Part shown: piece by piece, positions 1-33,972 of the stretch
How positions within the stretch are numbered: position 1 is the stretch's first letter
Layout: every line of letters starts with the position of its first letter
IMG/VR virus record: IMGVR_UViG_3300036770_002966
Span: 1 to 33,972 of that record
Origin: a virus
Length of the DNA stretch: 33,972 nt
Reading direction: 5' to 3' (one strand)
Program-made: the position numbers and the translations under genes
The notes under the pieces: model-generated
Told to the model about the DNA's origin: nothing
What the model saw: only the letters and a program-made list of their open reading frames with translations
The model's database searches: none

Positions 1-978
1 GGTTCTGGCTACATCATCTACAACAACGCCACTCAGACATCGGCGACACAGATCAATGTTTCGCACCTGACGTTCGACAATTTTGATGTTGACATCTTCC
101 TGACCCTGCTCGGTGTCGGCGACGTTCTAATAATTCAGGACTCGACAGCTTCAAACGATTATCAGAAGTGGGAGATCAGCTCGGCACCGACGAATCAGGC
201 CGGCTACATCGAATACCCCGTCACGCTTCTTGACAGCGGTGGTGACGGCACGACCGGCTTCGCCAACGACCTCGAGGTGCTGTTCGCCATCTCCACCCAA
301 GGTCCGCAGGGCCCACAGGGTGCGCAGGGTGCTACCGGCCCTCAGGGCGCCGAGGGACCGCAAGGACCACAGGGCGACACTGGCGCTCAAGGTGCACAAG
401 GCCCGCAAGGTGATACTGGTGCTCAGGGTCCACAAGGCGCCCAGGGCGACACTGGCCCGCAAGGCGACACTGGTCCCCAGGGAGCGCAAGGTCCACAAGG
501 TGACACTGGCGCTCAGGGTCCACAAGGCGCACAGGGTGACACGGGCCCGCAAGGTGCGACTGGGCCGCAAGGGGACATTGGTCCGCAGGGCGCTCAGGGA
601 GCTCAGGGCGCTACTGGAGCTCAGGGCCCGCAGGGCCCACAGGGTGCGCAGGGTGCGACAGGTCCGGCCGGCCCGCAAGGCGACACCGGCCCACAAGGCG
701 CACAAGGCGCACAAGGCCCGCAGGGTGCCGCTGGGGCTCAAGGTGCAACCGGTCCTCAGGGTGCAACTGGCCCTCAGGGACCTGAAGGCCCTCAGGGCGC
801 TACTGGCCCGCAAGGTGCCGAGGGACCGCAGGGTGCGACTGGCCCGCAGGGTGATCAGGGCCCGCAGGGTGCCGAGGGTGCGCAAGGTTCACAGGGCCCG
901 CAGGGTGCACAAGGCCCCCAGGGCGCTGACGGTGTTGATGCCAGCGCTTTCAATCCATTCCTACTCATGGGAGCATGA
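1..978 (+). CDS. Collagen-like tail fibre protein, 3' part (5' end outside the window)
   Basis: The reading frame is open from base 1 to the TGA at 976-978. The first 100 residues form a non-collagenous domain (begins GSGYIIYNN). From base 301 to 930 there are 70 uninterrupted Gly-X-Y triplets, dominated by GPQ, GAQ, GDT and GAT, followed by a 15-residue tail ending FNPFLLMGA. Uninterrupted triplets are the hallmark of a collagen triple helix, known from phage and prophage side fibres. Bases 1-651 align gap-free with 33195-33845 (about 24 differences in the first 300 bases, five of them changing residues), and 652-778 is identical to the window end. This is therefore either the same gene in a second strain or a duplicated segment. 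It probably completes the gene that starts at 32367. The large open frames in other phases and on the other strand here are by-products of the triplet code. Confidence 0.85.
652..778 (+). repeat. 127-bp exact repeat, copy 1 (identical to window end)
   Basis: These 127 bases are identical to 33846-33972. The base before the repeat differs (G at 651, A at 33845), and the other copy ends at the window end. A length of exactly 127 is what a de Bruijn assembler with k=127 leaves at a graph junction, so this is most likely the circular closure point rather than a biological repeat. It lies inside the collagen-like triplets. Confidence 0.9.
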
Positions 979-981
979 CAT

Positions 982-1311
982 ATGGCAACCGTCTACAAAG
1001 TTCTCGGTCAGGTCGAACCGGCCGCCACAACCGACACCACGCTCTATACGGTGCCGTCAGCGACGGAGGCTGTGTGCTCGACGCTTTCGGTGTGCAACAA
1101 GGCGGCGACGGCCGGCACGTTTCGTGTGCGAATCAAGATCAACAATGCCGCCGACGATGACAAGCAGTTCGTGGTTTATGACGCACCTATCGCCGCTAAG
1201 GACACGTTGTTGTTGACGTTCGGGGCGACGTTGGCGGCTGGTGATGTGGTTCGAGTGTATGCGTCATCGGCTGATGTGACTTTCCAGTTGTTTGGGTCGG
1301 AGATTTCCTGA
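982..1311 (+). CDS. Small tail-fibre-associated structural protein
   Basis: This 109-aa protein starts three bases after the fibre stop. It is rich in Thr, Ala and Val with alternating hydrophobic strands and no membrane segment, which suggests an all-beta fold. Proteins with this type of opening (MATVYKVLGQ) recur, from memory, next to tail-fibre genes of environmental phages, so a virion role in the fibre or adhesin complex is likely. The precise function is unknown. The next gene begins two bases after its stop, so it is co-translated with the receptor-binding cluster. Confidence 0.65.
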   Translation: MATVYKVLGQVEPAATTDTTLYTVPSATEAVCSTLSVCNKAATAGTFRVRIKINNAADDDKQFVVYDAPIAAKDTLLLTFGATLAAGDVVRVYASSADVTFQLFGSEIS

Positions 1312-1312
1312 T

Positions 1313-2215
1313 ATGGCGATCGTTTCGGTGAAGAACTCAACGATTGACGGTAAGGGTCGTTCACGTTCGATTGATTCTTTTGTTCCCAAAATTAGCGTTA
1401 CTTATCTTGTTATTGCAGGTGGTGGAGGCGGCGATCTTGGCGGCGGTGGCGGTGGCGCAGGTGGTTACCGATCTTCCGTAAGTGGCGAATCTTCGGGTGG
1501 TGGATCATCCGCAGAATCACCTTTGACATTGAGCACGGGTTTGGCTTATACCGTAACTGTTGGTGCTGGAGGAGCGTCACGCACAGACGGACCTAACAGC
1601 ATTTTTGCCAGCGTTACATCTACTGGGGGTGGCAAAGGTGGTCTTTTTGACAACAACGGGAGCACCGGAGGTTCTGGCGGCGGTGGAGGCGGGTCCGGTG
1701 CTGGAAACAACGCTCGACCCGGTGGTGCTGGCACCTCAAATCAAGGTTATGCCGGTGGTGCTGGCGGTGGTGCTGGGCCGACCGCAGTAAGAGGCGGTGG
1801 CGGTGGCGGTGGTGCTAATGCACAAGGATTCAATCACAACACCGGGACAGGTGGAGCAGGTGGAAGCGGTATCGCATCCTCGATAACTGGTAGTTCTGTT
1901 ACTCGTGGTGGCGGTGGAGGCGGTTGGGGTGGTTCTGCTGGTGGCTCGGGTGGCACGGGCGGCGGTGGTGCTGGATCGACTTCCGTTGGTACTGCTGGAA
2001 CAGCGAACACTGGTGGTGGCGGTGGTGGCGGCGATGGTCCTTCTACGAATCCTGGTGCCGGTGGATCAGGCGTAATCATTTTGAAATATGCAGACACTTA
2101 CACAGCCACTTTTTCTGCTGGAGTGACTGCGTCAACCCCACCAGCATCCGGTGGATTCAAAATTTCTACGATTACTGCCACATCAACGACTAGCGAAACG
2201 GTGACTTTCTCGTGA
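1313..2215 (+). CDS. Glycine-rich tail/adhesin protein
   Basis: This 300-aa protein starts at the ATG two bases after the previous stop. An in-frame start further upstream would overlap the preceding gene and is less likely. After about 35 residues comes a hydrophobic strand (TYLVIAGGGGG) and then about 190 residues of poly-Gly runs broken by short beta-like segments. A Thr/Ser-rich C-terminal stretch of about 40 residues follows. The arrangement resembles glycine-rich phage tail domains and, distantly, the poly-glycine sandwich of T-even Gp38 adhesins. A receptor-binding or fibre-tip role is inferred from composition and position after the collagen fibre. Exact homology cannot be judged because glycine-rich sequence gives misleading similarity. 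Confidence 0.7.
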   Translation: MAIVSVKNSTIDGKGRSRSIDSFVPKISVTYLVIAGGGGGDLGGGGGGAGGYRSSVSGESSGGGSSAESPLTLSTGLAYTVTVGAGGASRTDGPNSIFASVTSTGGGKGGLFDNNGSTGGSGGGGGGSGAGNNARPGGAGTSNQGYAGGAGGGAGPTAVRGGGGGGGANAQGFNHNTGTGGAGGSGIASSITGSSVTRGGGGGGWGGSAGGSGGTGGGGAGSTSVGTAGTANTGGGGGGGDGPSTNPGAGGSGVIILKYADTYTATFSAGVTASTPPASGGFKISTITATSTTSETVTFS

Positions 2216-2598
2216 GCCATTTTGCGAAACTAGATGAAAATAACGTTGTTGTTTTTGTGACCGTCGGCCGTAAAGAAGACGATGGTAAAGAGACCGAACT
2301 TTGCGCTCGCACTGGCGATCGTTACGTTCAAACCTCATTCAATACCCGTGGTGGAGTTCATTACGATCCAAACACCGGGGAACCTTCTGACGATCAATCA
2401 AAAGCACTTCGGAAGAATTACGCCGGGATCGGCTACATCTATGATGAGGCTCGAGATGCCTTCATTCCTCCACGACCTTTTCCAAGTTGGTCACTGGATG
2501 ATCAAACTTGTTTATGGGTGGCGCCGATTCCTAAGCCCAATGATGGAAATTTTTATGTTTGGAATGAAGAATTACTCAATTGGATAATTGGTGAGTAG
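2212..2598 (+). CDS. Conserved tail-fibre-region protein
   Basis: This 128-aa protein begins at a GTG that overlaps the previous stop (GTGA). It has a recognisable conserved core, with MSHFAKLDENNVV at the N-terminus, TRGGVHYDPNTGE near residue 45, and LRKNYAGIGYIYD..RDAFIPPRPFPSW near residues 66-92. This domain occurs, from memory, in cyanophages and other aquatic phages next to fibre genes. Its role is unknown, but it is presumably a virion or fibre-attachment protein. The base composition becomes more AT-rich here than in the head genes, suggesting separate ancestry of this cluster. Confidence 0.65.
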   Translation: MSHFAKLDENNVVVFVTVGRKEDDGKETELCARTGDRYVQTSFNTRGGVHYDPNTGEPSDDQSKALRKNYAGIGYIYDEARDAFIPPRPFPSWSLDDQTCLWVAPIPKPNDGNFYVWNEELLNWIIGE

Positions 2599-2606
2599 GA
2601 GTCAAA

Positions 2607-3230
2607 ATGAACCGCCCAACAAAAAAGAAACAATCTAACTCAATTTTAGATACAAACACAGGCGCATGGCCTCTGTACCTTGATCACGTTGAAAATTGGG
2701 CTTGGAAAAAATCAGTTTTTTCAGATGATGAATTGGATGAAATTATCCGATTGGGCAACTCACTCAATCTTGACGAAGCAACGACGATCGGCAATACAAA
2801 TACAAAAAAAATTAGAAATTCGTCAGTTAGATTCCTTTTCCCGAACGAATCAAGTTCATGGATTTTTGCGAAATTGACCGATGCGGTCAATCAAATAAAT
2901 GAACAATTTTTCAAATTCGATTTGACGGGATTTGAGCAAGGTTTGCAGTTCACACGCTATTCGGCACCAGATCAGCACTATGAATGGCATCTCGATCGGG
3001 ACTACATGACGCCGACGAGGAAACTCTCTCTTTCAGTGCAATTATCTGATCCGAAAGATTACAAAGGCGGCCAACTTCAATTGAAGTATGGGCGCACTGA
3101 CACAACCATCAAGTGCGAGAGGGGATTGATTAGTTTTTTCCCGTCTTACACCTTGCATCGAGTAAAGCCGGTGACTGAGGGTACTCGGTATAGTTTAGTT
3201 GCTTGGATTAGTGGGCCGCCTTTCAAATGA
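2607..3230 (+). CDS. 2-oxoglutarate/Fe(II)-dependent oxygenase, prolyl-hydroxylase-like
   Basis: This 207-aa protein has the double-stranded beta-helix signature of the 2OG-Fe(II) family. The iron ligands are H128 and D130 (WHLDRD) and the distal H184 (LHRVKPV). R194 (EGTRYSLVAW) is the expected 2-oxoglutarate-binding residue. The C-terminal half matches prolyl-4-hydroxylase-type (P4Hc/PKHD) enzymes. The family uses O2 and 2-oxoglutarate to hydroxylate a substrate, often a protein side chain. It sits four genes after a collagen-like fibre and overlaps a glycosyltransferase, so a virion fibre is an attractive substrate. That is inference, and host proteins or nucleic acid are alternatives. Part of the gene is AT-rich (20 G/C of 60 at 2701-2760). 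Similar enzymes are known in cyanophage fibre regions. Confidence 0.85.
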   Translation: MNRPTKKKQSNSILDTNTGAWPLYLDHVENWAWKKSVFSDDELDEIIRLGNSLNLDEATTIGNTNTKKIRNSSVRFLFPNESSSWIFAKLTDAVNQINEQFFKFDLTGFEQGLQFTRYSAPDQHYEWHLDRDYMTPTRKLSLSVQLSDPKDYKGGQLQLKYGRTDTTIKCERGLISFFPSYTLHRVKPVTEGTRYSLVAWISGPPFK

Positions 3231-4030
3231 TCAGTGTCATTACGCCCACCTATAAAACTCCAGCCCATCTATTAGCGAGAACGTGGGCGAGTCTCAAAGC
3301 CCAAACCATGACCGATTGGGAATGGGTCGTTTGGGACGACACGCCGAACAGTAACCAGGTTTGGCGCCAGTTGTATGGCATGGCGGCCGATGAGCGTTAC
3401 CGGCTCCGAGCATTCAGGGGTCACACTCATTCGGGTCGGATCGGCGAGGTGAAGCGGAACGCCAGCATGGTTGCGGCCGGCCAGATCATTGTTGAACTTG
3501 ATCACGACGATGAGCTGACACCCGATTGCTTGGCTGAACTTGAGCAAGCGTTCGCTGATCCTGAAGTCGGGTTTGCCTATTCGGACTGGTGTGAGATTCT
3601 GCCTGACGGCCAATCCGGCCGTTATCCGAAAGGCTGGGCTTTCGGTTTCGGCGCCGACTATTGGTCAGACCAGTACGGTTGTTGGGTGATGTCAGCCCCG
3701 CCAGTCAACGAAATCACGATGAATCACATCGTTTCAGCACCGAATCATGTGCGTGCGTGGCGGGCCGATGTCTACCGGCAACTCAACGGCCACGATGCCG
3801 CCTATCCGGTAGCCGATGATTATGAGTTGTGTGTGCGGACTTTCCTGGCAACCAGGATGGTTCACATACCTAAAATGCTGTATAAGCAACATATTGGGCC
3901 GATGACCGCTCAACGGACCCGAAATCAGCAGATTCAGACCTTGGTGGCCGACATTTCGGCCCGTTATAGAACCCAAATTCACGATAGATGCGTCGAATTG
4001 GGGTTAGAAATCCGAGAAACAGCCGTATGA
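3227..4030 (+). CDS. Family 2 glycosyltransferase
   Basis: This 267-aa GT-A fold enzyme overlaps the oxygenase stop (ATGA). The N-terminal strand MISVITPTYKT and the WDDTP motif (D37, D38) bind nucleotide. The metal-binding DxD is LDHDDEL (D92, D94, D95). The length and order match inverting GT2 enzymes, which transfer a sugar from a nucleotide-sugar donor. Its tight coupling to the oxygenase and fibre genes suggests modification of a virion protein, though phage GT2 enzymes may instead modify host surface glycans or DNA. No membrane segment is evident, so it is probably cytosolic. Confidence 0.85.
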   Translation: MISVITPTYKTPAHLLARTWASLKAQTMTDWEWVVWDDTPNSNQVWRQLYGMAADERYRLRAFRGHTHSGRIGEVKRNASMVAAGQIIVELDHDDELTPDCLAELEQAFADPEVGFAYSDWCEILPDGQSGRYPKGWAFGFGADYWSDQYGCWVMSAPPVNEITMNHIVSAPNHVRAWRADVYRQLNGHDAAYPVADDYELCVRTFLATRMVHIPKMLYKQHIGPMTAQRTRNQQIQTLVADISARYRTQIHDRCVELGLEIRETAV

Positions 4031-4059
4031 ACATCAAAATCAAGGCAGGTGGCCGCTAA

Positions 4060-5334
4060 ATGCTCACAAAATTGGCTCGTCGCCGGCCGGAACAACGAGA
4101 AGCACAGTTCTCATGGCCTGATTACCTGCGACTTTGGGAAAGATTCGGCTACAACGGTGTCACCTATATCGTGCCGTCGGGCGGTTTGGCTGATCTGAGC
4201 GCTTTGCAGGCCACCGAGAACCCGATCGTCGCCGCCTGCATCAACACACGCCTGCTGGTGTTTTCTGAGGTGCGGTTTACCTATCAGCGTTGGTCGGCCG
4301 GTCGCCCTGGCGAGTATTACGGCACTCCGACATTGAGCCTGCTCGAGCGTCCGTGGCCCGGTGCTACCACCGGCGACCTCCTGGCCCGCATGGAAGTTGA
4401 CGCCAGCCTCTACGGCAACTCGTATTGGGTGGCTCAGAACAACGAGCTCATCCGGTTGGAGCCGAGCCGAGTGATCATTGCTTCGGCCGACGTTGTTGAT
4501 CCGGTAACGGATATGCCATTCGGCCGGCGCCTCGTCGGCTACTCCTACGTCAACGACAAACACGAAGAAATCGCTTTCTTCACCCCCGACGAGGTCGCCC
4601 ACTACAAGCCCCTGGCCGACCCACGCCACCCGTTTCGGGGCGCCGCTTGGCTGACCTCGGTCCTGTCCGACGCCACGGCCGATGATGAGATGACGACCTA
4701 TAAGCACGCCTTTTTGGCGAATGCTGCGACCCCGAACCTGGTCGTCAAGTTTGAGCCTGGTGTGTCGGAGGATGCGTTCAAGAAGTTCAAGGAGCGCTTG
4801 GAGTCGAACCATCGTGGCTCGGCCCAAGGCTTCAAGACCCTGTATCTCGGTTCGGGTGCCGATGTGAAAACCATCGGTTCGACGCTTGATCAACTGAATT
4901 TCAAGGCGGTTCAGGGTGCCGGGGAAACCCGTATCGCTGCCGCCGCCGGCGTACCCGCCTCCATTCTCGGCATCAGCGAAGGTTTGGCTGGTTCGGCGTT
5001 GAATGCCGGAAACTATACGGCGGCTCGTCGCCGGTTCGCCGATGGCACGATGCGCCCGTTATGGCGGGCCGCCGCCTCGGCTTTGCAGACTTTGGTGCCA
5101 CCGCCGGATGGTGGCTCTCGGTTGTGGTATGACGATCGGGATGTGTCGTTCTTGCAGGAAGATGTGCTCGACGCCGCCGACATCCGGGCCCGTGATGCCC
5201 AAACCATGCGAACCCTCGTTGACGGCGGTTTCGATCCTCAGTCAGTGATCGACGCCGTCACAACCGGCGACATGAGTCGCCTCACCCACACCGGCACACT
5301 GTCGGTCCAGTTGCAAGCGCCAGGAGCAGCCTGA
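4060..5334 (+). CDS. Portal protein (HK97 family)
   Basis: This 424-aa protein has the length and motif order of HK97-type portals. Recognisable points are ENPIVAACINTR (helix near residues 53-64), MEVDASLYGNSYW near residue 111, LEPSRVII and the ASILGISEGLAGSALNAGNY region near residues 308-327. Twelve copies form the ring through which DNA enters the capsid. The start abuts a preceding TAA, with a possible Shine-Dalgarno (AAGGCAGG) about 12 bases upstream. The next gene (protease) overlaps its stop by one base. The terminase lies about 9 kb away around the circle with the fibre cluster in between, which is not the usual adjacent terminase-portal order. Confidence 0.9.
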   Translation: MLTKLARRRPEQREAQFSWPDYLRLWERFGYNGVTYIVPSGGLADLSALQATENPIVAACINTRLLVFSEVRFTYQRWSAGRPGEYYGTPTLSLLERPWPGATTGDLLARMEVDASLYGNSYWVAQNNELIRLEPSRVIIASADVVDPVTDMPFGRRLVGYSYVNDKHEEIAFFTPDEVAHYKPLADPRHPFRGAAWLTSVLSDATADDEMTTYKHAFLANAATPNLVVKFEPGVSEDAFKKFKERLESNHRGSAQGFKTLYLGSGADVKTIGSTLDQLNFKAVQGAGETRIAAAAGVPASILGISEGLAGSALNAGNYTAARRRFADGTMRPLWRAAASALQTLVPPPDGGSRLWYDDRDVSFLQEDVLDAADIRARDAQTMRTLVDGGFDPQSVIDAVTTGDMSRLTHTGTLSVQLQAPGAA

Positions 5335-6782
5335 TGCCCTACTTCATCACCGACGAATCAGCAGAATGCTCCGGCTGGGCGGTCATCAAAGATGACGGCG
5401 AAGTGATCGGCTGTCACGCCACCAAGAGTGACGCTGTTGATCAGATGGTGGCCGTGAGTATTGCCGAAGGGATTGAGCCTGGTGGTGAGCGATCGGTGCG
5501 AGAACTGCCGGATGCGTATCGGCCGGCCGTGTCGGAGGATGTGCCGGAAGGTCGGGCTTGCGGAAACTGTGTTCACTACAACGAGGACATGGTGAACGAG
5601 GACGGTGTTCGAGTTTGGTGCAACTTGTGGGAAGATTGGGTCCGAGGCGACCATTATTGTGACCGATGGGAACCAGCCGGCCGTTACAACAAAGACGACG
5701 AGGATGAGGAACGGCAGGTCGACCTTGATCTGCCCGACTACATTCGGTCGGCGGCCGCTCGGGGCCTCGAGCTCCGTGACGAAGGCTTCGGCGGTGACGG
5801 CCTCGTACCTCGCACGATCCGTGAGGCCCGCCAGATGGCAAACGGCGAAATCAGCGAAGACAAGGTGATCCGAGCGAACGCTTGGGGTGCCCGCCACGCC
5901 GTCGACCTCGACGCCCCCGCTAATTCGGATGCTGATGCTGATGGCTGGCCGGGTAACGGTGCCGTCGCCCACTATTTGTGGGGAATTGACCCTCTCAACC
6001 CTGAACCGGCCCGTAACTGGTTCGCTCGGAAAGCCGAGCAGATCAAGGCCGAGTCTGAGGAAGGTGAAAGAATGACCATGACCGAAACCGAACCTGTGAT
6101 GGACGCCCCGAAGGATTCTTTGGTGCGCCATGTCGAGTTCCGAGCCGAACCATCCGGCGACGGCCTCACCCTCGAGGGATATGCCGCAGTGTTCAACGAG
6201 TGGACCGATATTGACTCTTGGGAAGGCACATTTAGGGAGCGGATCGCCCCCGGCGCCTTCAAAAAGACCTTGTCGGAGCGCACCCCGATCCTCCAGTTTG
6301 ACCACGGCACCCACCCCCTCATCGGCTCCCTGCCGTTGGGTGTATTCACTTCGATCAAGGAAGACGAGCATGGCCTTCGGGTCAAGGCCCGCCTGTCCGA
6401 TAACTGGTTGGTGCAGCCGATCCGTGATGCGATCCGTGACGGTGCGATCACCGGAATGTCGTTCCGGTTCCGTGTCATCCGTGATGCCTGGGGCAAGGGA
6501 CGGGACAAAATGGCGGAGCGTACCATCAATGAGGTAGCCTTGTATGAGGCCGGGCCCGTGGTTTTCCCGGCCTACGAACAAACCACAGTTGGAGTGCGTA
6601 GCCGAGAAGTTCTCACTGCGCTCAACGACCCGGAAGTGCGAGTCGAATTGGCTCGTTGCCTCCTCACCGGCACCGACAGCACGTTGGCCGCCGACATAAC
6701 CGCCGAAACCGACGAGCCGCAGACGCACTCGACGAGGACACAAGCACAACGACGAGCCATCCTGGCTCTACGCAACCTTTAG
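5334..6782 (+). CDS. Prohead maturation protease with long N-terminal extension
   Basis: This 482-aa protein has several parts. Residues 1-50 form a small domain with KDDGEVIGCHATKSDA. A Cys cluster (C76, C79, C96, C109) follows. Around residues 145-236 is a domain with GLVPRTIREARQMANGEISEDK and a VAHYLWG motif, found in other phage head genes. From about residue 264 comes the U35/S78-type prohead protease, with the likely catalytic His in FDHGTHPLIG (H324) and Ser in GMSFRFR (S376). The protease would cleave scaffold and capsid N-termini during head maturation. An in-frame ATG at 6072 (M247), preceded by AAGGTGAAAG, would yield a 236-aa protease of usual length, so two products are plausible. 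The Cys cluster could bind metal (inference). Confidence 0.85.
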   Translation: MPYFITDESAECSGWAVIKDDGEVIGCHATKSDAVDQMVAVSIAEGIEPGGERSVRELPDAYRPAVSEDVPEGRACGNCVHYNEDMVNEDGVRVWCNLWEDWVRGDHYCDRWEPAGRYNKDDEDEERQVDLDLPDYIRSAAARGLELRDEGFGGDGLVPRTIREARQMANGEISEDKVIRANAWGARHAVDLDAPANSDADADGWPGNGAVAHYLWGIDPLNPEPARNWFARKAEQIKAESEEGERMTMTETEPVMDAPKDSLVRHVEFRAEPSGDGLTLEGYAAVFNEWTDIDSWEGTFRERIAPGAFKKTLSERTPILQFDHGTHPLIGSLPLGVFTSIKEDEHGLRVKARLSDNWLVQPIRDAIRDGAITGMSFRFRVIRDAWGKGRDKMAERTINEVALYEAGPVVFPAYEQTTVGVRSREVLTALNDPEVRVELARCLLTGTDSTLAADITAETDEPQTHSTRTQAQRRAILALRNL

Positions 6783-6797
6783 AAAGAGGAAAACCCT

Positions 6798-8186
6798 ATG
6801 AAGCTCGATGAGCTCCGTTCCTCCGTTGCGGCCCTGAAGTCCGAAATCGAGACTCTGGCCGCCGCCGAGGACATCACCCCCGAGCAGGACGCCCGTTTGT
6901 CGGCTGCCCTGGACGAGTTCGAGGCCCGCAAGTCCGACCTGGACGCCGCTGAGGCTCGTGCTGCCCGTATCGAAGCGGCCAAGTCGGTCGTCACTGAGCG
7001 TGCCGCCGGATTCGACGCCCCCCAGATCATGAAGCGCACCGAAACAAATGTGGATGTCCGTTCGGCTTCCCGCATGGAAATCCGTGACGCTGCTCTCAAG
7101 ATCGTTGAGAAGGACGGCAAGGGCCTTGGCGCCCGTCAGCTCGACCATGTCGATCGCCTCCTCAACACTCGTAACGGCAACACCGACGGCGGCGAAATCG
7201 CCAAGCGCATGGTTCTCACCGAGACTGACGCCTACCGTTCGGCGTTCGTCAAGGGTGTCACCCAGGCCGCCCCGGCGTACACCGCTGAGGAAGCCGCTGC
7301 GATCAACGAGTTCCGTGCCGCCGCCCTCTCGCCCGATTCCGCGGGTGGCTTCGGTGTGCCGGTCCTGATCGACCCCACCATCATCCTCACCTCCGGTGCG
7401 GCCGATGCCCCGATCCTCAACCTCGCTCGCATCGTGACCGTCACGACCGACGCCTGGAAGGGTGTTTCGTCGGCCGGCGTGTCGTGGTCGTATGACGCTG
7501 AGGCTTCGGAAGTGTCCGACGACGCTCCGACGCTCGCCCAGCCGTCGATCGACATCTACACGGCTCGAGGCTTCATCCCCTACTCGATCGAAGTGGGCCA
7601 GGATTACCCCGGTTTCGCCGAGGAAATGCGCCGCCTGCTCGACGAGGGCTACGTCAACCTCGTCGCCTCGCAGTCGATGACCGGCTCGACGCCTGTCGGC
7701 ATCTTCACCGCTCTGGACGCCAACACGAACGTCGAAGTCGTCGTGACGACCGACGGCCTGTTCGGCGCTGTCGACCTCCTCAACGTGTGGAAGTCGCTGC
7801 CGGAGCGTTACAAGGCGAACGCCACCTGGATCATGTCGACCGACGTGGAGAACGAGATTCGCACGTTCTCGTCGACCAACTCGGGTGCGTACTACACCGT
7901 CAACATCTCGCAGGGTGGAGTTGGAACGCTGTTCGGCCGTCCGGTCGTCACCACCGACTACGCCCCCGAGTTCACCGGCACCACGGGTGCCGCAAACATC
8001 CTCGTGGTGGGCGACTTCAGCAACTTCGTTGTCGCTCAGCGTGCAGGCATGACCGTCGAACTGGTTTCGCACCTGTTCGGCACCACGAACAACCGGCCCA
8101 CCGGCCAGCGTGGATGGTTCGCCTACGCCCGCCACGGCTTCGACTCGGTCAACGACAACGCTTTCCGCTTGTTGCAGAACACCTGA
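6798..8186 (+). CDS. Major capsid protein (HK97 fold)
   Basis: This 462-aa protein follows a good Shine-Dalgarno (AGAGGA). Residues 1-70 are charged and predicted coiled-coil, matching the scaffolding delta domain that the protease upstream removes. The body has HK97 gp5 features: SPDSAGGFGVPVLIDPT near residue 180, a SVSWSYDAEAS-like strand, and the C-terminal part with LFGRPVVTTDYAPEF and GDFSNFVVAQRAGM. It forms the icosahedral shell. Codon use is highly biased, as expected for the most abundant product, which also creates a long antisense open frame that is not a gene. A hairpin follows at 8211-8235. Confidence 0.92.
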   Translation: MKLDELRSSVAALKSEIETLAAAEDITPEQDARLSAALDEFEARKSDLDAAEARAARIEAAKSVVTERAAGFDAPQIMKRTETNVDVRSASRMEIRDAALKIVEKDGKGLGARQLDHVDRLLNTRNGNTDGGEIAKRMVLTETDAYRSAFVKGVTQAAPAYTAEEAAAINEFRAAALSPDSAGGFGVPVLIDPTIILTSGAADAPILNLARIVTVTTDAWKGVSSAGVSWSYDAEASEVSDDAPTLAQPSIDIYTARGFIPYSIEVGQDYPGFAEEMRRLLDEGYVNLVASQSMTGSTPVGIFTALDANTNVEVVVTTDGLFGAVDLLNVWKSLPERYKANATWIMSTDVENEIRTFSSTNSGAYYTVNISQGGVGTLFGRPVVTTDYAPEFTGTTGAANILVVGDFSNFVVAQRAGMTVELVSHLFGTTNNRPTGQRGWFAYARHGFDSVNDNAFRLLQNT

Positions 8187-8210
8187 TCTGACTGAGCAAT
8201 ACGTCCCCTG

Positions 8211-8235
8211 CCGGCCGTTCGGGCGGTTCGGCCGG
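8211..8235 (+). terminator. Hairpin after capsid gene (possible attenuator)
   Basis: CCGGCCG (8211-8217) pairs perfectly with CGGCCGG (8229-8235) around an 11-base loop, 25 bases after the capsid stop. No T-run follows, so it may be a partial terminator or an RNA-stability element that sets high capsid expression relative to downstream genes. The rest of 8187-8285 holds only the strong Shine-Dalgarno AAGGAGGA for the next gene. Confidence 0.35.
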
Positions 8236-8285
8236 TGGGGGGCACCGCCCAACCCAATCGCCCAACTTCAAGGAGGAACTGCCCA

Positions 8286-8522
8286 ATGAAACTTGTTTAC
8301 GCCGTCGCCACCGCCAGCGTGGTCGACCCAGCCACCGGCCTCAAGATCAGGTTGGTGGAGTTGGAACCTTGGGACGCCAACGATCCGTTCGTCAAGGTTC
8401 GCCCTGATTTGTTCTCAGATGCCCCTCTGGCCGTCCGTAGAACCGTCCCGGCATCTGCGCCCGTCGAGACTGCTTCGAAGGCTCCTGGGGCGAAGAAGGC
8501 GGTCAAGCGTGAAGACTGGTGA
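8286..8522 (+). CDS. Small protein downstream of capsid, unknown function
   Basis: This 78-aa protein has its start set by a very strong Shine-Dalgarno (AAGGAGGA) nine bases upstream. The N-terminal half (MKLVYAVATASVVDPATG) looks like beta strands, and the C-terminus is Lys/Ala-rich (APGAKKAVKREDW). Small proteins at this place can be head decoration or head-completion proteins. I do not recognise the family. The next gene starts inside its 3' end. Confidence 0.65.
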   Translation: MKLVYAVATASVVDPATGLKIRLVELEPWDANDPFVKVRPDLFSDAPLAVRRTVPASAPVETASKAPGAKKAVKREDW

Positions 8523-9636
8523 CACCCTGTTCGGGTACCTTCACCCGAACGACATCGCCGCCTCATTTCACAAGTCCCTGATCAACCTCGTTGGCTGGGA
8601 CATGGCGCATAATCACCGGCTATCCGGCTGGGCCTCAGTCAAATGCGCCTCAGGTGGCATCCCCGAAGGCCGAAACCAACTAGTCGCCCAATTCCTTGAA
8701 TCCCACTGCGATTGGCTGTTCATGGTCGACGCCGACATGGGCTTTGAACCATGCGCCCTCGATCAGCTCCTCGCCTTGGCCGACCCCGACGAGCGACCTA
8801 TCGTCGGTGGCCTGTGTTTCGCCCAGCGGGAAGCAGCCGACGACGGGATGAGCGGATACCGCTGTATCCCTCGAGCCACGATCTTTGATTGGATGCAACA
8901 CGAAGACGGGCATCACCGCTTCACCGGTCGTGCCCACTACCCTGCCAATACTTTGGTTCGATGTGCCGCCACCGGCGGCGCCTTCCTCGTGATCCACCGT
9001 TCGGTGTGTGAGAAAATCAGGGAAACACACGGCGATCGTTGGTTTGACCGAATCCGTGGCACCGACGGCGCCCTCATGGGCGAAGACATCTCCTTCTTCG
9101 CCCGCACTCAGGCACTCGGAATCCCCTGCTACGTTCACACCGGCATCCGAACCACCCATCAAAAGAACCTGTGGCTCGGCGAAACCGACTTTTGGCATTC
9201 GTTCATCCCGCCGGCCGCCACCCAAGAATTCGATGTCTACCTGACTGACGAGGAAGACCCTGGCGACGAATGGGTGAACACGCTCAAAGCCACAACCGGC
9301 TGGTGCGGCGACATTTTCGACAATCCGACACTTTCCAGCCGGCTCGGCCATTCGCCCTGGATTCTGATCACTCAGTCTGACGCCCGGTTTCGACCGGCCT
9401 GGTACGACCACGCCCTGGACAGCGCCAACCGCTATGAACGACCTGTCATCGGCTTGAACGACTGCCATACGCCAGCGATCAAGCGTGGCGAGGATGCCCG
9501 GTCGGTGCTGGTTTCTCGGGCATGGCTCGAGCAGCATGATCTAATGTCGGTTGCAGACATCGTGAAAACCGCTCAAAAGAACCAACAGTTTCTAGCCTCG
9601 CTGGCCTCCGAGGTCGTGCAGGCACCCAAGAAGTAG
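8509..9636 (+). CDS. Two-module glycosyltransferase-like protein
   Basis: This 375-aa protein uses a GTG start that overlaps the previous gene by 14 bases, preceded by AAGAAGGCGG. The first module has CDWLFMVDADMGFEP (DxD at D74-D76), CAATGGAFLVIHR near residue 152 and MGEDISFF (GED, residues 191-193), the order seen in GT-A/GT2-type transferases. A second stretch (residues about 281-345; SDARFRPAWYDHAL, RPVIGLND, VLVSRAWLEQHD) resembles another glycosyltransferase-like fold, possibly incomplete. It lies between capsid and head-tail connector genes, where an enzyme is not expected, so capsid or decoration-protein glycosylation is conceivable (inference). DNA or host-surface modification is an alternative. 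Confidence 0.75.
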   Translation: MKTGDTLFGYLHPNDIAASFHKSLINLVGWDMAHNHRLSGWASVKCASGGIPEGRNQLVAQFLESHCDWLFMVDADMGFEPCALDQLLALADPDERPIVGGLCFAQREAADDGMSGYRCIPRATIFDWMQHEDGHHRFTGRAHYPANTLVRCAATGGAFLVIHRSVCEKIRETHGDRWFDRIRGTDGALMGEDISFFARTQALGIPCYVHTGIRTTHQKNLWLGETDFWHSFIPPAATQEFDVYLTDEEDPGDEWVNTLKATTGWCGDIFDNPTLSSRLGHSPWILITQSDARFRPAWYDHALDSANRYERPVIGLNDCHTPAIKRGEDARSVLVSRAWLEQHDLMSVADIVKTAQKNQQFLASLASEVVQAPKK

Positions 9637-9645
9637 CGGAGAATC

Positions 9646-10248
9646 ATGGCACTTTGCAGCGTCGATGACGTGAAAACAGCACTCGGGATCGAAGACACCA
9701 TCGATGACCTATCCATCAACCTCGCCGTTGAAGCCTCAACGGCCATGATCGAGCAGTATTGCGGACGGCAGTTCTCCCAGGATGCGACTGCCACCGCCCG
9801 CATCTACGTCGCCACCAACGCCTTCTTGGCTCAGGTTGACGACATCTCCACCACCACCGGCCTGATCATCAAGACCGATCCTGGTGCTGATGGCTCGTTT
9901 TCGCAGACCTGGCAGGCGTCGGATTATCAGTTAGAACCGCTGAACGGCAAAATCAGCGGCCAAACCTGGCCGTACCACACCATCCGAGCCATTTCAAGCC
10001 TGTATTTTCCGATGGACTATGACCGGGCTTTGATCCAGGTGACGGCCCGTTGGGGCTGGCCCTCCATCCCGAACGCTGTCAAGCAGGCGGCGATCATCCA
10101 GTCCATCACGATTTTCAAGTCACCTGACGCCCCGTTCGGTGCCACCCCATTTCAGGACACTGGCATCCTTCGGCTTCGATCGGCCCTGCATCCGACGGCG
10201 GCGGCCCTGCTCAACGATTACCGCCTTGATCCGGTTCGGGTGGCCTAA
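9646..10248 (+). CDS. Head-tail connector / adaptor protein (gp6-like)
   Basis: This 200-aa protein begins with the helical pattern of HK97 gp6 / SPP1 gp15 adaptors (CSVDDVKTALGIEDTIDDLSINLAVEASTAMIEQYCGRQF), in which helices pack under the portal. The family's TARWGWPSIPNAVKQAA segment appears near residue 136. It forms the ring joining the portal to the tail. A Shine-Dalgarno-like GCGGAGA precedes the ATG. The stop overlaps the next start by one base. Confidence 0.8.
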   Translation: MALCSVDDVKTALGIEDTIDDLSINLAVEASTAMIEQYCGRQFSQDATATARIYVATNAFLAQVDDISTTTGLIIKTDPGADGSFSQTWQASDYQLEPLNGKISGQTWPYHTIRAISSLYFPMDYDRALIQVTARWGWPSIPNAVKQAAIIQSITIFKSPDAPFGATPFQDTGILRLRSALHPTAAALLNDYRLDPVRVA

Positions 10249-10655
10249 TGGCGGCCAGCATCACAAGCGCCGCCGAAGGCTTGCGGGAACGACTCGCCAC
10301 CATCGTCGGCCTCCGAGTCTATGACCACATCCCCGACACAATCTCCGTCCCAATGGCGGCCGTCGGCATTGACGAGGTCACCTTCCACCGAGCGTTCGCC
10401 GGCGGCGATCCGATCTACCGCTTCGTCATCACCGTCCTGGTGGCCCGGAGTGAGGAAAGGACCGCCCAACGAAAGCTTGAGGATTTCTTGTCGTGGTCTG
10501 GTGATCGTTCAGTTCGTGAAGCGATCGAAAAAGATATGAGCCTTGGCGACCGAGTCCAAACCTGTGTCGTCGAGCGTGGAGGCAATATCCAGCCAATCAG
10601 CATCAACGATGCCTCTTATCTGGCCGTCGATTTCACTGTGACAGTCCACGCCTAA
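10248..10655 (+). CDS. Probable tail terminator / head-tail joining protein
   Basis: This 135-aa alpha/beta protein lies between the connector and the tail tube. Residues 4-30 form a helix then a strand (EGLRERLATIVGLRVYDHIPD), followed by alternating strands and a C-terminal VDFTVTVHA. Size, order and fold pattern fit tail-terminator or minor tail proteins (gpU/gp9-like) that cap the tail at the neck. No catalytic motif is seen. Confidence 0.6.
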   Translation: MAASITSAAEGLRERLATIVGLRVYDHIPDTISVPMAAVGIDEVTFHRAFAGGDPIYRFVITVLVARSEERTAQRKLEDFLSWSGDRSVREAIEKDMSLGDRVQTCVVERGGNIQPISINDASYLAVDFTVTVHA

Positions 10656-10663
10656 GGAGCAAA

Positions 10664-10834
10664 ATGGACAAGTTCAAGATTTCCGGCAGCCGCCAGGTCG
10701 CCGGCAAAAAGCCCGGAGAAACCATCAGCACCGATGACCTCGCCGGATGTAATATTGATGCGCTGGTGACCGCCGGCCATCTGACCCCAGCAACAACCAA
10801 GACCGTCAAGGTCACCAACACAGAGGAGCAATAG
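10664..10834 (+). CDS. Small tail-region protein, 56 aa
   Basis: This short gene has an ideal Shine-Dalgarno (AAGGAG) and codes for a 56-aa basic/polar protein (begins MDKFKISGSR, ends KVTNTEEQ). The middle contains IDALVTAGHLTP, a segment I associate with small phage proteins encoded just before the major tail protein. It ends three bases before the tail-tube start, so it belongs to the same translation unit. Function unknown. Confidence 0.65.
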   Translation: MDKFKISGSRQVAGKKPGETISTDDLAGCNIDALVTAGHLTPATTKTVKVTNTEEQ

Positions 10835-10837
10835 CCA

Positions 10838-11245
10838 ATGGCCCGCCTCGTACTCACCAACCCCTCGATCAGCATCAACTCGGTTGATCTGACCGACCGT
10901 ATCGCTCAGGTCGCCATTGACATGAGCTTCGCCGAAGTGGAAACGACCGCTTTCGGTGACTCTGCCGTGACCCGTGTTGCCGGCCTCGGCGATCATTCCG
11001 TGTCACTGTCATTCCACCAGGACTTCGCCACATCCGAAGTGGAAGCGACCATCTACCCGCTGCTCGGCACTACGACCACGGTGGTTGTAAAGCCGGTCAA
11101 CACGACGACCAGCAGCACCAACCCGTCGTACTCCTTCACGGCCCTCGTGACCGAATGGAGCCCGATTTCCGGCACCGTCGGAGAGCTCTTGACCGCCGAT
11201 GTCACCTGGCCCATTTCGGGCATGGTGAACAAGACCACGAGCTGA
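10838..11245 (+). CDS. Major tail (tube) protein
   Basis: This 135-aa protein has alternating beta strands. Residues 14-60 (NSVDLTDRIAQVAIDMSFAEVETTAFGDSAVTRVAGL) are typical of actinophage tail-tube subunits, where the sheet lines the tube. The C-terminal strand (LLTADVTWPISG) completes the fold. Position immediately before the frameshifted chaperone and tape measure supports this. The Shine-Dalgarno GAGGAG overlaps the end of the previous gene. Confidence 0.82.
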   Translation: MARLVLTNPSISINSVDLTDRIAQVAIDMSFAEVETTAFGDSAVTRVAGLGDHSVSLSFHQDFATSEVEATIYPLLGTTTTVVVKPVNTTTSSTNPSYSFTALVTEWSPISGTVGELLTADVTWPISGMVNKTTS

Positions 11246-11249
11246 CCCG

Positions 11250-11522
11250 ATGAAAACCTGGAGGATCACAGTCAGCAAGCAGGGTGCGAACCCTGAGTCG
11301 TACAACGTGACGCCCCGAACCATCGTGGCGTTTGAACGGCATTTCAAAGTCGGCCTCGCTTCGGCGTTCGCAAACGAACAGAAGATGGAACATCTTTACT
11401 GGCTCGGATGGGACGCCGAGCGAGTGGCCGGCAAAGTCGTCCCGTTGTTTGATCGTTGGCTGGAAGATGTTGTTTCCGTAGATATTGATTTGGAGTCTGC
11501 CCCTTTAGGCGAGACAGCCTGA
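11250..11522 (+). CDS. Tail assembly chaperone, short (G-like) product
   Basis: This 90-aa product of zero-frame translation is a small, mixed-charge protein (RTIVAFERHFKVG near residue 26, YWLGWDAER near residue 50). It sits between the tail tube and the tape measure, the fixed position of lambda gpG-type chaperones. The family binds the tape measure and recruits tube subunits. A slippery heptamer near its end allows the longer product described separately. Confidence 0.8.
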   Translation: MKTWRITVSKQGANPESYNVTPRTIVAFERHFKVGLASAFANEQKMEHLYWLGWDAERVAGKVVPLFDRWLEDVVSVDIDLESAPLGETA

Positions 11523-11665
11523 CCTACCTGATTGGTGTCTTGGCTGTCGAAACAGGTATCGCCCCGCTCGACCTGGTGGAAAGTCCAAACGAAATCTTGG
11601 AATCAATGATTGATTACATGAACCGCCGAGCAGAAGCCCAACGAAAAGCCAACAGGAAAAAGTGA
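11250..11665 (+). CDS. Tail assembly chaperone, -1 frameshifted (GT-like) product
   Basis: Reading 11250-11507 and then 11507-11665 gives a 138-aa protein. The second frame has no good start of its own. Its sequence (TYLIGVLAVETGIAPLDL, then ESPNEILESMIDYMNRRAE and a Lys-rich end) looks like the usual extension of actinophage tail chaperones. The frames differ by -1 and overlap exactly at CCCTTTA. In lambda the longer protein recruits tube subunits while the short form binds the tape measure, and their ratio is set by slippage. This is programmed and not a sequencing error, because a perfect slippery site sits where the family predicts it. Confidence 0.82.
11501..11507 (+). other. -1 ribosomal frameshift slippery heptamer CCCTTTA
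   Basis: Zero-frame codons are CCT TTA. Slipping back one base gives CCC TTT, matching the X XXY YYZ rule exactly. The zero-frame stop comes 13 bases later (11520-11522). I did not identify a clear downstream pseudoknot by eye. Confidence 0.8.
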
Positions 11666-11666
11666 C

Positions 11667-12155
11667 ATGGCGAGAGCCCGGCGAAGTGATGCAACAGTCA
11701 ACGTCAAAGGGTTGGATCAGTTTCGTCGTGAACTCCGCAAAATTCAGCAAGATGGTGGCCCTGACGGCATCGCCCTGTTGAAAGAAGCAAACACTCGTGT
11801 CGCTAACTATGTGATCGCCAAGGCTCAGGCCAAGGCGGCTGGTGTTGGACGGATGCAACATAAGGCGGCGTTGTCGATGCGGGCTGGCAAACAGCAGGCT
11901 CGAGCGACGATCATGGGTGGCGGGGCCCGAATGCCATACTTCTTCGGTGCCGAATTCGGTGCCTACCCTGGCGTTCGACGTACCCGCAACAACCGAAACT
12001 TTATTGGTTTCAACCAGTTCGAACGCTGGAAAAGGCCAGGTAACGGCAACACTGGTTACTTTCTTTTTCCGACGATGCGGGAAGAATCCCGTGCAATTAT
12101 TGAGATGTATGGCGACGAGTTGGACAAGATCGCCGCTACCGCTTTCCCCGACTAG
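11667..12155 (+). CDS. HK97 gp10-like minor structural protein
   Basis: This 162-aa basic protein has an N-terminal helix (LDQFRRELRKIQQDG), a second helix (LLKEANTRVANYVIAKAQAKA) and a C-terminal EMYGDELDKIAATAF. That is the pattern of gp10/HK97-type neck or tail-completion proteins. Its location between the chaperone and tape measure is less usual for a neck protein, so a minor tail protein is also possible. It starts one base after the chaperone stop. Confidence 0.5.
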   Translation: MARARRSDATVNVKGLDQFRRELRKIQQDGGPDGIALLKEANTRVANYVIAKAQAKAAGVGRMQHKAALSMRAGKQQARATIMGGGARMPYFFGAEFGAYPGVRRTRNNRNFIGFNQFERWKRPGNGNTGYFLFPTMREESRAIIEMYGDELDKIAATAFPD

Positions 12156-12163
12156 GAGCTGAG

Positions 12164-14062
12164 ATGGCTGCAACACGCAAACTGACCGTCGAAGTCCTAG
12201 GCGACGCCAAATCGGTACTCAAAGCCTTCGGCAGTATCGGCGAAGAAGCCGGAAATATCGGTGGCAAACTTGTCGACTTCGGGAAGAAGGCGGCGGTTGC
12301 TTTCGCCGGCCTGGCCGCCGGTGGCGTCGTTATTGGCAAGGAATTGGTCGGTGCGGCTTCGGACCTCAATGAAGTCACCTCAAAGACTGAGGTGATCTTC
12401 GGCGATGCGGCCACGGCTGTCTTTGATTTCGCTAAGGGTGCCGGATCGGCATTCGGCCAGTCTGAACGTGCCGCCCTTGATGCCGCCACGACTTTCGGTA
12501 CGTTCGGCAAGGCCGCCGGACTAACCGGCGACGATCTGTCAGGCTTCTCAACCGAACTGGTGGGCCTGTCGTCTGACCTAGCGTCGTTTGCCAACACAAC
12601 CCCGGAGGAGGCCGCTCAGGCCCTCGGAGCGGCTCTCAGAGGCGAATCTGAGCCACTACGACGCTACGGCGTGCTCCTCGACGATGCGACCCTCAAGGCC
12701 AAAGCCTTTGAGATGGGTATCTACGACGGCAACGGGCCGCTGGATGCCCAGCAAAAGATTCTGGCTGCCAATGCCGTCATCTTCCAGCAGACAAGCGATG
12801 CTCAAGGCGACTTCGCCCGCACCTCCGAAGGTGTCGCCAACCAGCAACGAATCTTGGCCGCCCAATTTGAGAACGTCAAAGCCCGCCTCGGCCAAGCACT
12901 CCTACCGGCCTTCGCCTCCTTCCTCGGATTCATCACCGACCGGGTTATCCCTGGCGTCGAGCGTTTTGTTCAAATCTTCCAAGAAGAAGGCATCGGCGGC
13001 ATCGTCAAACGAGTCGGCGATTCTCTCCCAGCGATCCAAGAGAAACTCGGCCAATTCGGTCAGGCTTTCGTTGATTGGATTGGCCCCAGGATCGGCCCGG
13101 CGCTCGAGAAACTTGGCGAATTCGCCGCCAAGATTGGCAATTGGCTGATTGAGACTGGTTTGCCGTTGCTGTGGGAAAAACTAGAAGAACTTGGCGCCGC
13201 TCTGGTTGCCTGGATCGGCCCCCGCATCGGCCCAGCCCTCAACCAAATCGGGGAATGGATCGCCGCTCTCGCCCAATGGTTGATCGATGATGGCCTGCCA
13301 CTCCTGGTCGACAAACTGATTGAACTGGGTAACGCCCTCGTGGATTGGATCAAGCCACGAATCGTCCCCGCCATTCAAGCTCTTGGCGAACTCCTCATAG
13401 CCATCACGACCTGGATTATCACCGAGGCCGTACCGAAGATCGCTGGCGAAGCGATCAAACTTGGTGGCGCCCTCCTCGTCTGGACTGCTCAACTCCTGCC
13501 CGAAGCGCTGAAAGGCATTGGGTCATTTATTGTTGATCTTGTCTCGAAAATCCCTGGATTGTTCGTAGATCTGGTGAGCGCCATGTTTGACGCCGGTAAG
13601 AGTCTCGGCAAGGAAATCATCAATGGTTTGATCGCTGGCCTTGCCGGTGTCGCCGAAATTGCTGCAGACATCGGGCAAGAAATCGCCGACGCCGTTTGGA
13701 ACGCCATCAAATGGGCATGGAACAACGTCGTAGCGGACACCGTCAACGGTGCAGTCCGAAAAGCCGTTGACCTTCTCGATTCGGCATTGGGTCCGTTCGT
13801 CAACTTCGGCGACCCGCCCAACATTATTCCTCGCCTAATGGCCGACGGTGGCATCGTCACCGCCCCAACCCTTGCCATCGTTGGTGAGGCAGGCCCAGAG
13901 GCCGTTATTCCTCTGGACCGAGCAGGCGGCATGACCGGGATGAATGTCATCGTCAACGTGCAAGGATCGGTGACGAGCGAGCGAGATTTGGTTGAAAGTA
14001 TCCGTCGTGGCCTGGTGAACTCTCAGCGGAACGGTTCACCCCTGATTTACAGCAATATATGA
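12164..14062 (+). CDS. Tape measure protein
   Basis: This 632-aa protein opens with a beta strand and coiled region (residues 1-70), followed by the conserved TMP segment (SKTEVIFGDAATAVFDFAKG, then FANTTPEEAAQALGAALRGE near residue 143 and LRRYGVLLDDATLKAKA). Residues 303-437 are three tandem 45-residue helical repeats (VDWIGPRIGPAL / VAWIGPRIGPAL / VDWIKPRIVPAI), with a fourth partial copy. The C-terminal part is hydrophobic and ends with GGIVTAPTLAIVGEAGPEAVIPL, a common TMP ending. TMP sets tail length and enters the host envelope with the DNA. A taut helix of this length would span roughly 95 nm. Shine-Dalgarno: TAGGAG. Confidence 0.92.
   Translation: MAATRKLTVEVLGDAKSVLKAFGSIGEEAGNIGGKLVDFGKKAAVAFAGLAAGGVVIGKELVGAASDLNEVTSKTEVIFGDAATAVFDFAKGAGSAFGQSERAALDAATTFGTFGKAAGLTGDDLSGFSTELVGLSSDLASFANTTPEEAAQALGAALRGESEPLRRYGVLLDDATLKAKAFEMGIYDGNGPLDAQQKILAANAVIFQQTSDAQGDFARTSEGVANQQRILAAQFENVKARLGQALLPAFASFLGFITDRVIPGVERFVQIFQEEGIGGIVKRVGDSLPAIQEKLGQFGQAFVDWIGPRIGPALEKLGEFAAKIGNWLIETGLPLLWEKLEELGAALVAWIGPRIGPALNQIGEWIAALAQWLIDDGLPLLVDKLIELGNALVDWIKPRIVPAIQALGELLIAITTWIITEAVPKIAGEAIKLGGALLVWTAQLLPEALKGIGSFIVDLVSKIPGLFVDLVSAMFDAGKSLGKEIINGLIAGLAGVAEIAADIGQEIADAVWNAIKWAWNNVVADTVNGAVRKAVDLLDSALGPFVNFGDPPNIIPRLMADGGIVTAPTLAIVGEAGPEAVIPLDRAGGMTGMNVIVNVQGSVTSERDLVESIRRGLVNSQRNGSPLIYSNI
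13070..13474 (+). repeat. Three tandem 135-bp (45-aa) repeats in the tape measure gene
   Basis: Units begin at 13070, 13205 and 13340. At protein level each runs V[DA]WI.PRI.PA, a helix, W[LI]I...LP, a helix, LG.AL. A degenerate fourth unit follows from 13475. Repetition is clear in protein but only moderate in DNA, so the duplication is not recent. Confidence 0.75.
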
Positions 14063-15297
14063 CGCTTCCCGCCACGCCAATCGTCAAAATCAGGCTCGGT
14101 ACAGGGCCGTCGTTTGGCGATCCGTTCATTCTTGGCGACCCCGACAACGGTGTGCTGGGTACGAACGAACTTGCCTCAAGCGCGATTCAAGAAATCAATA
14201 TCAGCGACCAGGTGCGCCGTATTTCAACCCGTCACGGCCGAGACAGAGCATTTGAGGAATACCTGCCCGGCGAAGCGACAATCGAGTTTTACGACTTCAC
14301 CGGCGACTGGAATCCGAACAATACCTCATCGCCGTATTATCCGCAGGTCAAACCGATGCGGCAGGTCCGTGTGACCACCACATATAACGGCACTGACTAC
14401 AGCATTTTCGCCGGTTATATCACTTCGTGGGATTACAACTGGCCTGACCAGTCCATCAACTTTGCGGTCGTCACAATCCAGGCGACTGATGCTTTCCGAC
14501 TGTTGCAGTTGGCGAACATCAACACGGTGACCGGCGCCGCCAACAAAGATTTACCAGGCGAACGCATCAACCTGATCTTGGATGAAATCGGCTGGCCTGC
14601 CGGCCAACGCCTCATTGACGATGGCGACACCGAGCTTGAGAACGACCCTGGTGGTTTCCGCTCGGCGCTCTCAGCCATCCAAACAATCGAAGCGTCAGAC
14701 CTCGGAGCCTTCTTCATTGACCATGACGGGAAAGCCGTCTATCTGTCCCGAGCCACCCTGTCTCAGCGGGCCTCGGGGACGGCCTACGAATTCGACGACA
14801 ATGGCGTAAATGTCCAGTATCAGGACATTGACATCAACTATGACGAAACCGAACTCGCCAACTCCGTCACCCTGACCAGGCTTTCGGGCCAGCCACAGAC
14901 CGCCTCCGACGCTACAAGCATCTCAGAATTCTTCCTACGGTCCTACAACCGCTCGGGCCTGATGATGGAAACGAACGCCCTGGCCCTCGCCCGAGCAACC
15001 CAGATTCTCAATTACCGCAAGCAACCCCGGATGCGGATCGACAGCCTCACCCTTGATCTGTCATCCGACTCCAACCGAGTCCTACCCGGTCTGCTGATGG
15101 AGATCGGTGATCCAGTCATCGTCACCAAAAACATCGCTAACGGCTCAGACCTCACCCTTCGGCTCACTATCCAGGGCCACACCAGCGACATCACCCCGGA
15201 TCGCTGGGTCAACACCTATTCAACCGCTTTCCCGCTGTCTACCGCATTCATCCTTGGTAGCGCTGAGTTCGGTATTCTAGGCACCAACACCCTTTAG
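14059..15297 (+). CDS. Minor tail / baseplate hub protein
   Basis: This 412-aa protein overlaps the tape measure stop (ATGA). The N-terminus has DQVRRISTRHGRDRAFEEYLPGEATIEFYDFTGDWNP, a conserved opening of actinophage minor tail proteins that attach at the tail tip. The middle has LDEIGWPAGQRLIDDGD near residue 175 and SDLGAFFIDHDGKAVYLSR near residue 214, typical of hub (Tal/gp27-like) domains. The motif FILG....GVLGTN.L occurs near residue 24 and again, as FILG....GILGTNTL, at the C-terminus. Confidence 0.8.
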   Translation: MTLPATPIVKIRLGTGPSFGDPFILGDPDNGVLGTNELASSAIQEINISDQVRRISTRHGRDRAFEEYLPGEATIEFYDFTGDWNPNNTSSPYYPQVKPMRQVRVTTTYNGTDYSIFAGYITSWDYNWPDQSINFAVVTIQATDAFRLLQLANINTVTGAANKDLPGERINLILDEIGWPAGQRLIDDGDTELENDPGGFRSALSAIQTIEASDLGAFFIDHDGKAVYLSRATLSQRASGTAYEFDDNGVNVQYQDIDINYDETELANSVTLTRLSGQPQTASDATSISEFFLRSYNRSGLMMETNALALARATQILNYRKQPRMRIDSLTLDLSSDSNRVLPGLLMEIGDPVIVTKNIANGSDLTLRLTIQGHTSDITPDRWVNTYSTAFPLSTAFILGSAEFGILGTNTL

Positions 15298-15307
15298 GAG
15301 AAACCCC

Positions 15308-15985
15308 ATGACCCTGCCCACCGATTATGTAGACGGCGACGTACTCACCGCCGCCGACGTAAACGCCATCACGGTCGCTGTCAACAGCAACACAACCGGA
15401 AAACTAGCCATCGGCACTTTCAACGCCAAAGGTGATTTGCTGGTCGGCCTCACCAATGACAGTGTTGGCGTGCTGTCAGTCGGCACCAACGGCTACCTGC
15501 TGTCGGCCAGCTCGGGGGCAACATCGGGTCTTCAGTGGGTGCCAGCCGGTGGAAAAGTCCTGGGTTTTGCCTATGACACGGACAGTACCGAACGATCGAC
15601 GACAAGCACTACCGCAGCCGATATTACTGGCCTGACGGTCACCTATACTCCGGTGTCTGCAACTAGCAATCTTGTGGTTGATCTCTTTGTGAATGCTGAG
15701 GTCGCCCAGTTGACTGGTTCGGCTCTTGTTTCTCGACGAGGTGTCATCCGATTGACCGATGGAACTAGCAGCATTGATGCACAGTTTGGTCGCGATTTGG
15801 CGACGGCTGACGGCAATCCCACCTCAAGTTATGCCCCCGTTTTCATTCGCTATGTGTTTCCGTCAACAGGTACAACGGCACGAACTTTCAAAGGTCAGTT
15901 TTATGCCGCTGTCACCAACCTGACGGTGTACGCACAAAACGATTTTGGTGCAGCCACAATCTCAGTTATGGAGGTCGCCACATGA
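15308..15985 (+). CDS. Tail fibre / tail tip protein
   Basis: This 225-aa protein has a Shine-Dalgarno AGGAGA. The N-terminal attachment-like segment (DYVDGDVLTAADVNAITVAVN) is followed by AKGDLLVGLTNDSVGVLSVGTNGYLLSA and GLQWV, a motif widespread in phage tail-fibre shafts. The C-terminal 130 residues are beta-rich and may form the receptor-facing domain. Host recognition is inferred from motif and position after the hub. Confidence 0.7.
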   Translation: MTLPTDYVDGDVLTAADVNAITVAVNSNTTGKLAIGTFNAKGDLLVGLTNDSVGVLSVGTNGYLLSASSGATSGLQWVPAGGKVLGFAYDTDSTERSTTSTTAADITGLTVTYTPVSATSNLVVDLFVNAEVAQLTGSALVSRRGVIRLTDGTSSIDAQFGRDLATADGNPTSSYAPVFIRYVFPSTGTTARTFKGQFYAAVTNLTVYAQNDFGAATISVMEVAT

Positions 15986-16293
15986 TCACCTATGCCCACG
16001 CCCTAGCCCGCCTGGCACCTGGCGCCGCCTGGAAATGTGACGGTTCACAAACCGAATACAGCAACTTTACTTGGCTTGACGACAGCCCGATGCCGACGAA
16101 GACGGCGTGTGATGCGATCATGGCCGAGCTCGAGGCCGAAGTCATGCTCAATGGTTTGAAACAGGCCCGTCAGGTCGCCTATCAGGCCGAAGCTGATCCG
16201 CTGTACTTCGGCTGGCAGCGTGGAGAAAACACCGAGCAGGCTTGGTTGGACAAGGTCGCCGAAATTCGGGGCCGCTACCCGTACCCCGCATGA
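15982..16293 (+). CDS. Small fibre-associated protein
   Basis: This 103-aa protein overlaps the previous stop (ATGA). The start (MITYAHALARLAPGAAW) is followed by WLDDSP and a helix, and it ends with RGENTEQAWLDKVAEIRGRYPYP. That C-terminal pattern recurs in small proteins beside tail-fibre genes of aquatic phages, sometimes annotated as tail-fibre assembly or XkdW-like. A role in fibre folding or attachment is inferred. Confidence 0.6.
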   Translation: MITYAHALARLAPGAAWKCDGSQTEYSNFTWLDDSPMPTKTACDAIMAELEAEVMLNGLKQARQVAYQAEADPLYFGWQRGENTEQAWLDKVAEIRGRYPYPA

Positions 16294-16868
16294 AATTCCC
16301 TGTTCTCCCGATCATTTTGCCCCGTGACCTAGAAGGTCAACCGAACGGTAGGTTGAACCCTGGTCTTCTACGCCCCTTAAAGGGGACCAAGGGGGCGATG
16401 CACCATCAGGCCGCCACCGCCTTCAACTGTCTCCAATTGGACGCCTTCTTCGCCGGTGTCAATCTCCAGTCCACCTCGAGCGCTGACACCTACCGCTCCT
16501 ACGAACGGCAGGAGCGCACTTTCCTGGACCGCTATAGCAACAAGCCGACCGGCCGGGTGCCGGTCGTGACTCGCCGCTGGCAAGGCCGTTTGTGGTGGTT
16601 GAAGCGTGGAAAAGCGCCATCGGCCGCCCCCGGCACCTCGAACCACGGCCTCGGCCTCGCTATTGACATCGCAGGCGCTTCGGGTGCCCGCCTCGCCTGG
16701 ATGATGGGGCCCAACCCGCTCCTCTCGCCCGTTCTCAAATACGGATTCTCCTGGGAAGTTGAATCCGGCCGCAACGCCGAAGCGTGGCATATCCGTTACG
16801 TCTGCGGCGACAACCCGCCCGCTGCCGTCACCCTCGCCCTACAAGCCTTCCCTGACCTGAAAGCCTGA
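16290..16868 (+). CDS. Endolysin, M15 (VanY-type) D-Ala-D-Ala carboxypeptidase
   Basis: This 192-aa protein has the zinc-peptidase signature SNHGLGLAIDI (H119, D126) and the second half EAWHIRY (E164, H167), matching family M15. It would cleave peptidoglycan stem peptides at lysis. The ATGA overlap with the upstream stop sets the start; an upstream in-frame alternative would run inside the previous gene. No signal peptide is visible, so release depends on the holin encoded next. A C-terminal cell-wall-binding domain is not evident. Confidence 0.88.
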   Translation: MKFPVLPIILPRDLEGQPNGRLNPGLLRPLKGTKGAMHHQAATAFNCLQLDAFFAGVNLQSTSSADTYRSYERQERTFLDRYSNKPTGRVPVVTRRWQGRLWWLKRGKAPSAAPGTSNHGLGLAIDIAGASGARLAWMMGPNPLLSPVLKYGFSWEVESGRNAEAWHIRYVCGDNPPAAVTLALQAFPDLKA

Positions 16869-16869
16869 C

Positions 16870-17076
16870 ATGAAACGTCTAGCCCTGCGAGCTCTCGCCA
16901 CGTTCGTCTACAACGCCGGCGCCATCCTTCCCGCCGCCTCGCTCCTCGGTGGTTGGCCGGTGTGGAAGGCGGCGATCACCGCCGGTATTTCGGCCGTCGT
17001 TCAGATGGCGGTGACGGAATCAAAGAAGTTTCTTGAGGAATCCAAGGAACTGCTCGAGAATCCGGCTGAGATTTGA
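16870..17076 (+). CDS. Holin-like membrane protein
   Basis: This 68-aa protein has two hydrophobic segments (about residues 8-28 and 32-48) separated by a short turn (GGWPV), and a charged C-terminal tail (ESKKFLEESKELLENPAEI). It resembles r1t-type holins of actinophages (FVYNAGAILPAAS, then WKAAITAGISAVVQ). Holins permeabilise the membrane to release endolysin, and placement directly after the endolysin supports this. Confidence 0.65.
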   Translation: MKRLALRALATFVYNAGAILPAASLLGGWPVWKAAITAGISAVVQMAVTESKKFLEESKELLENPAEI

Positions 17077-17077
17077 T

Positions 17078-17266
17078 ATGGGCGAGTGGATTCCGGTCAT
17101 TGTGGCAGTCGTCGGCGCCGGTGGCCCCGTGGTCGCCTTGATCATGCGCCTTGACCGCAAGAACGATCATCAGCATGGCGAGAACGCCCGCACTCTCAAT
17201 CGGATTGAGCAAAAGGTAGACAAGGTCGACGAGCGTTTATACGATCACGTCAAAGACCACAAGTAG
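17078..17266 (+). CDS. Small single-pass membrane protein of the lysis cassette
   Basis: This 62-aa protein starts two bases after the holin stop. Residues 4-23 form a transmembrane helix (WIPVIVAVVGAGGPVVALIM). The rest is charged and heptad-like (RIEQKVDKVDERLYDHVKDHK). The design (one TM plus short coiled coil) matches accessory holin or antiholin proteins. No enzyme motif is present. Role inferred from position. Confidence 0.55.
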   Translation: MGEWIPVIVAVVGAGGPVVALIMRLDRKNDHQHGENARTLNRIEQKVDKVDERLYDHVKDHK

Positions 17267-17278
17267 CCTGGAGGGGGC

Positions 17279-17527
17279 ATGGCAGCGAAAAAGGGATTAT
17301 TGGCCGAGATACAGGACGCTCAAGAGCGGCGCCAGTCACGGTACTGCGGCGTCGGCCTAGCCTATGAGGCGCTCGGAGACGAAGCCGACGACCTCACCGC
17401 CGCCCTCGAGAACCGTGCGATCACAGCGAAGGTGATTTCGGATGTGTTGGCGACCCGTGGCATTAGTGTTCATCGTGATGTGATTGTGCGTCACCGTCGT
17501 GGGGATTGTAAGTGTGAGCCTCGCTGA
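17279..17527 (+). CDS. Small protein with possible helix-turn-helix
   Basis: This 82-aa protein follows an excellent Shine-Dalgarno (TGGAGGGGG). The C-terminal half (AITAKVISDVLATRGISVHRDVIVRHRRGDCKC) reads like a small winged or HTH DNA-binding fold with a basic end. It overlaps the next gene by 14 bases. A regulatory or DNA-binding role is possible but not proven. Confidence 0.6.
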   Translation: MAAKKGLLAEIQDAQERRQSRYCGVGLAYEALGDEADDLTAALENRAITAKVISDVLATRGISVHRDVIVRHRRGDCKCEPR

Positions 17528-18578
17528 CGACATCGCCCGAGCGAATCAGGATCGGGATCGGGGCGAGCAGGTGCGGGCCCGCAGGGAACGTGACCGCCTC
17601 CAAAACGACGTAATCAAACTAGAAGCCAAGGTCGCCGAGTTGTCCCGCCTGTTGGATGTGGTGGAGTCGGCCGAGGGTGCGTCGATCGACCCGCCGAAAT
17701 GGTTGGCGCCGGTCAAGTCATCGAAGGCGAAGAAGGCGACCCTGGTGGTCATGCTGTCCGACACCCACTTCGATGAGGTGGTGGAAGCCAACGAAGTCGA
17801 CTATTTGAACGCCTATAACCGTCGGATCGCCGAACTCCGGTTGAAAGCCTGGGCTGAGAATGTCGTCAAAATGGCCCGCCACTACCTCTCCGGCGTCACC
17901 TACGACGGCATCGTAGTGATCCTGGGTGGCGACATTTTTTCCGGCGACATCCACGAGGAACTGGCCCAAACGAATGAGGACACGATCCTCGGGTCATTGT
18001 TGCATTGGTCGGAGCAATTGGCCGCCGCCCTCGACCTCCTGGCCGACGAATTCGGCAAGGTTCACGTCGCTTCGGTGCCTGGTAATCACGGCCGGCTGAC
18101 CCGGAAACCGAGAGCCAAACTTCGCTCCAGAACCAACCTCGACTGGCTGTTGGCGAAGATGGTGGAACGCCACTACCGAGCCGACAAGCGGTTCACCTTC
18201 CAGATCGCCGAAGGGGCCGACGTGCTGATCCCGATCTACCAGTGGGGCCACCTCGTGACTCACGGTGATCAGGCGCACGGTGGCGGCGGAATCGGCGGTA
18301 TCTGGCCCACCATCATGCGCCTCCGAGCCCGCAAAGCCCAACGCCACATGGCCGTCGGCCAACCCTTCGACACCCTCTGGATGGGTCACTGGCACCAGTT
18401 GATTCAGACCCCTAGCATGATCGTGAACGGCTCCCTCAAAGGGACTGATGAGTATGCTTTTATCGGGAACTTCGGCCACGAACCACCCCAACAGGCATTG
18501 GCCGTCGTGACCCCCGAGCACAACGTAACCTGGCAGTGCCCTGTCTTTGTCCAGGATCGTCGCAAGGAGCGTTGGTGA
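17514..18578 (+). CDS. Metallophosphoesterase (calcineurin-like)
   Basis: This 354-aa protein starts at a GTG overlapping the previous gene. Residues 8-55 are highly charged and probably coiled-coil. The catalytic core shows all family motifs: SDTHF (D83, H85), GGD (D140), GNH (N191, H192), THGD (H250) and GHWH (H292, H294). These bind two metals and hydrolyse phosphomono- or diesters. The substrate is unknown; nuclease, nucleotide-phosphatase and host-messenger-degrading roles are all possible. Related proteins are, from memory, common in actinophages with no assigned task. Confidence 0.85.
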   Translation: MSLADDIARANQDRDRGEQVRARRERDRLQNDVIKLEAKVAELSRLLDVVESAEGASIDPPKWLAPVKSSKAKKATLVVMLSDTHFDEVVEANEVDYLNAYNRRIAELRLKAWAENVVKMARHYLSGVTYDGIVVILGGDIFSGDIHEELAQTNEDTILGSLLHWSEQLAAALDLLADEFGKVHVASVPGNHGRLTRKPRAKLRSRTNLDWLLAKMVERHYRADKRFTFQIAEGADVLIPIYQWGHLVTHGDQAHGGGGIGGIWPTIMRLRARKAQRHMAVGQPFDTLWMGHWHQLIQTPSMIVNGSLKGTDEYAFIGNFGHEPPQQALAVVTPEHNVTWQCPVFVQDRRKERW

Positions 18579-18841
18579 GCGAGTATCAGGTTTCGGCCGC
18601 CGACATGATCCCACCCCAGGTCGCCCAACAGTGGCCCGAATCGGTCCCCGTTCACGCCATCACCCTGATCGATGGCATCCGACCCGACGGTAAACACGCC
18701 CTCCACGCCATCCAATCCGAAGGCACCGCCCCCTGGGTACTGATCGGCATGCTCCGAGCCGTCCTAACCGATCTGGAACACCAATGGGCCGACGCCGCCT
18801 GGATCACCGACGACGAGGAGGACGACGATGACGACGAGTAA
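18575..18841 (+). CDS. Acidic small protein, unknown function
   Basis: This 88-aa protein starts at a GTG overlapping the phosphoesterase stop (GTGA). The middle has IDGIRPDGKHALHAIQSEGTAPWVLIGML and the C-terminus is a run of Asp/Glu (EEDDDDDE). Acidic tails are often used for protein contacts or DNA mimicry. It overlaps the next gene by 14 bases. Family not recognised. Confidence 0.6.
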   Translation: MSEYQVSAADMIPPQVAQQWPESVPVHAITLIDGIRPDGKHALHAIQSEGTAPWVLIGMLRAVLTDLEHQWADAAWITDDEEDDDDDE

Positions 18842-19115
18842 CTACAAACTCGTCAAAATCACCTGGTTGGACGCCCATGCGGTCACGATCGGCTGGGAAC
18901 CCATCGCCGAGCTCGACGACGAACCATGTGTCGTTGAATCGGTCGGCTTTTTGTTGCCTGGCGTCAAGCCTGGTCATCACACCATCGCCCAATCCGTGAT
19001 TGACAGCAACGAAGAATGCGACCATGTGTTGTCGATTCCGTCGAAGATGATTATCAGGTTGGAGTCGGTGTCGGCTTGGCCTTTATTGCCGGTTGAACCG
19101 GAACCGGAAACATAG
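18828..19115 (+). CDS. Conserved phage protein, unknown function
   Basis: This 95-aa protein (VKITWLDAHAVTIGW, then DDEPCVVESVGFLLPG and CDHVLSIPSKMIIRLESV) belongs to a small conserved family I recognise from many phages, but its function is unknown. It is the last gene before a strong terminator, closing the late region. Confidence 0.65.
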   Translation: MTTSNYKLVKITWLDAHAVTIGWEPIAELDDEPCVVESVGFLLPGVKPGHHTIAQSVIDSNEECDHVLSIPSKMIIRLESVSAWPLLPVEPEPET

Positions 19116-19170
19116 ATCGCCGTAAGGCAACCGTTCCCACCGGCATCGCTGCCGCCGGTGGCGGCTCGTA

Positions 19171-19215
19171 GCGCCCCCCGCTCCACCTCCGGCGGGGGGC
19201 GCTCGCCGTTTTCCC
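19171..19215 (+). terminator. Strong rho-independent terminator between late and early regions
   Basis: A perfect 11-bp stem (19171-19181 with 19192-19202; GCGCCCCCCGC and its complement) with a 10-base loop is followed shortly by TCGCCGTTTT. It lies 55 bases after the last late gene and 50 bases before a consensus promoter, so it separates two transcription units on the same strand. Confidence 0.78.
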
Positions 19216-19253
19216 AGGCCAGAAAGTTTTTTGAGATTTCTTTGGTTTTGACG

Positions 19254-19282
19254 TTGACAATGTCCTACGAATGTCCTACTAT
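19254..19282 (+). promoter_or_regulatory. Consensus sigma-70-type promoter, probably leaderless, with direct-repeat operator
   Basis: The -35 box TTGACA (19254-19259) and -10 box TACTAT (19277-19282) are separated by exactly 17 bases. The expected start of transcription falls at or next to the ATG at 19289, giving a leaderless message, a common arrangement in actinobacteria. A 10-bp direct repeat AATGTCCTAC (19259-19268 and 19270-19279, 11-bp period) fills the spacer and the start of the -10 box, a good position for a regulator that blocks polymerase. No strong Shine-Dalgarno precedes the ATG. Confidence 0.82.
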
Positions 19283-19288
19283 GAAGCC

Positions 19289-19486
19289 ATGACAACGAAC
19301 ACCGCCCACACCAACACCCCCGGCTACAACTGCCGCATCGCAATTTTCTTCACCTACGACAAGAACGGAAACAAGCGGGCCCGTTATTACGGCAAACACA
19401 ATCCTTTCCGTTCATTCCCTTTGGGCCTGGCCGACGCCGAGCTTTTCATCGCCACCGAGCAGGCCGACTTCATCGGGGCGAACTGA
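19289..19486 (+). CDS. First gene of the early/replication unit, unknown function
   Basis: This 65-aa protein lies directly under the promoter. The start at 19289 coincides with the predicted transcription start; in-frame ATG at 19271 lies inside the promoter and is unlikely. The sequence (CRIAIFFTYDKNGNKRARYYGKHNPFRS) suggests a small beta-hairpin with a basic patch. Early placement suggests a host-takeover or regulatory role (inference). Confidence 0.6.
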   Translation: MTTNTAHTNTPGYNCRIAIFFTYDKNGNKRARYYGKHNPFRSFPLGLADAELFIATEQADFIGAN

Positions 19487-19686
19487 TGAAGATCAACGGC
19501 CGCCACATCGAACCCGGCACCGAGCTCTCAATCCACGGAGAGTCTGGCCGGTTCGTTTTCCGCTGGATGACCGGCGACCACCTTACGTGTTGGGGTGGCC
19601 GTCAGGGCCACGAAAAGTTCCGCACCTTCGCCATCGACAAGGTGAAGCGGGTGCATTCAAAGCCGAAGATGAGAGGATCAGAATGA
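19486..19686 (+). CDS. Small conserved phage protein (SH3-like?)
   Basis: This 66-aa protein (GTELSIHGESGRFVFRW, then GGRQGHEKFRTFAIDKVKRVH) starts on the last base of the previous stop. The pattern of short strands with conserved Gly resembles an SH3-like barrel family common in actinophage early regions. Function unknown. Confidence 0.6.
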   Translation: MKINGRHIEPGTELSIHGESGRFVFRWMTGDHLTCWGGRQGHEKFRTFAIDKVKRVHSKPKMRGSE

Positions 19687-19874
19687 GCGTTCCCTGTGAT
19701 CGTTGCGAAGCCGTCTACCCCGGCTTCTGCCCCCGATGCCGATACCTGATGGACAACATGGCCCGCTGGCACGCCGTCGCCCTCCTCGAGCACCAACATC
19801 ACTGCACCCGCCGAGGGAACTGCGACAGCCACGTTGAAGCCGTCTACAACGAGCTCCTCGGGGTCAACAAGTGA
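19683..19874 (+). CDS. Zinc-ribbon-like small protein
   Basis: This 63-aa protein overlaps the previous stop (ATGA). C5-x2-C8 and C16-x2-C19 (CDRC, CPRC) form a likely zinc site, and a second His/Cys group (H38, H40, C41, C47) may form another. It is probably a nucleic-acid or protein-binding finger. Confidence 0.65.
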   Translation: MSVPCDRCEAVYPGFCPRCRYLMDNMARWHAVALLEHQHHCTRRGNCDSHVEAVYNELLGVNK

Positions 19875-20032
19875 GCCGCCCTATCAGCGCCGAATGCGGA
19901 ACCCTCAGCGCCCACAAACGCCACCAACGTCACGGCGAACCGCCATGCGATAAATGTCGAGAAGCGTTCAATGTTTACCGCCGGCTTCGCTACGCCGCCC
20001 GCAAAGCCCCAGCCTACGACCCGTTTTCCTGA
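19871..20032 (+). CDS. Small CGT-type zinc-finger protein
   Basis: This 53-aa protein starts at a GTG overlapping the preceding stop (GTGA). The sequence CGTLSAHKRHQRHGEPPCDKC is a compact Cys2-His-Cys2-like module (C9, H18 or H21, C26, C29) followed by a basic helix (REAFNVYRRLRYAARK). The same module is fused to the C-terminus of the WhiB-like protein at 23897. Probably binds DNA or a protein partner. Confidence 0.65.
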   Translation: MSRPISAECGTLSAHKRHQRHGEPPCDKCREAFNVYRRLRYAARKAPAYDPFS

Positions 20033-20073
20033 GGGTCGTTGACGAACCGCCCAAACAAGGAGAAACTGTTACC

Positions 20074-20214
20074 ATGCCGTCCAGTAATACCGCCTACCGA
20101 TGCCTTGCGTGCAACCTCACATTCTTGAGGATCACGGACTATCAGAACCCCGCATTGCATCGGTGCATCATCCAACAGCATCCGTCAGCCTGGAACCGGC
20201 GAGGCCCGAAGTGA
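20074..20214 (+). CDS. Small zinc-finger-like protein
   Basis: This 46-aa protein has a strong Shine-Dalgarno (AAGGAG). YRCLACNLTF and LHRCIIQQH place C-x2-C about 19 residues before H-x-C, resembling a treble-clef or C2H2-like finger. An upstream in-frame start would overlap the previous gene extensively and lacks a ribosome site. Confidence 0.55.
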   Translation: MPSSNTAYRCLACNLTFLRITDYQNPALHRCIIQQHPSAWNRRGPK

Positions 20215-20360
20215 GCGCCCCGAACTGGTTTCTCGATATGCCGATTATCAGCGCCGGCCCCACGCTCGGTTTCACGATCGGCATCTTCTGGTTCGTTCGT
20301 CAATTGTGGCGGGCGATCCAGTTGGAGGCTGCGGAGGCCGAGAGACTGGAGAACCAGTGA
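20211..20360 (+). CDS. Small single-pass membrane protein
   Basis: This 49-aa protein uses a GTG overlapping the previous stop. One hydrophobic helix (PIISAGPTLGFTIGIFWFV) is followed by an amphipathic helix (RQLWRAIQLEAAEAERLENQ). Role unknown; it may be an early membrane effector. Confidence 0.5.
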   Translation: MSAPNWFLDMPIISAGPTLGFTIGIFWFVRQLWRAIQLEAAEAERLENQ

Positions 20361-20944
20361 AACGACCCATTAGTAACATTCTTGTTGCTATCACCAGCGT
20401 TACCATTCTTGGGACAGGCTTGATTGCCAGTGCCAAGGCCCCCGAAACCAACCCGACCCGACCCACACTCACCCGATACGCCACCGACCGAACCACAACC
20501 ACAACGTCGACCACGACAACAACGACCGCCCCAACGCCTCCGCCGTCCACCCTGCCACCCCTCGCTTTCGAGCCGAAGTGTCCGAACCTGATCGGGCCCG
20601 CCCGTTTCGCCGGCTTCCCCGAACACGAGCTCGAGCACCTGGACTATCTCGCCTGGCGTGAATCCCGCTGCGACATTGACCACGGCACCGGCCAACCTCG
20701 ATGCGCCCACAACCCCGACGATCCGGCCGGCGGCTCGTTTGGCGCCTGGCAAATCAACGCCTCCTGGGCCAAACCGAACCGCTGGAACCCCGACCCAGCC
20801 GGATACCTCGGCAACCTTGGCATCCTTGAAGAAGTCGGCCACCTCTGCGACTGGAACACCAACGCCCTCGCCGCCAAAGCCCTCTACGACTACTCCATCG
20901 CCACCCACGGCTACGACAAACGTTGGTGGCAGTGGAAGGTCTGA
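20357..20944 (+). CDS. Secreted/membrane-anchored lysozyme-like protein
   Basis: This 195-aa protein overlaps the previous gene (GTGA). Residues 7-28 form a signal or anchor segment (NILVAITSVTILGTGLIASA), residues 30-70 are a Thr/Pro linker (including a 12-residue Thr/Ser run), and residues 75-195 are a lysozyme/transglycosylase-like domain. E102 in AWRESRCD is the likely catalytic acid and GSFGAWQINASW (residues 126-137) matches the substrate-binding loop. Four cysteines (75, 105, 116, 164) could form disulfides outside the cell. It lies in the early region, not the lysis cassette, so a role in remodelling wall, superinfection exclusion or delayed lysis should be considered. Confidence 0.78.
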   Translation: MKRPISNILVAITSVTILGTGLIASAKAPETNPTRPTLTRYATDRTTTTTSTTTTTTAPTPPPSTLPPLAFEPKCPNLIGPARFAGFPEHELEHLDYLAWRESRCDIDHGTGQPRCAHNPDDPAGGSFGAWQINASWAKPNRWNPDPAGYLGNLGILEEVGHLCDWNTNALAAKALYDYSIATHGYDKRWWQWKV

Positions 20945-20997
20945 CACACCCATTTGCAATGATCTGACCCAACCCAACCCAGAAAGAGAAACCGCCC

Positions 20998-22551
20998 ATG
21001 ACAGACTTCAACCGTGACCGCTGGGGACGCCCACTGATCATCCCCACCGACGGTGGCAAACCCGTCCCCTACACCCGATTCAGTTCCCACGGCCAATGCC
21101 TTGAAGACCGCTTCGGCCTAGAAAAATGGAAGATTAGAACCGCTGGCAAAGGCTTGGCTTCTCGGCCTGATCTGTTTGCTCAGGTGGCCGCCTGCCCGCC
21201 CGACGACTCCCGCCGCCTCGACTCCCTCATGGAAGCCGCCCTCGAGGCCGGTGGGTCGTCGGTCGGTGCAGGACTCGGCACAGCCCTCCACGAATTCACC
21301 CAAAACTTCGATTTGGGTGTCTACAGCCTTGACGACATCCCCGAACCCTGGCGCCACGACGTTGAAGCCTACGCCGACACCCTTGAACGGTTCGGCTTCG
21401 TCATCGACCGGGAGTTGATCGAAGTGTCGTTGGTGAACGACGAACTGAAGTTGGCCGGTACCGCCGACCGGTTCTACGAACGAGCCGACGGCACCCTGGT
21501 CTGCGCTGACATCAAAACCGGCAAACAGATCGGTGATAACCCGCTCGCCTACATCGTCCAGTTGGCCGCCTACGCCAACTCAATGCGCTACGACATCGAA
21601 ACCGGCATCCGAGAAACCGTCGGGCCGGTCGACCTTGAGCACGGCATCCTCGTCCACCTGCCCTCCGGCCAAGCCCGCTGCGACATCTACCAAGTCGACC
21701 TCAGGGAAGGTTTGGAAATTGCGAAATTGGCGTCCCGTGTACGCACACAACAGAAGCGTCGTGGGCTAGTGTCCAATGTTGAGCCGACGGACGGCACACT
21801 AGAGGCTCCGGTCGCCGGATCAGCCGCCATCTCCCCAGAGGAGGCTGATCCGGCACCAAGCCGCCGAGAGTGGCTCGCCACCCGGATCGACATCATCCGA
21901 CAGCACCACGAAGCGTTCGAGTCGCTCCGCACCTTGTGGCCGCCCGACATTGCCACCCTGAAACAGTCGGATACGCACAGCGAAGTCGAGCTTGCTGTCA
22001 TCGCCGATTTGTTGGACCGCATTGAAGCGCTGTTCGGCCTCCCGTTCGGCGACTCGGCACCCAAGACCCCCAGCGAGCCGGAGAAGCCCGCAGAAGCCCC
22101 CACAAAGCCCGCTGAGCCGATCATCGACGAAGGCCCCGACGCCGACAAAACCAACATTGCCGATCTGCGTCGCATCCTTGCCGAACTGCCCGTGGAGCGG
22201 AAGGCGTGGATTCAAGCGCAGACAAAGCGGGCCAACTCGGCCGGCCACCCGATCAGCCTCAAACAGCTCCCAAGTTTGCGTCGGTATCACATTGCCCAAT
22301 TCTTGATCGCTGCCGCAGAATTCTCCGATGACGACCTCCTCCGAGCCGTCCTACGATATTTCACCGAACTGCCCCTAGACACAGGCGAAGCAATCGGCTA
22401 CGTTCTCGGCACGCTCAACACCGAAACCGCCACTCGAGCAGCAGCACTCACATTCGCCATCAACGCCGGAGACATCATCTTCGGCTACGACGACGACGGA
22501 ACACCCAGCCTCACCGGCCCGGTGGATCGCTACCAACCCAACCCAACCTGA
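20998..22551 (+). CDS. RecB/Cas4-like PD-(D/E)XK exonuclease with C-terminal extension
   Basis: This 517-aa protein has a nuclease core at residues 90-200 with GTALHEF (H98), LAGTADRF (D157), CADIKTGK (D171, K173) and QLAAYA (Q188, Y192), the standard RecB-like order. No Cas4 iron-sulfur cysteine set is evident. The remaining 280 residues include a Pro/Ala-rich linker near residue 360 and a helical domain of unknown role. Typical actinophage recombination/replication exonuclease, paired here with an OB-fold protein. Ribosome-site context GAGAAACCGCCC recurs at two other genes. Confidence 0.82.
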   Translation: MTDFNRDRWGRPLIIPTDGGKPVPYTRFSSHGQCLEDRFGLEKWKIRTAGKGLASRPDLFAQVAACPPDDSRRLDSLMEAALEAGGSSVGAGLGTALHEFTQNFDLGVYSLDDIPEPWRHDVEAYADTLERFGFVIDRELIEVSLVNDELKLAGTADRFYERADGTLVCADIKTGKQIGDNPLAYIVQLAAYANSMRYDIETGIRETVGPVDLEHGILVHLPSGQARCDIYQVDLREGLEIAKLASRVRTQQKRRGLVSNVEPTDGTLEAPVAGSAAISPEEADPAPSRREWLATRIDIIRQHHEAFESLRTLWPPDIATLKQSDTHSEVELAVIADLLDRIEALFGLPFGDSAPKTPSEPEKPAEAPTKPAEPIIDEGPDADKTNIADLRRILAELPVERKAWIQAQTKRANSAGHPISLKQLPSLRRYHIAQFLIAAAEFSDDDLLRAVLRYFTELPLDTGEAIGYVLGTLNTETATRAAALTFAINAGDIIFGYDDDGTPSLTGPVDRYQPNPT

Positions 22552-22568
22552 CCTTCAAGGAGGCCACA

Positions 22569-22910
22569 ATGTCCATCTGGGACGACCCATCAATCCGCAC
22601 CGGCGGCGACTACATCAAGTTCGAAACCCCCGGTGACAACGTCAACGGCACCGTCACCTTCGTCGGCATCCACACCTTCGAAGACGGCAAGCGTGCCGCC
22701 AAACTCATCATCAACACACCCGAAGGTGAAAAGACACTCACCGCCGGCCAAGTCCAGTTGGCATCCAAGCTCGCTGAGGCCCGACCCGAAACCGGTGACC
22801 ACATCGACATCACCTACGTTCGCTCCGAAAAGCGGGCCGGAGGCAAAACCCTCAAGCATTTCGCTGTCGAAGTGAAGAAGGGTGCCCCCAAGTCAGCCGA
22901 CGACTTCTAG
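22569..22910 (+). CDS. Single-stranded DNA-binding-like protein (OB-fold)
   Basis: This 113-aa protein follows a strong Shine-Dalgarno (AAGGAGG). Strands GDNVNGTVTFVGIHTFEDGKRAAKLIIN and DHIDITYVRSEKRAG fit an OB-fold. The C-terminus is KSADDF, similar to the acidic tips by which SSB proteins recruit partners. Adjacent to the exonuclease, it is likely the phage ssDNA-binding or recombination mediator. The family match is inferred from pattern, not a definitive motif. Confidence 0.7.
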   Translation: MSIWDDPSIRTGGDYIKFETPGDNVNGTVTFVGIHTFEDGKRAAKLIINTPEGEKTLTAGQVQLASKLAEARPETGDHIDITYVRSEKRAGGKTLKHFAVEVKKGAPKSADDF

Positions 22911-22985
22911 TCGGCGGTCCGGCGCCTGGAAGCCCATCCTCCGACTCCCCCTGGGTGGCGACGTTCGATCCGTCGGCCGGACACC

Positions 22986-23129
22986 ATGAAGAAAACTGAC
23001 CTCCAAGCCATCCGTAACGTCTTCCGTTATGTCTCAACCGCCGACCCCGCCATCCAGGCTGAGGTTCTGCGTCTTGATGCTGTGATCGCCCAACAACTCC
23101 AACCCAAGGAGAAGAAAACCCATGAGTGA
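22986..23129 (+). CDS. Short protein, unknown function
   Basis: This 47-aa helical protein (TDLQAIRNVFRYVSTADPAIQAEVLRLDAV) ends in a Lys-rich tail and overlaps the next gene by eight bases. A Shine-Dalgarno is not obvious, which lowers confidence. The gap upstream (22911-22985) contains no other feature. Confidence 0.5.
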   Translation: MKKTDLQAIRNVFRYVSTADPAIQAEVLRLDAVIAQQLQPKEKKTHE

Positions 23130-23364
23130 AACCGAAGTCGGCTACTGGCAAGCCATCGTCGACGACCAACGAGTATCCAACGAACGGCTGTCCGAAGCCC
23201 TCGCCGACGCACGCACTGAAATCACCCGACTCAGGGAAATCGTCGCTGCGGCCGCCGTCTACGTCACACACCTCGCCAACAACGCCGACGGCAACGAGAT
23301 CACCACAGCGTTCAACCAGTTACACGCCAAAGTGACCACATATCTCGAGATGAAAACACAATGA
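23122..23364 (+). CDS. Small coiled-coil protein
   Basis: This 80-aa protein is predicted mostly helical (VSNERLSEALADARTEITRLREIVAAAAVYV), with a Shine-Dalgarno AAGGAG. It overlaps both neighbours. Function unknown. Confidence 0.55.
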   Translation: MSETEVGYWQAIVDDQRVSNERLSEALADARTEITRLREIVAAAAVYVTHLANNADGNEITTAFNQLHAKVTTYLEMKTQ

Positions 23365-23507
23365 GATACGCCGTGACCGCCCTGATCATCCTCGGCCTCT
23401 CCAACCTGATCGCCATCGGCCTCTACCACCGCCAGCGTCAAGAAGTCCGACGGCTCCGCAAATTCTTCCGCATCACACTCCACACAGAAACCCGAGCCAA
23501 CCAATGA
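23361..23507 (+). CDS. Small membrane protein A
   Basis: This 48-aa protein overlaps the previous stop (ATGA). One transmembrane segment (YAVTALIILGLSNLIAIGLY) is followed by a basic tail (RQRQEVRRLRKFFR). Role unknown. Confidence 0.5.
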   Translation: MRYAVTALIILGLSNLIAIGLYHRQRQEVRRLRKFFRITLHTETRANQ

Positions 23508-23629
23508 GCCTCGCCCTCGCCCTCCTCGGCGGCCTCGTCACCGGATTCGCCCTCGGGGCCCTCGCCGCCACCGTCGGACACTTGAACAAACAAATCGCTG
23601 ACGCCGAAATCAACGGCCACCGCCGCTGA
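23504..23629 (+). CDS. Small membrane protein B
   Basis: This 41-aa protein (ATGA overlap) has one glycine-rich hydrophobic helix (LALALLGGLVTGFALGALAA) and a short polar tail. The Gly-x3-Gly spacing could support helix packing. Together with the preceding gene it forms a pair of overlapping membrane miniproteins. Confidence 0.5.
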   Translation: MSLALALLGGLVTGFALGALAATVGHLNKQIADAEINGHRR

Positions 23630-23907
23630 TGTTCCCCCACAAAGACGCCTCAAACTACAAATTCATCCACCTGTACGGTGGCCCGCTCGACGGCAAAATC
23701 GTGCCTATCCAGTTGGACGGCTACAGCATGACCGTCACCATCGGCGTCAACACCCCCGAAGACATCGAAGACGGCCTCGGCGACCCTGATAAGCCGTTAC
23801 GCCTCGAAACACTCACCTACGCCCCCACCAGCGTTTACGACATCGACAACCACATCTGGCGGCTCTTGGAGCCCACGATCAAAGGAGAAACCGCCCATGA
23901 ACCGTGA
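23629..23907 (+). CDS. Conserved small phage protein
   Basis: This 92-aa protein shares one base with the previous stop (TGATG). FIHLYGGPLDGKIVPI near residue 12 and VYDIDNHIWRLLEP near the C-terminus are patterns seen in a small early-gene family of actinophages. Function unknown. It overlaps the WhiB gene by 11 bases. Confidence 0.6.
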   Translation: MFPHKDASNYKFIHLYGGPLDGKIVPIQLDGYSMTVTIGVNTPEDIEDGLGDPDKPLRLETLTYAPTSVYDIDNHIWRLLEPTIKGETAHEP

Positions 23908-24340
23908 ATGGATGAAACAAGCCGCCTGCCGAGGCATGGACCCCGGATTCTTCATGCCCGAGCGAGGAGACGCCAACCTCATCAAAGCCGCCAAACAAAT
24001 CTGCGACACCTGCCCCGTCAAGAACGAATGCCGAGACTACGGTCTTGAAGAACACCGACGCTCCGACCTTGACGGCATCTTCGGCGGCCTCACCAAAATC
24101 GAACGGCTCCGCATCCTCCGCACCGAAAACCTACCCCGCCGACGCCAAACACCACTCAACCGGCGAAACCTTATCGACGATTATCTACTCCGACCGTGCG
24201 GAACAGAAAGCGCCTATAGCCGCCATTTGCGACGCAACGAAAAACCTTGTGAAGCGTGCAGGAAAGAACACGCCCGCCTGGCCGCCGAATATCGCCAACT
24301 TCGTGGTAGGCCAAGTCGAGCAAAAACTAAAGTGGCCTGA
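23897..24340 (+). CDS. WhiB-family transcription factor with C-terminal zinc module
   Basis: This 147-aa protein has the WhiB iron-sulfur cysteines C11, C36, C39 and C45 (C, then CDTC-x5-C) and the family turn GIFGG (usually GVWGG). WhiB proteins bind the housekeeping sigma factor and a [4Fe-4S] cluster to reprogram transcription, and are limited to actinobacteria and their phages. The C-terminal 50 residues contain CGTESAYSRHLRRNEKPCEAC (C101, H110, C118, C121), the same module as the separate 53-aa gene at 19871. Phage WhiB proteins can block host sporulation or septation and exclude competitors. Start context GGAGAAACCGCCC. Confidence 0.85.
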   Translation: MNREWMKQAACRGMDPGFFMPERGDANLIKAAKQICDTCPVKNECRDYGLEEHRRSDLDGIFGGLTKIERLRILRTENLPRRRQTPLNRRNLIDDYLLRPCGTESAYSRHLRRNEKPCEACRKEHARLAAEYRQLRGRPSRAKTKVA

Positions 24341-24675
24341 TGGCAAATCCGCAGAAACGCAAAGGGGACGCAGCCGAACGTGAACTCGCCCACAAACTCA
24401 ACGACCTTCTGGGCCTCCCAGTTCGCCGCAAACTCGGCGCCGGCCGAACCGACGACACCGGCGACATTGACGGACTTCCCAACTGCACTGCTCAAGCCAA
24501 AAACTATGCCGACGTACTTCGAGCGATCCGTGAAGGACTTGCCGCCGTGGAGGTTCAGAGGGACAACGCCGGAACAACTCACAGCGTTCTGTTCGTCCGT
24601 CGCAGGGGCGGCGAGTGGATCGCCGTCCAAAGCCTAGAGAGTTGGGCCACGATGTTTCGTGAGACCCTTGATTGA
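24340..24675 (+). CDS. PD-(D/E)XK nuclease, Holliday-junction-resolvase-like
   Basis: This 111-aa protein starts on the last base of the WhiB stop. KGDAAERELAHKL (E13, E15), RTDDTGDIDG (D42, D44) and AQAKNY (Q52, K54) form the active site seen in archaeal-type (Hjc-like) and phage resolvases. It probably trims or resolves branched DNA before packaging. Confidence 0.78.
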   Translation: MANPQKRKGDAAERELAHKLNDLLGLPVRRKLGAGRTDDTGDIDGLPNCTAQAKNYADVLRAIREGLAAVEVQRDNAGTTHSVLFVRRRGGEWIAVQSLESWATMFRETLD

Positions 24676-24743
24676 CCTATTTCTGACCGCCGTCTGCGTG
24701 GTCTACAGTTTCATTCTTATCGCCGCACTTGGAGGTGCCACCA

Positions 24744-27335
24744 GTGACCGAAACCGCCCACAACCCCGACCCCATCCACCAAGAAGCCCTCAGACTCGCC
24801 GCCCACGGACTCCACATCCTCCCAATCAAACCCGGCCACAAACGGCCACCAATGACCGCCTGGCAGAACGCCGCCACCACCGACCCACGCACCGTCGATA
24901 ACTGGTACACCGGCCTCTACAGGGGCCACGGCATCGGCATCGCCACCGGCCACGCAGGCCTATTCGTTCTTGACATCGACGAACACCACCCCGAAGCATC
25001 CGGCCACGACACCCTTGAGCAACTCATCGCCGAACACGGCCCGCTACCCGACACCTGGCAAGTCGCCACCGGCAGTGGTGGAACCCACTATTACCTGCGT
25101 TCACCGATTCCGATCACCAATGACGCCGGCCGCAGGTTGGGCCCCGGCATTGATATTCGTGGAATCGGCGGCCAAGTCCTCGCACCACCCACCATCCATC
25201 CCAACGGCCAGCCCTACACCTGGATCATCGGCCACGAACCCGACGACCTACCCCTCGCCGACGCCCCCGACTGGCTCCTCAAACTCCTGAAACCTGAACT
25301 ACAACCCGCCACCACCACCCCACAGATCAACAAAACCCGAAACCATGATCTATGGGACGAGCTTGACGACTCACCCGCCGCCCACTACAACAACAACCAC
25401 ACCTGGAACGAACTTCTCACCGCCGACGGCTGGCAGTTAGATCACATCTCATCAAACGGCGAACAGCACTGGACCCGCCCCGGCAAAGACAACGGCACCT
25501 CAGCGACCCTCGGCTACCAAGGCCGAGATGCGCTCACCGTGTTCACCAGCGCCCTCACATGGCTCCCAGAAGGCACCTACTCACGTTTCGGCTACTACGC
25601 CTGCCGACACCACAACGGTGACCGTTCCCAGGCCGCACGGGCCATCAGGCAAGAGACCCGCAACACCATAACCCTTCCCCCGTCGGTAGAGAACTGCAAC
25701 GACGACTGGCCCGAACCCACCCCACTCAACCAACCCACCCCCAGCCCCGAATTCCCCACCCACACCCTCCCAACCTGGATCACCAACTACACCCAACAAA
25801 TCGCCGACAACCTCCAAGTCGCCCCCGACCTACCCAACACCCTCGCCCTCGGCGCCCTCTCCGTCTGCGCCCTCGGAAACACCAAAATCCACTACCGACG
25901 CAACAACTGGACCCAACCACTCAACATCTACGCATCCGTCGCCCTCCCACCCTCCGCAGGCAAATCACCCGCCAAAGCCGCCATGTTCGCCCCCCTCGAA
26001 CAACTCGAAATCCGACGCCTCCAACAAGCCCAACAAAACAAACACCACAACGAGTCAGCCAAACGCATCCTCGACAAACGCCTACGAGACCTCGAAGAAA
26101 AACTCGCCAAACTCCCACCCGGCAGCGATGAAGCACTCGTCACCCAACACCTCCTCAACGACACCATCAGCGACCTCGCCCAACACGCACACACACCATC
26201 CGGCCGGCTCCTCGCCGACGACGCCACCACCGAAGCCCTCGGAGTCGCCCTCGCCGAAGCAGGCGGCAACATCGCCGTCATCTCATCAGAAGGTGGCATC
26301 TTCGACCGCATGGCCGGCCTCTACTCAGAAGGCCAAATCAATCTCGACCTATACCTTGAAGCCTGGTCAGGTGGCCGATACGTCGTCGACCGCATCAAAC
26401 GAGACCCCATCAACATCCCCTCAGCCAACCTCGTCGTCATCACCACCATCCAACCCCACACCCTTAACGAAATCGGCGCCCGAAAAGCATTCGCCGGTAG
26501 GGGCCTCACCGCCCGCTTCCTCCTCTGCCAACCAGCCTCAAACGTCGGCACCAGAGACAGACTCCGACACTCCAACGCCGACCAACACGCCCAAACCACC
26601 TACGAAGCCCATTTGACCGACATCGCCGAAACCCACCACGGCAAACCCCGCACCCTCACCCTTGATCCCGAAGCCGACGAAACGTTCGCCCACTGGGACC
26701 AAGCGCTCGAGAACCGCTGCGGCCCCGGCCACGAGCTGGAACACCTCAACGAATGGGTCGGCAAACTTCGGGCCAACGTCATCCGCATCGCCGGCCTACT
26801 CCACCTCGCCAACCACCACCCCGACGACCTCGTCGGCCCTGAGACGATCCGAGACGCCATCACCCTCGGCAACTACTACCTCGATCACATGATCGCCATC
26901 TCCGACGGCTGGGGAGTCGACGAAAGCATCATCCAAGCCAAGAAACTGTTGCAGTGGGCAGAACGAAGCGACACCACCCAAATCACCCTCCGAGAACTTA
27001 TGCGAAGCAACCAACGAGCGTTCCCCGACCTCGACTCCATCCGTGGCCCATTGACGATGCTGATCGAAAATGGGTGGGTTCGCCCTGTGGATAACCTGCC
27101 GATCAGTTTTGTTCCGGCCCGAGGAAAACCATCGCCACTTTTGGAATTTCATCCGAATGTGAAGCCAAAAACCGCTAAACAGTCTGAAGTTGTCACGCAT
27201 GTCATGCATGTCACCATAAGGGGGGAATCAGATAACTCACTCACTCTAAAAGAGACAACCTCCTCGCCCCCCACCCCCGATGACATGCATGACATGCGTG
27301 ACAACCCACCCGACCCCCTCGACCTCCTCGACTAG
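24744..27335 (+). CDS. Primase-polymerase / DUF3987 helicase-like replication protein
   Basis: This 863-aa protein starts at the GTG preceded by GGAGGT with correct spacing; a TTG 15 bases upstream lies too close to that site. Residues 1-180 are the AEP-type primase-polymerase: VLDIDE (D77, D79), GSGGTHYYLR (H115), GIDIRGIGGQVLAPPTIHP (D137). Residues 360 onward match DUF3987, with an ATP-binding loop LPPSAGKSP (about 402-409), SSEGGIFDRM and TTIQPHTLNEI. This is a single-polypeptide replication initiator/helicase. No replicative DNA polymerase is encoded, so the host replisome must be recruited. The last 50 codons contain a large inverted repeat, probably the origin. The middle has extreme C-rich codon use. 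Confidence 0.85.
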   Translation: MTETAHNPDPIHQEALRLAAHGLHILPIKPGHKRPPMTAWQNAATTDPRTVDNWYTGLYRGHGIGIATGHAGLFVLDIDEHHPEASGHDTLEQLIAEHGPLPDTWQVATGSGGTHYYLRSPIPITNDAGRRLGPGIDIRGIGGQVLAPPTIHPNGQPYTWIIGHEPDDLPLADAPDWLLKLLKPELQPATTTPQINKTRNHDLWDELDDSPAAHYNNNHTWNELLTADGWQLDHISSNGEQHWTRPGKDNGTSATLGYQGRDALTVFTSALTWLPEGTYSRFGYYACRHHNGDRSQAARAIRQETRNTITLPPSVENCNDDWPEPTPLNQPTPSPEFPTHTLPTWITNYTQQIADNLQVAPDLPNTLALGALSVCALGNTKIHYRRNNWTQPLNIYASVALPPSAGKSPAKAAMFAPLEQLEIRRLQQAQQNKHHNESAKRILDKRLRDLEEKLAKLPPGSDEALVTQHLLNDTISDLAQHAHTPSGRLLADDATTEALGVALAEAGGNIAVISSEGGIFDRMAGLYSEGQINLDLYLEAWSGGRYVVDRIKRDPINIPSANLVVITTIQPHTLNEIGARKAFAGRGLTARFLLCQPASNVGTRDRLRHSNADQHAQTTYEAHLTDIAETHHGKPRTLTLDPEADETFAHWDQALENRCGPGHELEHLNEWVGKLRANVIRIAGLLHLANHHPDDLVGPETIRDAITLGNYYLDHMIAISDGWGVDESIIQAKKLLQWAERSDTTQITLRELMRSNQRAFPDLDSIRGPLTMLIENGWVRPVDNLPISFVPARGKPSPLLEFHPNVKPKTAKQSEVVTHVMHVTIRGESDNSLTLKETTSSPPTPDDMHDMRDNPPDPLDLLD

Positions 27336-27344
27336 TTATCCACA
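27189..27344 (+). other. Candidate replication origin: inverted iteron arms plus DnaA box
   Basis: A 25-bp perfect inverted repeat lies at 27189-27213 and 27281-27305. Each arm carries three copies of TGTCA (or its complement) at 9-bp spacing, unit TGTCAYGCA. The 67-bp spacer contains G6 (27220-27225) and C6 (27267-27272), which can extend the stem, and an A/T-richer middle (27226-27257). TTATCCACA, the exact consensus DnaA box, follows at 27336-27344 just after the primase stop. Iterons, dyad symmetry and a DnaA box beside the initiator gene are hallmarks of theta origins. No assay is available, so origin function is inference; an operator for a regulator of the downstream genes is an alternative. 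Confidence 0.6.
27336..27344 (+). promoter_or_regulatory. Consensus DnaA box TTATCCACA
   Basis: An exact 9-of-9 match to the classical DnaA box, immediately after the primase TAG (27333-27335) and 31 bases from the inverted repeat. One box alone could arise by chance, but the position in the only intergenic gap next to the iterons makes it meaningful. Confidence 0.6.
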
Positions 27345-27360
27345 GGCCAAGGACACCACC

Positions 27361-27831
27361 ATGACCAACCCCACACACCAACTCCAAGCCACCCTCCGAA
27401 CCCTCACCGCACTCGCCCACCGCTACCCCACCTGGCGCCGCTGGATCACCGACAACCTCCCCGACGGCTACCCCACCGCCAGCGACAGCCCCGGCGGCTC
27501 GAGCAACATCAGCAACCCCACCCTCAACACCACCCTCGCCCGCCAACAACTACACACACTCCTCACCGACGCCGCCCGAACCATCGAACAACTCCACGAC
27601 CTCACCAACCGACTCCACAACCTCACCCAACAAGGCCCCAAACAAACCGACCACAAAGGCCAACGATGCTCCGGCACCATCGACCCCACCTGCAACAAAC
27701 TCGCCGACGGACGCCACCACAAAACCGGCCTCTGCGACCAATGCTGGCAACGCCACTACCGCCAACAACGAAACACTGAAACAACCAGGCAAACACCACA
27801 AACCACCCAAAAACGTGGTACTATCCGATAG
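27361..27831 (+). CDS. Helical protein with C-terminal zinc ribbon
   Basis: This 156-aa protein starts at an ATG 25 bases after the primase stop, preceded by a weak ribosome site (AAGGACACC). The N-terminal 100 residues are helical (LQATLRTLTALAHRYPTWRRW, later ARTIEQLHDLTNRLHNL). Residues 100-130 have C-x6-C ... C-x2-C (CSGTIDPTC, CDQC), a likely zinc ribbon, and the tail is Gln/Thr-rich. Strong C-rich codon use (first 60 bases: 5 G, 33 C). It may act at the adjacent origin candidate (inference). Confidence 0.6.
   Translation: MTNPTHQLQATLRTLTALAHRYPTWRRWITDNLPDGYPTASDSPGGSSNISNPTLNTTLARQQLHTLLTDAARTIEQLHDLTNRLHNLTQQGPKQTDHKGQRCSGTIDPTCNKLADGRHHKTGLCDQCWQRHYRQQRNTETTRQTPQTTQKRGTIR
27816..27824 (+). 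promoter_or_regulatory. Possible extended -10 promoter TGGTACTAT
   Basis: The TGN extension plus TACTAT (27819-27824, same hexamer as the promoter at 19277) is located so that transcription would begin near 27831, next to the TTG at 27832. No recognisable -35 is present, and the following gene lacks a Shine-Dalgarno, consistent with leaderless start. Moderate to low certainty. Confidence 0.35.
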
Positions 27832-27843
27832 TTGGTCGCCCTC

Positions 27844-28515
27844 ATGGCAAAACCCCAATATTCCGGCCCCTGGCAACGCATCCGCCGAACCATCCTCGAA
27901 CGAGACAACCACCTCTGCCAAATCGCAGGCCCCGGCTGCACCACCACAGCCACCCAAGTCGACCACATCAAACCCGTCCACAACGGCGGAGCCTGGTACG
28001 ACCCCAACAACCTTCGAGCCTCCTGCGCCACCTGCAACAACAAACGAGCCGACAACCGGCCCACCGAACAATGGCGCACCGCCCGCACCCGCATCGCCCT
28101 CGTCATCGGCCCACCAGGCGCAGGAAAAACAACCTGGGTGGACAACAACAAAGGCCCCCACGATCTAGTCGTCGACTACGACAAACTGGCGGGGGCAATT
28201 GGCGGGGCCCCCAACCCAGCCCAGGACGCCCCCACCAACCCCCTCCACGAAGCCACCAACGCAGCACGAAACGCAATCCTCCGTGGCCTACGCCAAGGAA
28301 AGTTCAACGTCGGACGGGCCTGGATTATCTCTGCGAATCCGAAAGCAGAGGAGATGTTTCCCTACCACCGGGTCGTGGTGGTGGACCCAGGCCCCGAAGA
28401 AGTCAAACGACGATTGGCCGAGGCCGGTCGACCAGCCCGGTATCGTCAGCTCGTCGATCAGTGGTACGCCACGAGGAGAGGTGAGGTCAGCGATGACGGC
28501 TCGAGACCCTGGTAG
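27844..28515 (+). CDS. HNH endonuclease fused to P-loop kinase-like domain
   Basis: This 223-aa protein (from ATG; a TTG at 27832 is an in-frame alternative) has residues 1-80 as an HNH nuclease: C25 and C32, VDHIKP (H41), NLRASCATCNNKRAD (N56, C61, C64). Residues 84-210 form a P-loop phosphotransferase: LVIGPPGAGKT (Walker A, K95), VVDYDKLAGAIG after it, and a lid-like VKRRLAEAGRPARYRQLV near the C-terminus, as in polynucleotide-kinase-like enzymes. HNH proteins next to terminase help cut cos ends in HK97-like phages. A kinase domain on the same chain could phosphorylate the new 5' ends (inference). Confidence 0.8.
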   Translation: MAKPQYSGPWQRIRRTILERDNHLCQIAGPGCTTTATQVDHIKPVHNGGAWYDPNNLRASCATCNNKRADNRPTEQWRTARTRIALVIGPPGAGKTTWVDNNKGPHDLVVDYDKLAGAIGGAPNPAQDAPTNPLHEATNAARNAILRGLRQGKFNVGRAWIISANPKAEEMFPYHRVVVVDPGPEEVKRRLAEAGRPARYRQLVDQWYATRRGEVSDDGSRPW

Positions 28516-28521
28516 GAGGGA

Positions 28522-28553
28522 CGGGGGTACCCCCGCAGCGGATTTGGGGCCCC
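28522..28553 (+). other. Palindromes upstream of terminase: possible cos/pac region
   Basis: The 96-bp gap 28516-28611 contains a perfect 14-bp palindrome CGGGGGTACCCCCG (28522-28535) and an 8-bp palindrome GGGGCCCC (28546-28553). It lies between the HNH gene and the terminase genes and coincides with the reversal of G/C strand bias. These are features expected of a packaging site, but a terminator is another possibility since no T-run follows. Confidence 0.4.
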
Positions 28554-28611
28554 GCCAAGACCCCACAAGCCCCGTCTTTATCTCCCCGGCTCGGAAACTT
28601 TCGGGGGCATC

Positions 28612-29403
28612 GTGAAAGTACTCAGCCTCGGCGCCGGCGTTCAGTCGTCAACGCTCCTGCTCATGGCGTGCCGTGACGAGATCGAAAGACCCGACGTTGC
28701 GATCTTTGTGGACCTCGGTTGGGAACTTCCAGCCACCTACGAATGGCTGAACGGCGTGCTGATCCCCGAAGCCGACCGGGCCGGGCTTGAACTGCGTGTC
28801 GTGAAGTCGGCCGACATTCGATCTGATCTGATTCAGGACGACGGCAAGCGGATCATGGCGCCGTTGTTCGTGCGTCGGCCTGATGGCAAGCGGGGCCAGT
28901 TGCAGCATCAGTGTTCTCGGCAACTCAAAATGAAGCCGGTGATGCGTGAGGCCCGAAAGATGATGGGTGCCGGTGAGCGTGGGGTGCTGCGGGCCGATCT
29001 GTTCCTTGAGGTGTGGCTCGGGATTTCGACCGATGAGACTGGCCGCATTCGTGGTGATGCGCCGACTCGGACCGCTTGGCGGTATCCGCTCTGTGAGATT
29101 GGGATGTCACGGTCGGATTGTGATGCTTGGTTGGCTGATCGTGGTTTTGGTCAGCCACCAAGGTCGAGTTGTGTCGGCTGTCCGTTCCGGTCGATGGCGT
29201 CGTGGCGGGAGATGAAGACCAGGATGCCCGATGTTTTTGCTGATGCTGTCGAGGTGGATCGCCTGGTTCGGGACAAGTGGCGTAATCGTGGCGAGGTCTT
29301 CTTGCATTCGTCGTTGCAGCCGTTGGATCAGGCGATCACGGAGGAACCGCCGTCACTTTTCTCGGATTTTGAGTTTGAGTGTTCGGGAATGTGTGGTGTT
29401 TGA
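28612..29403 (+). CDS. PP-loop (PAPS-reductase-like) ATPase
   Basis: This 263-aa protein starts at a GTG preceded by GGGGG. The adenine-nucleotide alpha-hydrolase fold begins with VLSLGAGVQSSTLL (loop residues 7-13, a variant of SGGxDS), followed by AIFVDLGWELPATYEWL. Cysteines C101, C187, C190, C257 and C261 could hold an iron-sulfur cluster or catalyse sulfur transfer. The family activates substrates by adenylylation, and relatives act in sulfate reduction, tRNA thiolation and DndC-type DNA phosphorothioation. No other dnd genes are seen. Role in the phage unknown; base or backbone modification is possible. First gene on the G-rich side of the skew switch. Confidence 0.78.
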   Translation: MKVLSLGAGVQSSTLLLMACRDEIERPDVAIFVDLGWELPATYEWLNGVLIPEADRAGLELRVVKSADIRSDLIQDDGKRIMAPLFVRRPDGKRGQLQHQCSRQLKMKPVMREARKMMGAGERGVLRADLFLEVWLGISTDETGRIRGDAPTRTAWRYPLCEIGMSRSDCDAWLADRGFGQPPRSSCVGCPFRSMASWREMKTRMPDVFADAVEVDRLVRDKWRNRGEVFLHSSLQPLDQAITEEPPSLFSDFEFECSGMCGV

Positions 29404-29705
29404 TGGCCGCTAAAAAGAAGCCTGCGACACCGAAACTGGCTTATGGCCGGAACCGAACTGCCGTCGAGGAGATGTTGGCGGCGATGCGTCAGGCCGGTTT
29501 GCTCGAGAACATTGACGCCGCTCGGGTGGCGATGTTGCAGGCTTTGGCTGATGCTGTAGATATGGAGCCGACGAATGCTTCGCTTTGGCGGGAGTATCGT
29601 GCGGCTGAATCTTCGATCAGAGAGAACACCGCCCATGACCAAGACGATTTCAAAGAGCTCCTTGCTTCATTGTCTGCCGAGGTTCGCGACTCCTCGTCGG
29701 CCTGA
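29403..29705 (+). CDS. Small terminase subunit
   Basis: This 100-aa protein overlaps the previous stop by one base. The helical pattern RNRTAVEEMLAAMRQAGLLENIDAARVAMLQALADAVD followed by NASLWREYRAAE and ELLASLSAEVRD is a recognisable actinophage TerS family. It binds the packaging site and delivers DNA to the large subunit, with which it overlaps by 71 bases. Confidence 0.8.
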   Translation: MAAKKKPATPKLAYGRNRTAVEEMLAAMRQAGLLENIDAARVAMLQALADAVDMEPTNASLWREYRAAESSIRENTAHDQDDFKELLASLSAEVRDSSSA

Positions 29706-31047
29706 GCGCCGGAATCGGGGTCGTGAGGTGGCGGCGATTGCGAAGCAGTTAGGTCAGCCGTTGATGCCGTGGCAGCAATTGGTTGCCGATGTGGCGTCCG
29801 AGCTTGATCCTGAGACTGGTTTGCCAGCGTTTCGTGAGGTTGTGGTCACGGTGCCTCGCCAGTCGGGGAAGACGACGATGGTGTTGGCGTATGAGTTGCA
29901 TCGTGCGTTGATGTGGGGTCGGCCGCAGCGGATTGCGTATACGGCGCAGACTGGTTTTGATGCTCGACGGAAGTTGATTGACGATCAGGCGCCGATTTTG
30001 TTGGGGTCGCCTTTGTCGGCTGCGGTTGAGAAGGTGCAGAAGGCGCAGGGTAATGAGGCGATTGTTTTCAAGAATGGGTCAAGGATTGATGTGTTGGCGT
30101 CGTCGGAGTCGGCGGGTCACGGTCGGACGCTCGATCTCCCGATTCTTGATGAGGTTTTCGCCGATGCGGATGACCGGCGTGAGCAGGCTTTGTTGCCGGC
30201 GATGTCCACTCGGCCGGATGCGCAGTTGTTCGTTGTGTCAACGATGGGGACGGAGGCAAGCACATATCTAAACCGAAAGGTGGAGACAGGTCGGAGCGCC
30301 GTCGTCGAGGGGTTGGCAAGTGGGATCGCATATTTCGAGTGGAGCGCCGAGGCCGACGCCGATATAGATGATCCCGATACTTGGCGGTCTTGTATGCCCG
30401 CTCTTGGTCATACGATCACATTGGCGACGGTCGAGCACGCTCGTCGGACGATGTCGGAGGGTGATTTTCGTCGGTCAATGTTGAATCAGAAGACGATTTC
30501 TGATGAGCGAGTGATCCCGGTTGGGGTGTGGGGTGAGGTGTGTTCGGAGGATGTCGCACCGAGCGGTCGTTTGGTGTTTGCATTGGATGTGAATCCTGAG
30601 CGGTCGGCGTCGGCGGTGGCGGTGGCTGATGGGTCGGGTCGGGGTGAGTTGGTGGAGTTTCGGTCTGGTGTCGGCTGGGTGGTCGATCGGGTCGTGGAAT
30701 TGTGCAAGAAGTGGGAGGCGTCGGTTCGGTTGGATGCGTATTCGCCGGCCGGGTCGTTGGCTGATGAGCTCGTGGCTCGTGGTGTGCGGGTGGATCGGTA
30801 TGCGACTCGTGAGGTGTCGTATGCGTGCGGCTCGTTTTTTGATCGTTTGATGGATCGGAAGGTTTCGGTTCGGCGTCACGCAGCGTTGGATGAGGCGGCG
30901 GCTGGTGCTCGTCGCCGGTCGACTGGTGATTCGTGGGTGTGGGCTCGCAGGGATGCGGAGTGTGATGTGTCGCCGTTGATCGCTCTCACGTTGGCGTTGG
31001 ATGCGAAGGCGTCGGCTGAACCTGAGTTGTGGGTGGCGTTCGAATGA
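29635..31047 (+). CDS. Large terminase subunit
   Basis: This 470-aa protein has Walker A VPRQSGKTT (residues 73-81), Walker B LPILDE (D172, E173) and C-motif VVSTMG (near residue 205). The C-terminal nuclease begins with VFALDVNPERSASAVAVAD, whose first Asp is the usual metal ligand. It powers DNA packaging and cuts the concatemer. The start at 29635 has the GAGAACACCGCCC context; an upstream start would extend further into TerS. Very G-rich codon use (30601-30660: 33 G, 9 C). Confidence 0.92.
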   Translation: MTKTISKSSLLHCLPRFATPRRPERRNRGREVAAIAKQLGQPLMPWQQLVADVASELDPETGLPAFREVVVTVPRQSGKTTMVLAYELHRALMWGRPQRIAYTAQTGFDARRKLIDDQAPILLGSPLSAAVEKVQKAQGNEAIVFKNGSRIDVLASSESAGHGRTLDLPILDEVFADADDRREQALLPAMSTRPDAQLFVVSTMGTEASTYLNRKVETGRSAVVEGLASGIAYFEWSAEADADIDDPDTWRSCMPALGHTITLATVEHARRTMSEGDFRRSMLNQKTISDERVIPVGVWGEVCSEDVAPSGRLVFALDVNPERSASAVAVADGSGRGELVEFRSGVGWVVDRVVELCKKWEASVRLDAYSPAGSLADELVARGVRVDRYATREVSYACGSFFDRLMDRKVSVRRHAALDEAAAGARRRSTGDSWVWARRDAECDVSPLIALTLALDAKASAEPELWVAFE

Positions 31048-31862
31048 GGCTCGGTCCCGATTCGGCTCGCTACATTTTGGCGGGGCAGGGGAAACCGGTA
31101 GCGAAGCCGTTTCATCTGCGGGTGTTGTTGCCGTGGATTTGTGAGGATGTCGAACGCCGTTGGCGGGTCGTGTGGCTTGTTTCGTGGCCGTTGCTGATTG
31201 GTTTGACGGCCTGGTTCGGCTGGTTGCGGGGCCTCGAGCTTGGCCCGGCCGTGGCCGCTGGTGTGTTGGTGGCTGCGCTTCCCGGTGTGTGGGGGCCGCC
31301 GGTCGTTCGGCCGGTCGGTGTTGATCTGCCTGGGATAGTCATTGCTCTCGGCTCGCTGGTGGCATTTGAGTATGGCTGGTGGCCGTTGGGTGTCGTCCTG
31401 GTGGTGTTTGCGGCGCTCACGAAGGAGTCGATGCCGGTTTGGGCGGCGTTGTGGTCGTGGTCGATTTGGCCGCTGGTTGGCCTGGTGGCTCCGTTGGTGG
31501 TGGGTTTGGTGCGGAAGCCGGTGATCGATGAGGTGACCGCCCATCAGAATCTGCGTGAAGTCCATGATCATCCGGTGCGGACGGCGTTGCAGGCGCATCG
31601 TGGTCAGTGGCGGGATGCGTGGATCATGCTGGCGCCGTGGGGTGTGTGTTTGGCCGGTCTTGTCGAGCCGTCGTGGCCGGAGATGGTGGCGGTTGTGTGC
31701 GCATACGCTCAGTTGCTTGTGGCGACCGATACGGTGCGCTTGTTGCATACGGCGGCGGGTGTGCCGTTGGCGTTGGCATCGGTGGCGGTGATTCCGGCAT
31801 CATGGTTGGTGTTGGCGGTTGTGGTTCATGTGTTTTGGTGGCGTAAGCCGCAGTTGATTTAG
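31044..31862 (+). CDS. Multi-pass integral membrane protein
   Basis: This 272-aa protein overlaps TerL (ATGA). I count about seven or eight hydrophobic segments (near residues 42-62, 66-86, 96-112, 113-126, 132-157, 192-208, 211-228, 238-266). The stretch VLVVFAALTKESMPVWAAL is reminiscent of GT-C-type membrane glycosyltransferases (a Lys-Glu pair after a TM helix), but the catalytic Asp signature is not secure. Alternatives are a superinfection-exclusion or lysis protein. Location between terminase and fibre genes is unusual. Confidence 0.7.
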   Translation: MRLGPDSARYILAGQGKPVAKPFHLRVLLPWICEDVERRWRVVWLVSWPLLIGLTAWFGWLRGLELGPAVAAGVLVAALPGVWGPPVVRPVGVDLPGIVIALGSLVAFEYGWWPLGVVLVVFAALTKESMPVWAALWSWSIWPLVGLVAPLVVGLVRKPVIDEVTAHQNLREVHDHPVRTALQAHRGQWRDAWIMLAPWGVCLAGLVEPSWPEMVAVVCAYAQLLVATDTVRLLHTAAGVPLALASVAVIPASWLVLAVVVHVFWWRKPQLI

Positions 31863-31871
31863 GAGGCTGTT

Positions 31872-32015
31872 GTGAAGGATCGTTTGGGCACGATGTTGCA
31901 GGGTTTTGGTTTGATGGTGGCAGCGGTTTCGGTTGGTGCGATTTATGCGCCGGCGGGTGGGATTGTTGCTGCTATCGGTTTGGTCCTGTTCGGGATCGCC
32001 GCTGAAAAGGATTGA
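31872..32015 (+). CDS. Small membrane protein
   Basis: This 47-aa protein starts at a GTG after a near-perfect Shine-Dalgarno (AGGAGG). Two hydrophobic stretches (LMVAAVSVGAIYAPAGG and IVAAIGLVLFGIAA) form a helical hairpin. It could be a second holin-like protein or a partner of the preceding membrane protein. Confidence 0.55.
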   Translation: MKDRLGTMLQGFGLMVAAVSVGAIYAPAGGIVAAIGLVLFGIAAEKD

Positions 32016-32016
32016 G

Positions 32017-32370
32017 ATGGCTGGTTTGGCTGGCACATACAACATCATTGCTGATCAGGGCGCCACGTTCGGTCGCACGATCACCTGGAATGACGCCGAC
32101 GGTGACCCCGTCGACCTTGACGGCTATACGGCCCGAATGCAGGTTCGGTCAATTGTGTCGTCGGCTGAAGTAGCGCTCGAGCTCACGACCGAGAACGGCC
32201 GGATTGCTCTCGGTGGCGCTTTGGGGACGATCACGTTGACGGTGCCCGCCTCGGCGATGGACGATATTGGGGGTGGCAATTATGCCTATGATTTGGAGTT
32301 GGTGAACGGGTCTGATGTGACTCGTTTGTTGATGGGTTCTTTTACGGTGCGGGCTGAGGTGACTCGATGA
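32017..32370 (+). CDS. BppU-like fibre/baseplate adaptor protein
   Basis: This 117-aa all-beta protein starts one base after the previous stop. [37 protein letters not shown] and [20 protein letters not shown] are the characteristic strands of the BppU N-terminal family, which links receptor-binding proteins to the baseplate. It overlaps the fibre gene (ATGA), so it probably anchors the collagen-like fibre to the virion. Confidence 0.75.
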
Positions 32371-33972
32371 GTTTTCAGGTGAACGATCAGCCGCCGAAGG
32401 TAACCGTCACCGAAGAAAACGTCAGTGCTTCTATCACAATGTCGGGTCAGGGGCCGCAAGGTCCGCAAGGCCCGCAGGGTGTTCAGGGCCCGGTTGGTCC
32501 GCAGGGTGCGACCGGCCCGCAGGGCGCTACTGGCGCTCAGGGTGTGCAAGGCCCTCAAGGTGCGACGGGTGCGACGGGCGTTCAAGGCCCCGAGGGTATT
32601 CAGGGTGCGACAGGCCCACAAGGCGCCCAGGGCGCCCAAGGTGCGACGGGTGCGCAGGGTGCGACCGGCCCGCAAGGCTCGACAGGCCCACAAGGTGATC
32701 AGGGGCCTCAGGGTATTACTGGCGCTCAGGGTCCGCAGGGTGCGCAAGGTCCGACAGGCCCCCAGGGTTCAGCCGGCCCCCAAGGCCCACAAGGCGAAAC
32801 TGGCGCCCAGGGACCGCAGGGCGATACCGGCCCTCAGGGTGCGACTGGCCCTCAGGGAGCGCAAGGTGACACTGGCCCGCAGGGCGCTCAGGGTGCGCAA
32901 GGCCCACAGGGCGATACGGGTGCTCAGGGTGCTCAAGGCCCGCAGGGCGATACTGGTCCGCAAGGTGACACCGGTCCACAAGGCCCGCAGGGCGACACTG
33001 GCGCACAAGGCCCACAGGGCCCGCAAGGTGACCTCGGCCCACAAGGCGACACAGGTCCGCAAGGCCCACAAGGTGCGCAAGGAGCTACGGGTGCTACCGG
33101 CGCTCAGGGCCCTCAAGGTGCGCAGGGCGCTGAAGGTCAATCAACGTCGTTCTATGACTACAAGATCAAGACGACCTCGACCTCAGGCGATCCCGGTTCG
33201 GGCTACATCATCTACAACAACGCCGCACAGACATCGGCGACACAGATCAATGTTTCGCATCTGACGTTCGATAATTTTGACGTTGACATCTTCCTCACCC
33301 TGCTCGGTGTCGGCGATGTTCTGGTAATTCAGGATTCGACAGATTCGAACGATTATCAGAAGTGGGAGATCAGCTCGGCGCCGACGGATCAGGCCGGCTA
33401 CATCGAATACCCCGTCACGCTTCTTGACAGCGGTGGTGACGGCACGACCGGCTTTGCCAACGACCTTGAGGTTATATTCGCAATCTCGACGCAGGGCCCG
33501 CAGGGCCCGCAGGGTGCGCAGGGCGCTACTGGCCCTCAGGGTGCCGAAGGTCCGCAAGGCCCACAGGGCGATACGGGTGCTCAGGGTGCTCAGGGCCCAC
33601 AGGGCGATACGGGTGCTCAAGGTCCGCAAGGAGCCCAGGGCGATACCGGCCCGCAAGGCGACACCGGGCCTCAGGGAGCGCAAGGTCCGCAAGGTGATAC
33701 AGGTGCGCAGGGTCCGCAAGGCGCTCAGGGCGATATTGGCCCTCAGGGCAATACCGGGTCTCAAGGCGCACAGGGCGCACAAGGTCCCCAAGGCGCTACG
33801 GGTGCGACTGGTGCTCAAGGCCCTCAGGGCGATATCGGTCCGCAAGGTGCGACAGGTCCGGCCGGCCCGCAAGGCGACACCGGCCCACAAGGCGCACAAG
33901 GCGCACAAGGCCCGCAGGGTGCCGCTGGGGCTCAAGGTGCAACCGGTCCTCAGGGTGCAACTGGCCCTCAGG
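32367..33972 (+). CDS. Collagen-like tail fibre protein, 5' part (runs off window end)
   Basis: The gene begins ATGA-overlapped with the adaptor gene. Residues 1-28 are a non-collagenous head ([19 protein letters not shown]). Residues 29-257 are Gly-X-Y triplets, residues 258-376 a folded 119-residue insertion ([16 protein letters not shown]..), and triplets resume from 377 to the window end. Joining 33972 to 779 closes an in-frame 601-aa gene with a second helix of 70 triplets and a 15-residue tip. Proline is confined to the X position, and Thr often occupies Y (GDT, GAT). This trimeric rod is likely the host-contact fibre. Confidence 0.88.
33846..33972 (+). repeat. 127-bp exact repeat, copy 2 (window end)
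   Basis: Identical to 652-778 and ending exactly at the window end. Interpreted as the assembly overlap that closes a 33,194-bp circle, with bases 1-651 as an alternative version of 33195-33845. Confidence 0.9.

Follow-up and report, generated by a model that had tools for sequence, protein, structure and literature searches.

A predicted 2OG-Fe(II) prolyl hydroxylase encoded behind the glycine-rich tail tip of a phage, and its association with proline-rich tips

The window, which is the whole stretch of DNA analyzed here, covers the 33,972 bases of an IMG/VR virus record with linear topology. Its fiber, tip, chaperone-like, oxygenase, and family-2 glycosyltransferase genes lie on the plus strand. 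The window opens inside a collagen-like tail-fiber gene, whose C-terminal part occupies positions 1-978 (collagen-type triplets, with a non-collagen domain at 1-294). This gene is followed by a small fiber-associated protein (982-1311; phrog_1276 and tail-fiber phrog_693), which the sister phage L083 also encodes, by a glycine-rich tail-fiber tip or receptor-binding protein (1313-2215; PF21722, phrog_2295; the longest reading frame runs from 1292 to 2215, with an ATG at 1313), and by a chaperone-like phrog_7759 protein (2212-2598), which is a constant neighbor of glycine-rich tips. Next come a 2OG-Fe(II) oxygenase of 207 amino acids that resembles prolyl hydroxylases (2607-3230) and a family-2 glycosyltransferase (GT2; 3227-4030). 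Portal, prohead protease, and capsid genes lie downstream of GT2, and a second glycosyltransferase-like gene (8293-9636; phrog_34859) is located between the capsid gene and the head-tail adaptor gene. The N-terminal part of a collagen-like fiber is encoded at the far end (32367-33971). The two ends of the window align with each other (1-778 against 33195-33972, the last 778 bases; 87.6%) inside the collagen-like fiber gene, and the non-collagen domain, which is found at both ends of the window, is present as a single copy in the sister fibers of L082, L086, and L110. The two ends therefore most likely belong to one fiber gene that continues at base 1, and the sequence suggests that the window is probably a nearly complete genome whose contig was cut inside the fiber repeat. 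PADLOC yielded only a 2OG "CAS associated" model.

The reading frame at 2607-3230 matches Pfam family PF13640 (2OG-FeII_Oxy_3; 2.2e-15, well above the cut-off) and phrog_61 ("2OG-Fe(II) oxygenase"; 2e-37). A sequence-only reading of this locus had credited the protein with a full set of metal and cosubstrate ligands, and residues H128, D130, H184, and R194 are indeed in place and do not vary among the 25 relatives aligned. The protein thus has the HxD...H triad, the 2OG-binding Arg, and the jelly-roll fold of the 2OG-Fe(II) oxygenase superfamily. In a profile search against PDB sequences, the best match was of the PiuC type (3e-16), followed by the chlorovirus prolyl hydroxylase vCPH (2.8e-10) and by prolyl 4-hydroxylases (P4Hs) from B. 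anthracis (3e-8) and from an alga (7e-6). The AlphaFold2 model of the oxygenase (pLDDT 87.6, pTM 0.82) gave as its top structural matches the P. putida PHD:EF-Tu complex (Z 21.0) and PHD2:HIF (Z 20.8), with PiuC (Z 19.1), algal P4H bound to (Ser-Pro)5 (Z 18.4), and chlorovirus vCPH (Z 18.2) further down. Judged from this model and from its sequence, the oxygenase is protein-prolyl-hydroxylase-like, although not exclusively so, because PiuC is also close. The modeled fold leaves the substrate unnamed, and prolyl hydroxylases and PiuC are inseparable by it. The GC content of the oxygenase gene is 41.8% and that of its neighbor is 45% in a genome of 59.3% GC, which implies that the oxygenase gene was probably acquired.

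DNA homology to sister phages ends near position 1326 and returns at 3237-3239, right at the start of GT2, which implies that the tip, the chaperone-like gene, and the oxygenase constitute a swapped stretch. Four sisters (L082, L083, L086, and L110, with TerL identities to the window of 97%, 93%, 72%, and 69%, respectively) keep the fiber, GT2, and, where the sequence fetched extends that far, the portal, and lack the oxygenase. GT2 is therefore a core gene that lies outside the oxygenase cassette. We rejected the idea that the enzyme and GT2 form a hydroxylation-glycosylation pair, because GT2 is retained in these four oxygenase-less sisters and because sister homology resumes at its start.

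The model of the tip (1313-2212; pLDDT 90.3) resembles the Bxb1 tail tip (Z 11.8) and the Pam3 fiber (Z 11.5), with the next match at Z 3.9, and the tip is thus predicted to adopt the glycine-rich lattice fold of the Pam3 gp24 type. In Pam3, the glycine-rich domain of gp24 is described as lying at the receptor-binding end, and the chaperone gp25 as being needed for assembly (PMC9608196). By analogy, the phrog_7759 protein is probably the assembly chaperone of the tip. In 61 of the 81 enzyme loci (80 viral relatives plus the window), a glycine-rich gene, defined by a stretch of at least 35% Gly, was found among the eight preceding genes, compared to 9 of 37 TerL-centered comparison loci that contained any glycine-rich gene at a looser cut-off of 25% Gly. 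Loci centered on phrog_7759 contained a glycine-rich gene in 75 of 80 cases and an oxygenase in 4 of 80, which implies that the tip and the chaperone-like gene are the base module and that the oxygenase is optional in that clade. An association of glycine-rich tips with a 2OG oxygenase was not found in open-licence PMC papers.

We compared the proline content of tips at loci with and without the enzyme. Because clade confounded an initial comparison, the analysis was repeated on loci retrieved through partner genes rather than through the enzyme. Among 42 tips reached through the chaperone-like gene of L002, a close relative with a proline-rich tip (41 of 151 rows were dropped for room or identity), proline made up 8.1-13.0% of non-Gly residues in the 5 with the enzyme and 0.6-7.1% in the 37 without it. 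In the window's own clade, enzyme loci were as proline-poor as the others. When all 135 tips that had not been fetched by the enzyme were pooled, the enzyme was present at 20 of the 26 with a proline content of at least 8% of non-Gly residues, compared to 3 of the 109 below 8% (Fisher test, 9e-16). Moreover, proline separated tips with the enzyme from those without it better than any other of the 19 residues compared in this set (AUC 0.91), whereas alanine did not differ between the two groups and glycine barely did (0.37 versus 0.35). A phylogenetic regression (PGLS) on the chaperone tree (n = 110) gave a 1.78-fold difference, with p = 3.6e-6 at lambda 0.49, p = 4e-4 at lambda 0.8, and p = 0.083 at lambda fixed at 0.999. 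Parsimony places 9 changes of the enzyme on this tree, and independent events are few because the enzyme is fixed or absent in most tip clades.

A held-out scan with another chaperone-like gene recovered the enzyme in 57 of 57 loci with room (7 near-duplicates were dropped, and the 3 rows without the enzyme had less than 1 kb of contig left). Tip proline content was at least 8% in 55 of these 57 loci and was 7.8 and 7.9% in the remaining two. This result confirms the pairing between clades and carries no within-clade contrast. Two further tip types, each reached by its own partner genes, are likewise proline-rich, with the enzyme mostly present. In the cyanophage-like tips, 338 of 440 prolines precede a glycine, and 228 of these are in the context Asn-Pro-Gly; X-Pro-Gly is the context used by collagen P4H. 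An effect of base composition was rejected as the source of the proline enrichment: glycine-rich genes at enzyme loci have a GC content of 0.50 versus 0.55, even though proline codons are GC-rich, and neither the chaperone-like protein nor the other proteins differ in proline content with or without the enzyme.

The rule has exceptions in both directions. Six high-proline tips in the 135-tip set lacked the enzyme. The L270 "tip" is a collagen-like protein with GPQ triplets; L284 shares a contig with L045, where tblastn found the enzyme gene that the gene caller had lost; L286 breaks off within an array of oxygenases; and L300 bears another PF13640 oxygenase. The remaining two, L296 and L301, are genuine counter-examples with proline-rich tips and no enzyme nearby. 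Conversely, the window's own tip is proline-poor, at 4.1% of non-Gly residues, and has 7 prolines in its glycine-rich region, two of which precede a glycine. The enzyme also accompanies proline-poor tips at L138, L188, L140, L018, L072, L073, and L075, and tips of less than 7% proline at L007, L009, and L010. The enzyme copy at L140 (6909-7427) is degenerate, having lost the HxD motif and the second His, and stands with a proline-poor tip and with no collagen-like gene in view. In the T4-like loci L022 and L033, relatives of the enzyme lie far from any tip, among non-fiber genes.

The sequence-only reading had proposed that the oxygenase modifies the collagen-like fiber. The fiber is real (PF01391, 8.4e-34) and does share a cluster with the oxygenase, from which it is separated by three genes, including the glycine-rich tip. 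As that reading had also observed, fiber proline takes the X position (GPQ) and never the Y position: X is proline in 30 of 71 triplets at the 5' end of the window and in 53 of 130 at the 3' end (a share of 0.41-0.42), and Y is proline in 0 of 71 and 0 of 130, so that no triplet proline precedes a glycine. X-Pro-Gly does occur among relatives of the enzyme, as Asn-Pro-Gly in the cyanophage-like tips and as Y-position proline beside the bacterial homologs L317 and L338. The expectation that the enzyme and Gly-X-Y fibers would occur together across phages was mostly contradicted: of 80 viral relatives with fetched flanks of up to 6 kb, 66 had no Gly-X-Y tract of at least 6 triplets, 14 had one, and a single locus (L007) had a tract of at least 15 triplets. 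The five closest relatives of the enzyme (64-68%) showed no such tract within their fetched flanks. Moreover, all five sister fiber loci (L082, L083, L086, L110, and L430, the last reached through the non-collagen domain of the fiber) keep the fiber without the enzyme. The share of X-position proline in these sister fibers is 0.41 (L082/L428), 0.18 (L083), 0.49 (L086/L429), 0.40 (L110/L427), and 0.41 (L430), and hence shows no consistent difference with or without the enzyme.

In a scan of bacterial genomes, 66 of 80 loci were scored, and 14 without a recovered gene call were left out. Most of the scored loci had no Gly-repeat neighbor, and three had a homolog of the enzyme immediately adjoining a collagen-like gene. 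The collagen-like neighbor has 41 triplets with 24 Y-position prolines in Trinickia symbiotica JPY-345 (L338; 3175-4931), 90 triplets with 36 Y-position prolines in an Acidimicrobiales MAG (L317; 1-1688), and 51 triplets with 21 X-position prolines in an Actinomycetes MAG (L389; 4489-6414). PF01391 collagen-like genes number one, one, and two genome-wide in these three, respectively, and Gly-X-Y tracts of at least 15 triplets were confined, among the 66 scored loci, to genes that directly adjoin the homolog. Around the three hosts, homologs were present in 1 of 249, 11 of 298, and 12 of 298 genomes (the latter two sets share members), and there was no Gly-X-Y gene in the approximately 1.5-kb flanks of those other homologs, so that the pairing is not conserved in related genomes. 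Read by eye, the L317 and L389 collagens terminate in tails that resemble sortase anchors, and an integrase-like gene is found near L338.

These results bear on the possibility that the enzyme is specific for the adjoining collagen-like fiber and, in the window, for the X-position proline of its G-P-Q triplets. Such specificity would fit the shared cluster, the proline-poor tip of the window, the GPT collagen-like gene upstream at L138 and L188 (the other two intact low-proline-tip loci of the window's chaperone clade), the dead enzyme at L140, where no collagen is in view, and the bacterial homologs that adjoin collagen-like genes. We nonetheless consider it unlikely, given that five sister phages maintain the fiber without the enzyme, that the X-position proline share of the window fiber lies within the 0.40-0.49 range of four of the five sisters (all but L083) and thus shows no visible adaptation, that the fiber places no triplet proline before a glycine, and that long Gly-X-Y tracts are nearly absent from viral relatives. 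A linked collagen substrate gene is therefore not a family-wide feature, being found at 14 of 80 viral loci (at least 6 triplets) and 3 of 66 bacterial loci. What stands of the original link between enzyme and fiber is the prolyl-hydroxylase-type fold and a family-wide tie to Gly-repeat fiber or tip proteins whose distinguishing residue is proline; the link to the collagen fiber in particular is weak.

A hydroxylase directed at the host, with EF-Tu or a ribosomal protein as its target, might instead aid infection, and the tip slot would then merely take cargo genes. The best structural match is indeed P. putida PHD, a prolyl hydroxylase that acts on EF-Tu; some relatives are distant from fiber genes; and in tip loci without the enzyme the slot is occupied by unrelated genes (M23 peptidases account for 22 of 58 slot genes, GT2 for 3, and methyltransferases for 2). 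However, PHD2, the P. putida enzyme, and the P4Hs all fall within about 3 Z units of each other, so that EF-Tu is not singled out, and a host target predicts neither the proline enrichment of the neighboring tip nor the bacterial adjacency to collagen-like genes. We therefore regard a host target as improbable. We separately rejected the idea that oxygenases in general occupy the position after the chaperone gene, since only 1 of the same 58 slot genes, from loci without the enzyme, matched an oxygenase family (2OG-FeII_Oxy_5), and M23 peptidases were the commonest occupants. Finally, a PiuC/YbiX-like oxygenase that acts with the adjoining glycosyltransferase on surface sugars or metabolites is very improbable: PKHD-type PiuC proteins are the top sequence matches, including the best in the PDB, and GT2 lies directly downstream, but the window enzyme misses the NCBIfam PKHD/YbiX cut-offs (77 bits versus 143) and GT2 is a core gene in sisters without the oxygenase, which leaves no pair.

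Other oxygenase-like genes accumulate at these loci. A second oxygenase-like family, with an HxD motif and a distal His, joins the enzyme in 50 loci (for example, L002:5364-5942 and L011:6587-7150); its PHROGs label, "ferrochelatase" (phrog_2954), is probably wrong. One protein of 381 amino acids (L358) matches both the enzyme and this second family and looks like a fusion. At L030 (5371-7797), four consecutive oxygenase-like genes, assigned to the second family, the enzyme family, DUF6445, and 2OG-FeII_Oxy_5, follow a glycine-rich fiber gene and form an oxygenase array. The cultured Pelagibacter phage HTVC033P encodes two glycine-rich proteins that contain proline, with two annotated 2OG oxygenases and a "putative ferrochelatase" downstream of them. 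In addition, phrog_274, labeled "DNA endonuclease V", matches 2OG-like proteins (L010:6579-7070, 3.6e-41; window 2607-3230, 1.3e-5), and in P-SSM7 a gene named DNA endonuclease V lies directly behind the oxygenases; the phrog_274 label may be wrong.

We propose, with a probability of roughly 60%, that the window oxygenase uses Fe(II) and 2-oxoglutarate to hydroxylate proline in a Gly-repeat virion protein encoded alongside it, either a tip or a collagen-like protein, and thereby matures that protein. The enzyme has an intact active site and a prolyl-hydroxylase-type fold, is linked to tips, and covaries with tip proline; from these observations we infer the prolyl chemistry, the target, the timing, and the benefit. 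The usual target of the family would be the proline-rich, glycine-rich receptor-binding tip, with its extended polyglycine- or polyproline-II-like strands, and for some members it would be a Gly-X-Y protein of the collagen-like type. Hydroxylation would take place in the infected cell on the nascent, still unfolded chain, as it does when P4H acts on collagen chains, and would stabilize the extended strands or add hydroxyls at the receptor surface. In the window, the enzyme probably arrived by horizontal transfer behind a proline-poor tip, and its substrate may be the GPQ fiber or the few prolines of the tip, which include two X-Pro-Gly sites, or the enzyme may still be unmatched to a substrate.

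In a broader and more tentative reading, to which we give slightly less than even odds, many tailed phages, represented by environmental and largely aquatic contigs, would carry a self-contained fiber-maturation module made up of a tip, a chaperone-like protein, and at least one 2OG oxygenase. These modules would often pair the prolyl-hydroxylase-like enzyme with the second oxygenase-like protein mislabeled as ferrochelatase. The enzyme would hydroxylate tip proline, or a collagen-like fiber where that is the proline-rich partner, virions would bear hydroxyproline where they contact the host, and bacterial surface collagens would be substrates of related enzymes. Phages may thus hydroxylate their own host-binding fibers.

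Viral prolyl hydroxylases are already known from vCPH, and the new element here is the partnership with the tip. Like the window enzyme, PBCV-1 vCPH (PDB 5c5t) is a virus-encoded 2OG oxygenase of the prolyl hydroxylase type; PBCV-1 is a chlorovirus that infects a eukaryotic alga, whereas the window gene belongs to a tailed phage and lies behind a glycine-rich tail-tip module. The P. putida PHD (4iw3) and human PHD2/EGLN1 are protein prolyl hydroxylases that differ in having EF-Tu and HIF as targets, and we know of no link between either enzyme and fiber genes. The Mimivirus collagen lysyl hydroxylase/glucosyltransferase is another case of viral collagen modification, but acts on Lys, which is absent from the Gly-X-Y tracts of the window collagen. 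The B. anthracis prolyl 4-hydroxylase (5hv0/3itq), whose gene is chromosomal, matches the window enzyme over most of its length, although the similarity is remote (phmmer 0.0016); it was reportedly found to modify collagen-like substrates, going by the title of a 2016 paper by Schnicker and Dey. Pam3 gp24 and gp25 likewise pair a glycine-rich tip with a chaperone, and the window tip shares the fold of gp24 and of the Bxb1 tip, but the Pam3 system differs in that the available text of its description mentions no hydroxylase (PMC9608196).

The auxiliary metabolic genes recognized in marine phages include those for 2OG-Fe(II) oxygenases, which had the highest copy number of any such gene in one cyanophage (PMC10436341), and the viral use of prolyl 4-hydroxylase "remains cryptic" in the words of a Baltic Sea paper (PMC9301287). 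If tail tips are hydroxylated, then genes filed under host metabolism would be virion-maturation enzymes. According to one paper, the prolyl hydroxylase that collagen requires is missing from bacteria (PMC4565658), and bacterial surface collagens are said to lack hydroxyproline; the three bacterial collagen-hydroxylase gene pairs would contradict the former statement. If tips are hydroxylated, a tip produced recombinantly in the absence of the enzyme might misbehave, and these phages would rely on a post-translational modification to recognize their hosts.

Follow-up and report, generated by a model that had tools for sequence, protein, structure and literature searches.

What is a perfect inverted repeat doing inside the coding end of a primase gene: does it serve the protein that it encodes, or does the DNA itself have a function there? 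The repeat lies in a linear virus record with capsid, portal-like and terminase genes, analysed here over its whole length of 33,972 bases (the window), and the first-pass annotation had proposed it as a candidate bidirectional replication origin. By far the best-supported reading of the site is indeed a replication origin, very probably a phage origin of the inverted-iteron PICI/SaPI kind, placed inside the 3' coding end of the initiator gene. The features on which this sequence-based reading draws are the following.

24729–27335, plus strand: presumed initiator gene, with a Prim-Pol domain, a DUF3987 predicted helicase, a C-terminal winged helix and a disordered tail (Pfam, AlphaFold)
26922–27158, plus strand: predicted winged-helix DNA-binding domain (aa 732–810), the presumed iteron reader (AlphaFold)
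27086–27094, minus strand: DnaA box TTATCCACA (top strand TGTGGATAA), exact match, conserved in the relative L001
27189–27213, plus strand: left iteron cluster, with a TGTCA core every 9 bp, three in all (sequence analysis)
27220–27225, plus strand: G6 block (AAGGGGGG), kept in close relatives
27225–27260, strand not given: AT-rich segment (61% AT), candidate unwinding element
27267–27278, plus strand: CCCCCCACCCCC block, hardly varying among relatives; may serve in priming or as a boundary
27281–27305, minus strand: right iteron cluster in inverted orientation, with a core every 9 bp, three in all (sequence analysis)
27336–27344, plus strand: DnaA box TTATCCACA, exact match, directly after the TAG stop

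The two arms, with 67 nt between them, are complementary at 25/25 nt and form the longest perfect inverted repeat of the window (loops ≤150), the maximum in 20 whole-window dinucleotide shuffles being 14. The anatomy first described for the site was borne out in its other parts as well, namely three TGTCA iterons per arm at 9-bp spacing (cores starting at 27191, 27200 and 27209 in the left arm and mirrored in the right), a spacer with G6 and C6 blocks (the latter at 27267–27272, within CCCCCCACCCCC), and a location in the end of the primase gene, where the arms are translated in frame within its last ~50 codons. The word TGTCAYGCATGTC occurs twice per strand at this site and nowhere else in the record. 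Between the mirrored clusters lies the 61% AT segment, and relatives have the same arrangement; the enrichment is modest and the phage GC-rich, but 36-bp windows equally AT-rich make up just 2.0% of the record and 0.8% of the region between 19 and 29.5 kb.

The gene that contains the site encodes a multidomain protein. Pfam places a Prim-Pol domain at aa 20–182 (PF09250, E 1.5e-42) and DUF3987 at aa 363–725 (PF13148, E 1.1e-85), both over the curated cut-off; DUF3987 is a predicted helicase because it substitutes for known helicases behind such primases (PMC5862659). AlphaFold, run on eight window and locus sequences and also on the winged-helix domain alone, predicts for aa 732–810 a winged-helix arrangement (helix-strand-helix-helix-strand-strand, pLDDT about 80), followed by the tail encoded by the iterons, which is predicted to be disordered (pLDDT 23–42). 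The top structural matches of the winged-helix model were the winged helices of Zur, PerR, Fur and TFIIE at Z 8–9, which supports the fold and favours no particular family. A fold search with the helicase part, for which the model is of low confidence, returned weak MCM-like AAA+ matches, and a PDB sequence search found no relative of the helicase or of the winged helix. Besides the Prim-Pol domain, no polymerase gene was found among the selected ORFs scanned of this possibly incomplete record. WhiB-like genes and plasmid matches suggest an actinobacterial host; no host or prophage link could be drawn, because scans of genome contigs gave no relative.

The same layout is found at the equivalent place in nine relatives (L001, L048, L053, L070, L083, L085, L090, L122 and L124), and the contig of another, L123, is cut off ahead of the right cluster. 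None of 200 shuffles reached the 9-bp inverted-iteron statistic of the window or of the eight relatives scored (all except L001 and L123), which share ancestry and are not independent trials. What changes from phage to phage is the iteron itself: TGTCAYGCA, TGTCGGTCA, TGTCGCGCA, GTGTCGTCC, TGCGCGCCA, TGCGTACCA and TGCGTNNCA were all observed. In L001, whose protein is 84% identical, both arms have been altered together to TGTCGGTCA iterons, the right arm being truncated by the contig end. L048, L053 and L070 (about 54%) carry TGTCGCGCA iterons in several left clusters around the same GGGGGG...CCCCCCACCCCC core; the iterons are of the GTGTCG type in L085 and L123 and of the TGCG type in L083, L090, L124 and L122. 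Within genomes the left and right clusters match (mean diagonal score 20.6 vs 7.5 off-diagonal; 2/5040 permutations as good), and the iterons of the window are exclusive to the site. The CCCCCCACCCCC block (27267–27278) is near-invariant although the relatives' iterons differ, and is perhaps a priming start or a helicase boundary. As a separate observation, the assemblies of L001, L084 and L123 stop within or beside the inverted repeat, and short-read assemblies of phages probably break often at this origin.

Since the arms are in frame and translated, the repeats could in principle be under selection at the protein level, as the peptide tail VTHVMHVT/MHDMRDN. The coding frame of the iteron varies between genes and also inside genes, and one and the same DNA repeat thus yields unrelated peptides within a single gene: MSRMSR and VAHVAH in L053/L070, CAPCAP and ARHARH in L083. 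Together with the predicted disorder of the tail, this leaves selection on the peptide with almost no credibility. Because single genes read the iteron in two codon frames, we take the conserved entity to be the DNA and not the peptide tail, the translated repeats being by-products of a constraint on DNA. The first-pass annotation had held that relatives keeping the protein tail and losing the DNA symmetry would speak against an origin; the relatives do the reverse, keeping the DNA layout and changing the peptide.

If the conserved DNA is a binding site, its reader may be expected to change with it. Compared with its closest relative, L001, the window shows 93% identity in the helicase and 67% in the winged helix, and the iteron agrees at 6/9 positions, DNA identity falling exactly at the start of the winged helix. 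Conversely, the pairs L053–L087 and L083–L084 have identical iterons, near-identical helicases and winged helices 98–99% identical. Over all pairs, iteron similarity correlates at 0.52 with winged-helix identity vs 0.49 with helicase identity, and one pair is an exception, L048 and L053 sharing iterons at a winged-helix identity of only 65%. These comparisons are suggestive of a co-divergence of winged helix and iterons, which a helix that reads the repeats would entail, and the site is probably read mainly by the C-terminal winged helix of the phage protein, acting on the 9-bp iterons.

The contribution of the host initiator DnaA appears to be smaller than first proposed. The box at 27336 had been correctly described as exact, but a second one on the minus strand (27086–27094) had been missed; the two are the only exact boxes in the whole record and lie on either side of the inverted repeat. 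In eight genomes, 10/14 exact boxes fall ≤350 bp from the core, and in L048, L053 and L070 two boxes lie between the clusters. In contrast, L083, L090, L124 and L122 have iterons but no exact box near the origin. DnaA looks auxiliary at this origin because the L083/L090/L124 subgroup has iterons without a DnaA box. Recruitment of host DnaA, as the first-pass annotation had imagined it, agrees with the two flanking boxes, but the probable main reader is the phage winged helix and one subgroup is boxless. An oriC-type origin depending on DnaA only does not describe the site, with two boxes in the window and none in the L083 and L090 genomes. Elsewhere, the 34.9-kb phage contig G014 (loci L119/L120) contains 21 9-mers resembling a DnaA box (TTRTCCACA with no more than one mismatch), of which 17 fall within its final 135 or initial 287 bases, so that this phage has an array of DnaA boxes like that of oriC.

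Strand composition was examined as a further indicator, for which two positions downstream of the site are relevant.

28294: cumulative GC-skew minimum
28516–28611: probable packaging end (cos) region, from relatives' contig ends

All genes being on the plus strand, third-position GC skew goes from -0.88 (27361–27831) to +0.63 (29575–31047), with C and A strongly in excess on the plus strand up to 28.3 kb, and G and T beyond it. In the core clade the minimum always lies 0.1–1.0 kb downstream of the core, with the exception of L001, whose contig ends inside the site; for contigs ending at the site, these values assume that the contig ends are adjacent. The sign of the skew fits forks leaving the region both ways, as two-fork initiation would have it. 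Cumulative skew, the check proposed at the outset, gave a switch that fits a bidirectional origin, but with its minimum about 1 kb downstream of the repeats. Skew is evidence for an origin nearby but does not tell the iterons from cos, because the switch in the window lies close to the probable cos. End-resection as the cause of the skew would, by reasoning, predict the opposite sign to that observed. Over positions 20000–32500 the third-position skew is extreme (GC to -0.88, AT to +0.80), flipping near 28.3 kb. Two further observations concern the same half of the record and its termini. An inserted PAPS-reductase-like gene (28612–29403) separates the HNH/AAA gene from the terminase genes; L001 has it too, but it was not detected at the equivalent place in other close relatives. 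At the two window ends (1–978 and 32425–33972) there are collagen-like Gly-Pro-Gln repeats that resemble each other at 87.6% over 782 bp. They stem either from a tail-fibre-like gene present twice or from a single repeat array in which the assembly broke.

The displaced skew minimum leaves room for the repeats being an autoregulatory operator or control locus, comparable to plasmid inc or the P4 crr iterons, with replication starting elsewhere, for example at ~28.3 kb. The minimum at 28,294 rather than 27,250, the left-type skew that persists across 27.3–28.3 kb and the extra direct clusters in L053/L070/L085 all agree with such an arrangement, but the repeats sit at the 3' end of the gene and not on its promoter side, mirrored clusters around an AT-rich core with DnaA boxes are the anatomy of an origin, and the window has no DnaA boxes near 28.3 kb; we regard a control locus as unlikely. 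The same neighbourhood raises the possibility of a packaging signal (cos/pac), in which the repeats would bind terminase, since the HNH/terminase genes are about 1 kb away. Between the HNH and terminase genes there is probably a physical end, because several contigs end there (G002, G003 and G011, between the HNH gene and a small-terminase-like gene) and one of them, G003, bears the start of an Illumina adapter at its end. However, this end is 0.4–1.3 kb away from the repeats, which track the 3' ends of primase-helicase genes in phages and plasmids, a Streptomyces plasmid included, whatever lies downstream; replication, by contrast, suits both the DnaA boxes and the parallel with plasmids and PICIs, and packaging recognition at the repeats is highly improbable.

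It might also be the folded strand that matters, as an RNA or DNA hairpin acting as terminator, attenuator or stem-loop origin. Folding the single strand gives -57.9 kcal/mol (z -10.5), and in the plasmid pRN1 a stem-loop of 100 nt, 3' of the Prim-Pol gene, serves as the origin (PMC4234260). The arms of relatives, however, lose complementarity (1–5 mismatches in 26) while keeping the TGTC cores and the period, most relatives carry extra direct copies without a partner, and the Rfam scan of the window, like the tRNA scan, gave no match, so a structured element is very unlikely; the decay of arm pairing while iteron cores persist sets the site apart from a pRN1-type stem-loop origin in particular. 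The replication origin at the iterons, in turn, emerges from these comparisons strengthened with respect to the original proposal, as the layout is kept in relatives, the paired clusters match and DnaA boxes cluster around them.

The arrangement extends beyond the close relatives. In L132, in phage NatCom_43819 and in the 18-kb Streptomyces plasmid NZ_CP107792 (L137), a DUF3987 gene is followed just after its stop codon by mirrored 9-bp TGTC/GACA iterons exceeding all 200 shuffles. Related repeats, left unscored by the 9-bp statistic, are present in Javan191 and in one plasmid each from Tsukamurella and Geminocystis, and this statistic also missed L093, L095, L135, L138 and L139, where repeats of differing spacing or orientation are visible by eye. 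L091 combines a Prim-Pol with a different ATPase and nonetheless has iterons in its tail. By the same statistic no iterons were found with T1-like and other proteobacterial DUF3987 helicases (Shfl1, XCL1123, Avpx2), for which a TLS paper likewise reports none (PMC11447400), and those of Arthrobacter phage Eileen, with homology in the Prim-Pol N-terminal part, were not significant (11/200 shuffles as good). An iteron-pattern scan of IMG/VR gave 78 loci, most of which were unrelated acidic Asp-Met-Gly-Asp coding repeats; mirrored copies occurred only in L020, L053 and L070, in all three at the 3' end of a primase/helicase gene. A scan with TAAGGGGGG gave one additional match (L082), which was unrelated. 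L020, found through the iteron pattern alone, is a second independent case of the layout: mirrored TGTCACCCA iterons in reverse arrangement (1890–1997) lie directly 3' of a primase/helicase-like ORF without a Pfam match.

Origins inside or just after initiator genes are, as stated at first, already known from lambda O and from PICI/SaPI rep-ori. The phage lambda ori likewise has iterons inside the initiator gene (O), but these are direct 18-bp iterons in mid-gene, and to our knowledge O has no helicase or primase activity. The alpha protein of satellite phage P4 unites primase, helicase and origin binding, with a Toprim-type primase, and we know of no embedding of the P4 ori in the end of the alpha gene. 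Plasmid iterons are usually 17–22 bp long. The iteron plasmids RK2, P1 and R6K combine iterons and DnaA boxes with an AT-rich melting region and a winged-helix reader (PMC4980987), for the last two of which our site has candidates, but their Rep proteins are not helicase-primases and their iterons are mostly direct; for lambda, four tandem repeats have been mentioned (PMC11447400). pRN1 has a Prim-Pol-helicase-winged-helix initiator with the origin on the 3' side of its gene, but as a stem-loop without iterons, outside the gene (PMC4234260). In SCCmec, the initiator helicase Cch2 binds short iterons beside its own gene through its C-terminal domain (PMC7581432), differing in its three AAGTG repeats, separate primase and lack of coding overlap. 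The closest likeness is with PICI/SaPI elements (SaPIbov1, SaPI1, EfCIV583, EcCICFT073), where two iteron sets flank an AT-rich region 3' of rep and pri-rep-ori segments drive plasmid replication (PMC6092414), and where SaPI Rep, like Cch2, binds iterons through its C-terminal domain (PMC7581432). Those origins lie downstream of the stop codon in satellites, whereas here the site is inside the coding sequence of a tailed phage throughout this clade, and just after the stop in distant relatives; Prim-Pol plus DUF3987 stands in place of the SaPI Rep types, and DnaA boxes and GC-rich flanking blocks are present. The record is not itself a PICI, a phage-inducible satellite with int and stl/alpA but without a full structural set, because it has capsid, portal-like and terminase genes. 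In the open-licence literature we found no description of such an origin for DUF3987. The layout had been called distinctive, which stands for its overlap with coding sequence, its DnaA boxes and the rapid turnover of iteron specificity, but not for its kind, the origin in an initiator gene being established.

Taken together, we infer the following course of initiation. The Prim-Pol/DUF3987 protein would bind both mirrored 9-bp iteron clusters through its C-terminal winged helix and so load two helicase rings facing opposite ways. The AT-rich segment between the clusters would melt, assisted by host DnaA at flanking boxes where these are present, and the Prim-Pol domain would prime within the bubble, possibly at the GGGGGTGGGGGG/CCCCCCACCCCC block, after which host replication proteins would extend the forks.

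The occurrence of this layout in environmental tailed phages and in a Streptomyces plasmid, linked by the DUF3987 helicase, suggests a broad replicon type. DUF3987 is an unnamed domain whose natural DNA target may now be readable from sequence, which would open loading of the helicase and priming by the Prim-Pol domain to assays in vitro. With the in-frame overlap, nature has supplied a set of variant iterons together with altered readers, which could help to decipher a recognition code and replication exclusion between phages. More tentatively, and short of being probable, the last ~400 bp might be a self-contained and exchangeable specificity cassette of winged helix and origin, with CCCCCCACCCCC (template GTG) as the start of Prim-Pol primers. 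If this were true, the winged helix and its origin would adjoin in one coding frame, replication specificity could be switched in one step, and these phages could diversify into incompatibility-like groups.
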